Source: Labia minor
Lineage: Eukaryota; Arthropoda; Insecta; Dermaptera; Spongiphoridae
DNA: 64,000 nt
NCBI GenBank assembly: GCA_963082975.1
Contig: OY720350.1
Coordinates: 16,338,910 to 16,402,909, forward strand
Direction: 5' to 3'
Positions within the stretch are counted from its first letter, which is position 1, and each line of letters begins with the position of its first letter. The translations under genes were made by a program, and so were the position numbers. Under the pieces are notes generated by a model that saw only the letters and a list, made by a program, of their open reading frames with translations, ran no database searches and was not told where the DNA came from. Positions 1 to 64,000 of the stretch are shown piece by piece.

Positions 1-264
1 GCTTCATATTTTGAATATAGATTTAAAAAAATCAAAAAAATTGAGATACCAAATTTCATCATGATCTGACTACCGGAAGTGACATTTTACCTATACAAGT
101 AGCGTTAGGTGTAAATTATAAATATATATAATAGAGTGTTAAACCATTTTACTTTATAATTTAAATTAATTAGTTAATTTATTTTTATTGTATAAGAATA
201 CATAATAATAATAACCTAATTACCTATTTATATGCGGGAAAGTCTAGGGGAGGACACTCCCGAT
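1..264 (+). mobile_element. Helentron-like element, family B, 3' part (cut by window start)
   Basis: Bases 1-115 match, inverted, the stretch around 53430-53530 of the longer family B copy. The 3' end carries TATGCGGGAAAGT at 231-243 and then a hairpin GGGAG-GACA-CTCCC. The same GCGGGAAAGT occurs inverted at the 5' end of the other copy, which is the sub-terminal inverted repeat layout of Helentron-associated elements. No coding sequence. The 5' half lies outside the window. Confidence 0.65.
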
Positions 265-892
265 TTTTAATATTATATAGTTTATTCAAATTTATTTTGT
301 TAAGAACAAATAGGATAATTCTAAAGGAGGACGGTCTGGTTTTTGATTGTCTGGTATCACGGATACATGTCGTGTCAAAATACTAAAATATTTATTTATT
401 TATTTTTATTTTCCTAGAATGTCAAAAGTCAACTTTTAAAGCTCTACTTTTTTCACTCTCCCTCTCTGTCAATTTCATAGAAAGATTATTCTCCGTCTAT
501 TTATTTTATTTTTATGGAAAAAGTATTATTGCACATATTATTTGGATCTAACAATTTATATTTTACTATAGTCATTATATGCGAATTGTTTTTTTATTAT
601 TTTAAAAGACGAATCTACATTTATTAATACAATTTACTTAACTCACACTGTCCGGTTGTCCGTTTGTTTGTCCGCGGCATTTTATAATCGATATTTCAAC
701 AACTTCCCGTCATTCAATCAACTTGAAATTTTGCATACGCGCTTGCTCCTGCTAATAATACACGAATCAATTGAAAAATCCACTGAATTATTTATCTATT
801 AGTGGTAATTAATTAACTAAACTTTCATATGCAGAATATGGAATAGTTCACTATTTCAATCATAGATGGCGATAGCAATTCTACTAAAAAGT
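265..892. other. AT-rich DNA, no gene seen
   Basis: No usable reading frame. Around 648-678 there is a GTCC/GTTT-type simple run, followed at about 700-740 by a stretch resembling the CAATCAAGCTGAAATT block of family A. This may be a decayed piece of a further related repeat family. Confidence 0.5.
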
Positions 893-1138
893 ATAAAATA
901 AATTTAAGTAAAAAGAAATCTTTTTAAAAAACACACTTTACTTAAATTTGCACTAAAAAGTAAAAAATAAAATCACTGTAAAGTGTGTGCGCTCAAATTA
1001 TAATAACACTGTAAAACATTTGCTTCCACTATTGGGTGCACACACTTTACAGTGATTTTATTTTTTACTTTTTAGGGCAATTTTAAGTAAAGTGTGTTTA
1101 TTAAAAATATTTCTTTTAACTTAAATTTATTTTTTTTA
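893..1138. repeat. Foldback (long inverted repeat) element
   Basis: Left arm about 893-994 and right arm about 1037-1138 are near-perfect reverse complements over roughly 95-100 bases, both containing ATCACTGTAAAGTGTGTG. They are separated by a spacer of about 40 bases. No coding sequence. This looks like a foldback MITE. No clear target duplication was recognised in the AT-rich flanks. Confidence 0.75.
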
Positions 1139-2957
1139 TTTATTAAAATATTAAAATAAGTATTATCAGAGTAGAGTGAAATGTTTATAATAAAATATAA
1201 AGTTTTCATTATTGATGCATATTAACAAAATTAAATCTATTATATATTTGACTTTAATTCTATATATACTATATTTTAGTATAGTTTATATTTAGTTTAA
1301 ATTCCAGGTGTATATATATTTCATAAATAAGCAATACACCTTTAACTGATTATAATTTTAATATTTTTTTTTTAATTCATTAGATATTTATTATAAAATC
1401 AAAATAATAGAAAATAATGTTTTTTTCATATTTATATATTATGTACCTACAAATATTTAATAAAGAATCAAAAAAAAAAAAAAGAAATGAATTTGAAGTG
1501 ACCCGTTCCATTTGTATTTTATAAACTAAATGAACAAGACTCCTTTTTCTCTTTTGTCTCGCTTTTAAATTCGACTATTTTGCCTTTTATATTTTCCCAA
1601 AAAACATTGAAAAGAGAATACATAATTCAATTTCATTTCTAAAACGAGAGCAAAATGCCTCCCAATTGATAATTATTTACGCTTTTCGCTGTTTATTCGA
1701 GAAGAAATTAAAATTCAATTGTTTTTGTTTTTGTTTTTTTTTTTTATTTAATATTTTATTCTCTATGGGGATTTATTTATTTCTTTTTTTTTTACTTTTT
1801 TTTATCCCTGTTAGGGGTATATCATTTATTTATTCTTATTTTTTTTTTTTTTTTTACTTTTAATTGGATGATTTTATTGAAGAGATAAATTATCTTAACA
1901 ATGAATTTAAAAAAGTAAAAAAAAAAAATACTTGAGAAGAAAATTATAAGTTTTTCCGTAATCAAATATAATAAATAAATTATTTGTTTAAATTGAAAAC
2001 ATAGTTATTATTTATTAACAAGTAATTAAATTAACGATAATTATAATATGTATTTTTATTATTTTTTGAAAAAAAAATATTTATTTATTTAAATATATGA
2101 AAAAATTAATTATCTATATATAATATATAAAAAGAAAAGATAATGAATATTTAAATATTATTCAAGTACAATACAAATTCTTTAAATTGAAGCAAAAAAG
2201 CAAATGCTGTTTTTTTGGCACAAAATTATTCATACTTAGCGAAAAAAAGTAATATTACTAACGAAATTGATAGCGATGTTGACTGTTCATTGATGACAGA
2301 CGTTGTACACATAAGAAAAAAAATATGGCGGGTCCATCTGATCTTCATACGCTCAATACCGCCATCTATGAGCGAACAGCGGATTTAAACTTGTTCACCT
2401 GGTATATATATACGTATTCATGTATTCAATAACAAAATCAAATTGTATAACATTTATTAAATAATTTTTTAAATTAATTTTTTTTTATAGACATTTATTT
2501 ATTTCCTGTTTGTGTTTTCATTTAAATTGTTTATTTTATTTTTTATTTTTTAAATGTCTGTGTGTGGCATAATAGGCTCAAATGTCACTCTGCCGGATAG
2601 ATTTATTTATTCGTGTCTAAAGAATGTCAATCAGCCAGATAGACATTCGGACAGCTACAAATTCGGCTCACCATTAAAATGAAAATCATTTAATTGTATT
2701 ATACTTTAAAATATTAATTTGATTGAGATCATATATATATATATGATATATACGTAGATATACATACATAGTAGATTTAAAATAAAAATTTAATCTTTTT
2801 AATAACCATTGATAATAATCGTATAATTAAAAATAAAAAAAATAATTTAAAATGTTTATTTTAAAATTTAGTTTAAACTGACATATAATGTTATAATCCT
2901 AATGTCTAATGATTACCAATTACAATCGATGTAATTGATAAACTAAATTTTAACTAA
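1139..2957. other. AT-rich DNA with long T and A runs, no gene seen
   Basis: Low-complexity, dominated by A/T runs (for example 1733-1745 and 1841-1855). Short open frames here are poly-T artefacts (Phe/Leu strings). A slightly less AT-rich patch at 2270-2400 and another at 2560-2670 contain no recognisable gene. Confidence 0.6.
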
Positions 2958-3579
2958 GCTGGAGTGTCTCCACTCGACTATCTCGCAATTTGAATTGGAT
3001 TAAATAACATAATAGTTTATATTTAAATTAAATTTAATTAATTATAAATTATAAATTAAAATTAATAAATAATATTTATTAAACCAGCGCATGTTTGGCT
3101 CTTTGTTGATGGCACCACGTCACATGTTGGTGCGTGAGATTTGCAGTGTTAAAAAATTAATTCTGGTACTTTCCGCAATCCAATCAAGCTGAAATTCTAT
3201 ATATAAAAGTTTTATACAATTTATAATCATGTGAAAAGAACTAACAAACATATACCTTTATTTTTAGGGTCACTTTAGAGGAAAAAAATCAAAACGTTGT
3301 TATTAATGACCCTCTTCCGGTTGAGCCACATTTCTTAAAAATAGATAACTAGAAAACTACGAATTTTGAATAATGCCCGTATACCAAATTTCATGATTCT
3401 AGCTCAAACCGTTTTTGCGTAATCTTGTCTACATACACACACACATACAAACATACACACACACACATTTTTCTCAACCTTAGTGAAAATGACTCAGTGA
3501 CATTCAAAACGTATAAAAACATCAAAATCTCAACATCGAAAATTTTCATGATCGTAATCCTATCTCTGGCGAGATATTA
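2958..3579 (-). mobile_element. Helentron-like element, family A, copy 1 (near full length)
   Basis: On the minus strand it starts with the decayed 5' end ATATCTCGCC and ends with GCGAGATAGTCGAGTGGAGACACTCCAGC (on the plus strand at 2958-2990, inverted). A (CA)n run lies at about 3428-3468. Internal landmarks are the block giving GGTTTGAGCTAG, the GCTATATATAG-like block and the AAGAGCCAAACATGCG block. Non-coding. Confidence 0.8.
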
Positions 3580-4340
3580 AAAATCTTACTAATACGCATA
3601 TGTAGTTCACTTCTTTTATATATTATTTTTACAAATTATTATTTATCATGATTTTCTTGATGCCTACTTTTTATTTTAAAAAAACCTTCCTAAATTTGAT
3701 TAATTAGGCTGGGTACACCTCCTTTCTCCTTTCTGTAGATCCCAATTAGAGAAAAATTAATTTTTCTAAAAAATTTGAAAATTTTTGAATTTTATATCAA
3801 CTTATTTTTTCTTGAATTTATTATACTAGATGTTGTTATCATATTCCAATAACGAGACTGAGTATAAAAAGATTCAAGTATGAATATAACATGCCATCTT
3901 TTCATTCATTCATTATGGGTCCGTCCACCCTCTCTAAAATGGTAAATATTCCTGTTGAGTGCCAGAGAGAGAGAGAGAGAGAAAGAGAGGACTCCCTTAT
4001 ACACATACAACAAGCAACTAGCGAACAAACGAGGGCGAATATTTGTTCAGGGTTTATCCTGACTTGTTCTAATGACTAGATTACATACTAAATTACTGAT
4101 GCACGCGTGCATTCTCAAATCTCTCTGTCTCTCTCCCTCCCTCTAACTTGTCTCATTCCTTCATCAATATTTGACGATGTGGAATGTTTTATGTGTGGAC
4201 CACCCTTCAGGTTGAGTCTCATCAACAAAATATAAAGTTTATTTTTATAGTATCATTTAATTATTTGTCAAATGCTTATTATACATGAAATTTGTTAAAT
4301 CAAAAATCTCTATAATTAATTCTTTTTGAGATTATAATTA
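3580..4340. other. Unique DNA with GA and CT microsatellites
   Basis: Contains a (GA)n run at about 3965-3989 and a CT-rich stretch at 4121-4145. The 62-codon open frame across the GA run encodes an Arg-Glu repeat and is not credible as a gene. Confidence 0.55.
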
Positions 4341-4934
4341 CTATTCTTGTCAGAGATAGTATTGCTATCACGAAAATTTTCGATGTTGAGATTTTGATGT
4401 TTTTATACGTTTTGAAGGTCTCTGAGTCATTTTCACTAAGGTGTGTGTGTGTGTGTGTGTATGTAGACAAGATTACGCAAAAACGGTTTGAGCTAGAATC
4501 ATAAAATTTGGTACATGGCCATTATTCAAAATTCGTAGTTTTCTATCAACTTTTGAGAAATGAAACTCAATTGGAAGAGGGTAATTACTTACAACGTTTA
4601 GATTTTTTTACCACTAAAGTGACCGTAAAAATACAGATATATGTTTGATAGTTTTTCACATGATTAAAAATTGTATAAAACTGCTATATATAGAATTTCA
4701 GCTTGATTGAATCGCTAAAAGTACCGGAATTAATTTTTTAACACTGCAAATCTCACGCACCAACACGTGACGTGGTGCCATCAACAAAGAGCCAAACATG
4801 CCCTGGTTTAATAAATATTATTTATTAATTTTAATTTATAATTTATAATTAATTAAATTTAATTTAAATATAATATATTATGTTATTTTATCCAATTCAA
4901 ATTGCGAGAATAGCCGAGTGGAGACACTCCAGCT
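4341..4934 (+). mobile_element. Helentron-like element, family A, copy 2
   Basis: Starts with a damaged 5' hairpin (CTATTCTTGTCAGAGATAGT) and runs through a (GT)n tract at about 4440-4461. The 3' end has GCGAGAATAG instead of the consensus GCGAGATAGT, then the GAGTGGAGACACTC hairpin and CCAGC. Full set of internal blocks, non-coding. Confidence 0.8.
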
Positions 4935-6258
4935 AATTTTATTATGTATATTGTACTTGTATAAAATTTGATAAACGATTGTTTAAAAATTATTTACTAT
5001 GACTTTACAAATCTCTTATTCTTTTTAAAATTATTTTCAGTATAATTATTTACATTTTTCTATTTCTATTTATTGTCATTCAGCTCTCCCACTATAATTT
5101 ATCTGGTTTGAGTGGGCCGAAGATTGTCTGAATAATGGACAACTCACCATCTTCTGTCTCTTTCTCTCACTTATAAAATAAATTTTAAATGTTTCTACAA
5201 TTAGTAAAATTATGATTTCTCTCACTACTACACATTTGTATTAAATATAACGGATTTCATTATTTACAAACTAGAATGCATGAAGAATGTTTGTGTTCAA
5301 CTAATGATGATGAAAACAACGTCTTTGAAATATCTAAAGCACCATTTACAAACATGAAAGAGAAGATGGAGAACATGACAAGTGTCATCCTAATATACTC
5401 GGTGCAACTTGAAAGATATTGCACAAGAAACACTTTCTCTTAAAGTTTTGTTGGTTGTAACAAAGTTTAAAGGAACAATTGTACTCTATTTATTTCTCCA
5501 AGTTTTTGACATATATCCATTTTTTTTTGTTTTTATATTTGGGATAATTAACAAATTTTTTTAACAAGTTTTTCTTTCTTTATAATATCAATTATAATAG
5601 TAGTATCCTCTATTCAAGTTTAATTAATGAAATTGATTTTACAATCAAGGATTGCAATTTCAAAAAATATCTCGTTGGAATTCATATCCTGTTTTTAAGA
5701 TTTGACTTTGTTATGTGAGAGGGTGACGACTTTTGTCTTCTTGGCAACATTGTCTTTCCTACTCGTTAAAAACCAAGACTTTTCGTGTAATTAACGAACC
5801 TCGAGCTACCCCTCTATGAAATGAACTGTTGAACATTCACTGAATGAATGAAAGCCCTTAAATAAAAAAAAAAAATAAAAAATAAAAAAAAAATTGCGAA
5901 ACGGAAGAGGATGACTCACTTCCCCTAACACTATTGAGGAAGATACCACCACGTGAACATGCAGAACAAAAAAAAAAGCATACACACTCACATAGAAAAA
6001 GAGAAAGAGAGAAAGAGAAGAATGAAAAATGCAAAATCAAGACATGCATTAAAAGGGGCGAGAAAAATGTGTTTACATTCCAAAATAGCAAAAAAAAAAT
6101 CCTTGAAGAAGGGAGTGATAGGCGTTAATGGTTACACTTTTTTCTCACTCCCAAAGATTATTTATATGATTAGATAATAGTATCTATTATATTTTTCCCC
6201 CTCGTTTTAATAATTTATTTATTTGGAATAAATATTAAAATAAATTTTTCTCTGTTTT
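4935..6258. other. Unique AT-rich DNA, no gene seen
   Basis: Mixed AT-rich sequence with a moderately less AT-rich part at 5690-6120, including an A-rich block at 5860-5893 and a GA-rich stretch near 5995-6020. Open frames on both strands overlap the purine tract and are of biased composition. No protein family recognised. Confidence 0.5.
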
Positions 6259-6763
6259 ACTATCTCGCCAGAGATAGTATTGCGATCACGAAAATTGTCG
6301 ATGAGATTGAGATTTTGATGTTTTTTTTATGTTTTGAAGGTCCCTGAGCCACTAAGATTGAGAAAAGATTACACAAAAATAGTTTGAGTTAGAATCATGA
6401 AATTTGGTCCACTGGCATTTTTCAAAATTCGTAGTTTTCTATCAACTTTTGAGAAATGTAGCTCATTCGGAAGAGGACCATTACCTACCACGTTTTCATT
6501 TTTTTTTTCCTCTAAACTGACTGTAAAAATAAAGATATATGTTTGATAATTTTTCACATGATTAAAAATTGTATAAAACTGCTATATATAGAATTTCAGC
6601 TCGATTGAATCGCTAAAAGTACCAAAATTAATTTTTGCTGGTTTAATAAATATTATTTATTAATTTTAATTTATAATTTAATTAATTTAATTTAATTTAA
6701 ATTAATGTATGTTATTTAATCCAATTCAAATTTGCTAGTTAGTCGAGTGGAGACACTCCAGCT
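6259..6763 (+). mobile_element. Helentron-like element, family A, copy 3 (internally deleted)
   Basis: Intact 5' hairpin ACTATCTCGCCAGAGATAGT. The (GT)n tract is missing and the block from CACTGCAAATCTCACGCG to AAACATGCGC is deleted. The 3' end is GCTAGTTAGTCGAGTGGAG and the closing hairpin, so the 3' sub-terminal repeat is mutated. Confidence 0.78.
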
Positions 6764-6867
6764 TTTTTTTTATTTAATCATTAAAGTAAGTAGAGTATTT
6801 TATGTATATACTTATAAACTATAAACTCTTGAACTATTTCAATGTGTTAATTTATTCCATCTCTGTG

Positions 6868-7200
6868 GCTCTATGGAATTTGAAAGTTGTTGGCCGGCCG
6901 CAGCAATCACATTCCTCCAAGTACCCCTATCCTAAGCCACAACCATCCAACTTCTATTTTCTCCCATCTCTCCTATTTCCCAATCCGTCTTCCCAAAAAT
7001 ATATTTTTCGCAAATCTACCATCTTGCTACGTCTCCTGCCCATTGTAACTTTCTCGCTTTTAATATTATAACTATGTCTGAAGATGCATAGATCATTCCT
7101 CATCTTTCTTTGGCCCATAAATGCTACAAAGAATTCTATTTTCAAATACTCTAAATCTTCTCTCATCTCCCAGGGTCATAGACCATACCTCCCATCCATA
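6868..7200 (-). pseudogene. LINE 3'-end fragment (C-terminal tail of a non-LTR retrotransposon ORF)
   Basis: Minus-strand translation, allowing frame changes and stops, gives a tail with LKARKLQWAGDVARW, then GKTDWEIGE and finally DRGTWRNVIAAA. This is the order seen at the C-terminus of many insect LINE polyproteins (RLRWAGHVARM, then GRP..W, then a Trp-Arg block near the end). Frameshifts and stops show it is dead. A sister fragment lies at 12128-12285. The LINE clade cannot be decided from so little sequence. Confidence 0.6.
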
Positions 7201-8285
7201 TAATGTAACCGTTAAAATAATTATTTTATTTGTTAATTTATTTCGGTAATTTTTATTTTTCCGTAAATCTTATAGGACTATTATCACTTAGGTATATGTA
7301 GAAAAGTTTTTATATGCTTCGAAACTATGACACATTTATTCGAAATGAAATTAATTGAAAAACAGACACTTTACATAAAATTATTTTAAAAATTAAAGGG
7401 AAAAAAAATGGAATAAATTGTAATGGCATCGCTTAAAAGGAAATGTTGAAACGTTTAAAATAAGTAAGAGAGTGAGAAAAAGGAAGTTGCCACTTTTAGT
7501 AAAAGAGAATAAATTATAATGGACTTAATTTTTGACTAAACCTCAATAGGCATAGAAGAGAGAGGAGTTGAGGGGTGACTGGTTGCTGTTGGAATGTACT
7601 GATAGGGGTGGGATCGAAAGAGATGTAATTGTCATTAAGAAAGGGTGGTTTTCGTTCATGCTCACTAACAGTGTAGGTGAATGCACAAGGGGGCAGCTTT
7701 TAACACCCCGTGAAAGAGACTGTGGGGCGCAATAGAAGAAGCAATGAGTGGAATGCGAAACTAACTCCAATGAACCGAAGGACACGTCTTACGGAAGTCA
7801 TTTACCCCTACCCTCTCTCAATTCGTGAATTCGAAAATGGAATTAATTTCACTTTTTCAACTGATTTCCTCCAATGAGTCACGGTATTTGAAGACGATGA
7901 GGAATTTCAACTCAAATTACATCCCTAAACAGAGATTAATTAACTGTCCTCACCGAGCTTTTTTTTTATATTTTTATTTTGTTCTTTGGGAATTATTATT
8001 CACCCTCCCGTAAGCGGATCTTCTCTAATCTCGGATAAAAATGCAATTTGTCTCCATTTGATCTTCAATGAGAGGATGATGTCACCAGCTACATCTGAGG
8101 ATTAACTAAATTTTCCACTCAGGTCATGGAAAGGATATCAATATTTGAAATTCTTTCTAGAATAACTTCAATTAAATACGTATAAATTAACATAATATAA
8201 TTTACTCAAAGAAAAACAAAATATATTACTAAGTTTTTCTTCTCTATCTACATATCTACATATTCAATGATGATATTATATCATA
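7201..8285. other. Unique DNA with a less AT-rich island at about 7500-8100
   Basis: The island has mixed composition unlike its flanks, and open frames of 60-80 codons on either strand, none recognised. It could be conserved non-coding DNA or an old gene fragment. Nothing repeats elsewhere in the window. Confidence 0.4.
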
Positions 8286-8764
8286 CGAGGGTGGTCTGAA
8301 AAGTTTCCGACCTGACCAAGAAAAACGATGTTTTTCAATTTTTTGTTTGTTTTATTTTTCAAAATTCAAGATAGCTGAGACCTGTACGATGTCAGCTGAA
8401 CGCGTGCGAAATATTTTGCAAAACTATTTGAATATGGAAAGCTGTATGCAACATGGGTGCCGCATTTCCTAACGTTAGACCAAAAATTGCTTCGAAAAAC
8501 CATTTCTAACGACAATTTGGCGCTGTAGGCGTAATCCAAACGAATTTTTGCTTCCTTTCATAACTGTTGATGAGACTTAAATTAAATTAAATCAAATTTA
8601 ATTAATTAATTAAATAATTTATTTATTAATTAAATTAATTAGAACACCGTTATGAGAAATGTATCAGTGTGGATGGAGATTATGTTGAAAAATATAGCAA
8701 AAAAAAAAAAATTTAAAAACATCGATTTTCTTGGTCAGGTCGGAAACTTTTCATCCCACCCACG
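8286..8764 (+). mobile_element. Mariner deletion derivative with TIRs and transposase remnants
   Basis: Inverted ends of about 45 bases share AAAGTTTCCGACCTGACCAA and are flanked by TA on both sides (8284-8285 and 8765-8766). The plus-strand interior at about 8455-8580 still reads WVPHFLTLDQKLLRKTI, a stop, then RNPNEFLLPFITVDET. These are the conserved WVP block and the stretch just before the first catalytic Asp of mariner. An AT-rich piece replaces the rest. Dead; it could be moved only by a related enzyme. A copy of the interior lies at 32201-32505. Confidence 0.85.
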
Positions 8765-9719
8765 TATATTGTATATTTTTAAACATACAAAAATATAAAA
8801 TGGTAATTCTTTTTTTAAATTCTGTTATTATTTATTACTTGCTATTCATTTTAAAATATGCAATTTAATTGTATTTTTATTAACACATAGAAATAAATTT
8901 TCTCAATAAATTAATTAGAATTACTTCACATATGTGTGGTCTTTACAAATAAATATGAAGTAAAACTGTTAATGTAAAATGTAAAAAAAATTTCACATCT
9001 ATTATAAATATCAATTGATTAAAGTACCCATCATCCCACCTACAACCGTGAAGATAGCTTTTAATTACCATCTAGTGTTTCACTGCTTCTGCCCACGTTC
9101 ATTAGGCAAATTGTCTATTGGACAAGTGCTAAGTTCATGCAAATGCGATCAACTTATCTATCTCTTGAGATATACAAGAGCTGGGTGATTAGTATAAATC
9201 CTAGACGTGGTAGCAGATGAAAATAGGGAAAAAAAAATTCGTACTATCATTTCCTAAGACTTTTTTTTCTATGCCTTCTTCGTTAGAATAATTTAAACAA
9301 ACATCAAATTAGATTATTGATAAAAACACTTAGCAAATGAACACTTTGACAAAGACAAGCATCTAATCAATTTTAATTAATAAATACAAAAAACAAAAAA
9401 ATAATGATTTGAAATTAAAATTTAGAAAGTATAGAAAATGAAGTATTAGATTCAGGAGAATTTGAAAATAGAATTCTTCGAAAATGAACAAAAAAATAAA
9501 AAATAAAAATAAAAGATGAAATTATACATGGAAATTACTAAATGTTTTTAACAAAAAACATAACCCTTATTCATCTCAAATAAGGATAATAACGGTTAGG
9601 GGAATTTTCAATTTTTTTCACCTTTTGTACATTTGAAATTATAAATTAGCAATTGTTTGAAAAAAATCAATTTTTACTCGAATATTTAATATTTGCATAT
9701 TTTAATAATTACACTTCAT
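8765..9719. other. Unique AT-rich DNA, no gene seen
   Basis: No credible open frame. A less AT-rich patch at 9030-9220 has no recognisable content. The rest is A/T rich up to the Penelope-like element. Confidence 0.5.
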
Positions 9720-9825
9720 TATGTATTTATTAAAGCTTTTGTGGTTATTTTGATAATTATTAAGGGAATTTTTATTAAAAGACCAAATTGTTTGTATACA
9801 ATTATTTATTAAATTAAAATAACTG

Positions 9826-9862
9826 TACGTTTCGACTGCTTATTCTGCAGTCGTTTTCAAAT
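9826..9862 (-). other. Hammerhead-ribozyme-like motif in the left Penelope arm (degenerate)
   Basis: On the minus strand a stem GACTGC/GCAGTC with a short loop is followed directly by GAAACG, as stem II and the GAAA box of hammerhead motifs in Penelope-like elements. The expected CUGAUGA box before the stem is replaced by TTGAAAAC, so self-cleavage is unlikely. Confidence 0.4.
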
Positions 9863-9981
9863 ACCGTCAGATTCAAGCGGACTGACTGATGATGGGTGAT
9901 GCCAGCTGTTATATAGGCAGTAATACTGACGCCAATTTTTGGCTCCAATTTTTTCGCGACAATTTTTATTATTATTTTTAT

Positions 9982-10425
9982 TATATAAAAGGAACAACGG
10001 AAAAAATAGCATCAAAATTGAGGAAACACAACATCAGAGTAACATTTAAACCACATAAACAAATGTCTTCACTCACCTCAATTATAATAGACAAAATTAA
10101 AAACGAAAATAATGGAGTTTATAAGGTAACTTGTGAATGTAAAAAAGTCTACATTGGTGAAACAAGCAGAAAGGTTTCTACAAGACTGTCTGAACATGAG
10201 AGAGCCATTAGATTGAAACATACAAATCAATGAGCAATTTCAGATCATGCCTTAACAACAGAACATAAAACAAATTTAGATAATGTAGAAACACTTCATA
10301 TTGAAAATAATTGGTGGAAAATAAAAATAAAAGAATCTATAGAAATTAATAATCATCCCAACAATATTAGTAAAGAGGATGGATATAGACTTAATAAGAT
10401 GTGGAACATAATGTTGGATGAGTAA
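9982..10425 (+). pseudogene. Penelope-like element GIY-YIG endonuclease domain, one in-frame stop
   Basis: Would nick target DNA for retrotransposition. The frame opens upstream (from 9889), but family-like sequence starts at about YIKGTTEKIASKLRKHNI, the linker typical between reverse transcriptase and endonuclease. Then come VTFKPHKQM, GVYKVTCECKKVYIGET (the GIY and YIG halves with the CxC pair usual in this group), the catalytic-type Arg in STRLSEHE, and after the stop KESIEINNHPNNISKEDG with the Glu and Asn expected near the end. A TGA at 10231-10233 interrupts the frame after KHTNQ; reading resumes in the same frame to the TAA at 10423. The reverse transcriptase part is absent. One recent nonsense change in an otherwise good domain suggests a fairly young copy. 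Confidence 0.85.
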
Positions 10426-10685
10426 AATTTGTCAGATTGAATGTTCTATAATTAATCTAGTGTGTATATATATATATATATAGAAATAATTTACTATCTT
10501 TATTGTAAAGACATAATGCACTGTCATACTTCTTAATTGAGAACACTTGCTTTGATAATAGCTGCTGACTTCATGATGATTTTTAAAAATTGGCGCGAAA
10601 AAATTGGCGCCAATATCACTGCCTATTTAAGAGCTGGCATCACCCATCATGAGTCAGTCCGCTGGAATCGGAGCAAGTGTACGAT

Positions 10686-10722
10686 ACTTGAAAACGACTG
10701 CAGAATAAGCAGTCGAAACGTT
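10686..10722 (+). other. Hammerhead-ribozyme-like motif in the right Penelope arm (degenerate)
   Basis: Inverted counterpart of the motif at 9826-9862: GACTGC-loop-GCAGTC followed by GAAACG, preceded by CTTGAAAAC where CUGAWGA would be expected. The stem and GAAA box are kept in both arms. Confidence 0.4.
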
Positions 10723-10755
10723 GTATAGTTATTTTAATTTAATAAATAATTTTAC

Positions 10756-11343
10756 ACTCAATTAGTCTTCAATGTATGCTCTGAAAGATGTATTTCAAAT
10801 GTGAAATATTTAGTTGCATCTTATTAATAAAATATTTCTAATTCTAAATCTTAATTAAATTAAAAGAAGAATTTATAATAATAATTTTAATTTATAATAC
10901 TTTTTGGTTCTTTATTTGAAATAATTTTTAAATTTCTTAAAAGTAAAAATACATAACTAAAAAAAAACATTTTTGAAAATATCAAATCACTTCATATTTA
11001 TGTTTATTATGTTTATTATGTTTATTATGATTTCATTAATTTATTAATATATATAATAATAATGAAAATATAATATTTTTTGAAATATGTGTATAATTTT
11101 AGAAATAAATTATACACATATTACGTAATAGTAAATTTCATTTAGGTCCTATTATTATATGAATCATTTTTTTTTTTTTTTTTTTTTTTTGTAATTGTAT
11201 ATAAGAGTGGCTATTTGAGGGTCTAATTGGAATGAGTAACCAATAAAGTTCTAACAGTCTGCATTTCCGATGATAATGAGGTGAGTGACTGTCTGACAAA
11301 GAAAGTGCAAATGAAGATCCAATTCATTATGCTAATGTTCCCT

Positions 11344-11374
<31 letters not shown>

Positions 11375-12127
11375 CTCTCCACACTCTCTTTCAGTTTGGG
11401 GGTGTTGAATCACTAACCAAGAAGACCCCCCATTATCATTGTGAATGTCCACTTCGATGAATAAAAGATCATGCACCCACTGCACTCACTCACTTAACGC
11501 TCCTAGTTTTTTCCTGAAAAGATTATAACAGCCGTTGTTGGTGTTGTTTGTTAAAGTGTTATAGCCGTTTCGCACGCATTCATCCTCTAAACAAACGGGT
11601 GATAGATTTGAATCGTCTTTCGAGAGAAGTCTAAGACGAAGAAGAAGACGAAGAAGCAGAAGAAGATGAAAGAAGAAAGAAAGAAAGGATGTTGTTTGTT
11701 CTGAAAGCAATGGGCATTTGAAGGCAGGGATGGGTGCATCACGCAAACCACTTGATGGAAGCTATGCAAATGTCTGTCTTTGGCTGAAAAACAAAGATCA
11801 AGATGAGAGGCGAAGAAATACAAGAATAGAGAAGAGTTAGAATGAGATCCAAGGTCGCCAGTTGCATCGCCCACAAATTGTCATTTAAAACGAAGAGCTG
11901 ATTTCGATAAGGTTTTTTTTTTTTTCAATTTTCTCACCATTTATATGTTCAAAGTTATAAATTATCAATGGTGTGTATAAATCAAAATATTTTTATAATT
12001 TTTACTTTAAATACAGAGGGTGACAGAGTTATTATCGTCAATAATACTTGTACTTAGTTAATCATTTAAATTAAAATTTGACAAAAATTTATTTTTCATG
12101 TTCTCATACATGTGTTTCTATCTATTA
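10756..12127. other. Unique DNA: AT-rich, then a less AT-rich island at about 11200-11880
   Basis: Contains a run of 24 T at 11167-11190, a (GA)n tract at about 11348-11373 and a purine-rich stretch at 11630-11690. The island has open frames of 86-95 codons on the minus strand driven by the purine tract (Phe/Leu/Arg-rich); no family recognised. Confidence 0.45.
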
Positions 12128-12285
12128 TATATCTATGCCTTTACGGAACTCGAAAGTTCTTGGCCGCAGCAACCACATTTCTCCAAATGTCCCTATCCTC
12201 AGCCACAACCTTCCTACCTCTCCCATCTCTCTCAAGTCTTCCAAGTGGACGTTCCCAATCGGTCTCCTCTCACCAATATATTTTT
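12128..12285 (-). pseudogene. LINE 3'-end fragment, second copy
   Basis: Matches 6868-7000 closely: the plus strand reads GGAACTCGAAAGTTCTTGGC, then a CATTTCTCCAAATGTCCC block and a CCAATCGGTCT block. On the minus strand this gives a short tail including HLEKCGCCGQELS, the counterpart of the Trp-Arg block of the other copy. Stops are frequent. The sequence to about 12600 may belong to the same insertion but was not recognised. Confidence 0.5.
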
Positions 12286-12635
12286 ATTTTATTTTTTATT
12301 TTTATTTTTTTTGCGTATGGACCGTCTTGGATCACGCAAAGCTCCCATTCTTTCTTCTTCTATGCATTTTTCCTTAATCTACATATTGTTCTTTGCCTGC
12401 CAGATTTCTTTCATTCTTTCACTGTGGGCCTTTTTTCGTTCTTCAGACCATTTCGTTCCCGTTCTTTCTGGCTCGATCTTTCTCCGGTAGGCACTTATTA
12501 TTGTTGTTCCCATCACGATTCATGGTTGCTTGTTTTTGAGGTTATCCTGCCGGAGCAGGGTTTGTCAGTTCCTGGGGCTGGGGCAGCCGATGTTAAATTA
12601 AAATTAATTTATTTATTTATTAAATAATCTTAAGA

Positions 12636-12709
12636 TCGATGCTGGGATTCGAACTCTGACTTCCTGTGTAGAAATCTCGTACTCTACCCACTCGGCTATG
12701 CTGCACCCC
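12636..12709 (-). repeat. tRNA-derived SINE head or tRNA pseudogene
   Basis: The minus strand has an A-box-like TAGCCGAGTGG and, about 35 bases later, a B-box-like GTTCGAATCCC, spaced as in tRNA genes. The acceptor and T stems do not pair properly, so this is not a working tRNA. An AT-rich tail follows toward 12600. Most likely the head of a tRNA-type SINE. Confidence 0.55.
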
Positions 12710-14202
12710 AAAATAATATTTTAAATTAATAAAATTCACAAATATTTATACTTTATATTGTAGTTATTTTTAAAAATATAAAATAATAACATAACAATTG
12801 AAATCCATACTATTCAATCTTTTGTTCATAATTTCATTGATACATATTTAATTTGTACAATAGATCATTTTCAGTGTATAAATATGAAATATTCATTTGA
12901 TACAATGATTTGAAGTGTAAATTAAATAAAGACATGTATTTATTATTAAAGTAATTAAATGACACGCGTTCATTTGCCATGGGGTGGATTACCCTACACT
13001 ACAGGAATACTATATTGTAAATACCCCCGTTGGACTGTTTCACACTTGCCATTTTCATTAACGATGGTCATTATAATGGGGGCAGGGACCGTTAATTGGG
13101 ACAAAACGTGTCAGTAGATGTACTGGTGTTGAGATTCATTAAACGGTCTCACTTGGTTACTATTACTACCCCCACCACAAACTTTTGAAACTTTGAAATT
13201 TACTCTCCCAGTCATCTCGATTTATATATGGATAGATAGGATACTCGTGAATAGAAATTTATTTAAAAATAAATTAAACTAAAGATCCAATAAATTAATT
13301 TTAATTTATAAAATCTACAATATTTAATATTTTATATATTATTTAATTAAAAGAAAAAAAAATAAATCTGATATTCTCATCCTCTTGTCTCATTGGTCGA
13401 TTCCCTCCCTTCAACCATATCCAATCATTGAATTTATCCAACTTTCGCAACTAGTGTCCATCCATTAGTCAGACAGATTAGGCGCATTGCCATCAGGAAA
13501 AAATTTACAAGTAAATCATTTCATTATGTACAACAAGCTACATTTTTCAATAAATCACTAAAAAAAAAAATCAGTTTTATGCTTATATTCAATTCAATTC
13601 AATTACTTGTTTCATTAAATTACTAGAAATATAAAAAATAATAAAAATAAAATTCAATCTCTCTTTACTTCACCCACCTGTACTGTTACTAGTATTTCAA
13701 ACAAATAAATAATTGACAATGAGCCTCAAGCCAATCATCAAACGAATTCTAAATCTAAAGCTTGATTATAAAACAAAAACATTTACATAATAATTTATAA
13801 AGAGAATATGAAGTTTATTTACATATATAATAAATATCTCTAGTATATTTAATTTTGGCATAAACTATATTGCTAAATGTTAATTAAACGACATTTATGC
13901 ACTTTTAATAACATGACTTTGACAGTATTTGATAATCTCTAATCAAAACCTTTATATAAGTATGTTTATTAATTATTATTTAATTAAACTAATATTACTA
14001 ATATCTTTTATTTAAGAATTTAATAATTTAATCTATATATATACTACCTCATTTATTCCCATTTACAAGTTAAAAACAAACAAAATAAAACCAACCTTTA
14101 TATTATTTATAAAGTAAAATTAAACTTTTAAAAAATATAAACTTTAATATGTGAATACTTTGTAAATCACTCAGTAAAATTTCAAAATAATGCCTATATT
14201 TG
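12710..14202. other. Unique DNA with less AT-rich islands near 12960-13200 and 13380-13500
   Basis: No open frame of note. The islands do not recur in the window and match no family I know. The remainder is AT-rich. Confidence 0.4.
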
Positions 14203-14240
14203 CTTTATGCGCATTTCGCATTTTTCACCTTCATCAGAAG
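14203..14240 (-). repeat. Penelope-like terminal motif remnant (hammerhead-like)
   Basis: The minus strand reads CTTCTGATGAAGGTG, a short spacer, then GCGAAATGCGCATAAAG. CTGATGA and GAAA are the two conserved boxes of hammerhead ribozymes found in Penelope-like repeats. The intervening stem is poorly paired. A relative lies at 15804-15841. Confidence 0.4.
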
Positions 14241-15803
14241 TTTTTTCAAATATAAATATTAGTTCACACACTATCTATATATACATTTGAGTATACATTT
14301 TCAAAATACTTTTTATTCATCCACTTAAGTTTAATTTTTTTCACGACACTTGATTTTTATTTCAGTTTTTTTCAAATAATAGTACATTAATTAAATTGAA
14401 TTAATTAATTTTACTTTTATAAGGGATAAAATATTCTCTTATATAACAGGGGTTGCCACACTTGGTGATACTTACAATTAGAGCTATATTGAAAAATCGA
14501 AAATCGGAAAAAATTTTACCTTTTTTTTTGCCTTGAAATACCATGATTAAATCTCTTCAAAGTATAAAGTTTTTATTTGCTTTTCAAATCATTTTTAATA
14601 TTTTAAATATAATTTTAGTAGTTTTTTTTAGAAATTGATCAAAAAAAAATTATATAACTTATTTCCTCTCAACTCAACTACCAAAATGAGCATAAAGTAA
14701 TTATATTAAACAACATTATAATGAAATTGTTTTAAATAAATATTTTTTTCTTAAATTTGTAGATTTGTATATACACTTGGATGTGTAGAAGAATTAAGAC
14801 TAATAATAAAACTATCCTCTCTTTCTAGTTTCAAATTTTTTTCTAGTAAATTGGTAAACACGATTTTACTTTTAGATGACCACAGTCTTAAAAATACTTT
14901 TAGTTTTCTTAGATTAAAGTAAAAATGGGCAATGTTATCCCCTGGGAAGAAAGCTCACATTTCTTTCTCCTCCCTTATCCATGTGCACGTTTTTCCCTCA
15001 GAGATAGATAAAAACACTAACAGTAAAACCACACACAAGAGAGAAAAAGACAGAAAACACCCAGAACAACAGTTGATATTTTTTTTTTTATTTTTATTTC
15101 AAACTGTATAAAAAATTTACTAATTTTTACTTATAAAAATTACTAATAAACTGTTCAAATTCTTTATATGAGAGCAATTAGGATTAATGTTTTGTGCGTT
15201 CTCTTCTCCTTCCTTCTTGGCTGTTTCTTGAATTAACATATAACATGAATAAATTACAGCTGGTACATCTCCCCAATCATTCACCTGGTGAATGAATGGT
15301 AAACCGTAAACGTGTACTGAATGGAAACTATGCCGTTGTTTCAACTAATATTCATAGTATGGGTTCATTACTAAATGGATTACTCTTGATGGGATCATAT
15401 ATTTAACTAATGGCAAATTTTTCTTTTATTATTAATTCTTATGGGTTTCGTTTTATTCACAGTAACTACAGATCCATCCCAATAAATCATTTGAATATGT
15501 ATACTATATTTTTTAATAATTTTCTTTTCTTTTATTACATTTTTTCAATTATTAATCAGTCTTTTTTCATTTTATAGATTTTATTCTTTTGATAATAAAA
15601 TAGTTTTATTAATATTTATATCTTAAGATAAAAGGAATAATTATTAAATAAGATACTGAATGAAGTTTCAATGATGATTGATTTATTTTATGCTTAAACC
15701 AACATCAGAAAATTATTTCTACACATCTGATTTAATAAGATTATTTTTTTTTAAATTAAAGATATGTTTACTTGGTGAAGTTTCAAGTTTCTTGAAATGT
15801 TTT
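14241..15803. other. Region between two Penelope-like motif remnants, no clear ORF
   Basis: AT-rich, with one less AT-rich patch at 14940-15350. A minus-strand frame at 15120-15344 (74 codons) contains a plausible-looking stretch (IHQVNDWGDVPAVIY), but no family was recognised and no reverse transcriptase or GIY-YIG motif is visible. Confidence 0.35.
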
Positions 15804-15841
15804 CTTTATGCGCATTTGAAATGTTACACCATCTTCAGAAG
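15804..15841 (-). repeat. Penelope-like terminal motif remnant, second copy
   Basis: The minus strand reads CTTCTGAAGATGGTGTAAC, then TTTCAAATGCGCATAAAG. It shares GCGCATAAAG and the CTGAWGA-type box with the motif at 14203-14240, and here GGTGTAAC retains part of a stem II. The GAAA box is decayed to CAAA. Confidence 0.4.
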
Positions 15842-16120
15842 AAAGAGTTGAGAAATAGAAAACTTCTATTCTATTACAGTTTAGATAACTTTTCATACTA
15901 ATATTATTAATTTAATATAGGTATAATAAATGAAAAATAAAATTATCTTTTTTGAAAATTTTTGTTGGTAATTTTAAATGTTAAAATTATTAGTTTTTCA
16001 AAAGTTTTTTTTTCATGTAAAGATCATTTTCAAAAAAAGGTTTGTCAATTTTTTTTTTGTATGATAAACAAGAAACCAAATGTCAAATATATAATTTTAC
16101 AAAATAATTTTGATTATGAA

Positions 16121-16433
16121 AATTACCTACAACGGTTTGATTTTTTTTTCCTCTAAAGTGACCGTAAAAATAAAGATATATGTTTGATAGTTTTTTTCAC
16201 ATGATTATAAATTGTATAAAACTGCTATATATAGAATTTCAGCTTGATTGAATCCCTGAAAGTACCGGAATCAATTTTTTAACGTGGTGCCACCAACAAA
16301 GAGCCAAACATGCGCTGGTTTAATAAATACTTTATTTATTAATTTTAATTTATAATTTATAATTAATTAAATTTAATTAAAATATATTATATTTTGTTAT
16401 TTAATCCAATTCAAATTGCGAGATAGTCCAGCT
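16121..16433 (+). mobile_element. Helentron-like element, family A, copy 4 (5'-truncated, hairpin lost)
   Basis: Begins at the ATTACCTACAACG block, so the 5' half and microsatellite are missing. The CACTGCAAATCTCACGCG block is deleted. At the 3' end GCGAGATAGT is joined directly to CCAGCTTATT: a 14-base deletion has removed the terminal hairpin. Confidence 0.78.
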
Positions 16434-16971
16434 TATTTTTAATTACATGTGAAAATAGGCTCGTACATTTAATTTATCCAAATAATATTTAGTTTATCTT
16501 GTTGAATAGTTTGTTTTTCATTTTCCAAAAACATAATAGAACTAAGATTGTAATAATGCAAGACACTTGACGAAATGAGCCATTATGTGATGATTTCACT
16601 TATGACATTGACAGATGTACTATTACGTAGCAGACAGGTTTATGACAATCCAGTGCTAACCACCCTCTTTATTCTATTCAACTAGTGCTTGGAGTAATAA
16701 TATTAATATTCCATACGAGTGATGATTTGATGCTTAGTGGTTAATTTGTCAAATGAATATTGGATTGTTGAACTAAATATTATCAAGCGAAATTGAAAAT
16801 GGAAATCGATTGCAAAATATTATCTTAATAATATTATAAGGAAATTTTAACTATTAAAATAATATTGTTAATAGAATTTTGTTATTATACTATACTGCTA
16901 GAGGAGTACTAGTAGTAGTAGATATATTAGATAAACAGTGACAGAGATTAAATTAAAAATAAATAAAAATA
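16434..16971. other. Unique AT-rich DNA, no gene seen
   Basis: A somewhat less AT-rich patch at 16560-16740 has no recognised content. No open frames of note. Confidence 0.5.
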
Positions 16972-17433
16972 AGCTGGAGTGTCTCCACTCGGCTATCTCG
17001 CAATTTGAATTGGATAAAATAACATAATATATTATATTTAAATTAAATTTAATTAATTATAAATTATAAATTAAAATTAATAAATAATATTTATTAAACC
17101 AGCACATGTTTGGCTCTTTGTTGAAGGCACCACGTCACGTGTTGGCGCGTGAGATTTGTGCAGTGTTAAAAAATTAATTCCAGCGATTCAATCAAGCTGA
17201 AATTCTATATATAGCAGTTTTATACAATTTTTAATCATGTGAAAAAAATTATCAAACATATATCTTTATTTTTAGTCAGTTTAAAGGAAAAAAAAATGAA
17301 AACGTGGTAGGTAATGATCCTCTTTCGAATGAGCTACATTTCTCAAAAGTTGATAGAAAACTACGAATTTTGAAAAATGCCAGTTGACCAAATTTCATGA
17401 TTCTAGCTCAAACCATTTTTGCGTAATCTTGGT

Positions 17434-17472
<39 letters not shown>

Positions 17473-17584
17473 TTTTCTCAACCTTAGTTGAACATGACTC
17501 AGGAACCTTCAAAACATAAAAAAACATCAAAATCTCAACATCGACAATTTTTGGGATCGTAATACTATCTCTGGCGAGATAGTA
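16972..17584 (-). mobile_element. Helentron-like element, family A, copy 5 (full length)
   Basis: Both ends intact: the minus strand starts ACTATCTCGCCAGAGATAGT (17565-17584) and finishes with the GAGTGGAGACACTC hairpin and CCAGC. A (CA)n tract lies at about 17441-17470. The 63-codon frame across it encodes a Cys-Val repeat and is an artefact. Confidence 0.85.
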
Positions 17585-18982
17585 ATAAAATAATATCAAT
17601 TTTTCTTATTTAATAAAAATGAAAATTGATTTTCTTTTTTAAATCAATTATTCTATTTACAATTCTTTAATATCTCATCTTAAAAACAAAAAATCTCAAA
17701 ATGAAATATTAATTTACCGGATTTATATTGATCCATTAATTTGTCCTACTCTAATAATATATATTGTTAGTGTTATGTTGAAAATTTAAATTACTTACTG
17801 TGTATTATATTTTATATTAATACAATTCTTTTTTTTTATTTCTTCATCAAAATAAATGGTTAATCTTGTCTCGTATTAGAATGCTAAAGCTTATCCTTAT
17901 AATACCATTTATTTATGTACTAAAACAAATTGAATTTTGTTTGAATGGAAAAAGAAGGTAGAGAATTGAAGGTTTAGCTTTAGCTAAGTTAAACTTTCAA
18001 CTTGAAAAAGGTTGTTAAGCTTGTTAAGAGGCCCATGGGATGATAAATGATTGATTTTTTCCTCTCTTTAAGATTCTGATTTAATAAATTTTTATTTCAA
18101 TATAAATATTTTATTATTTTTCTCTTTGGACTCGAACACTACAACATTTTAATGCTCTTTAATGGAAGGAAAACGGAGTCACTGTGTTGATATATATAAA
18201 GAAGTACTTTTTCCAACAGTAATTTCATCAATAACTTCTACGAAATAATCTTTAAAAGTAGGGAAAGAGGGAAGGCGAGTGCTTAAAGATCTTATAAATA
18301 CAATATAAGATATATAAAATTAAAAGCTACATAAATGGAAGCTGGCCTAAAAGACAATAAAAATTAGAGAATAAAATGAAATTCCTAAAATAGCTGCAGC
18401 TTATTTTCTACTTAACTTCTTTGAAGCAAAGTCTTTTCGAAGTTGCAAAGCAAAGAGCATTCTATATTAGTTTGCTTATGCAAATTCATATAATTAGAGA
18501 GCTATAAGCGGCACCATTTTGCGAAAGCCTCTTTATGCAATGACAACGATCTTCTTCACCATCCCCGCACAAACACCCTCCCTCGCTTCGGCCCATCGGG
18601 TGTTAAATATTTACTAAATAATACAATGAGGCTAAAAAATGATCTTAACAAAAACCCATAAAAGAAAATATTTGATGAGAAATTTAATTATCTAGAAAAT
18701 TAAACAAAAGAACGTAGGCATTTAATGGTAAACTTTTTATCTATTGAAATCCTTCACAGCTTAAGAAAATTTATTTTACCTTCATTATGATTATCTCATT
18801 TGTACATTATTCAATAACTACACAAAAATTCTAGTAATAAAAAGAATAAAACAGAAGTTTACTTTTTTTACAAGTACCTATACCTAAAAAAAATACATCA
18901 AATTAAAAATATGTTTTTATTTGTTGAATTAATCTTAAATTTACAAAATTATTAAGTTAATAATTTATATTATTATATAAAT
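17585..18982. other. Unique AT-rich DNA, no gene seen
   Basis: No credible open frame. A small less AT-rich patch at 18520-18600 is unrecognised. Confidence 0.5.
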
Positions 18983-19827
18983 TAGTGGTTCCCAATCTTT
19001 TTGGACCAAACGCCCACTTCGTAAGGCCAGCTTCATGATAAATTATAACAGATAAAAATTCAAAATCATCTTACTTTTTTTTTAGAACCACTTTGAAAAA
19101 AAACGGAAATGTTTAAAAAGCCTGATCGCAAAATCATCTTACCTTTTTTTAAGAGTAAGAGATACCATTGAAATCACGAGAATTTTCGATGTTGAGATTT
19201 TGATGTTTTTATACGTTTTGAAGGTTCCTGAATCATTTTCACTAAGGTTGAGAAAAATGTCTGTGTGTATATGTATGTAACCAAGATTACGCAAAAACGG
19301 TTTGAGCTAGAATGAAGAAATTTGGTACATGGGCATTATTCAAAATTCGTAGTTTTCTATCAACTTTTGAGAAATGTAGCGCAAACGGAAGTGGGTCATT
19401 ACCTACCATGTTTTTATTTTTTTCCTCTAAAGTGACCGTAAAAATAAAGATCTGTTTTAAAGTTTTTCACATGATTAAAAATTGTATAAAACTGTTATAT
19501 CTAGAATTTCAGCTTGATTTATTTGCTGCAAGTACCAGAATTAATTTTTTACCACTGCAAATCTCACGCGCCAACACGTGACGTGGTGCCATCAACAAAG
19601 AGCCAAATATGCGTTGGTTTAATAAATATTATTTATTAATTTTAATTTATAATTAATTTAATTTAATTTAAATTAATGTATGTTATTTAATCCAATTCAA
19701 ATTTGCGAGATAGTCAAGTGGAGACACTCCAGCTTTTTTAGAGTTGAAAATGATTTCGCCCTCCAAAATCGTATAGTCAAAAAATCGCCCCCTTTAAGAT
19801 GTTGATCGCCCAGGTTGGGAGTCACTA
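18983..19827. mobile_element. hAT-like MITE split by a family A insertion
   Basis: The left end AGTGGTTCCCAATC at 18984 and the right end, inverted, AGTGACTCCCAACC at 19827 form the termini. The interior on the minus strand carries the GCGATCAGGC...AAACATTTCCG block shared with other MITEs here. Family A copy 6 (19155-19733) interrupts it. The flanks TATATAAATT are also inverted rather than duplicated, so no standard 8-bp target duplication was identified. Confidence 0.6.
19155..19733 (+). mobile_element. Helentron-like element, family A, copy 6 (nested in a MITE)
   Basis: Degenerate 5' hairpin (AAGAGATACCATTGAAATCACG), a short GT tract near 19262, all internal blocks, and a 3' end GCGAGATAGTCAAGTGGAG plus CACTCCAGC. 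It sits inside the hAT-like MITE 18983-19827, so it inserted later. Confidence 0.78.
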
Positions 19828-19962
19828 ATTTATATAATCATCATATAGAAATTATTCACATAACTAACTTTGAATGTTGTTCGTTAATTTGACAAATTTA
19901 AAAACATTAATAAAAATTCTAAAATAAATTAAAATTGATTAAAAAAAAAAATAAAAAAGTTT

Positions 19963-20150
19963 GTTTCAATAAATGTTTGACAAGAAAATAATAATTTATG
20001 GAATTAATAGATTTGACCGTAGGCACTCGTTAAAATATTTCGTTTAAGTTGTTTCAGTTTTAATTTTTAAATTAAAAAATAAAATAAAAAGTTTCAATGA
20101 ATGTTTGCGGTCAAATCTATGAATTATTTTCTTGTCAAACATTTATCGAT
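19963..20150. repeat. Imperfect inverted repeat with direct-repeat flanks
   Basis: Left arm AAATGTTTGACAAGAAAATA ... AATAGATTTGACCG (about 19970-20020) pairs with the right arm at about 20108-20148, with a small insertion in the left arm. GTTTCAATRAATGTTTG also occurs as a direct repeat. Non-coding; possibly a foldback MITE. Confidence 0.55.
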
Positions 20151-20637
20151 AAAAAAAAAAATTAAAAACAATTTATTAAAAAAAAAAATAAAATACTAAA
20201 TAAATAACCTTGTAATATATTTAATGACATATTATTTAAGTCAATCAAAGAAATTTTTATAAAAGTCTCTTGAATAATTTATTAATTTATGTAGGCTGAG
20301 AAAAACGTGGGTTGGAAATTGCATAACGCCTTCAGCAATGCATTCTATTTCATGTTAATTTCATTAAAAAGAATGTATTCTCTTATTTAATATTATTTTA
20401 TCAAATTTTCTTTAAAACTAAATACAATGTTTATATGAAAAGTTTATATAAAACTGCTAGAGTACATTTACAATTAAATTTATAAAATATTTTATTAAAT
20501 AATTATGATTTAATAAAAAAAAATTCAATTACATACACAGAATATTTTAAATTTGTTGTAATATTTATACTGCATAACTAGGAATTTTATAACCTCTATG
20601 AATCCCCAGACATAGTTTGGGTTATAACAGTGATTCC

Positions 20638-20895
20638 CAAGCTGTACGCCGCGTTCCCGTCATTAGGGCGCCTCGAAATATTCAATTAAATTTTTTTACT
20701 ACTTGAAATTTTTTAAATCTTGTAAACTTTTTAATTTTTCGTTGTTAAATGGGTAATCTCTTTAAAAAAAAGGAAAGTTTTCCAATTTTTCAAGAAAGTA
20801 AAAAAAATTTATATAAAAATCTGATGTATTAAGGGAGCCTCGAAAAAATATAATTATTTAGGGAGCCTCAAACCAGAAAAGATTGGGAACCTCTG
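20638..20895. mobile_element. hAT-like MITE with exact 8-bp target duplication
   Basis: Ends CAGTGATTCCCAAGCT and, inverted, CAGAGGTTCCCAATCT. GGTTATAA flanks both sides (20630-20637 and 20896-20903). 258 bases, non-coding; a GGGAGCCTCRAA motif is repeated near the right end. Confidence 0.85.
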
Positions 20896-21130
20896 GGTTA
20901 TAAAATCGAAAAGATTGCGATTGGAAGCGCATGTGGTTAGAATGGGAGAGGAAAGAATAGCTAAAAATATATTGGTGGGGAGACCGATTGGGCAACGTCC
21001 GCCTGGAAGACCAAGGATGCGGGGTGGACAATGTAGGAAGGGCCGTGAGGAAAATGGGAGAGGGTAGGGAATGGATGGATGCAATGTGGTTGTAACTTTC
21101 GAGTTACGTAGAGTTATAGTGATAGATAGA
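20896..21130 (+). pseudogene. LINE C-terminal fragment
   Basis: Plus-strand translation gives KSKRLRLEAHVVRMGEERI, then RPIGQRPPGRPRMR and, after a frame change, an end near GREWMDAMW. This is the RLRWAGHVVRM-GRPRxRW pattern of LINE polyprotein tails. It ends in a (GATA)n-like run at 21120-21134. The hAT-like MITE at 20638-20895 lies directly against it and probably inserted into or beside it. Confidence 0.65.
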
Positions 21131-22603
21131 TAGTAATAAGTATTATAAAGAATATATATATCGAGATGGTAAATAAGTTTCCCTTAAATTTCAATATTCG
21201 ACTAATTTGCAATTAAACCACCGTTATAGTAAATTTTAAATAGTGCGAGAATATGTCATCTAATTTATTCAGATCAGGAATTGAATTGAATTAATAATAA
21301 TTTTAAAGTGAAGTTAATCAAAGGTCGCATGTATTCAGGTTTCAATAACATTACAAATTTTAAAATATCTTAAAAAAATACATAAAAAAATAAAAAAATA
21401 AATAAAATATTAATTAACTCAATATATCTAAATAACTATAATACTTATTTTAAGGAATATAATCACTCAATTGTTTGTTTTTTTGTTTTTTATGATTTTA
21501 AAATAATTACATATGTATTTGTATAAATTATTAATATCAAATGTTGTAAATAAGTTGATTATAACCTAAAAAAGTTAAATAAAAATTAAAAGGGAATTGA
21601 AAATTCTAAAATATTTATATACCTATATATATTATATAAACATGTAAAGCGAATTATTATTTTGAATTCAATTGATTTAATTAAATTAATTAACTCACTC
21701 ATAGATAGTAATTTTGATGTAAATTAATTCTGAGAATATCAAAATATTTCCATGGAATATGAATTTGGTTGCATGCATGCACTCACTCACTCACTCACTC
21801 ATTATCTACTAGAATAGATTGTGCAACCGCTTAATTGTTTATTCCAAGTTTCCACCGGTTGAGTGTTCCCACCTCCCGGCTACAATTAACACTCATTTTC
21901 CTAGGGAAGTTTTCTCTGAAGAGGGAATCGAGAATCGAAACCTAGTGAGGGGTTGTTTGTGGTTTCACCACCCATGAAAGGGGTGGATTTTTCATGGTGA
22001 GGTGATATTGCATTTTTGATAACGCCCCTGTGCGCCACTTAAGGGAATAGCTTGGTGTATCACGTGACCCAGCATTGAGTTTGTCAAATATTTAAAGGAG
22101 ATCGCATAGTAAGACCCCCACAGAAAGAAAAAAAACCACCCTATCTGCTTCGTTTCGTACCCTTCTTGAAAAAGACATAAATGTCCTATTTCCTGTTACT
22201 ATCAACGATTCTATTTTTAATGCGAATCAATGAAAAATAGAATATATTAATATATATTATACACTTAATTTCAAAACCATAAATTAATTTTAATAAAATA
22301 TTGTGCATCTGTCAACCTCTTCTTTGGTATCTGCCGCATATGTAATAAAATATTTCATTTTTATTTTTTCTCTATGATTATTTTATTAACCAAACAACAA
22401 TATAAAAAAATTTATAATTTTAAATATTAACAAAATCAGTTAACTCTTTTGATTAAAATTAATATTATTTTATTTAAAGTATAGTGACGGAAAAGAGAAA
22501 ACACCAGCAGCACCTTTCTGAAAAGCATTAATATATGAATCAAAATTAAATAAATTCATTTACTATCAATTTAATTTTAAATCATTGATAGTTTTATGTT
22601 TTA
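21131..22603. other. AT-rich DNA plus a less AT-rich island at about 21770-22180
   Basis: The island begins with an (ACTC)5 run at 21781-21800 and has mixed composition (CCACCTCCCGGCTACAATTA, CACCACCCATGAAAGGGG) with no open frame worth calling. It is a candidate conserved non-coding stretch. The rest is A/T rich. Confidence 0.45.
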
Positions 22604-23000
22604 CCACACCACAAATAGATGGCGCTACGCTAACGTGCGCCAACTCAGGAAGTAGTAACAGCTGTTATATATTGTATATAGTGAGTTTGATATGAAAAAA
22701 TAATGAGTTATAACTCAAAGTACTTGGCAATGATTATAAGCCTGCCTTATCAAACAAAAATCTTTAACATTATTAAAATTGCAAGAAAGTATTGATTAGA
22801 AACTCAACCATCATCTAGACTGGTTAAGATAATCAAAAAGGCAACGACAAAAAACATTTGAAGATCAATGTAAAGCGCTTGGAGTTAAAACTCAAAATTT
22901 ATTGTTTCATATCATCCTCACTATATACAATATTTAACAGATGTTACTACTCCCTGAGTTGGCGCACGTTGGCGCGGCGCCATCTATTTGTGATGTGGGG
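22604..23000. mobile_element. MITE with about 100-bp terminal inverted repeats
   Basis: Left and right arms share ACAAATAGATGGCGC, AACGTGCGCCAACTCAGG and a TATTGTATATAGTGAG block in inverted order over roughly 100 bases, with about 200 bases between. No transposase motif was recognised. The mariner at 23020 begins only about 20 bases after the right end. Confidence 0.75.
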
Positions 23001-23019
23001 CACCACATATTTTTATATA

Positions 23020-24302
23020 TTAGGTTGAGTCATAAATAACTTCCGCCTAAGTAGTGTGCTTCTTTTGGTATTGTTTGTACACAATGAGATTCCCCTTGAT
23101 AAGGGATTTTTGTTTTTGCTTAGCAAGTATAAACTGGTCAGTCTCTAGACAACCTCGTTTCGGTGCGCACGTAAATATTTTTTTATTTATACCTTTAAAA
23201 TGGATAATCAAAAAATACACTTTCGACATGTGATGCTTTGGGAATTTAAACAAGGCAATAGTGCTACAGCTACGACTCGAAAACTTTGCAGTGTATATGG
23301 TGAAGGAGTGATAACTGATCGGGCAGTAAGAAATTGGTTTGTAAAATTCCGTTCTGGAGACATGACCTTAAAAGACGAGCCAAGGATGGGTCGTCCTTCT
23401 GACTTTGATGACGATGTTTTGAAGTCAGTTTTGGAAGAAAATCCACGCCAGTCAACTAGAGAGTTATCACAGAAGCTCAATACATCCCAATCAACTGTTT
23501 GCCGTCACTTGGAAAAACTGGGGAAAGCCAGCAAATTGGGTGTATGGGTACCCCATACATTGAGTGAACGCAACAAGGCGGATAGGATGTCAATTGCCAC
23601 AAGTCTGCTCTCACGTGAAAATAATGATCCTTTTTTGAAGAAAATTATAACTGGTGATGAAAAATGGATTACATATGAGAACATCGTCCGTAAAAGACAG
23701 TGGCTAGACAAAGATCAACCTCCTCTACCAGATCCTAAAGCAAACAAACACGGCAAGAAAATTTTGTTGTGTGTATGGTGGGATCGCCAAGGAATAATTC
23801 ACCACGAGCTGTTAAACAGGAATCAAACGGTGAGTGGAGAAGTATATGTTCAGCAGCTACAAAGAGTTCAAGAAAAAATGTTGGAAAAGCGGCCTGCACT
23901 CGTCAACCGCAAGAACGTCATTCTGCTGCATGATAATGCAAAACCACACACAGCAAGGGTGACTCAAGAAAAAATTCTTGAACTTGGCTGGTCTGTTTTT
24001 CCGCATCATCCATACTCTCCGGACCTTGCTCCAACGGATTATCACCTTTTCTGTTCATTGCAAAATTTTTTGAATGGAAAAACCTTCACTTCAGACCAGG
24101 GAGTAAATGAAGCTGTCCTGGAATTCTTTCAGTCAAAGCCTATAAATTTTTACGAGAAGGGTATCGATATGCTGAAAACGAGATGGCAGCAAGTCATATC
24201 CAATAATGGAGAATACATTTTAGATTAATTTTTATTTGTTTTTGTGTTATCGAAAAATAAATGTATGAATAACAAACGAAAGTTATTTATGACTCGACCT
24301 GA
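23020..24302 (+). mobile_element. Mariner transposon, complete and apparently intact
   Basis: 1283 bases. The 28-base ends start TYAGGTYGAGTCATAAATAA on each side, and TA flanks both (23018-23019 and 24303-24304). It carries one uninterrupted transposase frame and an AATAAA at 24256-24261 just after the stop. Only three mismatches between the ends and an open reading frame suggest a recent arrival. Confidence 0.95.
23200..24228 (+). CDS. Mariner transposase (DD34D), 342 aa, intact
   Basis: Cuts and pastes its own element at TA sites; expected to act in the nucleus as a dimer. Residues 1-110 form the paired helix-turn-helix DNA-binding region (RNWFVKFRSGDMTLKDEPR, then GRPSDF as the linker/AT-hook-like part). 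WVPHTL at 116-121 is the conserved mariner block. The catalytic triad is complete: D153 in TGDEKW, D245 in LLHDNAKPHTA and D280 in SPDLAPTDYHLF, with 34 residues between the second and third. The length matches the usual 340-350 aa. The start at MDNQKIHF is the first Met after the 5' untranslated part and gives a normal N-terminus. Six broken mariner relatives in this window belong to other lineages by their ends. Whether it is active cannot be told from sequence alone. Confidence 0.95.
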   Translation: MDNQKIHFRHVMLWEFKQGNSATATTRKLCSVYGEGVITDRAVRNWFVKFRSGDMTLKDEPRMGRPSDFDDDVLKSVLEENPRQSTRELSQKLNTSQSTVCRHLEKLGKASKLGVWVPHTLSERNKADRMSIATSLLSRENNDPFLKKIITGDEKWITYENIVRKRQWLDKDQPPLPDPKANKHGKKILLCVWWDRQGIIHHELLNRNQTVSGEVYVQQLQRVQEKMLEKRPALVNRKNVILLHDNAKPHTARVTQEKILELGWSVFPHHPYSPDLAPTDYHLFCSLQNFLNGKTFTSDQGVNEAVLEFFQSKPINFYEKGIDMLKTRWQQVISNNGEYILD

Positions 24303-24304
24303 TA

Positions 24305-25969
24305 CAATGATAAAATTTTAAAACTTGATTTCATTAATTATTCAATTTTAATTAAAATGAATATTTAATTAATTTAAACCTTTTACTTGGAACCATGTAT
24401 TGTGTTCCCTAATGTCTCAGGAAATAAGATACGAAATATACGTTAAAGATTGAGAATACCTCTCCACTCCATTCCTATCTTCTCAAACTAAAAATAAAAT
24501 GAAACTTGAAGACTTAGTCGAAATTTGAAACTGTAGAGCAAAGATGGTTTTAGATTTATTTTTTAGATTTTTTTTTTTGTTTTTTTTTTTACATGGCTTG
24601 TATTTGTATTAGATACAAGAACCCCTTTGATGACACGGAGCAAATTTTACTAATTGCACGTTAAAAAGAAGAAAATATAAAAATTGTGAAAGAAAAAAGC
24701 TTGCCAACTAAATAAGATTTTTAAAAATTGGAGATCAAGGAGATTGCCTTCTAATTTTATAAAAAAAAATATTTCAATTTTATTAATAAATTTATTATTA
24801 ATATTTTATGGAGTAAAATATTTACTGATTTATTTTTATTTTAAATATTAAACATAGAAGTATAAATAAATACATTTTTATTTATTTTCAATTTTTCAAT
24901 TATATTATGTTTATGCATTTATGTACAGGAACAAACTTTATAATTTCTAACAAAATATGATTTTGTTTAGCCGTCCCGCAATAGTAAAAATTATTGAATG
25001 TTGTCTCTTTAACGTTATAAATAAATTAATTTTATAAAATAATAAATAACATTTTTGTTTTAGATTAGAAGAAATAAAGACATTTTTACAAATTCTTTTA
25101 ATCTATCTCTGTGGGGTTCTCTATGTTTCATAAATTTATTTTATTTATTTATTTTTTTAATTTAATTTTCTCAAGATTAATTTTTCTCATAAAAGTCTGA
25201 ATTTGAATGAAATATTTATAATTGTGTTTGAACAATTATTGAAAACAAATATTCATTTTTTAATTTGTTGAATAGCAAATGAAAAAGATTAACAATCCAT
25301 GTGATTTATACTCCTATTTATATTGTCTAATTAAATAACAATTTATTTTTATTTCGAATTGTGTCTTGTCTGAAAATTCAATTTTTTTACCTGATTAAAA
25401 ATCATCATATGGAAAATTTGAAAATCTTCATTATTGTTTCGTATATTCCTAAACATCAACAAACCAATGAAAATAAAAATGTTGCTTATAATGATCACGA
25501 TTCAAGTGCAAAGGTTATTTGTCCTACCTCAGGGACAATTTCAAATCAACAAAATTCAAGAGAGAGGTGGAAAGAAAAATTGTTCATGTCGTCAATATAT
25601 TAGACTCCACCCAAAATTTCTTCTTTAACTTTTTTAATTTGGGCGTTAGTTAAAAATGTACATTATTTCAAACGTTGTCAAATTTATAAATTATAATAGA
25701 AAAAAATATATATATATATAGATATGGTTATCTAAATATGTTTTGGCCTCTAGACAAAAAATAATTATCTATTAAGATGAGGATGTTTTTTTTTGTTAGT
25801 TCAGAACAGAGTTTAATTAGAAAGAGTGGGATTGATTCTCAAATATTCCACTCCTTTATTTTAATTGTGTTTTGAAGATATTTGTATATATTCTATTATA
25901 ATTGTACATCAAGAAATAATAAAGAGACAAAAATATAAATTTTAATGAGTTTCTTTTCAATAAAAATAT
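24305..25969. other. AT-rich DNA, no gene seen
   Basis: A/T runs and small open frames (80 codons at most) without recognisable motifs. No repeats shared with the rest of the window were noticed. Confidence 0.5.
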
Positions 25970-26565
25970 GCTGGAGTGTCTCCACTCGACTATCTCGCAA
26001 TTTTAATTGAATTAAATAACATATATTATATTTAAATTAAATTTAATTAATTATAAATTAAAATTAATAAATAATAAATAATATTTATTAAACCAGCGTA
26101 TGTTTGGCTCTTTGTTGATGACACCATGTCACGTGTTGGCGCGTGATTTGCAGTGTTAAAAAATTCTGGTACTTTCAGTGATTCAATAAAGTTGAAATTC
26201 TATATATAGCAGTTTTATACAATTTTTAATCATGTGAAAAACTATCAAACATATATCTATATTGTTACGGTCCCTTTAGGGGAAAAATATCAAAATGTTG
26301 TAGGTAATGACCCTCTTTCGGTTGAACTACATTTCTCAAAAGTTGAGAGAAAACTACGAATTTTGAATAATGTCCGTGTACCATTATTCAAACAGTTTTT
26401 GTGTAATCTTGTCTATATTCATACACACACACAAACACACCCACACACAGATATTTTTTTCAACCTTAGTGAAAATGATTCAGGAACCTTCAAAACGTAA
26501 AAAATCATCAAAATCTCGACTTCGAAAATTTTCGTGATCGCAATACTATCTCTGGAGAGATAGTA
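25970..26565 (-). mobile_element. Helentron-like element, family A, copy 7
   Basis: The minus strand starts ACTATCTCTCCAGAGATAGT (one change in the 5' stem region) and ends with the hairpin and CCAGC. A (CA)n tract lies at about 26421-26449. The AGCTAG-type block near 26390 is shortened by a deletion. Confidence 0.8.
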
Positions 26566-27641
26566 AAAATAGATTTAAATCAATTATTAGCAAAATTATT
26601 GAAAAATAAATAAATAAATATACCTCAAAAATTTTCTTTTAATAGTAAAGAAAATATTTTAATTTAGGTATAACTACTTATTGTTTTCTTCAATTTTGTA
26701 CTTATAGTGTTCTAATTTTCAATTTACTTAAACCTTAAACCACGTTAATTTGAATAATTCAAACGCATGTTTATATTTATTTATTAGAATACATATTAAT
26801 TTTTTTAAATTTTTTTATTCATACTAGTACTAATAATCATATATTTATTTTCAAAAAAAAAAAAAACATTCCAATATATTTATATGTAAATGAAAATATT
26901 TTTTATATTTAGGAAAATGAAACCATTTAAAAAATAAAATAGCATTAAATGTCTTCAGAATTTTGAAATTCTCTTTTTTAAATCCAAATTGTAATCCTAT
27001 ACCTATATTCGTAGAAATTAGGAGCTATTATGCTAATTTTTCCTGGAGTTGATTAGGGAATCCGCGTGAGAGATGTTTTAATTAAAGGCTCGGTAGCAGA
27101 GGCAATTAGAATGTCCAACGATGGCTGGTGAATTTCAAATTGTAAAGTTACCCAATAGACGTGAGTGGAGGTGGTGACATCGGATAGAGGAAGGTGTATG
27201 GGTTCCGAATAGAACACGAACGGTGTCCTTTGCTGCCTAGGGACCCCGATTTTGTCCTCCAAATGTTATTTTCTGAACTTTACATTCAAACAAAACGGTC
27301 TCGTTATATGAACATTAAACACATCGAATATTTATTTAACAAACATTAATGGTAAAATTAGAAAATAGTTTTATTTTCATTTTGAAATTTAAAACAATAA
27401 AAATAATTAGTTAACTAAATAACGTTGTTATTACATTTGTAACTCTATGTATATAATAAAAATTGTAAAATTAAATTAACCTTTACATTTTCTATTAGAA
27501 TTTCAGAAACAATTATAAATTTAATAAATTATAATAATAATAATTAAAATAATAATATATTATTATATTTTAAACGACTGCATAATTTCAAATGAAGGGG
27601 CATTCATGATAATTAAATTAATTAATTTACCTTCTTTTTTT
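26566..27641. other. AT-rich DNA with a less AT-rich island at 27030-27260
   Basis: The island holds a minus-strand frame of 69 codons (27053-27262) of unbiased composition (MEDKIGVPRQQRTPFVF...) with no recognised domain. No splice signals could be assigned with confidence. Confidence 0.35.
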
Positions 27642-28234
27642 ATTACTATAGTATTGCGATCACGAAAATTTTCAATGTCGAGATTTTGATGTTTTTATAC
27701 GTTTTGAAGGTTCCTGAATCATTTTCACTAAGGTTGAGAAAAATCTCTCTCTCTCTCTCTGTGTGTGTGTAATTAAAATTACGCAAAAACGGTTTGAGCT
27801 AGAATGAAGAAATTTGGTACATGGGCATTATTCAAAATTTATAGTTTTTCTATCAACTTTTGATAAATGTAGCTCAACCGGAAGAAGGTCATTACCTACA
27901 ACGTTTTGAATTTTTTTCTTGTAAAGTGACCGTAAAAAGAAAGATATATGTTTGATAATTTTTCACATGATTAATAATTGTATAAAACTGCTATATATAG
28001 AATTTCAGCTCGATTAATTCGCTGAAAGTACCAGAATTAATTTTTTAACACTGCAAATCTCACGCGCCAACACGTGACGTGATGCCATCAACAAAGAGCC
28101 AAACATGCGCTGGTTTAATAAATATTATTTATTAATTTTAATTTATCATTTAATTAATTTAATTTAATTTAAATTAATATTTGTTATTTAATCCAATTCA
28201 AATTTGCGAGATAGTCGAGTGGAGACACTCCAGA
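27642..28234 (+). mobile_element. Helentron-like element, family A, copy 8 (first of a tandem pair)
   Basis: The 5' hairpin has collapsed to ACTATAGTATTGCG. CT and GT simple runs lie at about 27748-27770. All internal blocks and a complete 3' end are present. Copy 9 follows six bases later in the same orientation. Confidence 0.8.
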
Positions 28235-28240
28235 ATTTCT

Positions 28241-28532
28241 ATTCTCTCCAGAGATAGTATTGCGATCACGAAAATTTTCGATGTTGAGATTTTGATGTTT
28301 TTATACGTTTTGAAGGTTCCTGAATCATTTTCACTAATGTTGAGAAAAATGTCTGTGTGTGTGTGTGTGTGGAGACAAGATTACGCAAAAACGGTTTGAG
28401 CTAGAATAATGAAATTTGGTACAAGGGCATTATTCAAAATTCGTAGTTTTCTATCAACATCAATTTAAATATAATATATGTTAATTAATCCAATTCAAAT
28501 TTGCGAGATAGTTGAGTGGAGACACTCCAGCT
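28241..28532 (+). mobile_element. Helentron-like element, family A, copy 9 (large internal deletion)
   Basis: The 5' end (TATTCTCTCCAGAGATAGT) through TTTTCTATCAAC is present, then the element jumps straight to ATCAATTTAAATATAATATA and the 3' end. About 300 central bases are missing. Both termini are kept, so it could still be mobilised in trans. Confidence 0.8.
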
Positions 28533-29350
28533 TATTTTTAAAAATATAATATTTTTAAATATATTATTTATTATTTGTTAAATAAATCTCTCTTTAGGAA
28601 TATTTTTTTGAAATAAATAATATTAAAATATTTAACCTTTTATAAAATGAACTGACCGTATATATATAATAAATAATAGAATATATATTATTATAGTAAT
28701 TATTAAAAATTTAATTAATATTATATTAAATTATTAAATCGTAAATAGATGATGATTTATATTATTTTTCATTATTTTATTTCATTTCAAATGGAATTTT
28801 TCTTCGGCATAAATAATATGCTTTATATATGCTATGTATAACTCTTCAATATATTCATATAAATTCGTTTTTCAATATACAAAGAATAAAATAGCATATA
28901 TATCACATTATTTATCATATGATATATTATATAAGCATTTCCATTTATTATTTTATTACATGCAAATATTTTTTATTTAAAAAAAAAAAAAAACTTTGAA
29001 AGAAAAATAAATAAAATCCCTAAATTATTTTATATTTATTCATGAAAAATTAACATTATTAAATTTTTATTAGTAATCATGTATAGAATAAATTTCAAAT
29101 AAATTTTTTTTTTATTCTTTATACCTATTTTAAAACAATTTTGTTTTAAATATATAATAGTTTTTATATAGGCACCTAAATTCATATAGAAAATAAATAT
29201 ATTGAAATTGAATTTTAATAAATTAATTTTTTCCATTTATATGTATAACTATGTACTTTCCAAATTACTTTTATATTCCTATTTATATTGATAATAATAA
29301 TAATAATAGACCATACACTATAATTTTCTAATTGATATATTGCTTTAAAA
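28533..29350. other. Very AT-rich DNA, no gene seen
   Basis: Almost pure A/T with short palindromic AT runs. The 66-codon minus-strand frame is Ile/Lys/Asn/Leu-rich and reflects composition only. Confidence 0.55.
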
Positions 29351-29574
29351 CAGTGATTCTCAACATTTTTTTTTAAAGTGGTCCCAAAAACGGTTTAGAG
29401 TCAAAAAAATTAGAAAAAATTTAGAAACAAAGTCGGAAATGTTTAAGAACCTAGTCCCAAAAACGTTTTAATTTTTTTTAGAACCAAATTGAAAAAATTT
29501 TGAAAAAAATGTTTAACAGCCTCGTAATCTTGCGGTACACTAAAGTGTTGCGGCACAGTGGTTGAGAATCACTA
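29351..29574. mobile_element. hAT-like MITE
   Basis: Left end CAGTGATTCTCAAC and right end, inverted, AGTGATTCTCAACCACTG. Interior with repeated GTCCCAAAAACG blocks and a minus-strand relative of the AAACATTTCCGACTTT motif. The last base of the right end is changed. No exact target duplication found. Confidence 0.7.
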
Positions 29575-29669
29575 AAATTTAAAATAAAATCTCAATTTTC
29601 AATTTTAAACTTGGTAATAAAGATTAATGATTAAAATAATATTTTGATATTTGACTCAAAAGATAAAAA

Positions 29670-30300
29670 GTTGACCCGTGGCCAGGTCCGAACCGACCGA
29701 CGGTTTGAAGTAAATTAATTAGGGGCTTCAGAAACAATTTCAAATAATTTTAATATATCTATTAATGTAATAAAAAACAGATATGGATACATAAATAATA
29801 AATATAAACATTTTTAATTTTATTTTATTTATAATATATATGCAAGACCAGGCTGTGACGACATGAATGGCTGGATGACGTCAAATTTTAAATCAAGAAA
29901 AAACTAATAAATATGATTTTCCCGAGGATAAAACCAATACAAAGTGCATGATTCGTGGTGATATATAAAAAAATCTCCTCATGTGAAATTTGGTGTGAAA
30001 ATAACCCTTCCCTTATTATCGTCGATCGCTAATACTACCACTTCCGGTTTCCGGATTTGCACCAAAAGTTGATCAATTCATTCCACTGATGCATTAAGTA
30101 AATATACCAAATTTCATCAAAATCGGTTGGGCCGTTCAGGCTGTACACATCTATACGAACGGACGGACGGACGGACAGACATCATGCTAAAAATACTTTT
30201 TTCTGTTAAGAAAATGCATGATTCGTGGAGATATGTAAAAATCTCCACATGTGAAATTTGGTGTGAAAACAATACCTCCCTTACTATCGTCGGTCGGTAA
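29670..30300 (-). mobile_element. Helentron-like element, family C (complete ends)
   Basis: The minus strand starts TTACCGACCGACG (30288-30300) and near its end repeats it inverted as CGTCGGTCGGT (29693-29703). This is followed by a small hairpin GACC...GGTC and GTCAAC. A CGGA/GTCC tetranucleotide run lies at about 30161-30180, in the place of the (GT)n of family A. A segment of about 100 bases (30200-30296) is repeated at about 29930-30035. Non-coding. Confidence 0.65.
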
Positions 30301-30303
30301 AAA

Positions 30304-30970
30304 TGTTTTATTAGATTTGTTGATTGATACATTATATAATATAAATAAATAAATGAACAAGAGGTATGAGTGGTTCATTTTTTACTTTTAAATTTTTGTA
30401 TTGGTAAAAATTTAATAAAAAGTTTATTCAACATAAAAGGACATAAATGAATAAATATAATGGTTTTAAATATATTACTTATATACAAACATAACGGATA
30501 GGTGATAATTATTATTTAGAGTGCCATATGGACCCTCAACATCCTGTTGAAATAACCACAAATGGATAACAACCAATGGAAATATTAGAATAGACAATCG
30601 TTTTTAACTTTAAATTTGTAGAGCCCTTAGCAACTCAATTTAATAAATCATCTCTTTATTTTTCAAATTAAACCCTTAACTTTCATTTTATTAAAAATAA
30701 AAACTAAAAATAAATGAATTATTATAGTAATATATAAGTAATATACCAATAACCTAAATGAAAAGTTATTGGTTATTTTCATTTGAGAATTGAGTCTCGT
30801 CTTTTCGAGGATCATTTTTTTAGGAAGAAATTTTTGGGATTCTAAATCTTAACCTAACCTCAATGTTGGAATTTTGAGTTTGAATTGGTGGATAATCTTT
30901 ACCTTAATGGGTGCTAAAGCTCTGAAGAATCCTCAACACTAGCACTAAACAGGTCTGGCTCTAATCACTA
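30304..30970. other. AT-rich DNA and the left half of a diverged repeat pair
   Basis: The part at about 30850-30950 (GTTGGAATTTTGAG ... GCTCTGAAGAATCC ... CACTAGCACT) resembles about 31685-31770 on the other side of the mariner remnant. This suggests an old repeat that the mariner separated. Confidence 0.35.
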
Positions 30971-31472
30971 CCCCGAGGGGCGTTCAAAGTATTCTCGGTA
31001 TAGGTATTAAGGAAAATGCAGAAACTTCTAACTAAAATTTATTTTTCAATGTACTCCCTCATAACCTCAATAAACTTGTTTGCTCGGGAAACTAACTTTT
31101 GAATTTCCTCTAAAAAATATTTTTCCTCCTTGTCCTCAAAATGTGCGTTAATTGCCACCTTCAGCTTTTCATCGTCAGTAAAACGTTTTCCACGAAGATC
31201 TTTTTTTTTAGGTTGGGGAACAAGAAGTAATCACTGGGGGCAAGGTCTGGGCTGTAAGGTGTATGCTTTATTTCTTCAAAGCATTTTTCTCAACATTGTC
31301 GCATCAGTCATTCTGGTCTTCTTACACCAACGATAATTAGATTAGTACTAATGATAAATAAATGAAATTTTGAGGTTATGTTCTCAGGGAGTGTCGTTAC
31401 TAACTGAAATAATTTAAATCCCTTCGTCACTGCTAAATTACCCCGTTACCGAGAATACTTTGAACACCCCTC

Positions 31473-31473
<1 letters not shown>
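30971..31473 (-). mobile_element. Mariner deletion derivative with TIRs
   Basis: The ends CGAGGGGYGTTCAAAGTATT, continuing CTCGGTA, occur inverted at about 30974-31000 and 31447-31473. TA follows the right end, where it enters a (TA)n run; on the left two extra C separate the end from TA. The interior keeps only the transposase C-terminus. Confidence 0.8.
31039..31290 (-). pseudogene. Mariner transposase C-terminal fragment, frameshifted
   Basis: The minus strand reads HTPYSPDLAPSDYFLFPNLKK, then after a one-base slip in an A run RGKRFTDDEKLKVAINAHFE through FIEVMREYIEK and a stop. The third catalytic Asp (APSD) is kept; the N-terminus and the first two Asp are gone. It differs clearly in sequence from the intact mariner at 23200. 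Confidence 0.85.

Positions 31474-31506
<33 letters not shown>
31474..31506. repeat. (TA)n microsatellite
   Basis: Sixteen TA units starting exactly at the TA flank of the mariner remnant. Either the element landed at the edge of the microsatellite or the target TA expanded afterwards. Confidence 0.9.
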
Positions 31507-31509
<3 letters not shown>

Positions 31510-31514
<5 letters not shown>

Positions 31515-32200
31515 TATTTTAGGTTTCTTTGATAGTTTTTATTATTATAGGAAACTATTTGGGTTTGTATGTGAGATTTGATTCTCGAATTTTCAGTGCC
31601 CATTCTGGCTCCATCTTCAAGAGAGTTTTTTAGGGTGGGGATTGTCTTTGGATTCTGAGTTTTAGTCTTTGTGACCAAGAGATGATGTTGGGATTTTGGA
31701 TTGAATGGATGGGTGATTTTTGACTTAGAAGCTCTGAAAAATCTTTGACACTAACACTGACACTGATGCCCGCGAGCAAAAAATAATTATTATTTATTTT
31801 ATCCTTTTATGTTAATATTTATTTCATAATCTAATTAATTATGGTAACAACAGACTGGCTATAGTTTAGAGTTAGATTAGATTTATAACGTTGACAATTA
31901 AGAGAGATTTTATTAATTCATAACCTCATCTAGTTTGCAAATTGAAGGTGAATAACTTAGTTTGTTTATATTTATTCCTATTGTATCCATTATGGCGTTT
32001 GTTATTTTCCATTTGTGATAATTTGAACAAAGAAACCATGATGATGAGGACAATTCCTTCGAAACTAAAGTAATCATATTATTACTTGTAATTAGGTACA
32101 AAAAATTATATTCGTATATATTTTATAATAAATATAATAGAATAGATTTAAACAAGTGAAGGTATTTTTATATAAAATGGTTTATACATTATATAAATAA
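31510..32200. other. Right half of a diverged repeat pair, then AT-rich DNA
   Basis: 31680-31770 resembles 30850-30950. The rest has a minus-strand frame of 62 codons with no recognised content. Confidence 0.35.
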
Positions 32201-32505
32201 AACGATGTTTTTAATTTTTTTTTTGCTTTATTTTTCAACATTCAAGATAGTTTAGACCTGTACGATGACAGCTGAACGTGTGCGAAATATTTTGTACAAC
32301 CATTTGAATATGGAAAGCTGTGTGCAACGTGGGTGCCGCGTTTGCTAACGTTACACTGCTTCGAAAAACCATTTCTATGGACTGTAGGCGTAATCCAAAC
32401 GAATTTTTGCGTCGATTCAGAACTGTTGATGAGACTTAAATTAAATTAATTAATTAAAACACCATTATGAGAAATGTATCAGTGTTGTTGGAGATTATGT
32501 TGTCG
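32201..32505 (+). mobile_element. Mariner relic lacking recognisable TIRs
   Basis: Homologous to the interior of 8286-8764, from AACGATGTTTTT to GGAGATTATGTTG. It keeps WVPRL-type sequence at about 32330, RKTIS-like and RRNPNEFLRRFRTVDET, better preserved in places than the copy at 8286. It holds a stop, and the terminal repeats have been lost, so it is immobile. Confidence 0.75.
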
Positions 32506-33476
32506 TATATATGTTTTATTTTTTTTTTTTTTGGGAACACATTTGTTTTCCTTCACTTCCCTGTCTGATCTTTCCTCCGTAAAGCGATATAATGAATATA
32601 TTTTTATAAAAAAAAAAAAAATATTAAGTGCTGAATTAAATCTAATATTTCTTTCTTTTATACGTTTTCAAGTAAATAAATGTTAAAATCATTTCCCTCT
32701 TAAAACATTAAATTAATGATGAATTTATTTTTTCTGCATTTGGTTTCTTTTCCTTTAATTATAAATAACATCAAAGATTATTTAGAACTTTATTCCACTT
32801 AGTTGACTTTATACACTTTATACGGACTAATAAATTTAATAAAATTGTAATCATTTTGCGGAATGCCAGTCAAAGAAGGCTTTTTCATATTTTCAAGAAA
32901 ACACACTAGGAGACAAAGAGAGAGCGAAAGAGACTTGGGAAATCGGAAGTTTTCCATGTACCAATTTCATTTCTCTGGGATTGAATATTTTTCTTGTCAA
33001 TGACACTTTGTAGAAACAGTAGACAGGGGTGTGACCCCATTACGTGTAATTAATTCTGTCGGGCCGAATCAATAGTGCGTCGGCCCGGGACACATCCTCT
33101 CAGATGCTGCGAAAGCTTGACACCCCCACTCGAGCAGAGACTGATTATAGAGCTTTAAAGAGAGAAAGAATAAAAAAGTATAAAGATACATTTGAGTAGA
33201 AGAGAATAAAAAAAAAATCACATATATTCAAACATATGAAATACGACAAAAAACACAAAAAACAAGATTTTCTTTTCATCCTTGGCTTTCTGTTTCATCA
33301 TTCACATTTTTTTTTTCTCTTAAAACTATAAAATTTCACTATACTACCTAAAGTCTCATTTACAAAAAAAAAAAATAAATAAATATAATATAAATAAATA
33401 AACATATTAATATTCATTAAAAAAATAAGTGATTAATTACATTTGACTATTTTACCAAGTTTTTATGACCCTTTTT
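32506..33476. other. AT-rich DNA with a less AT-rich island at about 32870-33180
   Basis: The island includes GTCGGGCCGAATCAATAGTG and CGGCCCGGGACACATCCTC, the most GC-rich stretch in this part. There is no open frame. It could be conserved non-coding DNA. Confidence 0.4.
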
Positions 33477-34090
33477 ACTATCTCGCCAGAGATAGTATTG
33501 CGATCACGAAAATTTTCGATGTCGAGATTTTGATGTTTTTATACGTTTTGAAGGTTCCTGAATCATTTTCACTAAGGTTGAGATAAATGTCTCTGTGTGT
33601 GTGTGTGTGTATGTTTGTATGTATGTAGACAAGATTACGCAAAAACGGTTTGAGCTAGAATAATGAAATTTTGTATACGGTAATTATTCAAAATTCGTAG
33701 TTTTCTCTCAACTTTTGAGAAATGTAGCTCAACCAGAAGAGGGTCATTACCTACCACGTTTTGGTTTTTTTCCTTCTAAAGTGACCGTGAAAATAAAGAT
33801 ATATGTTTGATAATTTTTCACATGATTAAAAATTGTATAAAACTGCTATATATAGAATTTCAGCTTGATTGAATCTCTGAAAGTACCGGAATTAATTTTT
33901 TAAAACTGCATATCACGCGCCAACACTTGACGTGGTGTCACCAACAAAGAGCCAAATATGCGCTGGTATAATAAATATTATTTATTAATTTTAATTTATA
34001 ATTTATAATGAATTAAATTTAATTTAAATATAATATATGTTATTTAATCCAATTCAAATTGCGAGATAGTCGACTGGAGACACTCCAGCT
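33477..34090 (+). mobile_element. Helentron-like element, family A, copy 10 (full length)
   Basis: Perfect 5' hairpin ACTATCTC-GCCA-GAGATAGT, (GT)n with TGTA units at 33592-33629, all internal blocks, and GCGAGATAGTCGACTGGAGACACTCC at the end, where G to C weakens one base pair of the terminal hairpin. Confidence 0.85.
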
Positions 34091-34736
34091 TATTTTACTT
34101 ATTCTTAGTCATTAACATTTTTTATTGGTGAATTTAATCCTCAGTATAAATTGTTAAATCAGAAAAATTGATAAACAAGTTACACAAAAATTTCTAAATT
34201 AATTCATATTTAAATATTGAAAATTAGATGATTTTTTTTAAAATTTTTTCTGTACTTACTGAGATTAGAACGCTTGTTCTCAAGTTATGTAGCACAGAAC
34301 TTTGCCATTTGAGCTTCGTATGAATGATGTATGTATGGGGGTACTTTAATAAATTATTGAATTTTCATGAAAAAATTATTATTAAAATTTGTAAGAGGAT
34401 GAGTGGACATAGTTAACTTTTGAAACACAGTTAAATATTATAAAAGACTTTAAAACATAAAAAAAAAGAAAGAAAAAATATAAAATGAATTGGAATATGA
34501 ACCAAAACAACAATAACGCTTTTGTTTTGTTAAAGTTGATTCGTAGAACAAATGCAGAGTGTACTACTATATCTGACAATCTTTTTTTTTTATTTTTTTA
34601 TTTTATATTCACTTATATCAGACACATTTGTTGTTGGTTAAGCAGTCGTGTGAAAAAAAAAAAATTTGATCTGACGTAGACAGTTGTCAAGCGAACTTGT
34701 CAGAAACAAGCAAATGAAATAAACTAATTACAAAAC

Positions 34737-34767
<31 letters not shown>

Positions 34768-36146
34768 TGCAAGGTGGTTGATGTTGTTGAATGCGTCGAT
34801 GGGAATTATAAAGATTTACATCCCTTAGTCGCATCCTACTCATTCTAATAATAATACAAAAGGGGTTAATTTAAAGGGACAGTATGTCAACCTTTCAGAC
34901 ATATTATCTTCTTATGTCAAGACTTTAAATTTATATTCAAATTGGAAAATTAAATATTATTTTAACGAAGTCAGTAGTGGATTGAAAAGAAAGGGTTCCA
35001 GAGGATGTCGGGATTGGGTGGCGTAAAGATAGCTCAAGGAAAGATCCATAAAGATCCTTAGGGATGCTTTCAACAACAACAAAGCTTAGATGAATATTTC
35101 ATAATATTTCTTTTTCAAAAGTAAAATTATGAATAATATTAACAATAATTGTATTGAAGGAGAGAAACTCATCTTCTTGCTTTTCTTAACTTTATTTCGA
35201 ACAAATTATATTTTACAATTCGTATCAACATTTTAATATATAGATAATAAATTATGATTTATATTTTTGTTGATTATTATTCTTAAGCAATATTTAATTA
35301 TTATAATTTCTTTATTATTGAGATTAATTCATATAAAATTGTAAATAGTGTAGTTTTAAATATCTACTTTTTTTAAATTTATCAAATAAAAGACAAAATA
35401 AATGATAAATGATTAAAAACTAAAAAATAAAAATTTATTCATAATTTTTCTAGTTATTATTTTTTTGTTTTAATTTTTTACATTAAAAAGAAATACTTTA
35501 CTAGAACTAGTTTTAAACCTTTCACTTCTCTGAAATAGTGGTTACCTGAAAAAATACATCCATTGGACACTCATATTTGTGTTTTATTGATTTGGCCAGT
35601 AGAGGGCTTCACCTTCGCCGCTGTGTGTTCAATGGATGTATATATAATGTCAATATTCAAACTTAAATCATTATTATCTAGAAAACTAGAAGAGTCCCTT
35701 ATATTGTATAAGAAAAAAAGTTTCTTAGAATTAAACAAGGAATTTACTAGCGAAGTTTCACCAAAATCCGAGATGTAACCCGTTTCCTGAACAATAACGT
35801 TTCATTTATATTTTTAATATAATATACCTTTATGCACATTTCAACTTACATTAGAAAACTTATTATTTAATTTATTTTTATAAGTAAATTAACAATAACA
35901 ATCTTTAAAAATCAAATTTTTTTCAATACAAATACACACCACTCTTTTCAAATATTAAAATGAAATATCTATTATTTGAATTTTTGAGTCGGATTAAATC
36001 ATAATCTCAAACATAATAGAAATTATGACCCTCTTTATTCAAGGAAACATACTTGGATTTCTTAAAATAAAAAATTATTTTTACAAATCCCATATTTATC
36101 TATTTTAAAAAAAAATAAAATTTCAGAAATATTAAATTATCTAGAA
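34091..36146. other. AT-rich unique DNA, no gene seen
   Basis: A run of 25 A at 34737-34761 may be a retroposition tail. A less AT-rich patch at 34980-35090 and an inverted pair around 35557-35636 (ATACATCCATTG / CAATGGATGTAT) are noted separately. The short open frames are not convincing. Confidence 0.45.
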
Positions 36147-36396
36147 CAGTGATTCAAAAATGTGCCTCGAGATTATCAAAATGTACAGCCAAATTTTATA
36201 AATGTAAAGAGGCTCTTAAACATTTCCGACTTTTTTTCAATTTTTTTCAATTTGGTTCTAAAAAAAGGTAAAATGGTTTTTGGGACCACTTTTTTCAATA
36301 TGGTAAATAAGAGTAAATAACTTTAATACTTATCTTTTTCTTTGTGTGCCGCCAAATTTTTAAACCGTTAAAAGTGTGCCGCGGTAAAAAAATAAT
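36147..36396. mobile_element. hAT-like MITE, right end degraded
   Basis: Left end CAGTGATTCAAAAATGTGCC. The interior has GGCTCTTAAACATTTCCGAC and the block GTGTGCCGCCAAATTTTTAA, shared with the MITE at 61876-62207. The expected terminal GTTGAGAATCACTG is missing on the right. Confidence 0.7.
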
Positions 36397-37639
36397 TTAT
36401 ATTTATATATATATATATATATATATATTAATTCTTGAATGAAAATGGAAAAAATAATGAGCTTGGAAAAAAAAACGTAAAAAAGAAAAAAAACTATATA
36501 GGGTGGTGTTTGTGGTAAGGGGAAGAAGATGCCGAGCACAGGCAGAGGACAAGGGAGACAAGTCAAGTACTTCCAGTGTGAAACTTCATCAGATCGTTGA
36601 TGATAATTAATTTTAAAATAGTTGATTTCGCAAAAGTCGTTGAAACTCAAAGATGAGGGAACGAATAAGAGCATGAGAAATGGAGGGAGAGGGAACGATC
36701 TGTGAAATTAAGTGGGCGAATTAGCCAGGCAGCCCTTTTCTGGATGATTGACATTCCCATAATTCTCCAGCAAAAGAGTTGAGTTGCGCCAAGACTGAGG
36801 GGAAGATTTAATTTTAAGATCGAAAGCCAAGCAAAAATTCTTAAAGATTTTTTTTTTTATCAACCAACCAATCATCCAATTTATTCACTCCATAAAAATA
36901 TTAATTTTCCAATAAATTAAAACGTTTTAATACACTAAACATTCAATAAATTTTTTATCTTAGTGTAGTTTTCAATTAAAATCATAATGTTCTAAAATTG
37001 TTTTTTTTTTAAATTCATTTAAATTAGTTCATATAAATTAGATTTTAGGTATTTTCCATGTTTTTATTTATATTCTGTTAAAATAGGCTATTTTTTAAAA
37101 TAATTTTTTTTTTCTTTTATTATCTTAATGATTCATCTCCCATTAGAATGGTCACTGATGCGTGAGGATCATGATATTTGTTTCGTTGACATTTTTTTTT
37201 TTTTATTTTCACTTATTCAACTCATTTATTATTCGTTGATGCGCATGCACAGGGTGTGTATACTACTAGGTTGTTTTATGACCCGCACTATTAGCATAAC
37301 TCACAGGAGGACAGTGGAATATCAGATGTTCATGGAGCAAACGAATGTCGCCCTTATGGACGTTACACGTGACTTGAGTTTGCGTGTTGTCTGCATTGAA
37401 CAAAGTTTCGGAACAAATCCATCTTAACTAATCCAGTATCTTAAAATGATTGCATCTTCTTGGTTCATTCTTAATCAGTGACATTTTTATCTACAATTTA
37501 AATTGTCTTATAATAATATAATTTTATGTGAAATGATGATCATACTAAAATTTTTCTTATTTTACTGTTTATTTTTTTTATATATACAATATCTATATAT
37601 ATAAATATATAAAAAGGTTTTTTCTGCACATTGCTCAGA
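36397..37639. other. Unique DNA with two less AT-rich islands (36520-36800 and 37220-37430)
   Basis: The first island is purine-rich with no coherent frame. The second carries the end of a 99-codon plus-strand frame (37128-37427; ...TRTISITHRRTVEYQMFMEQ...) of fairly normal composition, but no domain is recognised. An AT microsatellite lies at about 36402-36428. Confidence 0.35.
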
Positions 37640-38160
37640 ATTTTAAAATTTTTGCATATCTTCACGTTTCATGATCTTTAAAATCCAAAAGTGACTTTAA
37701 AATTTTTCATGTCTGTTCATAGACTATAAATTTTATTAACAGCAGAAATTAATTTTTATAAATTTGATATAAACATGTTGTCATTCATAAGCGCAAAGAA
37801 TACAAAAAAAAAAAGAATGTTTATAATATTTATATTTTGATTTTTCTAATATTTACAATATTTCAATTAATCATATTGGCCTTTTTAACTTATTTAACAC
37901 TCTGAATACATTAACATTGTGACTACATTTTCTCTTTCAATTTTTAAGATTATATGTACATGTTGTGATTCATCAGCACAAAGAATACAATAAAAAGAAT
38001 GTCTCATATTAAATTTTAAAAAATTAATTTCTCCGGTTATTGATTAGATATTAATAAAATTTATAGCCCATGAACAAATAGAGATATGCAAGAATATTGT
38101 GAAGTAATTTCTCGAAATCGGTTATTTTGAGTCTTTCTGGACAGGCAGACAGACAGAGCA
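37640..38160. repeat. Inverted and direct repeat cluster, possible further Helentron-like or LINE-tail family
   Basis: TTGCATATCT and CTATAAATTTTATTAA at about 37655-37740 return inverted at about 38050-38090. ACATGTTGTSATTCATMAGC with CAAAGAATACA occurs directly at about 37772 and 37958. On the minus strand the cluster starts with ACTAGCTGC and (GTCT)n units (38140-38166). Non-coding. Confidence 0.45.
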
Positions 38161-38218
38161 GCTAGTATTCTATAAAAAAGTATAAATTAAAGTTAAATTA
38201 TATATAAGTTTATTTTAT

Positions 38219-38261
<43 letters not shown>

Positions 38262-38262
38262 T
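38219..38262. repeat. (TC)n followed by (TA)n microsatellite
   Basis: About nine TC units run straight into about a dozen TA units. Confidence 0.9.
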
Positions 38263-40339
38263 CCAGTTTTAAAGGATTGAATGAAATATGTTTATAATAT
38301 TATAAATGTCCACAGAGTGTTATTTTTTTAAAAAAAAACTTCCCTTGATGTCTCTCATATTTCCCCTAGTTCACAGGTTATACTATATATATATATATTT
38401 GTGCTCACAAATGGATAATATAGACACATTCTAGGGAGGAAAAATCCCTATGCATCCTCTCATAATATAGGGTGGTTTATATACTAAATAAATGGTTTTT
38501 CCTATAAGCGTAAATTAAACTGTCGCCGCCATATTGCTACTGGATAAATAAATCCCTTCTATGAGAAAATGGGGGAGGTTCATAAAGATGGAATCAATCA
38601 AAAAGGCCGTCACGTGTTCTCTTATTTCTACTCCCTCAAAAAAGAGAACGAACCAACTACCCCTCTTAAATTAATCGTTAATATCTATATATATATATAT
38701 ATTAAAATCAAAAATAATTTATAATATGACCAAATAATTTCGATATTATTGAAAAACAATTTGTTTTCTTTTAATTATATATAAATTTATTAATATATAA
38801 AAACGCTTTTGTTTTAAAATGATTAATGAAAATATATTTAATTTTTGAAAATAAATGGTGATGGTTAATTTGATTTTTTTTTTTTTAATTAATTCGATAA
38901 CTTAAATTTTAATAAGAATCTCGGTAGTAATTCAATTATTCCGAAACAGTTTAAACTTATAATGAAGAAAAAAATATTATAAAATAAAAAATAATCTAAT
39001 TTTTTTCTCCTCAATTCGCCCCTTTACTTTTATTTATTCATTTAAATTATATTATATTTTTCAAGTGTATATTTTAAGTCTATATATGAATGTTTTTGAT
39101 TATAAAATATTTTATTGGTATACATTTTTATTGGAAATGATTAACATAGTGATTTTTAAATGATTGGATTATAATATGTTTTACATATGAGCTGAGAGAA
39201 TAGAAACGGGTACTATTTTGCGTACCAATATATATATAAATATTTATAAAAAAAAAAAACAGTGTGTTATGGAACATTTGATCTGACATGAAATCGGCAA
39301 TAAAATTCACCTATAAATGGAATAGAACTCAAGTTTTTTTTTCTTATATTTTTTTTTAACATTGATCAGTCGAATGAGAAAAGTTATAAAACATTTCAAA
39401 TTCTTGTGAGGGAAAAGGAAAACCGTAAACTTGGGATAAATATATAGTATGACATCAACATGAGGATTAAAAAAATCTAAAATATTCGAATGATTTTTTT
39501 GGTGATGATTTTCAAAAATTGAAAAATAAAACAATCAATAAAAAAAATTGAAAAAAAAAAAAAATTTTAATCACACTTAAACAAGTAATTAATCAGTATT
39601 AATAAAAATTTTAAAATTATCTTATAGACCAGGTGTAGCCAAACTTTTAGCTTTTAGGGGCTACTTTTTGAATAAAATATAGTCTGCGGTCGACTATGTA
39701 TATGGGCAAATAATTTTAATAATAAGAATAATAATAATAAAGTGCTAAAAAATGGGGAAAAAATTATATATTATTAATTATATAGTCAAATACTAAAATA
39801 TAGAAAGGTTAAATCAATAATATGTTTATATATGTTCTTAGATATATGAAAGATATGTTAGTTTTAATTATTATAATATTATTAATAAAAAAAATTGTAA
39901 ATGGAAGGGCTGTTATTTTTCATTTAAATTTATAACTTCAATTAAAATAAATACTTCATTTTGGAATGGATATGAGAGGAGGGGGAGGTAGATGCGAAAT
40001 TTGGGTAGAGTAGAGTAGTCTAGGACTAAACGGTGTTTTGAGATAAAAAGTATATAAATTATCGGGATAAGAAAAATATATAAATATATGGTATATAAAA
40101 GATGTAATAACATATAGGATGATTATGATCTAAAATTATTTTTTAATAAATTTAAAAATAATATCCCGGGTAGCGAGTAGATTCTTTTCTATAAACCCAG
40201 TAGAAAAGAATTCTATTTCAGGGATTAGCGTCCCTGCCCTCACGTGAGCTCATGATTTTTTCTGCCTTCCCTCTCCCATGGAAAAATCATGTCCTTTACC
40301 TTTTAACTCAGTTCCCTTACTAGCTTCGAAATTCCTTTC
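38263..40339. other. AT-rich DNA, no gene seen; single MITE end near 39630
   Basis: CAGGTGTAGCCAAACTTTTA at about 39630 looks like one end of a hAT-like MITE, but no inverted partner was found. Several 60-75-codon frames are of biased composition. Confidence 0.4.
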
Positions 40340-40720
40340 TCATAGAAATCCATGGCTCCTGAGTGTTGAGCCAGTCAGCGCGGAGATCGTCTTCATCAAA
40401 ACGCTGCGTTGCAAGCCAGGTCTTCATCTTTGGAAACAAGTTGAAGTCACTTGATGCAAGATCTGGGCTGTACGGTGGATGAGGAAAAACCTCTCATTTG
40501 AAGGTCTGACGGAGATTCTATGTGACATTTGCCGTGTGAGGTCGCGCATTGTCGTGCAAAAACAACACTTTTGAGCTGAGTTTCCCTCTTCGCTTGTTTT
40601 GAATTGCTCTTCTTAGGTTTCGCAATGTTTGGCAATACCTATCAGAGTTTACTGGCTCAACATTCAGGCTGCGGATTTCTATAGGGAAGGAATTTTGAAG
40701 TTCGTTCATCGCTACGATAA
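40340..40720 (-). pseudogene. Mariner transposase C-terminal half, frameshifted
   Basis: Minus-strand pieces in different frames give NVEPVNSDRYCQTLRNLRRA, then KVLFLHDNARPHTANVT with the second catalytic Asp, and further on SDFNLFPKMKTWLATQRFDE and LRADWLNTQEPW. The order matches the C-terminal half of mariner transposases. Terminal repeats were not found. The sequence is distinct from the intact mariner at 23200. Confidence 0.85.
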
Positions 40721-42582
40721 ATGTCTCAACTTTTTTGGCGATGTAGAAAAATAGTATTTTAGTTGCTCTTTCAAATTAATATAATAAAAAACATTTTCCT
40801 GTACTAGTTTTGTCTTAAATCCAAAACGTAACCTACTTTGTGAATTGGCCACGTAGTATTGCGCAATAGATTCTAGCGATATCTGTTAGAAAAAGAAGTA
40901 ATATTTTTCTACTGCAAATATTTATGTAAGTATATTAATGTTTTTAATCACATAAAATGTTTTATTTCATTTTTTCTCAAGGTTATAGGTACACAATAGA
41001 TTCAGACCAGTCAAATTTATTTTAAATTTTCAATATATGTTCATTATGTTAAAAAAATATATTTAATTAATAATAAAAAAAATATAATTTTATGAAGAAA
41101 AAATTTTTAATTAATTATTCAACAGATTTTTGAGATTCCACTGACACTTTGAGTTTTTCTTTGATGTCAAGCCAACTTGTTTTGTTTTATATTTTTTTAT
41201 TTTCAATTTCACCTTTTGTTTCATTTAATTTATTCACTCTTCATCTAAATGAGATTATTTTTTCTGATAATATATCGCGAGTTAATTTTAATCAACGATG
41301 ATAAAATAACTTTTTTATATGTTTTTTCTTCATTTGCCTCCTACCCTGTTCTCCCTCCCACACAAGTCTCTTATTTCAATTCGTAGTACAATAATAATAA
41401 TAAAAATCATATCTCAACTAATAAATTAAGTTTATATATTTATTTAATAGTAGCATAAATTAAAAACAAAATTATATTAAAAAAAAAAAAAAAGTAAAAC
41501 AAACAAATACAATGAGAAAGTAACTTCCAAGCGATAACAGATATAAAAACAAATATACAAATAGAAAATAAAATCAAAAAAAAGAGCAATAAGTATGAGT
41601 GTTGAGTGTTTTTAGTCCTAATATGGCGACAGATCACGTGAATGAATGAAATTATATCAGAGTATCAGTATATAAATCAACCCTCCGTCCTCGCATATTC
41701 TTTACATACTTATCAAGATTCGAATAAATAATATTAATATAACTGAAAAACTATTTAGGTGTAAATTTAATATTTAAGGTAATTAACCTTTAAATGGAAA
41801 CAATTAAACCACGAATACTATTAATATAATAACTATTATATCAATAATATAATAATAATATTTGAGAGAATTATATTCAATTTATTTAATTCAACTATAA
41901 AATAAATTAATAAAATAAATTAATAAAATAAAAACTTTTTAATATACCCTTATGCCTTAAAAAATAGAATATAAAATATTAATTAAACCTTGAATATTAT
42001 CCTTAAATATGCCCCAAAAAAAGCGTGGGTAATATAATAATAATAATAAATAATATATAATAATATTAAATTCTTTTCCTTCTACATATGTTCATATGAA
42101 CCCACGCTTTTTTCTAAAACATTGCACTATTGACTGCTATTTAAATCTGTTTTTCTCGAACATATATTAATTCTTCGCGAAGTTTTTAGGTCTTTACTAG
42201 ATGACATTGATTATGCAATTGGCTTAATAATATTATTCTTTTCGAAATCACAGAACAACAGAAGGACATAACACGTATAAAAAATTTATAGAAAATATAA
42301 AAAAACTTTGTAAATATAAATATAAATATAAATATAACAGTGTATTAACGTCCAACATTTAAATTCACAAATTTTAAATATCCGTATTATTGAAAAATTC
42401 AATATTTTTGATTATTGCAGTGTCATCGACTTTCAATATACGTTTCAAATTTGAGCGAAATCGTTCAAATATAATTAAGTTAAAATCAAATTAAAAATCT
42501 TGTACATTACAGAAAATAAAATTATAAAATAAAAAATAAAACATTAATAAAAAGCGTATAAAAATAATATATTCACTTATAT
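40721..42582. other. AT-rich DNA, no gene seen
   Basis: Long A/T stretches with AATAAT-type simple sequence (41840-42070). No repeat family or protein recognised. Confidence 0.5.
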
Positions 42583-42968
42583 CATAGGTTCTTAAACTTA
42601 TGTACTCCACGGACCCCCACTTGAAAAAATTTTTTTTGACGGACCCCCATCACAACTTTAGGTACTTTACGTCATTTTATTAATTAATTTCTGGCTTACG
42701 ATCTCATAAGGACAAGGATATATGATGAATATTTCTAACAGTGATTGGTGAATAACGATTTTTTTGCATATTGTAGAACACATTTTATTAGAAATTATAA
42801 TATTGAAGAAAGAAAATACAAACATTGTCATAGCAACAAATCTCACAAATTATAATGGGTACTTACATTAAATTCATATAAATATTTTATAATTTTTTTC
42901 AGAAAATATTAAATAAGAAATATTTTAAAAAATAACTGCATCTATCTCATTAAATATAACTTACATAT

Positions 42969-44828
42969 TTAATGAGATGTATGCAGTTGTTTTCTTGAAA
43001 CAAGAATCTCAATATCTGGCTTAATATTGGAAACTTTTAATCTAAGATCCGGCTCTACATTTAATTTGTTTCTATATTTAGACTTAATATAAAATAGTAC
43101 CGAAAAAGCTTGTTCGCATAAATATGTTGTGCAGAATGGAATCAAGTGTTGAAGTGCTTTATTTGCAAGCGCAGGATAATCTGACCTGAGAAGTAACCAA
43201 AAGTTGCTCAATTCAGTTTTGTTAAATTTTAGTTTATAAGTTGTATCACATGATAATTCCACGAGAATATCTTGTTCAGGTGCAGATAAATGTTTAGTAT
43301 TTGTAATTTCCATATTAAATGGATCTCTGATCCAGTTATTGCAAGGATCAGGAGTAGAAAAATACTTCCTGAAGTTGCTTTTCAAAGTAATTAAATGTTC
43401 AACAAATAATTGACGCGTTTGATTAAGCAATTTTTCACTGGAGCTTTCTATGAAATCATTGAGAGTTGGAAAAGACTCATATACACCGTTCTGGATGCGT
43501 TTCGACCACAAGTCGATTTTTTTAATCATTGCTTCTATTTTATCTTCAACTTTAAATATATTTACAACAGTACCTTGCAGGCTCAAATTAAGTTCGTTCA
43601 ATTTTGTAAAAATATCAGTCAAGTAAGCCACCTTAGCTAACCAGATAAAATCATTGAAACATTCGGTCAGTTCAAAATGCGCATCTATTAAAAACAATCG
43701 TATTTCATCTCGAAGCTCAAAAAGGCGAATGAGTACTTTCCCGCGGGACAACCAACGTACATCTGTATGTAATAATAAATGTGTATGTTGACTACCCATT
43801 TCCTCACACAAAATTTTAAAAACTCTGGAATTAAGTGGACGAGCCTTAATGAAATTGACAATTTTAACTACTTCGTCTAATGTTCTTTTCAAATCTGGTG
43901 ACATATTTTTGGCTGCTAATGATTCTCTGTGAATGCAGCAATGATTCCAAACAACCTGAGGCGCAACATTTTTAATAAGAGCAATCAATCCAGTTCTTGT
44001 ACCTGACATTGCACGAGCACCATCAGTGCAAATTCCAACACATTTTGGCCACTCTATTTCATTTTCGGTTATAAAATTATTCAAACTGTTAAATATGTCA
44101 TTAGCTGTCGTTCGTGAAGGTAGTGAATCACAAAACAATACATCTTCTTGTATTTGATTTTCAAACTCATATCTAATGAAAGCTAACAAATTGGCATTAT
44201 TAGTGACATCAGTACTTTCATCCAATTGTAATGAGTAATAGTGACTTTTGCGCACTCTCGATATTAATTCTTCTTTTATATTACATGACATGTCTTCAAT
44301 CCTATTCTTAACCGTATCATTTGATAATGAAATCAAATTTATATCGTTTGCTGCTTTAGTTCCTAACATTATATTTGTAATTACTTTTGTAGCAGGAAGA
44401 ATTAATTGCTCTGCTATATTATGCGGCTTTCCTGCTTTAGCAATAAGTAGAGCTACTTCATATGATGCCATTACTGCTTTCTTACTCATACCACCAGATC
44501 CCGTCTTTACCATCAATTTCTGACTTGAATTAAGTTCTTCTTTTTTCATTTTAAAAAATTCGATAGACTTACTAACATGCTCGCTGTGCTTTGTTTGTAA
44601 ATGACGTCTGAGATTAGCAGGTTTCATACTTTCATTGGATAAACTTTCCTGACATAGAACGCAGACTGGTCTTTCCACATCATTGTTGCAAATATAAGTA
44701 AATCCAAATGATAAATAATCATCCGAATATTTTCTAGTTTTGCGTTTCTTGGTAGAGTTTGCTGTTGATGCCTCATCATCTGATTCTTTCCGTTTCTGTG
44801 TTGAACCAGTTTGTAGCCAACGATCCAT
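42969..44828 (-). CDS. hAT transposase with BED zinc finger, 619 aa, apparently intact
   Basis: DNA cut-and-paste enzyme expected to act in the nucleus. An N-terminal basic stretch (TKKRKTRK, about 26-33) may be a nuclear signal. A BED-type finger follows: C56-x2-C59 and H76-x4-H81 (PVCVLC ... LRRHLQTKH). The RNase-H-like core has D203 in LQLDESTDV, D269 in GICTDGARAMSG, the C297-x2-H300 pair in WNHCCIHRES and W359 in TDVRWLSRG. The C-terminal half ends with E572 in TTYLCEQAFSVL and the dimerisation region through KVSNIKPDIE. This order is that of the hAT group whose domesticated relatives include ZBED5/FAM200-type proteins. The Met at 44828 (MDRWLQ) gives a sensible start 70 codons before the finger's His residues. 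No stop or frameshift was seen, so it may be active or recently active. Confidence 0.93.
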   Translation of the reverse strand: MDRWLQTGSTQKRKESDDEASTANSTKKRKTRKYSDDYLSFGFTYICNNDVERPVCVLCQESLSNESMKPANLRRHLQTKHSEHVSKSIEFFKMKKEELNSSQKLMVKTGSGGMSKKAVMASYEVALLIAKAGKPHNIAEQLILPATKVITNIMLGTKAANDINLISLSNDTVKNRIEDMSCNIKEELISRVRKSHYYSLQLDESTDVTNNANLLAFIRYEFENQIQEDVLFCDSLPSRTTANDIFNSLNNFITENEIEWPKCVGICTDGARAMSGTRTGLIALIKNVAPQVVWNHCCIHRESLAAKNMSPDLKRTLDEVVKIVNFIKARPLNSRVFKILCEEMGSQHTHLLLHTDVRWLSRGKVLIRLFELRDEIRLFLIDAHFELTECFNDFIWLAKVAYLTDIFTKLNELNLSLQGTVVNIFKVEDKIEAMIKKIDLWSKRIQNGVYESFPTLNDFIESSSEKLLNQTRQLFVEHLITLKSNFRKYFSTPDPCNNWIRDPFNMEITNTKHLSAPEQDILVELSCDTTYKLKFNKTELSNFWLLLRSDYPALANKALQHLIPFCTTYLCEQAFSVLFYIKSKYRNKLNVEPDLRLKVSNIKPDIEILVSRKQLHTSH

Positions 44829-45058
44829 TTTATGGAGTAATTTATTAACATTGAACTACAATAATATAAATATAATATAAATATAATATAAATATAACGA
44901 ATTATTATTTACTAGCTATGTTTTAATATGATTTTAAATGAATGTTTTAATATCATTTTAAATGAATGTTTTAAATCATTTTAATAAATGTTTTAAATAA
45001 TTTTAAATAAATGATTTAATATCATTTTAAATGAATATTAATTTATATAATAAATATA

Positions 45059-45148
45059 TTTCGTAATTTGATTCTAAAATATTATTAATTTCGTAATTTG
45101 ATTCTAAAATATTATTAATTTCGTAATTTGATTCTAAAATATTATTAA
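45059..45148. repeat. 30-bp tandem repeat, three exact copies
   Basis: The unit TTTCGTAATTTGATTCTAAA followed by ATATTATTAA is repeated three times without change in the hAT 5' region, upstream of the transposase start. A looser array with TTTTAAATGAATG units precedes it at about 44920-45047. Confidence 0.95.
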
Positions 45149-45331
45149 AATAAATATTTTTTATTCATAAAACTAACTTATACTTACTCTCAAAAACAGC
45201 CTTTCTGGGAAATTGCAAAATGTGTTTAGTGTTTTTATAAAATAATGATCATGCAAATTACACTAAAAATTAAAAAAAATTATTAGCTATAATAAACTAT
45301 TATTAGCTATAATTTAATTATAATTAATTAA

Positions 45332-45441
45332 ATTAATAAAAATAATTTAAAGATACAACTCGTTGAGAAATGAACTTATAATTAACATTAATAAAAATAA
45401 TTTAAAGATACAACTCGTTGAGAAATGAACTTATAATTAAC
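45332..45441. repeat. 55-bp tandem duplication
   Basis: Two copies containing AAGATACAACTCGTTGAGAA and TGAACTTATAATTAAC, inside the hAT between the transposase start and the right end. Confidence 0.93.
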
Positions 45442-45999
45442 ATTTGCTTTAAAACTGTTTAAAACCCCAGAGTGGACGCTGACAATTTGGGTTTTTCCGG
45501 GTAAGACTGTCCCCTCCCCTGGTTTTCCCCAATAACAAAGTGAAAGAAAATTCCCTTATATGCCTCCCCTTCCGAGCCCCTAAGAGGGGTTATTTTAAAG
45601 GAACAATCGAAAAATGATTTTAAATGAATGAATGGATGAAAATTCAAATTTTATATATAGTTTTTTATATATGTTTATTTATTCACAAAAAATTAATTGA
45701 CATAATTATCAATTTAATAAAATAAAATAGTATTATTAATAGTATTAAATTATAGCCGTAATTCTCTAGGAGGATATAGTTAAACAATGAACTTTAAATA
45801 TTTATATATGTATATATTTTTACGATGATTTTTTTCCGAGGACCGCGGACCCCCAGTAAAGGCTTCGCGGACCCCCAGGGGTCCGCGGACCACAGTTTAA
45901 GAACCACTGACTTATATAATTTGTCATTAGAAGGAGAAAAAAATATTATTTTAAAAGTTGAATAATGTAAAATTAATAAATCTTGTTTAACTTGTTTAA

Positions 46000-46385
46000 C
46001 GGGCATTATTAAAAATTCGTAGTTTTGTATCGAATTTTGAGAAATGTAGCTCAACCGGAAGTGGGTCATTACCTACCACGTTTTGATTTTTTTTCCTCTA
46101 AAGTGACCCTAAAGATATATGTTTTAAAGATTGTATAAAACTGCTATATATAGAATTTCAGCTTGATTAAATCGCTTAAAGTACCGAAATTAAGTTTTTA
46201 ACACTGCAAATCACGCGCCAGCACGTAACGTGGTGCCATCAACAAAGAGCCAAACATGCGCTTGTTTAATAAATATTATTTATTAATTTTAATAAATAAT
46301 TTATAATTAATTAAATTTAATTTAAATATAATATATGTTAATCCAATTCAAATTTGCGAGATAGGCGAATGGAGACACTTCAGAT
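46000..46385 (+). mobile_element. Helentron-like element, family A, copy 11 (5'-truncated, subfamily 2)
   Basis: Starts at the GGGCATTATT block. Like copy 13 it has CTAAAGTGACCCTAAA, CGCCAGCACGTAACG and a 3' end CGAATGGAGACACTTCAG, defining a subfamily. It lies less than 100 bases from the hAT right end. Confidence 0.8.
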
Positions 46386-47774
46386 TTTTTAATATTAACA
46401 TTAGGGATATAAAATTAAGGCCATTATAACAAGTTTTGTTATACATTTATTTCAATTTTTATAATATTAACTTTCCCTCACTCTCAAATAAACTTATAAA
46501 TTATATAAATTGATTAAGATACATATTTTCTTAAATTAAAGTTCAGATTTTTTTGGAAAAAATGACCTTTTACAAAATAAAAATATTTTTATTTTTCTAC
46601 TTTATAAACTTATTATCTTATGCTAATTTCTTCTGTATATGTTTTGTGTGTGTATGTGTGTGTGTGTGTGAGACAGAGAGAGAAAGAGAGAATAACTTCA
46701 ACTGAACACAATATTAATAATAATTTTATGAATCATAACCACCAATATCCAGTCGATAACAAAATGAAACTAATTAACTTCGAAATTGTTTATTGTTTTG
46801 TTATGAAAATTAATGCAATTAAATTTTAAATCACTCTCTGAATATGTATTTATTTATTATATTTATTTATTTGTATCATAATTAATTTATTTTGTTGATT
46901 TAACGGTAATAATAATGACATTACTAATTCCTCAAGTAATATGAAAACATAATTGAATTATATATCATTTAATATTTTGCAGGATTGATTCATTAGAATT
47001 CTTTAATTATCATTATCATTAACTCTTTTCGTTTTATTATTTCCACCTTAGAATTTTTTCAATCAGAATAAACATTATATCATCTAAATTTGTATTGCTG
47101 TGAAGAATATGCATTTAAAAAAATATTTTTTGAAATATACATTGATTGAACCTATTACATATATTATAATTACTCATACAATTAAAAATGCAATTTTTTT
47201 ATATAAATAAGAATTGTATATATAAGATATAATTATGTATTTAGATTATTTCTTTTATTTAAATATGAATATTAGAAAATTTATTATTTATTGAAATTTA
47301 TTAATTTAATTATATATTGATTTACTCTTTAATATCATTTATGTATATATATATTTATTATTTATGATGATTTGATTATGATAATAGTAAATTTTAGATT
47401 AAAAATGCTTTTTAATATTCATATAAAGTGTACACAATCTGACGGCACTTCATCCAACTCAAATATTGTTTCTTTATTATTACTGTTGCTTTTACAATTT
47501 CAATAAAAAAATTATAATTAACATCATTACCTTAAATTCAGAATCTTGAATTTCTTTCAGATGCTGATTCTTCTTTTACCTTTTAAAAAATTATTTTGTC
47601 TTGTGGGTTTTAATGTGAAGTTCTATGATATATTGAAAATGTAAGGACCATTTCCTTGTGACTCAACCAGTTTTACACCCATCGACGCAAATGAAACACA
47701 ACACTTATAAACCTCTGACTCTATACATCGCAAGGACAACGCCTATCAAGCCGTTTATATCAATGAGGTGTCCT
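46386..47774. other. AT-rich DNA with a GT/GA microsatellite, no gene seen
   Basis: A (GT)n then (GA)n run lies at about 46645-46690. No recognised coding sequence. Confidence 0.5.
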
Positions 47775-47985
47775 ATGATCAGTAGAACGGGTCCTCACAA
47801 CCTTTACCTTGATTTTCTTGATCGGAGGCGCTATCAAGTAGCTTTTCCCCAATGTTGTTCCCGGAGGCTGGGTTGACTCCGTCCTACAGACCCCAGCTAG
47901 AGAAATTCTCTTGCCAGGCCCGGGACTTGAACCCGGGACCATGTGCATGTGATGCAGGTTCGCTACCCACACACCCAATGGCGCC
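47775..47985 (-). repeat. tRNA-derived SINE
   Basis: The minus strand begins GGCGCCATTGGGTGTGTGGG and has a tRNA-like T arm, CCGGG-TTCAAGT-CCCGG, perfectly paired, with a B-box-like GGTTCAAGTCC. The body that follows (CCAGCCTCCGGGAACAAC, AAGCTACTTG, AGCGCCTCCGATCAAG) is shared with 63128-63285. The acceptor stem does not close, so it is not a working tRNA. Confidence 0.7.
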
Positions 47986-49639
47986 TTTCAACTGTTATAG
48001 GCTCTTATATTTTCTCTAGAATTTATATTATTTCTATTCAATGGAATTGACAATAAATTACTTAAAAACATTGGGTATTCCAAAATCATGCCATTTACAT
48101 TTGATTGACTTTACCCTACAGTCTACACAGTTAAACTTTTTATTTGCGGAATGCTCTTTATGAAAATTCAAGGAGCCACAAAACTGACAAATAGAATCCA
48201 TTAACCCCCAATAATGACAATTAACTTGATTTCATTAAATTCTTCACTATGAGAAACTTGTAATTCTTCTATTAATTGTTGTTGTGATAATCGAATGCGA
48301 TAATTAGATAATTCTGCAGATAGTCTGTGATCGAGTAATTTCTATTTCTTAGTTCTTGCGTCTGTTCAAAGGATTCTCTTGCTTTTTGACAGAAATACCT
48401 CTCGTCATCTCTGTTGTTTTTCTCTTTTCAAGCGTCTTTTTTTTGAATTCTGGCTTTTTATTGATATATCTGAATGAAAATGTGTAAATAAATCATCAAA
48501 TTAATGGTTTATTTATTATTCTTTACAAATTGTTTACAAAATTATTGTCATAAAATATTTTTTTCAAAATTATGAAGATATCTCAAATTTCAATCGTGAT
48601 ATCAGCAAGGGAAGTTTTTAAGTTTGCCAGAAGAAATAAACCATTCATTCGGGAAACAGATGAACAAAATCATTTATTTAATAACAATTACTAATCATAT
48701 AATAGTTTATATTAATACATAATATTGAATAATGAACGGTCACAGACACAGTGGTTATGGCTTTTATATATATACATATAATATTTATTTAATATTTATT
48801 TATTAAAGCAAATATTTTACTATTACTATTACTGTTAATTCATTCCTTAGATTTCTAATTATAAAATATAAAAAAATTGATCGAAATTGTATTAATTGAA
48901 TGAAGATAAAAAATTAACATAATCAATTGGTTTAATTACGATTATAATTAAATTTTATTTAATTTTACTTGATTAATCAAATTATAATAATATGCAAGTA
49001 TAGATGGATTCTACTTTGAGAATTCTCCAAATAGTTTTAGAAGAATTTTTTTCTTTCGATAATTTATATACTCTCTTTAATAAATTTAATTTTACTAGAA
49101 TTTCTGCTTCCAATTGGAGATATTGAATTCATTTTTTTTTTCTTTCAATATAAAAACATCATCGGGCATAAATATAAGGTTTAACAGAACAAAATATATT
49201 ATATTTTTCAAGTTGTTAGAATTGGAAAAATTCTTTCTCTCTTTCTAATTTTTTTTCCTTTTTATCTTTTCTCTTTCTCTTTCTTCCTCCTGCTAATGAG
49301 CTTTTAGATGTATAAAATACGAGTTTGCAATATTCATTCATTCTATTTTTTAATATTAGAGAGATTTTTTTCTTCGTTAATAATGCTAAAAATTCAATTT
49401 CCTTTCTTTCTTTATTTATTTTATTTTCTAAAGTAATGAAAAAAAATATATTTATAATTCTATTATTAAATAAAATACTCTTATTTTCTTATATTTTAGT
49501 TTATTTATTTAAATTGATCCTTATTATATATTAATTATTTTTATCATTGTATCGTAATAGTCAAATATTGCATAGATATTTTGTAACTTGAATTTATTCA
49601 GATTCTTAATCTTTGAATCAATCAAATTAGTATATTAAC
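47986..49639. other. AT-rich DNA, no gene seen
   Basis: Some mixed-composition sequence at 48100-48450 without a recognised frame, then A/T rich. Confidence 0.45.
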
Positions 49640-50747
49640 CAGGGCTGGGCCGTCCCTCAATTTTTGAGGAACTCGATACAGTTAAAAGTACCTGGAACGC
49701 GTTACTCTAACGTTACAGTTCCTTAAAAAAAATAATCTTTCTTTTTTACTTCAGGTAGCTTCGAGGAGCATATTTAAGTGCTTTAAAACATATTTATTTC
49801 ATAAATAAATTAATTTTAAGGAATATCCGAGATAAACTACTCTCACAATTCCAACAATCTGAACAGAAACTTTTAGGATTAGGAAAAAAAAGAATATTTA
49901 ATATAAATTTGTTTAATTTTTATTTATAAAATTATATACGATTTTTAAATTTTTTTGTATACCTTTTAAAAAAACTAATTGTTCAAATAATTCGTCAGAT
50001 AAAGAAGATCTAGAGTGGGCATGTATATATGATAAAAAAGAAAATAACCTCTCTACTGGCGCAGATGAGCATAAATAAGTATTAAATTTAATAAATAATT
50101 TTTTATTGTCGGGTTTCCTGACGATTTCACATTTTTATTTTTGTCTTTCATAAAAGATACAAATTCAAAATCTGAATTTGTTTGAATTTTTTCTTCTTTT
50201 GGGTTAGAAAATATATAAAAATCATCGTTCTCTAAACTATCCCCAGAAGGATCTTCTTTTTTTTAATAGTTTTTTTTTGATGATTTTGAATTATATTCAA
50301 ACATAAATTGTTTATTTTTATTTTTTTCATCTCATTTTGAAAGATTGATATTTTGTTCACTTTGTAAAAGATCCAATGCTTGTGAAATTGGCTTCATGAA
50401 TTTTATATATTCTTCTAAATAATCAAAGTTAATATCTCTAAAAACTTGTAGTCCGAGATCTTTGCAGAGTAAGGTTAGTTTTTCTTTATTCTTAAATACA
50501 TGTTTAGTAGAATCGTATAAGGAATTCCATCTCGTTGGAACAGGATAAATAAGAGAACAATTCAAAATTTTACTTATGATTTCAGACGTTTTTGGTTTTT
50601 GCGACATTGAAAAAAAAATCGGTTCAAGTTCCTCAAAAAATGAGGAACTCGTTACTCGTTACTAGCTCCTTTTTTTGGGTAACTAAATAGTTAAAGTAAC
50701 ATACTCGGGGAACGCCGTTACTTGTAACGCGTTACTGCCCAGCCCTT
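49640..50747 (-). mobile_element. Broken hAT element with sub-terminal GTAACG repeats
   Basis: The left end CAGGGCTGGGC and the right end, inverted, (C/A)AGGGCTGGGCAGTAACGC form the termini. Near both ends lie repeats of AACGCGTTAC, and of GAGGAACTCG or its complement GTTCCTCA. A clear 8-bp duplication was not found. It encloses the remains of a transposase C-terminus. Confidence 0.75.
49925..50607 (-). pseudogene. hAT transposase C-terminal remnant
   Basis: The minus strand has an open piece of 91 codons with the hAT landmark YPVPTRWNSLYDS and MKPISQALDLLQSEQN. After frameshifts it continues to SSAPVERLFSFLSYIHAHS and SSLSDELFEQL. The last pieces are the hAT dimerisation signature. The N-terminal zinc finger and first catalytic residues are missing. 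It belongs to a different hAT lineage from 42969-44828, judged by its ends and the SSAPVERLFS form. Confidence 0.85.
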
Positions 50748-51126
50748 AATATTATTAACCATATTATTAACATTGGCATACTGATTAAGAAAAAGAATAA
50801 TTTAACAAATTTATCAATAAATTAAAACAAATGACTAGTGAAAATTAATTTTTTTCTTTTTTTTTTTAACAGAAATCTCTAAAATATTCAAACATAAAAA
50901 AATATTAGTGTATTAACTTTAACATTTAAATAATTTAAAATTTAATTTATATTATACTTTTCTTTTAATAATTCTTAAAACTAAAATAAAAAATCTATTA
51001 AAACTCCAAATTTCTTTTGAATCTATTTTTTATTTATTGAAAAATTGAAACTCTCATTATATCATTATTCATTCAAGACATTACGGTTTTTAATTATACG
51101 TTTTTAATATTTGAAAGGATCTATCT
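50748..51126. other. AT-rich DNA, no gene seen
   Basis: Poly-T and poly-A runs only. Confidence 0.5.
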
Positions 51127-51598
51127 ATGTGTGTGTAAAAACAAGATTACGCAAAAACGGTTTGAGCTAGAATCATGAAGTTTGGTATACAGGCATTATT
51201 CAAAATTCGTATTTTTATCTCAACTTTTGAGAAATGTAGCTCAACCGGAAGAAGGTCATTATCTACAACGTTTTGATTTTTTATCCTCTAAAGTGACTGT
51301 AAAAATAAAGATATATGTTTGATAGTGTTTCTCATGATTAAAAATTGTATAAAACTGCTATATATAGAATTTCAGCTTGATTGATTCGCTGAAAGTACAA
51401 GAATTAATTTTTTAACACTGCAAATCTCACGCGCCAACACGTGACGTGGTGCCATCAACAAAGTGTCAAACGTGCGCTGGTTTATTTATTAATTTTAATT
51501 TATAATTTATAATTAATTAAATATAATTTAAATATAATATATTATGTTATTTAATCCAATTCAAATTCCGAGATAGTCGAGTGGAGGCACTCCAGCTT
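51127..51598 (+). mobile_element. Helentron-like element, family A, copy 12 (truncated at the microsatellite)
   Basis: Begins within the GT tract (ATGTGTGTGTAAAAACAAG), continues through all downstream blocks and ends CCGAGATAGTCGAGTGGAGG with CACTCCAGC. The 5' third is missing. Confidence 0.82.
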
Positions 51599-52715
51599 AT
51601 TTTCTCAAGATACTTACCACTTTTTGTTTTAATAAAATTGAAAAGTAACGATAGAGAATAAAATCCAATGTTTTAAAGGATATATATTTTAGAAGAATTT
51701 ATTAGACAAAGAGAGATAAATATTCTTTTCTTTGAATGGGGATGCTGTGGTGTATTGTTATCAGGTGTCAGGCATCAGGGCTTGGGAGTCAAACCACGCC
51801 TGTGGCTCCCAGACAGCCTGAAGAATATCACTATCACCTGATCACTTTCGGGAACCCACCACCAACCAACCAACCAACACCGAGCCCTTATCAAATAAAT
51901 ACACAACCAAATTCTCTCCACTTAATTAAAAGAGTTTAAAAAGATTAACGACTATCCACGGTTGGAGCACTGACCCGGCCAGTTTGTATGGTCTTCTATT
52001 CCATGGTGTTAATATTCTCCCTCTTCGTAATTCTAGGGACATTTCCTTTGTAAATTAATGAGGTCACAAGTTCAAAATATATAATTCATCAATCAATCAA
52101 CTTATAAAATAAATAAATAAAAAATAATTAAGAAAATTAAAAATAAAAAAAAAAACAAAAACAAAAAATATTAATTCATTCATTCCTTCTCTCCAATCAA
52201 AATCATTTTAAATTCTTTTTATTATTATTAATTATTATTAGTTTGACTTGTTTAATTTAAAATATGTGTAACAAATAAAAGAATAATAATATTTTATTAA
52301 TAGATAAATTGAAACAATTATGATTGATACACCAGCTGGTTTTATGTAATCTAATAAAGTAAGTAATAGATTAGAACGGAGACATGATTGATAAAGAGGT
52401 GAGAGGGAGTGGTGAAGGTTGAAGATTGAAGGAGACCAGTAAACGAATTGGAGGGTTTCGATGGTATCATAGAACCCTTGTATCTCTTTTGTCAGTGTCA
52501 TTGACACTTGTGTCAGGATGATTTGGTCAGTGCATTGAATCCGCCCACCATTCAAACTTAATACTATACTAATATATAGTTTTTATAGTAAGTATTACTC
52601 ATAAAGATTAAACAGTAAATGAATGGAGTAGACAGATTTATGATAAATGGCAGATTTAATTAAGACTGTATTTCAATTTCTTTGAAAACAAAGTTAGATA
52701 ATTTATATAAAAATA
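51599..52715. other. Mixed unique DNA, possible SINE fragment at 51750-52080
   Basis: A less AT-rich stretch (CTTGGGAGTCAAACCACGCC ... ACCCGGCCAGTTTGTATGG) ends with GGTCACAAGTTCAAAAT, loosely B-box-like. No second copy in the window, so it stays unassigned. A 105-codon minus frame at 52238-52555 has no recognised domain. Confidence 0.35.
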
Positions 52716-52914
52716 AGCGGGAGTGTCCTCCCCTAGACTTTCCCGCATATAAATAGGTATAAAGAGTTGTGAATGAATATTTAGAATGTGTAAACTTGGT
52801 ATTGATAAAGAGCCAGTTCGGATTAGTTTATTGGTGTCAAATTTGATATTTGGTAACATTTATATATATATATATATATAGAATAAAGTGCTACTTCCGG
52901 TTAACTGATATTTT

Positions 52915-53422
52915 AAATGTATAAAAAACAGATATGGATATAATATAAATATTTTTAATTTTATTTTATTTATAATATATAAGAGCTGGCTGTGACGTCA
53001 TGAAGTGCTGGGTGACGTCATATAATTTTAAATTAAGAAAAAACTAATGAAGATGATTTTTCTCGAGGATAAAACCAATACAAAGTGCATAACACGTGGA
53101 GATATGTCCTCACGTGAAATTTGATATGAAAATAACCCTTCACTTCCTCTCTTCAATTGGCAATACTAGCACTTCCGTTCCAACGTTGATCAATTCATCC
53201 TACTGATGTATTAAGTAAATATACCAAATTTCATCAAAATCCGTTGAGCCGTTCAGGCTGTACACATCTATACGGACGGACGGACGGACGGACAGACATC
53301 ATGGTAAAAATACTTTTTTCTGTTAAGAAAATGCATGATTCGTGGAGATATGTACCTAAAAATATCCATAGGTGAAATTTGGTGTGAAAACAATACCTCC
53401 CTTACTATCGTCGGTCGGTAAA
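52915..53422 (-). mobile_element. Family C segment inside family B (3' end missing)
   Basis: The minus strand starts TTACCGACCGACG (53409-53421) and follows the complete family C copy at 29670-30300 through the GTCC run (about 53276-53297) to the ACAGATATGG block. The family C 3' sub-terminal repeat and hairpin are absent, and family B sequence follows. Confidence 0.65.
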
Positions 53423-53718
53423 AAAAAACGCTACTTGTATAGGTAAAATGTCACTTCCGGTAGTCAGTTCATGATGAAATTTGGTATCTCAATTTTTTTC
53501 AAATTTTTAAATCTATATACAAAATATGAAGCAAATATCTCGAAGCAAACTGGTACTTTACTTGAAAGGTAAACGCAACCAGTGTAGGTAAAGTACCACT
53601 TCCGGTTAACCGATTTTGACGAAATGTTGATAGAAATCTACAAACTGTGAATAATATCGGTGTACCAAATTTCGAAGTCCTAGCTTGATTAGTTTTTGAG
53701 TAAATTTGCTTACAGACA

Positions 53719-53719
<1 letters not shown>

Positions 53720-53749
<30 letters not shown>

Positions 53750-53770
53750 CATACATACATACACACACAC
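53720..53770. repeat. (ACAT)n then (AC)n microsatellite
   Basis: About eleven ACAT units followed by five AC units, in the position within family B that (GT)n occupies in family A. Confidence 0.92.
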
Positions 53771-53899
53771 AGACATAATTCGAAAAATGGTATTTTCCGA
53801 CTCAGGGAGGTCTAAAACGTCAAGATCTATCGAAATCTCGAAGTCGAAATTTTTGACGATTCCAATACTTCCCTTATACGAAGTATGCGGGAAAGTAAA

Positions 53900-54348
53900 A
53901 AACTGAAAATTTAAGAACTTAACTTAATGGTAAAATACTGATAACTTCTAAACAGTGACAACGATGGTTCAAATCTCATCATAAATTAAAAATTTATAAT
54001 ATTATTATATATTATATATATTATATTATATTATATTATATTATTGTAGAAGAATATCAAGAATATGTGGAAAATGGTTAAAATGGGCTTAGATTACGCA
54101 TATAGCACTTATCTAAAAATATTTTTTTTAAAATTTATGCAATCCCATTAAATACACTTATTTATTTATATTCCGATTTTAAAATAGAATATTATCTATA
54201 TATTCGTTTCAATAAAATAAACTATTTTGTTATGATCGTTTTTTCTACAATTGTATACGTATTATATATGTACTTTTAATCATTGTTTAAAATATTTTTT
54301 GAGATTTTTGTAATAAATATTAAATAAAGTTTTATAAATTATTTAGAT
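53900..54348. other. AT-rich DNA, no gene seen
   Basis: TATAT-type simple sequence at 54000-54045; nothing else recognised. Confidence 0.5.
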
Positions 54349-54806
54349 CAGAGGTTCGCAAACTGTGGTATTTTTATGGTGGTACCTTATAACTTGACGG
54401 TGGTATATACCAGGGGTTGGCAACCAGATGCCCGCGAAGCCACTTTCAAGTACCGCATTCGAATTACTAAGTATTAAATTATTACTAAAAAAGAAAAAAA
54501 TAAGATAAAATGTTTTTGCGATCAGGCTATAAAAAATTTTCGATTTTTTTTTTCAAATTTTTCAACAAAAATAGCTCTAAAAAAAGTAAAATGATTTTAC
54601 GATCAGGCTCTTAAACATTTTCGCTTTTTCAATATAGCTCTAAGTGCCCATTCCTATTATATTATTTCAGAAATGTGCCCGGCTATTGAAAAAGGTTGTC
54701 GGCCCCTAGTATATACAGTACAATTACTTTTAGTAATGAAATCAATAAAGTGTTTTTGTTGGATGTTTCTGTGTGGAACCAACTTCAAAAAGTTTAAGAA
54801 CCACTG
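54349..54806. mobile_element. hAT-like MITE (outer) with exact 8-bp target duplication
   Basis: Ends CAGAGGTTCGCAAACT and, inverted, CAGTGGTTCTTAAACTTTT. ATTTAGAT flanks both sides (54341-54348 and 54807-54814). Interrupted by the MITE 54411-54708. The end sequence resembles that of the intact hAT at 42583-45909 (GGTTCTTAAACT), so that enzyme may have moved it. Confidence 0.85.
54411..54708. mobile_element. hAT-like MITE (inner) with exact 8-bp target duplication
   Basis: Ends CAGGGGTTGGCAACC and, inverted, TAGGGGCCGACAACC. GTATATAC flanks both sides (54403-54410 and 54709-54716). The interior carries two GCGATCAGGCT-type blocks, the second followed by CTTAAACATTTTCG. Confidence 0.88.
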
Positions 54807-55759
54807 ATTTAGATGACTTGAAGTTCAAAAGCTAAATTAATTAAATTTATAATTTACAAAAATATATCCATTATTATATTTTTTATTTCAATTTTTGTAA
54901 CTTTTTATATAAAAGCATTTACATATTTATTTTTTTTATATTTATTTTTTTTTTTTGTAAAAAAAATTCATAATCAACTTATCACTATTTTATTTATTAT
55001 TTTATTTTTATTTTATTTTATTTATTTATTTTTTTTTTTTTTTTGAAATGAATAACTCTCTTCTCAATGAAATTATTCCTTCCTTTAGAATGTTGTCTGT
55101 TTTTGTTTTGGCTGTGTCTTTTTTGAAATTCTTAATTGGTATACTGAATAGTATCGTTCGGTCATTCTTCACCGCTTGATAGTCTACAAGTTGCCCAGGC
55201 CTCATTAATTTCCTCATCATTTCCTTAAATCTTTATTTATGCCTCTCTACTATCCCTATCGGACGTACAGTAAAACATGACTCTTCAAACAAAACAAAAA
55301 AAAAAAAAATTTAAATATATTATATATAAAAAAACTATTATCAAAATAAAAATAAAATAAACATAAATAGACATAACGTTTAAAGTATTTTCAATTACGA
55401 GATATATATATTTTTGTTATCTTGTACTTTATGTTTTAATTTATTTTCTATTTTGTTTGTCAAACTAAATTTAAAATCGAGCTGAGAGTAGCCTATATAT
55501 TTCGAATGATGGTACGAATAATTAATGGGATAGTTTAGTTCATTTAGTGCTGTGAAAGTTGTTGGCCACAATTCATTCAACCTGGCCCCAATGATCGTGC
55601 ATGTTTAGAATATTTTCGTTGCAACATATTTTTGTTTTTCAATAGCCAATATGTAATAATTAACTTGGAACTGTTTAAAATGAAATTCCAATTTTTGACA
55701 ATTTTAAAAGGGAATATATTTGTGACATTATATTTTATGATTTATAGTATCGTAGCATG
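54807..55759. other. AT-rich DNA; possible retroposed fragment at 55030-55280
   Basis: A run of T at 55030-55044 (a poly-A tail on the minus strand) follows a minus-strand frame of about 58 codons ending at the run (MMRKLMRPGQLVDYQAVKND...). No family was recognised. It may be the 3' end of a retroposed transcript. Confidence 0.35.
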
Positions 55760-56220
55760 CGAGGCTCATTCAACAAGTACTTAGCCTCACCGCCCGATGG
55801 CGCTGCTATCACAAAAGAGTTTTACCATCATGTAGTACATTCATTTACTAGCATACTGCCAAAGCTTCAGTCATGTTCCTTCACTAGTTTTGTTGTACAA
55901 AAATGGAAAAATAACAATATCGTTCGGTGATTAGATTCTTATTTTTGGAAGGGAAATCAAAGATCGCTTGGATGATGTGTACGGTGACTCTTCTCCTTCG
56001 ATGGCGAGCGTCAAAAATTGGTTCGATATTGTTCTTTTTCCATTTATTGTACAAGTGATCGACATGCTCGCTTCCAAATGCTGTCAAAACAAAACTAGTG
56101 AATGGAATTGACTGAAACTTTGACAGTAGGCTAATAAAATAATGTACTACATGATGGTAAATCTTTTGTAATAGCAGCGCCATCGGGCGGTGAGGCTAAG
56201 TGATTGTTGAATGACCCTCG
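55760..56220. mobile_element. Mariner deletion derivative with about 80-bp inverted ends
   Basis: The ends begin CGAGGSTCATTCAACAA and share CTTAGCCTCACCGCCCGATG and GCGCTGCTAT, inverted, over about 80 bases. TA follows the right end; TG stands at the left, probably a changed TA. The plus-strand interior at about 55955-56025 reads EIKDRLDDVYGDSSPSMASV plus KNWF, a mariner N-terminal DNA-binding helix region. The catalytic part is gone. Confidence 0.82.
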
Positions 56221-57175
56221 TAGAATGTGAGTGAGTGAACTCAATAATACTCTCCTATATGTGAGTAAGTATATTTCGTAAACCATATTTTATGATTTCA
56301 ACAATGTTTGTTGATGCATAGAAATCATGTGATTTCTTGTTATTCAATATCTACCTTCTGTGATATTTATCTTTAATTAATTTGATTTGATTTTTTTTCA
56401 AATAAATACACTTAAAAAGCAATTTCTCATTTTGATAGGGTGATTTTTCAGATTGGAATAATGCCTATAATATTTTATTCTATGTTCACTTAGAGAAAGA
56501 CATACGATATACCATATATACTTTCTAAGTAGGGTGGTATTTATTGGGATTTTAAGGGATAGTGAAGGAGGTCCGGGGGGAGGGTGGGAGGACAATCAAC
56601 CACCTCCAGGTTCTGTCACTAACGCCAATCAGTGTCGGTCTGGTTCAATCAGGACCATTCAATTCGTTGTCTCCAATTTACGAGCTAATCCTTCCAAATG
56701 TACAAGATCGAACAAACAAAAAAAAAACAAAAAAAACAAAGAAACAAAAAAAAAGTTATTTTAATTCTTTCGATTGTGCACTGTCGATTTATTTCTGTTG
56801 GTTTTAATTTACAGCATGGCAAGACGGATGCACGCAAAGGCTTGTTAACCCACGCGAAAACACACCCACTCGTAAGGTACTGGGGAATTTTTGAAAGCCG
56901 CCCCGTTGTTGAAAGGTGGACGTTTCCCTTGCTAATTAGGCATACAGTGAGTTGGTGCGTTCGTTCTTTAATCAAGCGACATTGCAACTACACCAAACAT
57001 TTATGTTTGTTCTTAGAGAATTTATTCCCAATCCATGTTCAATTAATAATAAGAAAAAAAAAATAATTATAGTAGGGAGTTTATCAAACAAAAAAAAAAA
57101 TTGTTTTATATTTGTACAAACAAATTAAATATTGTGAGTATTGAAATGTAATGTTAATTTTAGACCAGGGGTGTC
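56221..57175. other. Unique DNA with less AT-rich islands at 56560-56700 and 56800-57000
   Basis: A run of about 17 mixed A/C-rich repeats lies between the islands. The second island has an acceptor-like TTTAATTTACAG before 56815 and a donor-like GTAAGG after 56871, framing 19 codons; see the finding. No gene is called. Confidence 0.35.
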
Positions 57176-57516
57176 TAAAGTGCGGCCCCCGGGACACATG
57201 CGACCCAAAACCCTTCGAGATGCGGCCCAAACACAAATTATGAAAATTTTTTGTGACTCTTGACACGCGATCAGACTTTGACCCTATGTGCGGCCCAGCA
57301 AAAACCAAAACCCCATCAAGCTGCGGCCCAAACACAAATTATGAAAATTTCGCCTTTTTTTGAAAAATTTTCAATTTGTCCCTAAAAAAAAGGTTAGATA
57401 TTTTTAGCGATCAGACTTTCGACATTTTTTTGAAAAATTTATAGAGTTGGCAACCCTATGTGCGGTCCAGCATATTTTTTTTTTTTTGCAATGTGGTCAT
57501 AGTTTAGACTCCCCTG
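57176..57516. mobile_element. hAT-like MITE with internal duplication
   Basis: Ends CAGGGGTGTCTAAAGTGCGG and, inverted, CAGGGGAGTCTAAACTATG. The flanks TTTTAGAC and TTTTAAAC match at 7 of 8 bases. GCGGCCCAAACACAAATTAT occurs twice and GCGATCAGACTT three times with small changes, so part of the interior has been duplicated. Confidence 0.8.
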
Positions 57517-58132
57517 TTTTAAACAGTAAATATTTTCCATTTTTAAATCAAAAGATGTTGTTTCCAAATTTTTGTTATTATCCACTCTTTCAAATTATAT
57601 TTCAACTAGAAAATTAACATGATTATTCCTCTTTTAAATTTCTAGTTTAATTAATTTTATTATTGAATTATTATTAAAATGAAATGTGTAGGCGGCTGAG
57701 ATTAATTATTCGAAAACCAAGTCATAAGAACGAAGAAAATATAATAAGTTTTCTTAATAGAAAATATATTTACGTTGAAATAAACGTAAATAACAAATTA
57801 TTATGTCAATTATCAACAAAATATTTTACACAAATAACAATAACAAGTATAAAAATTTTAAAAATTGATCAAAAATATAAAAATTGAATATATTATATAC
57901 GCGAATTTAAGGAAACATTTTACTATTATTATTATTATTATTATTAGTTTTATCAAATTTTTTAAATATTTGACACCTTTTTTATTCAATTAGTTAAACA
58001 TATTTTTATATTAGTAATTATTTTAAAAATTATTGACTCTTGTTTGTCCAAATGAAACCATAAAAACTAAAAGGTAAGTTTATTAATATGTAGATTAATA
58101 ATATATGTAATTGTTTTCCTTGCTAATCATAT
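57517..58132. other. AT-rich DNA, no gene seen
   Basis: (ATT)n run near 57925-57945. No recognised content. Confidence 0.5.
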
Positions 58133-58680
58133 ACGAGGTTTATTCAAAAGAAAAGGTGAATTTTGAATTATTTCGAAAAGTATTTATTTATTCATCACAA
58201 TATCTATTTTGTTCCCTTCAAAGTAATTCCCTTCAGATATAATGTACTTATACCAGCGCTTCTTCCAATCGTCGAAGCACTGATGAATTGCGCTTTTCGG
58301 TATGGCCATCTGCTCGTTCTTTGATTCCGACTTTATCTCATCAATTGTGGCAAAACGCTTTCCTTTCATTGGTCTCTTCAGTTTTGGGAATAGGAAAAAG
58401 GCATAAGGAGCCAAATCTGGTGAATACGTTGGTTGAGGTATGATTCCGGTATTTTTTTGGCCAAAAAATCACGAACTAGCAATGATATGTGAGCTGGTGC
58501 ATTATTATGATGCAGAATCATGCATGATTTGTTTTTCCACAATTCCGTTCGTTTGAGCCGTATTGCTTCACGCAAACGTTGTATGAATTCCTTGTAGTAT
58601 TTCATATTAACAGTACGATCTGTTGGCAAGAACTCATGATACACCACGCCATTCTTTAAAAAATTGAAGAACACACAAGA
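58133..58680 (-). pseudogene. Mariner transposase C-terminal half, catalytic residues lost
   Basis: Two overlapping minus-strand frames read NGVVYHEFLPTDRTVNMKYY ... LHHNNAPAHISLLVRDFLA and then YAFFLFPKLKRPMKGKRF ... DDWKKRWYKYIISEGNYFEG. The second catalytic Asp is Asn in HHNNAPAH. The third is lost where the usual APCDFF-type sequence reads APYAFF. A frameshift lies between the pieces. An end sequence CGAGGTTTATTCAAAAG at 58134-58150 looks like the 3' inverted end with TA beside it. The 5' half is absent. Confidence 0.87.
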
Positions 58681-59950
58681 AATCAGGTTTCGAAAACAAA
58701 CTACTAATCCAAAATGGCTGATAATGTTAACATGTAATATAATAAATAATTGAGCCGGAATGAGATTTTATATCCAATTGAAAAAACAATAAAGTTAGAT
58801 TTAAAAAAAATTGTTTTTTCTTTGATTGAGAAAAAAAATCTTAAAAATACGAAAAATATATCGTTATTTTATTCAATATTTAATAATAAATCTAGATAGA
58901 AATATTTTAAATTGAATTCTAGTTTTTCTTGTATTGTTCTTTCACCAAGGGGTCTATAAATTTCGCAACGATTTGAATTATAATCTTCTCTCATTTATAA
59001 TCAAATGAATTGGTCAAAAAAAGCTTGAAATTGTAAAAAAAAAGACTTTAAATTAATAATGTAATAAAAAAATAGGAAATTTTAATTAAATACGATAAAA
59101 AATATCAAGATATATTTATTTGAATGGATATTTTTTAACTTGGATGGATGGATATCCGTGAAGAATTTATAAATTGTCTATTATCATAAAAAGATAAATG
59201 AAGAATTTAAGCAAAATAAGGGAGTTGAACTGTCCTTTCGATAGACTGAAAAGTCGTCATTAAAATTAGAGTTTTTTTTTTTCTTACTGGAATGAATTCC
59301 ATTTTTTTAACCTTAACTCGAAGGAAAACTTGATTGATATTCTTTTGAATAGGCTAAAAATACTGAATTATATCGCAATAACGTCAATAGGATAAAGAAT
59401 TGGTCCTCTCATATAAATTAATTAGTATTGAGAAAAAAAAAATAATGTATTTTTTGGACATTTATATTACAAATTTATATTTAAATGAGGCTTTGTATTA
59501 ATTAATACTGAAAGGATGATAAACCGATCATTAAAACTCAAGTTTTTTTTTGTCCATTATCATGATAATAATTTTTTTTTTGGACCATTTTAAGTATTGA
59601 AAATCATCATTATCGTCATCATCATCATCATTTATATTAATATAAAATTATAATCTTTTTTTTTCTTTGTTTTTGAATAAATATTTTATTTAAATTAATT
59701 TCATCGATAATTCCGTATTTATATAAGTTTAATATATAAATAAATAATTATATCATAAATCAAATAAAATATTTAATAATAATTTTTTAATATTTTAATT
59801 AATTTTTGTTCTCTAAACAAAAATTTATAAAACAAATTAAACAATCAATCAATGAGAGATTTAAGAAGTAGGTCATTTAGTAATTTTCATAATAACTAAT
59901 AAAAATTTATATTTTATTATGTTAGTAGAAATTGGAATAAGTCTTGTTGA
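58681..59950. other. AT-rich DNA, no gene seen
   Basis: A/T rich with a (CAT)n run at 59613-59632. No coding sequence recognised. Confidence 0.5.
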
Positions 59951-60209
59951 AATGTGTGTAGTCAAGATTACGCAAAAACGGTTTGAGCTAGAATCATGAA
60001 ATTGGTATACGGGCATTATTCGAAATTCATAGTTTTCTATCAACTTTTAATGTAGCTCAACCGGAAGAGGGTCATTATCTACAACGTTTTGATTTTTTAC
60101 TATCTCGCCAGAGATAGTATTGCGATCACGAAAATTTTCGATGTTGAGATTTTGATGTTTTTATACGTTTTGAAGGTTCCTGAATCATTTTCACCAAGGT
60201 TGAGAAAAA

Positions 60210-60246
<37 letters not shown>

Positions 60247-61015
60247 AGGCAAGATTACGCAAAAACGGTTTGAGCTAGAATGATGAAATTTGGTACATGA
60301 GCATTATTCAAAATTCATAGTTTTCTATCAACTTTTGAGAAATGTAGCTCAACCGGAAGAGGGTCATTACCTACAACGTTTTGATTTTTTTTCCTCTAAA
60401 GTGACCGTAAAAATAAAGATATATGTTTGATAATTTTTCACATGATTAATAATTGTATAAAACTGCTATATATAGAATTTCAGCTTGATTGAATCGCTGA
60501 AAGTACCAGAATTAATTTTTTAACTCTGCAAATCTCACGCGCCAACACGTGCCATGGTGCCATCAATAAAAAGCTAAACATGCGCTGGTTTAATATTTAT
60601 TATTTATAATTTATAATTAATTAAATTTAATTTAAATATAATATATTATGTTATTTAATCCAATTCAAATTGCGAGATAGTCGTGTGGAGACACTCCAGC
60701 TAATTTTTCTCTAAAGTGACCCTAAAAATAAAGATATATGTTTGATAATTTTAAAGATTGTATAAAACTGCTATATATAGAATTTCAGCTTGATTGAATC
60801 GCTGAAAGTACCGGAATTAAGTTTTTAACACTGCAAATCACGCGCCAGCACGTAACGTGGTGCCATCAACAAAGAGCCAAACATGCGTTAGTTTAATAAA
60901 TATTATTTATTAATTTTAATAAATAATTTATAATTAATTAAATTTAATTTAAATATAATATATGTTATTTAATCCAATTCAAATTTGCGAGATAGTCGAA
61001 TGGAGACACTTCAGC
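59951..61015 (+). mobile_element. Helentron-like element, family A, copy 13 (truncated, interrupted by copy 14)
   Basis: 59951-60098 starts in the residual GT tract and runs to ACGTTTTGATTTTTT. After the insertion, 60704-61015 resumes at TTTCTCTAAAGTGACCC and ends with CGAATGGAGACACTTCAGC. It belongs to the same subfamily as copy 11. Confidence 0.88.
60099..60701 (+). mobile_element. Helentron-like element, family A, copy 14 (full length, nested in copy 13)
   Basis: Perfect 5' hairpin, (GT)n at 60214-60242, all blocks, 3' GCGAGATAGTCGTGTGGAGACACTCCAGC with one mismatch in the hairpin. It sits in the T run of copy 13, which fixes its borders to within a few bases and shows preference for T-rich targets. 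Confidence 0.9.
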
Positions 61016-61875
61016 TTATTTAAAATTTTTTTAAATGCTTAAAATGTTAACTACAAAATTAAAGAAATCCATGTTTTTTAAATTACATTATAAAAATCAA
61101 AAATAATTTACATATATTCAATATTGAATTATCATAAGCTGATTGAAATAGAAAAATAAATAAATAAATAAATATTTAAAGAAATAAAAAAAGTAATAAT
61201 AGACAGTATAAAAAAATACATTTGTTTTACTTTTATCAACATTATCATCAGTTTGGCTGTTACTTTATTCATATACAAAGGATAGATGCATCAGGTTGAC
61301 AGTAAAACTCGCGTGATAGAATAAAATTTAACCAAATGGCTACGTTGTAATTTATTATTAATATTTTATTTTCTGATTAGATTATATAAATCCTGGCGGC
61401 TCGCTAATAATTTAAAAAAGTAATTTACTAATGAGTCGTATATCTAGAACCTCCATTAATAATAATATGGCTTCCAATATTTTAAAAAGGGAGAATCTCT
61501 CGCATTTTTAATATTATTATTAAATAATTACTTTTCGTGGTCAACGCTAAAATAATAATATAAAAAAAAAATGTGTAATAGGATATTATAATTAATTTAT
61601 TATATATCTCGTATATGTCTAATTAATTTATTTCTTTAACAATAATTTAATTCACCTATAATTTTCATTTCAATGAAATATGATCAATTCAATATGAATA
61701 TGTTTTATTTTTAAATTAGATTCCCCTATTTATTTTATTTTTTGATTGAAATTTAGGCATATGGCCCTTGCCTTATTATTATATAAGTTATTATTTCGCC
61801 CATTTTTAGAAATTATTAAATATGGTTCTGATAAATTTAAAGTTATTTTAATTTTTTTGTATTCAATATCTATAC
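61016..61875. other. AT-rich DNA, no gene seen
   Basis: No recognised repeats or frames. The 121-codon frame starting at 61746 runs into the following MITE and is not a gene. Confidence 0.5.
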
Positions 61876-62207
61876 CAGTGATTCTCAACCACTGTGCCGC
61901 GGCACTTTTGTGTGCCGCGAGATTTTTAAAATATGCAAATTTTACAAATGTAAAGTTCAAATTAAGAAAAAGTACTTATTTATTTTATATGTATGTAAAA
62001 AAAAAGGTAAAATGTTTTTGCGATCAGGCTCTTAAACATTTTCGACTTTTTTTCAATATGATTCTAAAAAAAAAAGAAAAAGTAAAATATTTTTTTCAAT
62101 ATGGTAAATAGGTAAATAACTTTTACACTTATCTTTTTCTCTGTGTGCCACCAAATTTTTAAACCGTTAAAAGTGTGCCGCGATAAAAAAAAGGTTGAGA
62201 ATCACTG
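61876..62207. mobile_element. hAT-like MITE with exact 8-bp target duplication
   Basis: Both ends begin CAGTGATTCTCAACC. ATCTATAC flanks each side (61868-61875 and 62208-62215). The interior has GTGTGCCGCGAG, GCGATCAGGCTCTTAAAC and GTGTGCCACCAAATTTTTAA. 332 bases, non-coding, and the best-preserved member of the group at 29351 and 36147. Confidence 0.92.
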
Positions 62208-63127
62208 ATCTATACTGACTAGTAAAAAATATAAGTATATATATATTTATAAATTAAAATATTTCAATATTTTTATTTTATTTTATTTACCAATAGATAT
62301 ACTCGTATGTTGTTAAATTATTTTGAATTATTTAAATTTATAATGTAGTTTATTTCACCAAGGTTAATAAAATTTTCCTTAAAATAATATTATTTATTAC
62401 TTACAATTTATTTTTTTTTCTTGATATTCCAAATATATACCACGTAATTATTTATAATTTTTATTATTATTTATATATATACTCGTATTATATTATAATA
62501 AATGTGATTCATAAAAATTGTGGATATCAGTCCATATGAAATTTTATTATTATTATTATTATTCCTGTTCCGAGATTTTGCATATCATGTTCTAAATAAT
62601 AAAAAAAAAACAAAAATCGTTTTTATTAATAAATTCAAACTCTAAAATGAAAAAATTAAAAGAGAATAAAGATTAGATAATTTGTAATGGCAATAATAAT
62701 GAAATGAAACTAAATCTTCTTAAATATTGTTTCGGTTGAAGTAAAATAACCATCACAAGTCTATATACATTATATGTACGTAATTATACAATAAAACTTC
62801 TTCGTGATAACTCAGTTTAATAAGGAATTGTCCTAAATAGACTTAAGTAAAATAACTGGCTCTATTATATGTTTATATATTCATTAATCATCTCTTTTTC
62901 TTTTAGTATAATTTAAATCTCAGCTGATTTCATTTAAACATATTTAAACTTATCTACAATTACTTACCCCATGACAATAAATATGTAATTATGAAACGTC
63001 TTTAGTGGATTATTTCAATTTAGAGCTTAACACACTTATTATCTATAATCTCTGAATTTTGTACATACTACGAAAAGACAACTTTTATCAAGTCACTGAC
63101 CGACAAAGTGTGGTAAAAGTGTTGTAT
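62208..63127. other. AT-rich DNA, no gene seen
   Basis: (TTA)n at about 62540-62562. No recognised content. Confidence 0.5.
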
Positions 63128-63285
63128 AATCAGTAGAGCGAGTTGTCTCGATTATCTTGATTTTCTTGATCGGAGGCGCTACTTTTTATCTAGTAGCTTT
63201 CCAATTTTGATCCCGTAAGCTGGGTGGAATCCGTCTAGAGAGTTTGCCAGTGACGGGACTTGAATCCAGAACAACGAGGATAACT
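63128..63285 (-). repeat. tRNA-derived SINE, second copy (diverged)
   Basis: Shares with 47775-47985 the plus-strand stretch TTGATTTTCTTGATCGGAGG, then the AGTAGCTTT, AGCTGGGTGGAATCCGTC and GCCAGTGACGGGACTTGAAT blocks. The T-arm region has decayed. Confidence 0.65.
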
Positions 63286-63871
63286 CATATATGAGCCGTT
63301 TATTTTGAAAGTGACCTAACTCCATTTATCTTCAAATCGAGATATTTAAAGGTTTGCGGTTCAATGAATTTAAAAATATACGTATAGGATCCTTATGAGT
63401 CATACTGCTTAAGTGTATCTAAGAGTGTTAAATTTAGAGTTGGCATTAAAATAGTGGCAATTATTAATTGAATAATTTCCGTTTTCTTAGCAAGAATGTA
63501 GTTAGCCCACTTTCAAAATTAACATTCAGATTCAATATAAAATTTGAAGGTGCCCACAATTCCATTGAACATAATTTATGATGCTTCAAATTGAAAAAGA
63601 AAAACAATACTGAATTTATTTCATATATTGGAAACATTTATGCGATTCAAAACAATTTTTAATTACAGAACATACAAAATTACGAATATAAATTTATTAC
63701 AAAACAATTTACTATTCATTTACATTTTGTGCGTGTGAAAGGGATTTGAAGAAGTGATGTCCCGGTGGTATTTTTTTAATGATATTTCAATCATGCCAAA
63801 ATCTTGATGTAAGTATAAATGGAGTCACTTTCAAAATACACAATTTAGTTTTTGAACTATATTTCTCATAA
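63286..63871. other. AT-rich DNA, no gene seen
   Basis: No repeats or frames recognised before the Penelope-like edge. Confidence 0.5.
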
Positions 63872-64000
63872 ATGTATTTATTAAAGCTTTTGTGGTTATT
63901 TTGATAATTATTAAGAGAATTTTTATTAAAAGACCACATTATTTGTATAAAATTATTTATTAAATTAAAATAATTGTACAACGTTTCAACTGCTTATTCT
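63872..64000 (+). mobile_element. Edge of a second Penelope-like element (cut by window end)
   Basis: Almost identical to 9720-9850, from AATGTATTTATTAAAGC to ACTGCTTATTCT at the last base. The rest of the element lies beyond the window. Confidence 0.85.

Follow-up and report, generated by a model that had tools for sequence, protein, structure and literature searches.

Families A, B and C in the window

The window, a stretch of 64,000 nucleotides of the Labia minor genome (contig OY720350.1), contains short elements of three families, which we call A, B and C (Table 1). The first-pass annotation had placed three families with matched ends between positions 52716 and 60701. This held for A and B, which have paired subTIRs in that range, but not for C. 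The C 5′ subTIR ACCGACCGACG occurs there as a single copy (53409-53419, minus strand), a lone 5′ end inside the B element, and the C pair belongs to the complete element at 29670-30298, with matched subTIRs at 29692-29702 (3′) and 30288-30298 (5′).

The A 5′ subTIR (60099-60108) has its reverse complement at 60672-60681, and the 10-mer is present in 13 copies in the window versus 0.01 expected from shuffles. The B 5′ subTIR (53884-53896) is matched at 52737-52749, with three matches in the window versus 0.00 expected. The subTIR is 10 bp (exact) in A, 13 bp in B and 11 bp in C. The A element at 60099-60705 is itself nested in an older A copy, which the earlier annotation missed.

Table 1. Features of families A, B and C identified in the window.
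Feature	Position	Strand	Evidence
Family A non-autonomous element (HINE-like), with terminal TAATT	60099..60705	+	read in sequence, alignment, flank comparison
A 5′ end: subTIR ACTATCTCGC and GAGATAGT, forming a hairpin with an 8-bp stem	60099..60118	+	fold; 9,600 exact genome copies
A 3′ subTIR GCGAGATAGT	60672..60681	+	motif search
A 3′ inverted repeat TGGAG-ACA-CTCCA, shortly after the 3′ subTIR	60686..60698	+	by eye
A (GT)n microsatellite	60210..60246	+	repeat scan
Older A copy, left part (T-run at right edge; host of the A insertion)	59953..60098	+	alignment, flank comparison
Older A copy, right part; the A 3′ end of this copy is at 60978-61015	60706..61016	+	alignment, flank comparison
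Further complete A copy	33477..34090	+	alignment
Further complete A copy	16972..17583	-	alignment
Further complete A copy	2957..3578	-	alignment
Family B non-autonomous element (HINE-like), with terminal TTATT	52712..53896	-	sequence, alignment
B 5′ end: 13-bp subTIR, imperfect inverted repeat	53862..53896	-	motif search
B 3′ subTIR TATGCGGGAAAGT	52737..52749	-	motif search
B 3′ inverted repeat GGGAG...CTCCC	52717..52733	-	by eye
B (ACAT)n array (tetranucleotide)	53711..53777	-	repeat scan
C-type 5′ segment inside B (C 1-536, 84 %), with (GTCC)n	52916..53420	-	alignment
End of a B-type element in which the C segment is missing; positions 1-106 match B 366-471, the B 3′ end is at 221-263, with other DNA in between	1..263	+	
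Complete family C element, outside 52716-60701	29670..30298	-	hairpin; ends GGTCAAC before T-run

The annotation had also described a second subTIR copy just before a 3′ hairpin and a simple repeat in the middle of each element, and both can be recognised. A 3′ inverted repeat is visible in all three families, and the internal repeats are (GT)n in A, (ACAT)n in B, which also has (GTAT)n and (GTCC)n, and (GTCC)n in C, as seen in the alignment of the complete element. Folding of the commoner A end gives a hairpin that overlaps TGGAG-ACA-CTCCA but is shifted relative to it. In B the subTIR pairs with the element end, rather than GGGAG...CTCCC forming the hairpin. For the C 3′ end a 6-bp hairpin was obtained in the variant shared by L005, L025 and L026, and the C variant of the window pairs otherwise. 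The three families display the 3′ inverted repeat and internal microsatellite of Helentrons and also the subTIRs, expected to be about 11-15 bp long, with the A subTIR one bp short. The C-like segment inside B has no C 3′ partner within B; the C 5′ end is also found in other fetched B copies, in some of them with mismatches.

Copy numbers and insertion sites

Exact searches of the 604 Mb genome recovered 9,600 copies of the A 5′ 20-mer (4,772 + 4,828) and 13,877 copies of the C 3′ 24-mer (6,941 + 6,936), with 0 hits for either reversed control. Insertion sites were analysed in 27 complete B copies (1,156-1,221 bp) and at two restored sites; the A and C flanks were listed. A check for TT insertion sites had been proposed earlier, and the sites are indeed T-rich, although not uniformly: TTTTT directly precedes B in 23 of the 27 copies and is absent there in the other four. 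Position -6 is a T in only 12 copies, and TTATT stands immediately 3′ of CCCGC in 25.

We detected no target duplication in the 27 B copies, as the excess over shuffled pairing was at most 1.4 copies; an 8-base flank match was present in one copy. The two restored sites, one B and one A insertion, likewise showed none. In the first, B had inserted into an A copy (L018), and the joined flanks equal in length four of the six readable A copies. In the second, the A-in-A insertion of the window, the restored site has the length of three of the five readable copies, the other two being one base shorter in the T-run. A further candidate site, L027, agreed only partially and was left uncounted. In the B copies and at the two restored sites, insertion is Helentron-like, T-rich and without target duplication.

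Long elements with A, B or C ends

One long element with A ends on both sides was found at C1:47874777-47862612 (minus strand, 12,166 bp). It matches A 1-520 at 92-94 % on the 5′ side only and the last 39 bp of A (A 565-603) at 97 % on the 3′ side only. Between the ends lies a single open frame of 2181 codons, with the A 5′ end 4.3 kb upstream of it. Helitron_like_N, DUF6570 and PIF1 score above the Pfam cut-offs in this frame (the PIF1 profile scan covered the A-type only). C-terminal of the helicase, in the expected place, there is a weak match to the AP-endonuclease PF14529 with an E-value of 8.4e-5 for the piece alone and 22.9 bits versus a cut-off of 27.4; a PDB search with this piece gave no match. 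The C-terminal end of the protein has a weak Ulp1-like (C48/SENP8-like) match. The 16.6 kb read contain five other frames of 120-167 codons and no large second frame. No RPA gene was identified in the element, of which the main frame was scanned. The element also holds about 2.1 kb of C-type 5′ region.

This is the one long A copy read with both ends. Copy 2 has no 5′ end, and there are breaks in its frame; it matches the unique 3′ DNA up to and including the A 3′ end at 99 % over 249 bp and lies in other flanking DNA. A third match to this unique DNA, at C1:7258225, reaches no further than query position 154, the start of the A 3′ end.

The long B element has the B 5′ end with 471 bp (B 1-471) at C1:44706631. 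On its other side are B 996-1040 and B 1021-1180, the latter including the B 3′ end, which lies at C1:44692857. Both ends surround a decayed Rep/helicase gene, 55-58 % identical to that of the long A element and with seven stops in the matched stretch 1-974; the element is interrupted twice, by a nested A element and over another 0.8 kb, and no intact B-type copy was found. At the C-type locus, the C 5′ end together with 528 bp (93 %) precedes a Helentron Rep gene, and helicase (with two stops) and OTU domains come past an unread gap of more than 5 kb after Rep. The C 3′ end was not found downstream of this gene in the 18.5 kb read (C1:55798400-55816900). An LTR element is also present in this interval. 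The genes of all three types contain RGSPHEH, the Helentron Rep signature. Long Rep/helicase copies with the same ends, which the first-pass annotation had recommended searching for genome-wide, thus exist for A and B, and for C only the 5′ end is joined to a Helentron gene.

Such loci could arise by accident, if short elements landed both upstream and downstream of Helentron genes unrelated to them. A ends are dense, with a same-strand exact A 5′ end expected 0.035 times per 4.4 kb, and eleven Helentron loci were inspected. However, the flanks are complementary pieces of the short elements, upstream A 1-520 and B 1-471, downstream A 565-603 and B 996-1040 and 1021-1180, and copy 2 has the same unique DNA up to and including the A 3′ end and diverges immediately afterwards. 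We consider an accidental arrangement very unlikely.

The long copies bear as well on the idea that the three families are MITEs, derived from a cut-and-paste DNA transposon that has subterminal inverted repeats. The elements are short, occur in high copy number and have inverted matches near both ends, as such MITEs would. However, neither the 27 B copies nor the two restored sites show a target duplication, the 3′ subTIR has an inverted repeat on its outer side, and the long A partner encodes Rep/PIF1. For A and B the long copies largely refute this explanation, and for the three families together it is extremely improbable. Neither a different transposase nor consistent target duplications, the outcomes named beforehand as contradicting a Helentron origin, appeared in the sequence read.

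Other Helentron and Helitron loci

Four of the eleven Helentron-type loci examined carry A, B or C ends, namely the A parent, copy 2, the B-type and the C-type locus. No such ends were present in the sequence read at L049/L058, L050/L056, L051/L057, L053, L054/L059, L070/L071 and L061, a contig-end piece. Ends may still lie at L050, L051 and L053, where about 1.4-1.7 kb upstream was read, and at L061, where the upstream part is also short, since in the A parent 4.3 kb separate the frame from the A 5′ end upstream of it. L049 and L054 both represent another Helentron, whose 5′ end is different. A tegument-like (VTD) peptidase suspected by eye in L049 received no support from a PDB search.

Canonical Helitrons begin with 5′-TC, end with CTRR-3′ and insert at A^T. 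They are plentiful in this genome (the best 20 PF14214 loci are all GLPH, and in several of them the frame is about 1,650 codons long), and A, B and C might belong to them rather than to Helentrons. However, in none of these 20 loci does an end motif of A, B or C occur exactly within the match and 1.5 kb on each side (3.5 kb fetched), the signature is GSPH in the genes joined to A, B and C ends, and the ends begin with AC, mostly after T-runs. We give a canonical Helitron origin almost no credence.

Proposed origin of the families

We put the probability that A, B and C are non-autonomous Helentron derivatives (HINEs), the class including Drosophila DINE-1, at roughly 95 %. The same affiliation had been suggested by the first-pass annotation, and the long Rep/helicase copies, the RGSPHEH signature and the T-rich sites without duplication support it. 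Judging from the sequence comparisons, A and B are internal-deletion derivatives of long Helentrons. Each family would have kept both ends of a long Helentron and lost its gene, with Rep, helicase and endonuclease probably provided in trans by the long element. The Helentron protein may use the subTIR of the family and the 3′ hairpin as recognition signals; one strand would then be copied by rolling circle, and the copy would insert beside a T-run without target duplication. Because A and B (by both ends) and C (by one end) are tied to their own divergent Rep genes, the specificity between ends and enzyme is testable in one genome.

The families are mosaic, as C-type 5′ ends are also found inside B and the A parent. 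Tentatively, and with the odds rather against it, we suggest that related Helentrons swap parts while keeping their own end pairs: 5′ ends would be captured whole (as with the C-type end in B and the long A element), the C-terminal ubiquitin-type peptidase would be exchanged (the C-type having OTU and the A-type an Ulp1/SENP8-like one), and the C enzyme might start in B. If so, the captured C start could let the C enzyme copy to the B 3′ end, giving new end combinations. The captured 5′ ends of this mosaic offer a concrete way in which new families might originate.

Comparison with known systems

Coates is said to have described, in 2011, lepidopteran MITEs with (GTCY)n microsatellites. The (GTCC)n of C and of the C segment of B resembles these in the repeat motif, the one feature compared.

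For DINE-1/HINE elements and Helentrons, the subTIR criterion is 11 bp (Thomas, Vadnagara, Pritham 2014, PMC4067079). Our families resemble them in the subTIRs, 3′ inverted repeat and microsatellite (compared by layout), in the 5′ inverted repeat, which in A and B lies within the 5′ subTIR, in T-rich insertion without target modification, in the GSPH signature and in short elements being deletion derivatives of elements with Rep, helicase and, by a weak match in ours, endonuclease. They differ in the 10-bp subTIR of A, in the foreign C-type 5′ end contained in B and the long A element, in that no RPA gene was identified in the main frame of the A-type and in the long A element ending in an Ulp1-like match, not OTU.

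Helentrons with peptidase domains are known, both OTU and VTD (PMC9741609). The elements described here share the ubiquitin-type peptidase, which in the C-type is OTU, whereas the A-type has the weak C48/SENP8-like C-terminal match instead. Among the best matches in the open-access PMC literature we recognised no report of an Ulp1/C48 peptidase in a Helentron, which leaves its absence unproven.

In the Pacific oyster, the Cg_HINE elements could not be linked by their authors to an autonomous Helentron (PMC7492417). Both genomes have many HINE families, oligo-T sites, no target duplication and a modular make-up. However, the oyster elements carry satellite-like arrays, and here two families are tied to their parents by both ends.

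End pairs in the window

The first-pass annotation placed three Helentron-like families with matched ends between 52716 and 60701. We recovered the A and B end pairs where it had put them, far above chance, and their simple-repeat arrays are real. In each family the short 3′ inverted repeat closely follows the second copy of the subterminal inverted repeat, as had been described. Family C has no matched pair in 52716-60701, where the sole C motif belongs to the 5′ end of a C-like stretch embedded in B, but a paired C element exists at 29.7-30.3 kb. Matches to the three families cover 9,185 of the 64,000 window bases.

Table. Features in the window and at other genomic loci (C1 coordinates)
Feature	Location	Strand	Remarks
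A copy	60099-60705	+	
B copy	52712-53896	-	
C copy	29670-30298	-	
B-type piece	1-263		B 471, 114 other bases, B 3′ end
Mariner-like transposase remnant, by eye	58135-58660	-	frame broken: within 58150-58660, one frame contains 7 stops; HNNAPAH-like motif, presumably of a mariner-like transposase
MITE-like element, by eye	55755-56225		~450 bp, long inverted ends (CGAGGCTCATTCAACAAGTACTTAGCC...)
Likely one more dispersed repeat, by eye	54410-54710; 57165-57510		TGCGGCCC / GTTGGCAACC
Long A element (A parent)	C1:47874777-47862612	-	GSPH locus at C1:47868109
B-type locus	C1:44706631 to C1:44692857		
Second match to A-parent unique 3′ DNA	C1:44693910-44694107		through the A 3′ end, different DNA past it
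Third match to A-parent unique 3′ DNA	C1:7258225		ends where the A 3′ end starts
C-type locus	C1:55785334		
Two direct repeats (L069-L075)	C1:55803741-55809773		582 bp each, 99.5% identical

Copy number and insertion sites

Exact genome copies of the A 5′ 20-mer number 4,772 on one strand and 4,828 on the other; for the C 3′ 24-mer the counts are 6,941 and 6,936. The reversed patterns of both have none. A first look at the genome gave 2,264 candidates for B and 2,725 for C, 40 of which were scored per family; without the window copy itself and short fragments, identity to the window copy was 89-97% for B and 95-98% for C. Window A matches longer than 300 bp are only 74-91% identical to the copy at 60099, and from these ranges family A looks older.

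Insertion sites were read in 27 complete B copies. One is that of the window, and 26 of the loci L002-L028 supplied one apiece (left out were L001, which is the one in the window, L010, truncated by the limits of its stretch, and incomplete extra copies in L012, L021 and L025). TTTTT stands immediately 5′ of ACTTTCC in 23 copies (exceptions L005, L007, L009 and L019), the sixth base before the 5′ end is T in only 12, and TTATT follows CCCGC in 25. K-mer matches between the flanks of the 27 copies gave no sign of target duplication, the excess over shuffled pairing being at most 1.4 copies. In a single copy the flanks match over 8 bases.

Restored sites were compared with the terminal TTATT of B, or TAATT of A, counted as part of the element. 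At L018, where B lies inside an A copy, the joined flanks equal four of six readable A copies in length (one of the remaining two is longer, one shorter) and differ from the nearest by 2 substitutions in 18 bases. The A-in-A insertion in the window restores the length of three of five readable copies; the other two are one base shorter, within the T-run. Because the L018 site reads TTTTT in three of the six A copies, TTATT in two and is shorter in one, the T's may be divided between element and target in more than one way, an ambiguity that PMC4067079 (section 6) also notes for its own examples.

Long gene-bearing copies

Longer copies with the same ends and a Rep/helicase gene had been anticipated, and for A such an element exists. 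Measured through its 3′ inverted repeat it is 12,166 bp long, and it carries a single 2181-codon frame in which Helitron_like_N, DUF6570 and PIF1 exceed the Pfam cut-offs. The A 5′ end lies 4.3 kb upstream of the frame (A 1-520 at 92-94%, partly duplicated, without the A 3′ end); downstream of the GSPH locus are the last 39 bp of A, the rest being absent save for AT-rich low-complexity similarity. The AP-endonuclease match is below the Pfam cut-off and has no PDB match. At the C-terminal end, the C48 match reaches 20.4 bits against a cut-off of 20.7 with the piece scanned alone, and the best PDB match is SENP8 (E 0.0034); on these values the end is a likely, predicted peptidase only. A second copy is 98.6% identical over 6.4 kb, lacks the 5′ end and has frame breaks. 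A GC-richer insert between gene and 3′ end of the A parent (~200-920 of the L055 reverse complement), absent from the second copy, is probably a retroelement.

This second copy is nested in an element starting with B 1-471 at 91% and continuing into a decayed Rep/helicase gene. Past the A insertion follow B 996-1040, ~0.8 kb of other DNA and B 1021-1180 including the B 3′ end, so that the expected longer B copy is also present. The protein of its gene is 55-58% identical to the A type, and 34-36% in a further C-terminal part.

For C the expectation held in part: a C 5′ end, matching C 1-528 at 93%, is joined to a third Helentron gene, but the 18.5 kb downstream yielded no C 3′ end. DUF6570 lies in a frame of 790 codons, after which comes the Rep motif; the helicase part starts >5 kb beyond the Rep part and is itself followed by an OTU domain (E 2.4e-9). 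We infer that these pieces, read on either side of the >5 kb gap, form one interrupted gene. RGSPHEH occurs in all three types. The direct repeats at L069-L075 are probably LTRs of a young LTR element.

A PF14214 genome search gave 104 matches (126 candidates scored). All 20 best loci read GLPH, the canonical type, and none has an exact A, B or C end motif in the match or the 1.5 kb on each side of it; six of six weaker-scoring loci read GSPH, the Helentron type. Eight loci of one canonical Helitron (L035-L041, L043) have near-equal Rep scores (seven 195.7 bits, one 195.2), and their frames stay open over 1,537-1,655 codons, which suggests recent activity. L049 and L054 represent another Helentron family: starting from a shared 5′ end that adjoins a T-run, the two copies agree at 99.8% over 2.98 kb. 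DNA similar to the C-type 5′ region lies left of the L049 copy.

Mosaic structure and classification

Short A consists of ~520 bp of A-parent 5′ DNA and about its last 39 bp, and short B of B-parent 1-471, C 1-536 (84%) and B-parent 3′ DNA. Since the B-type piece at the start of the window is without the C segment, this segment looks like filler that one B lineage carries. A C 5′ end, matching C 1-528 at 89%, is present in the long A element too, which in total contains ~2.1 kb of C-type 5′ region, 90-97% identical where directly compared.

The Rep of each long element would recognise its own family's ends and drive rolling-circle copying, and the short elements would be mobilised in trans by the long-element protein. 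The more unusual aspects of the finding are the mosaic ends and the difference in predicted peptidase between the types. By their ends, insertion sites, copy number and long gene-bearing copies, A, B and C are Helentron-derived non-autonomous elements (HINEs) with identified parents, that of C by its 5′ end only, and belong to an already known class of elements, that of DINE-1.
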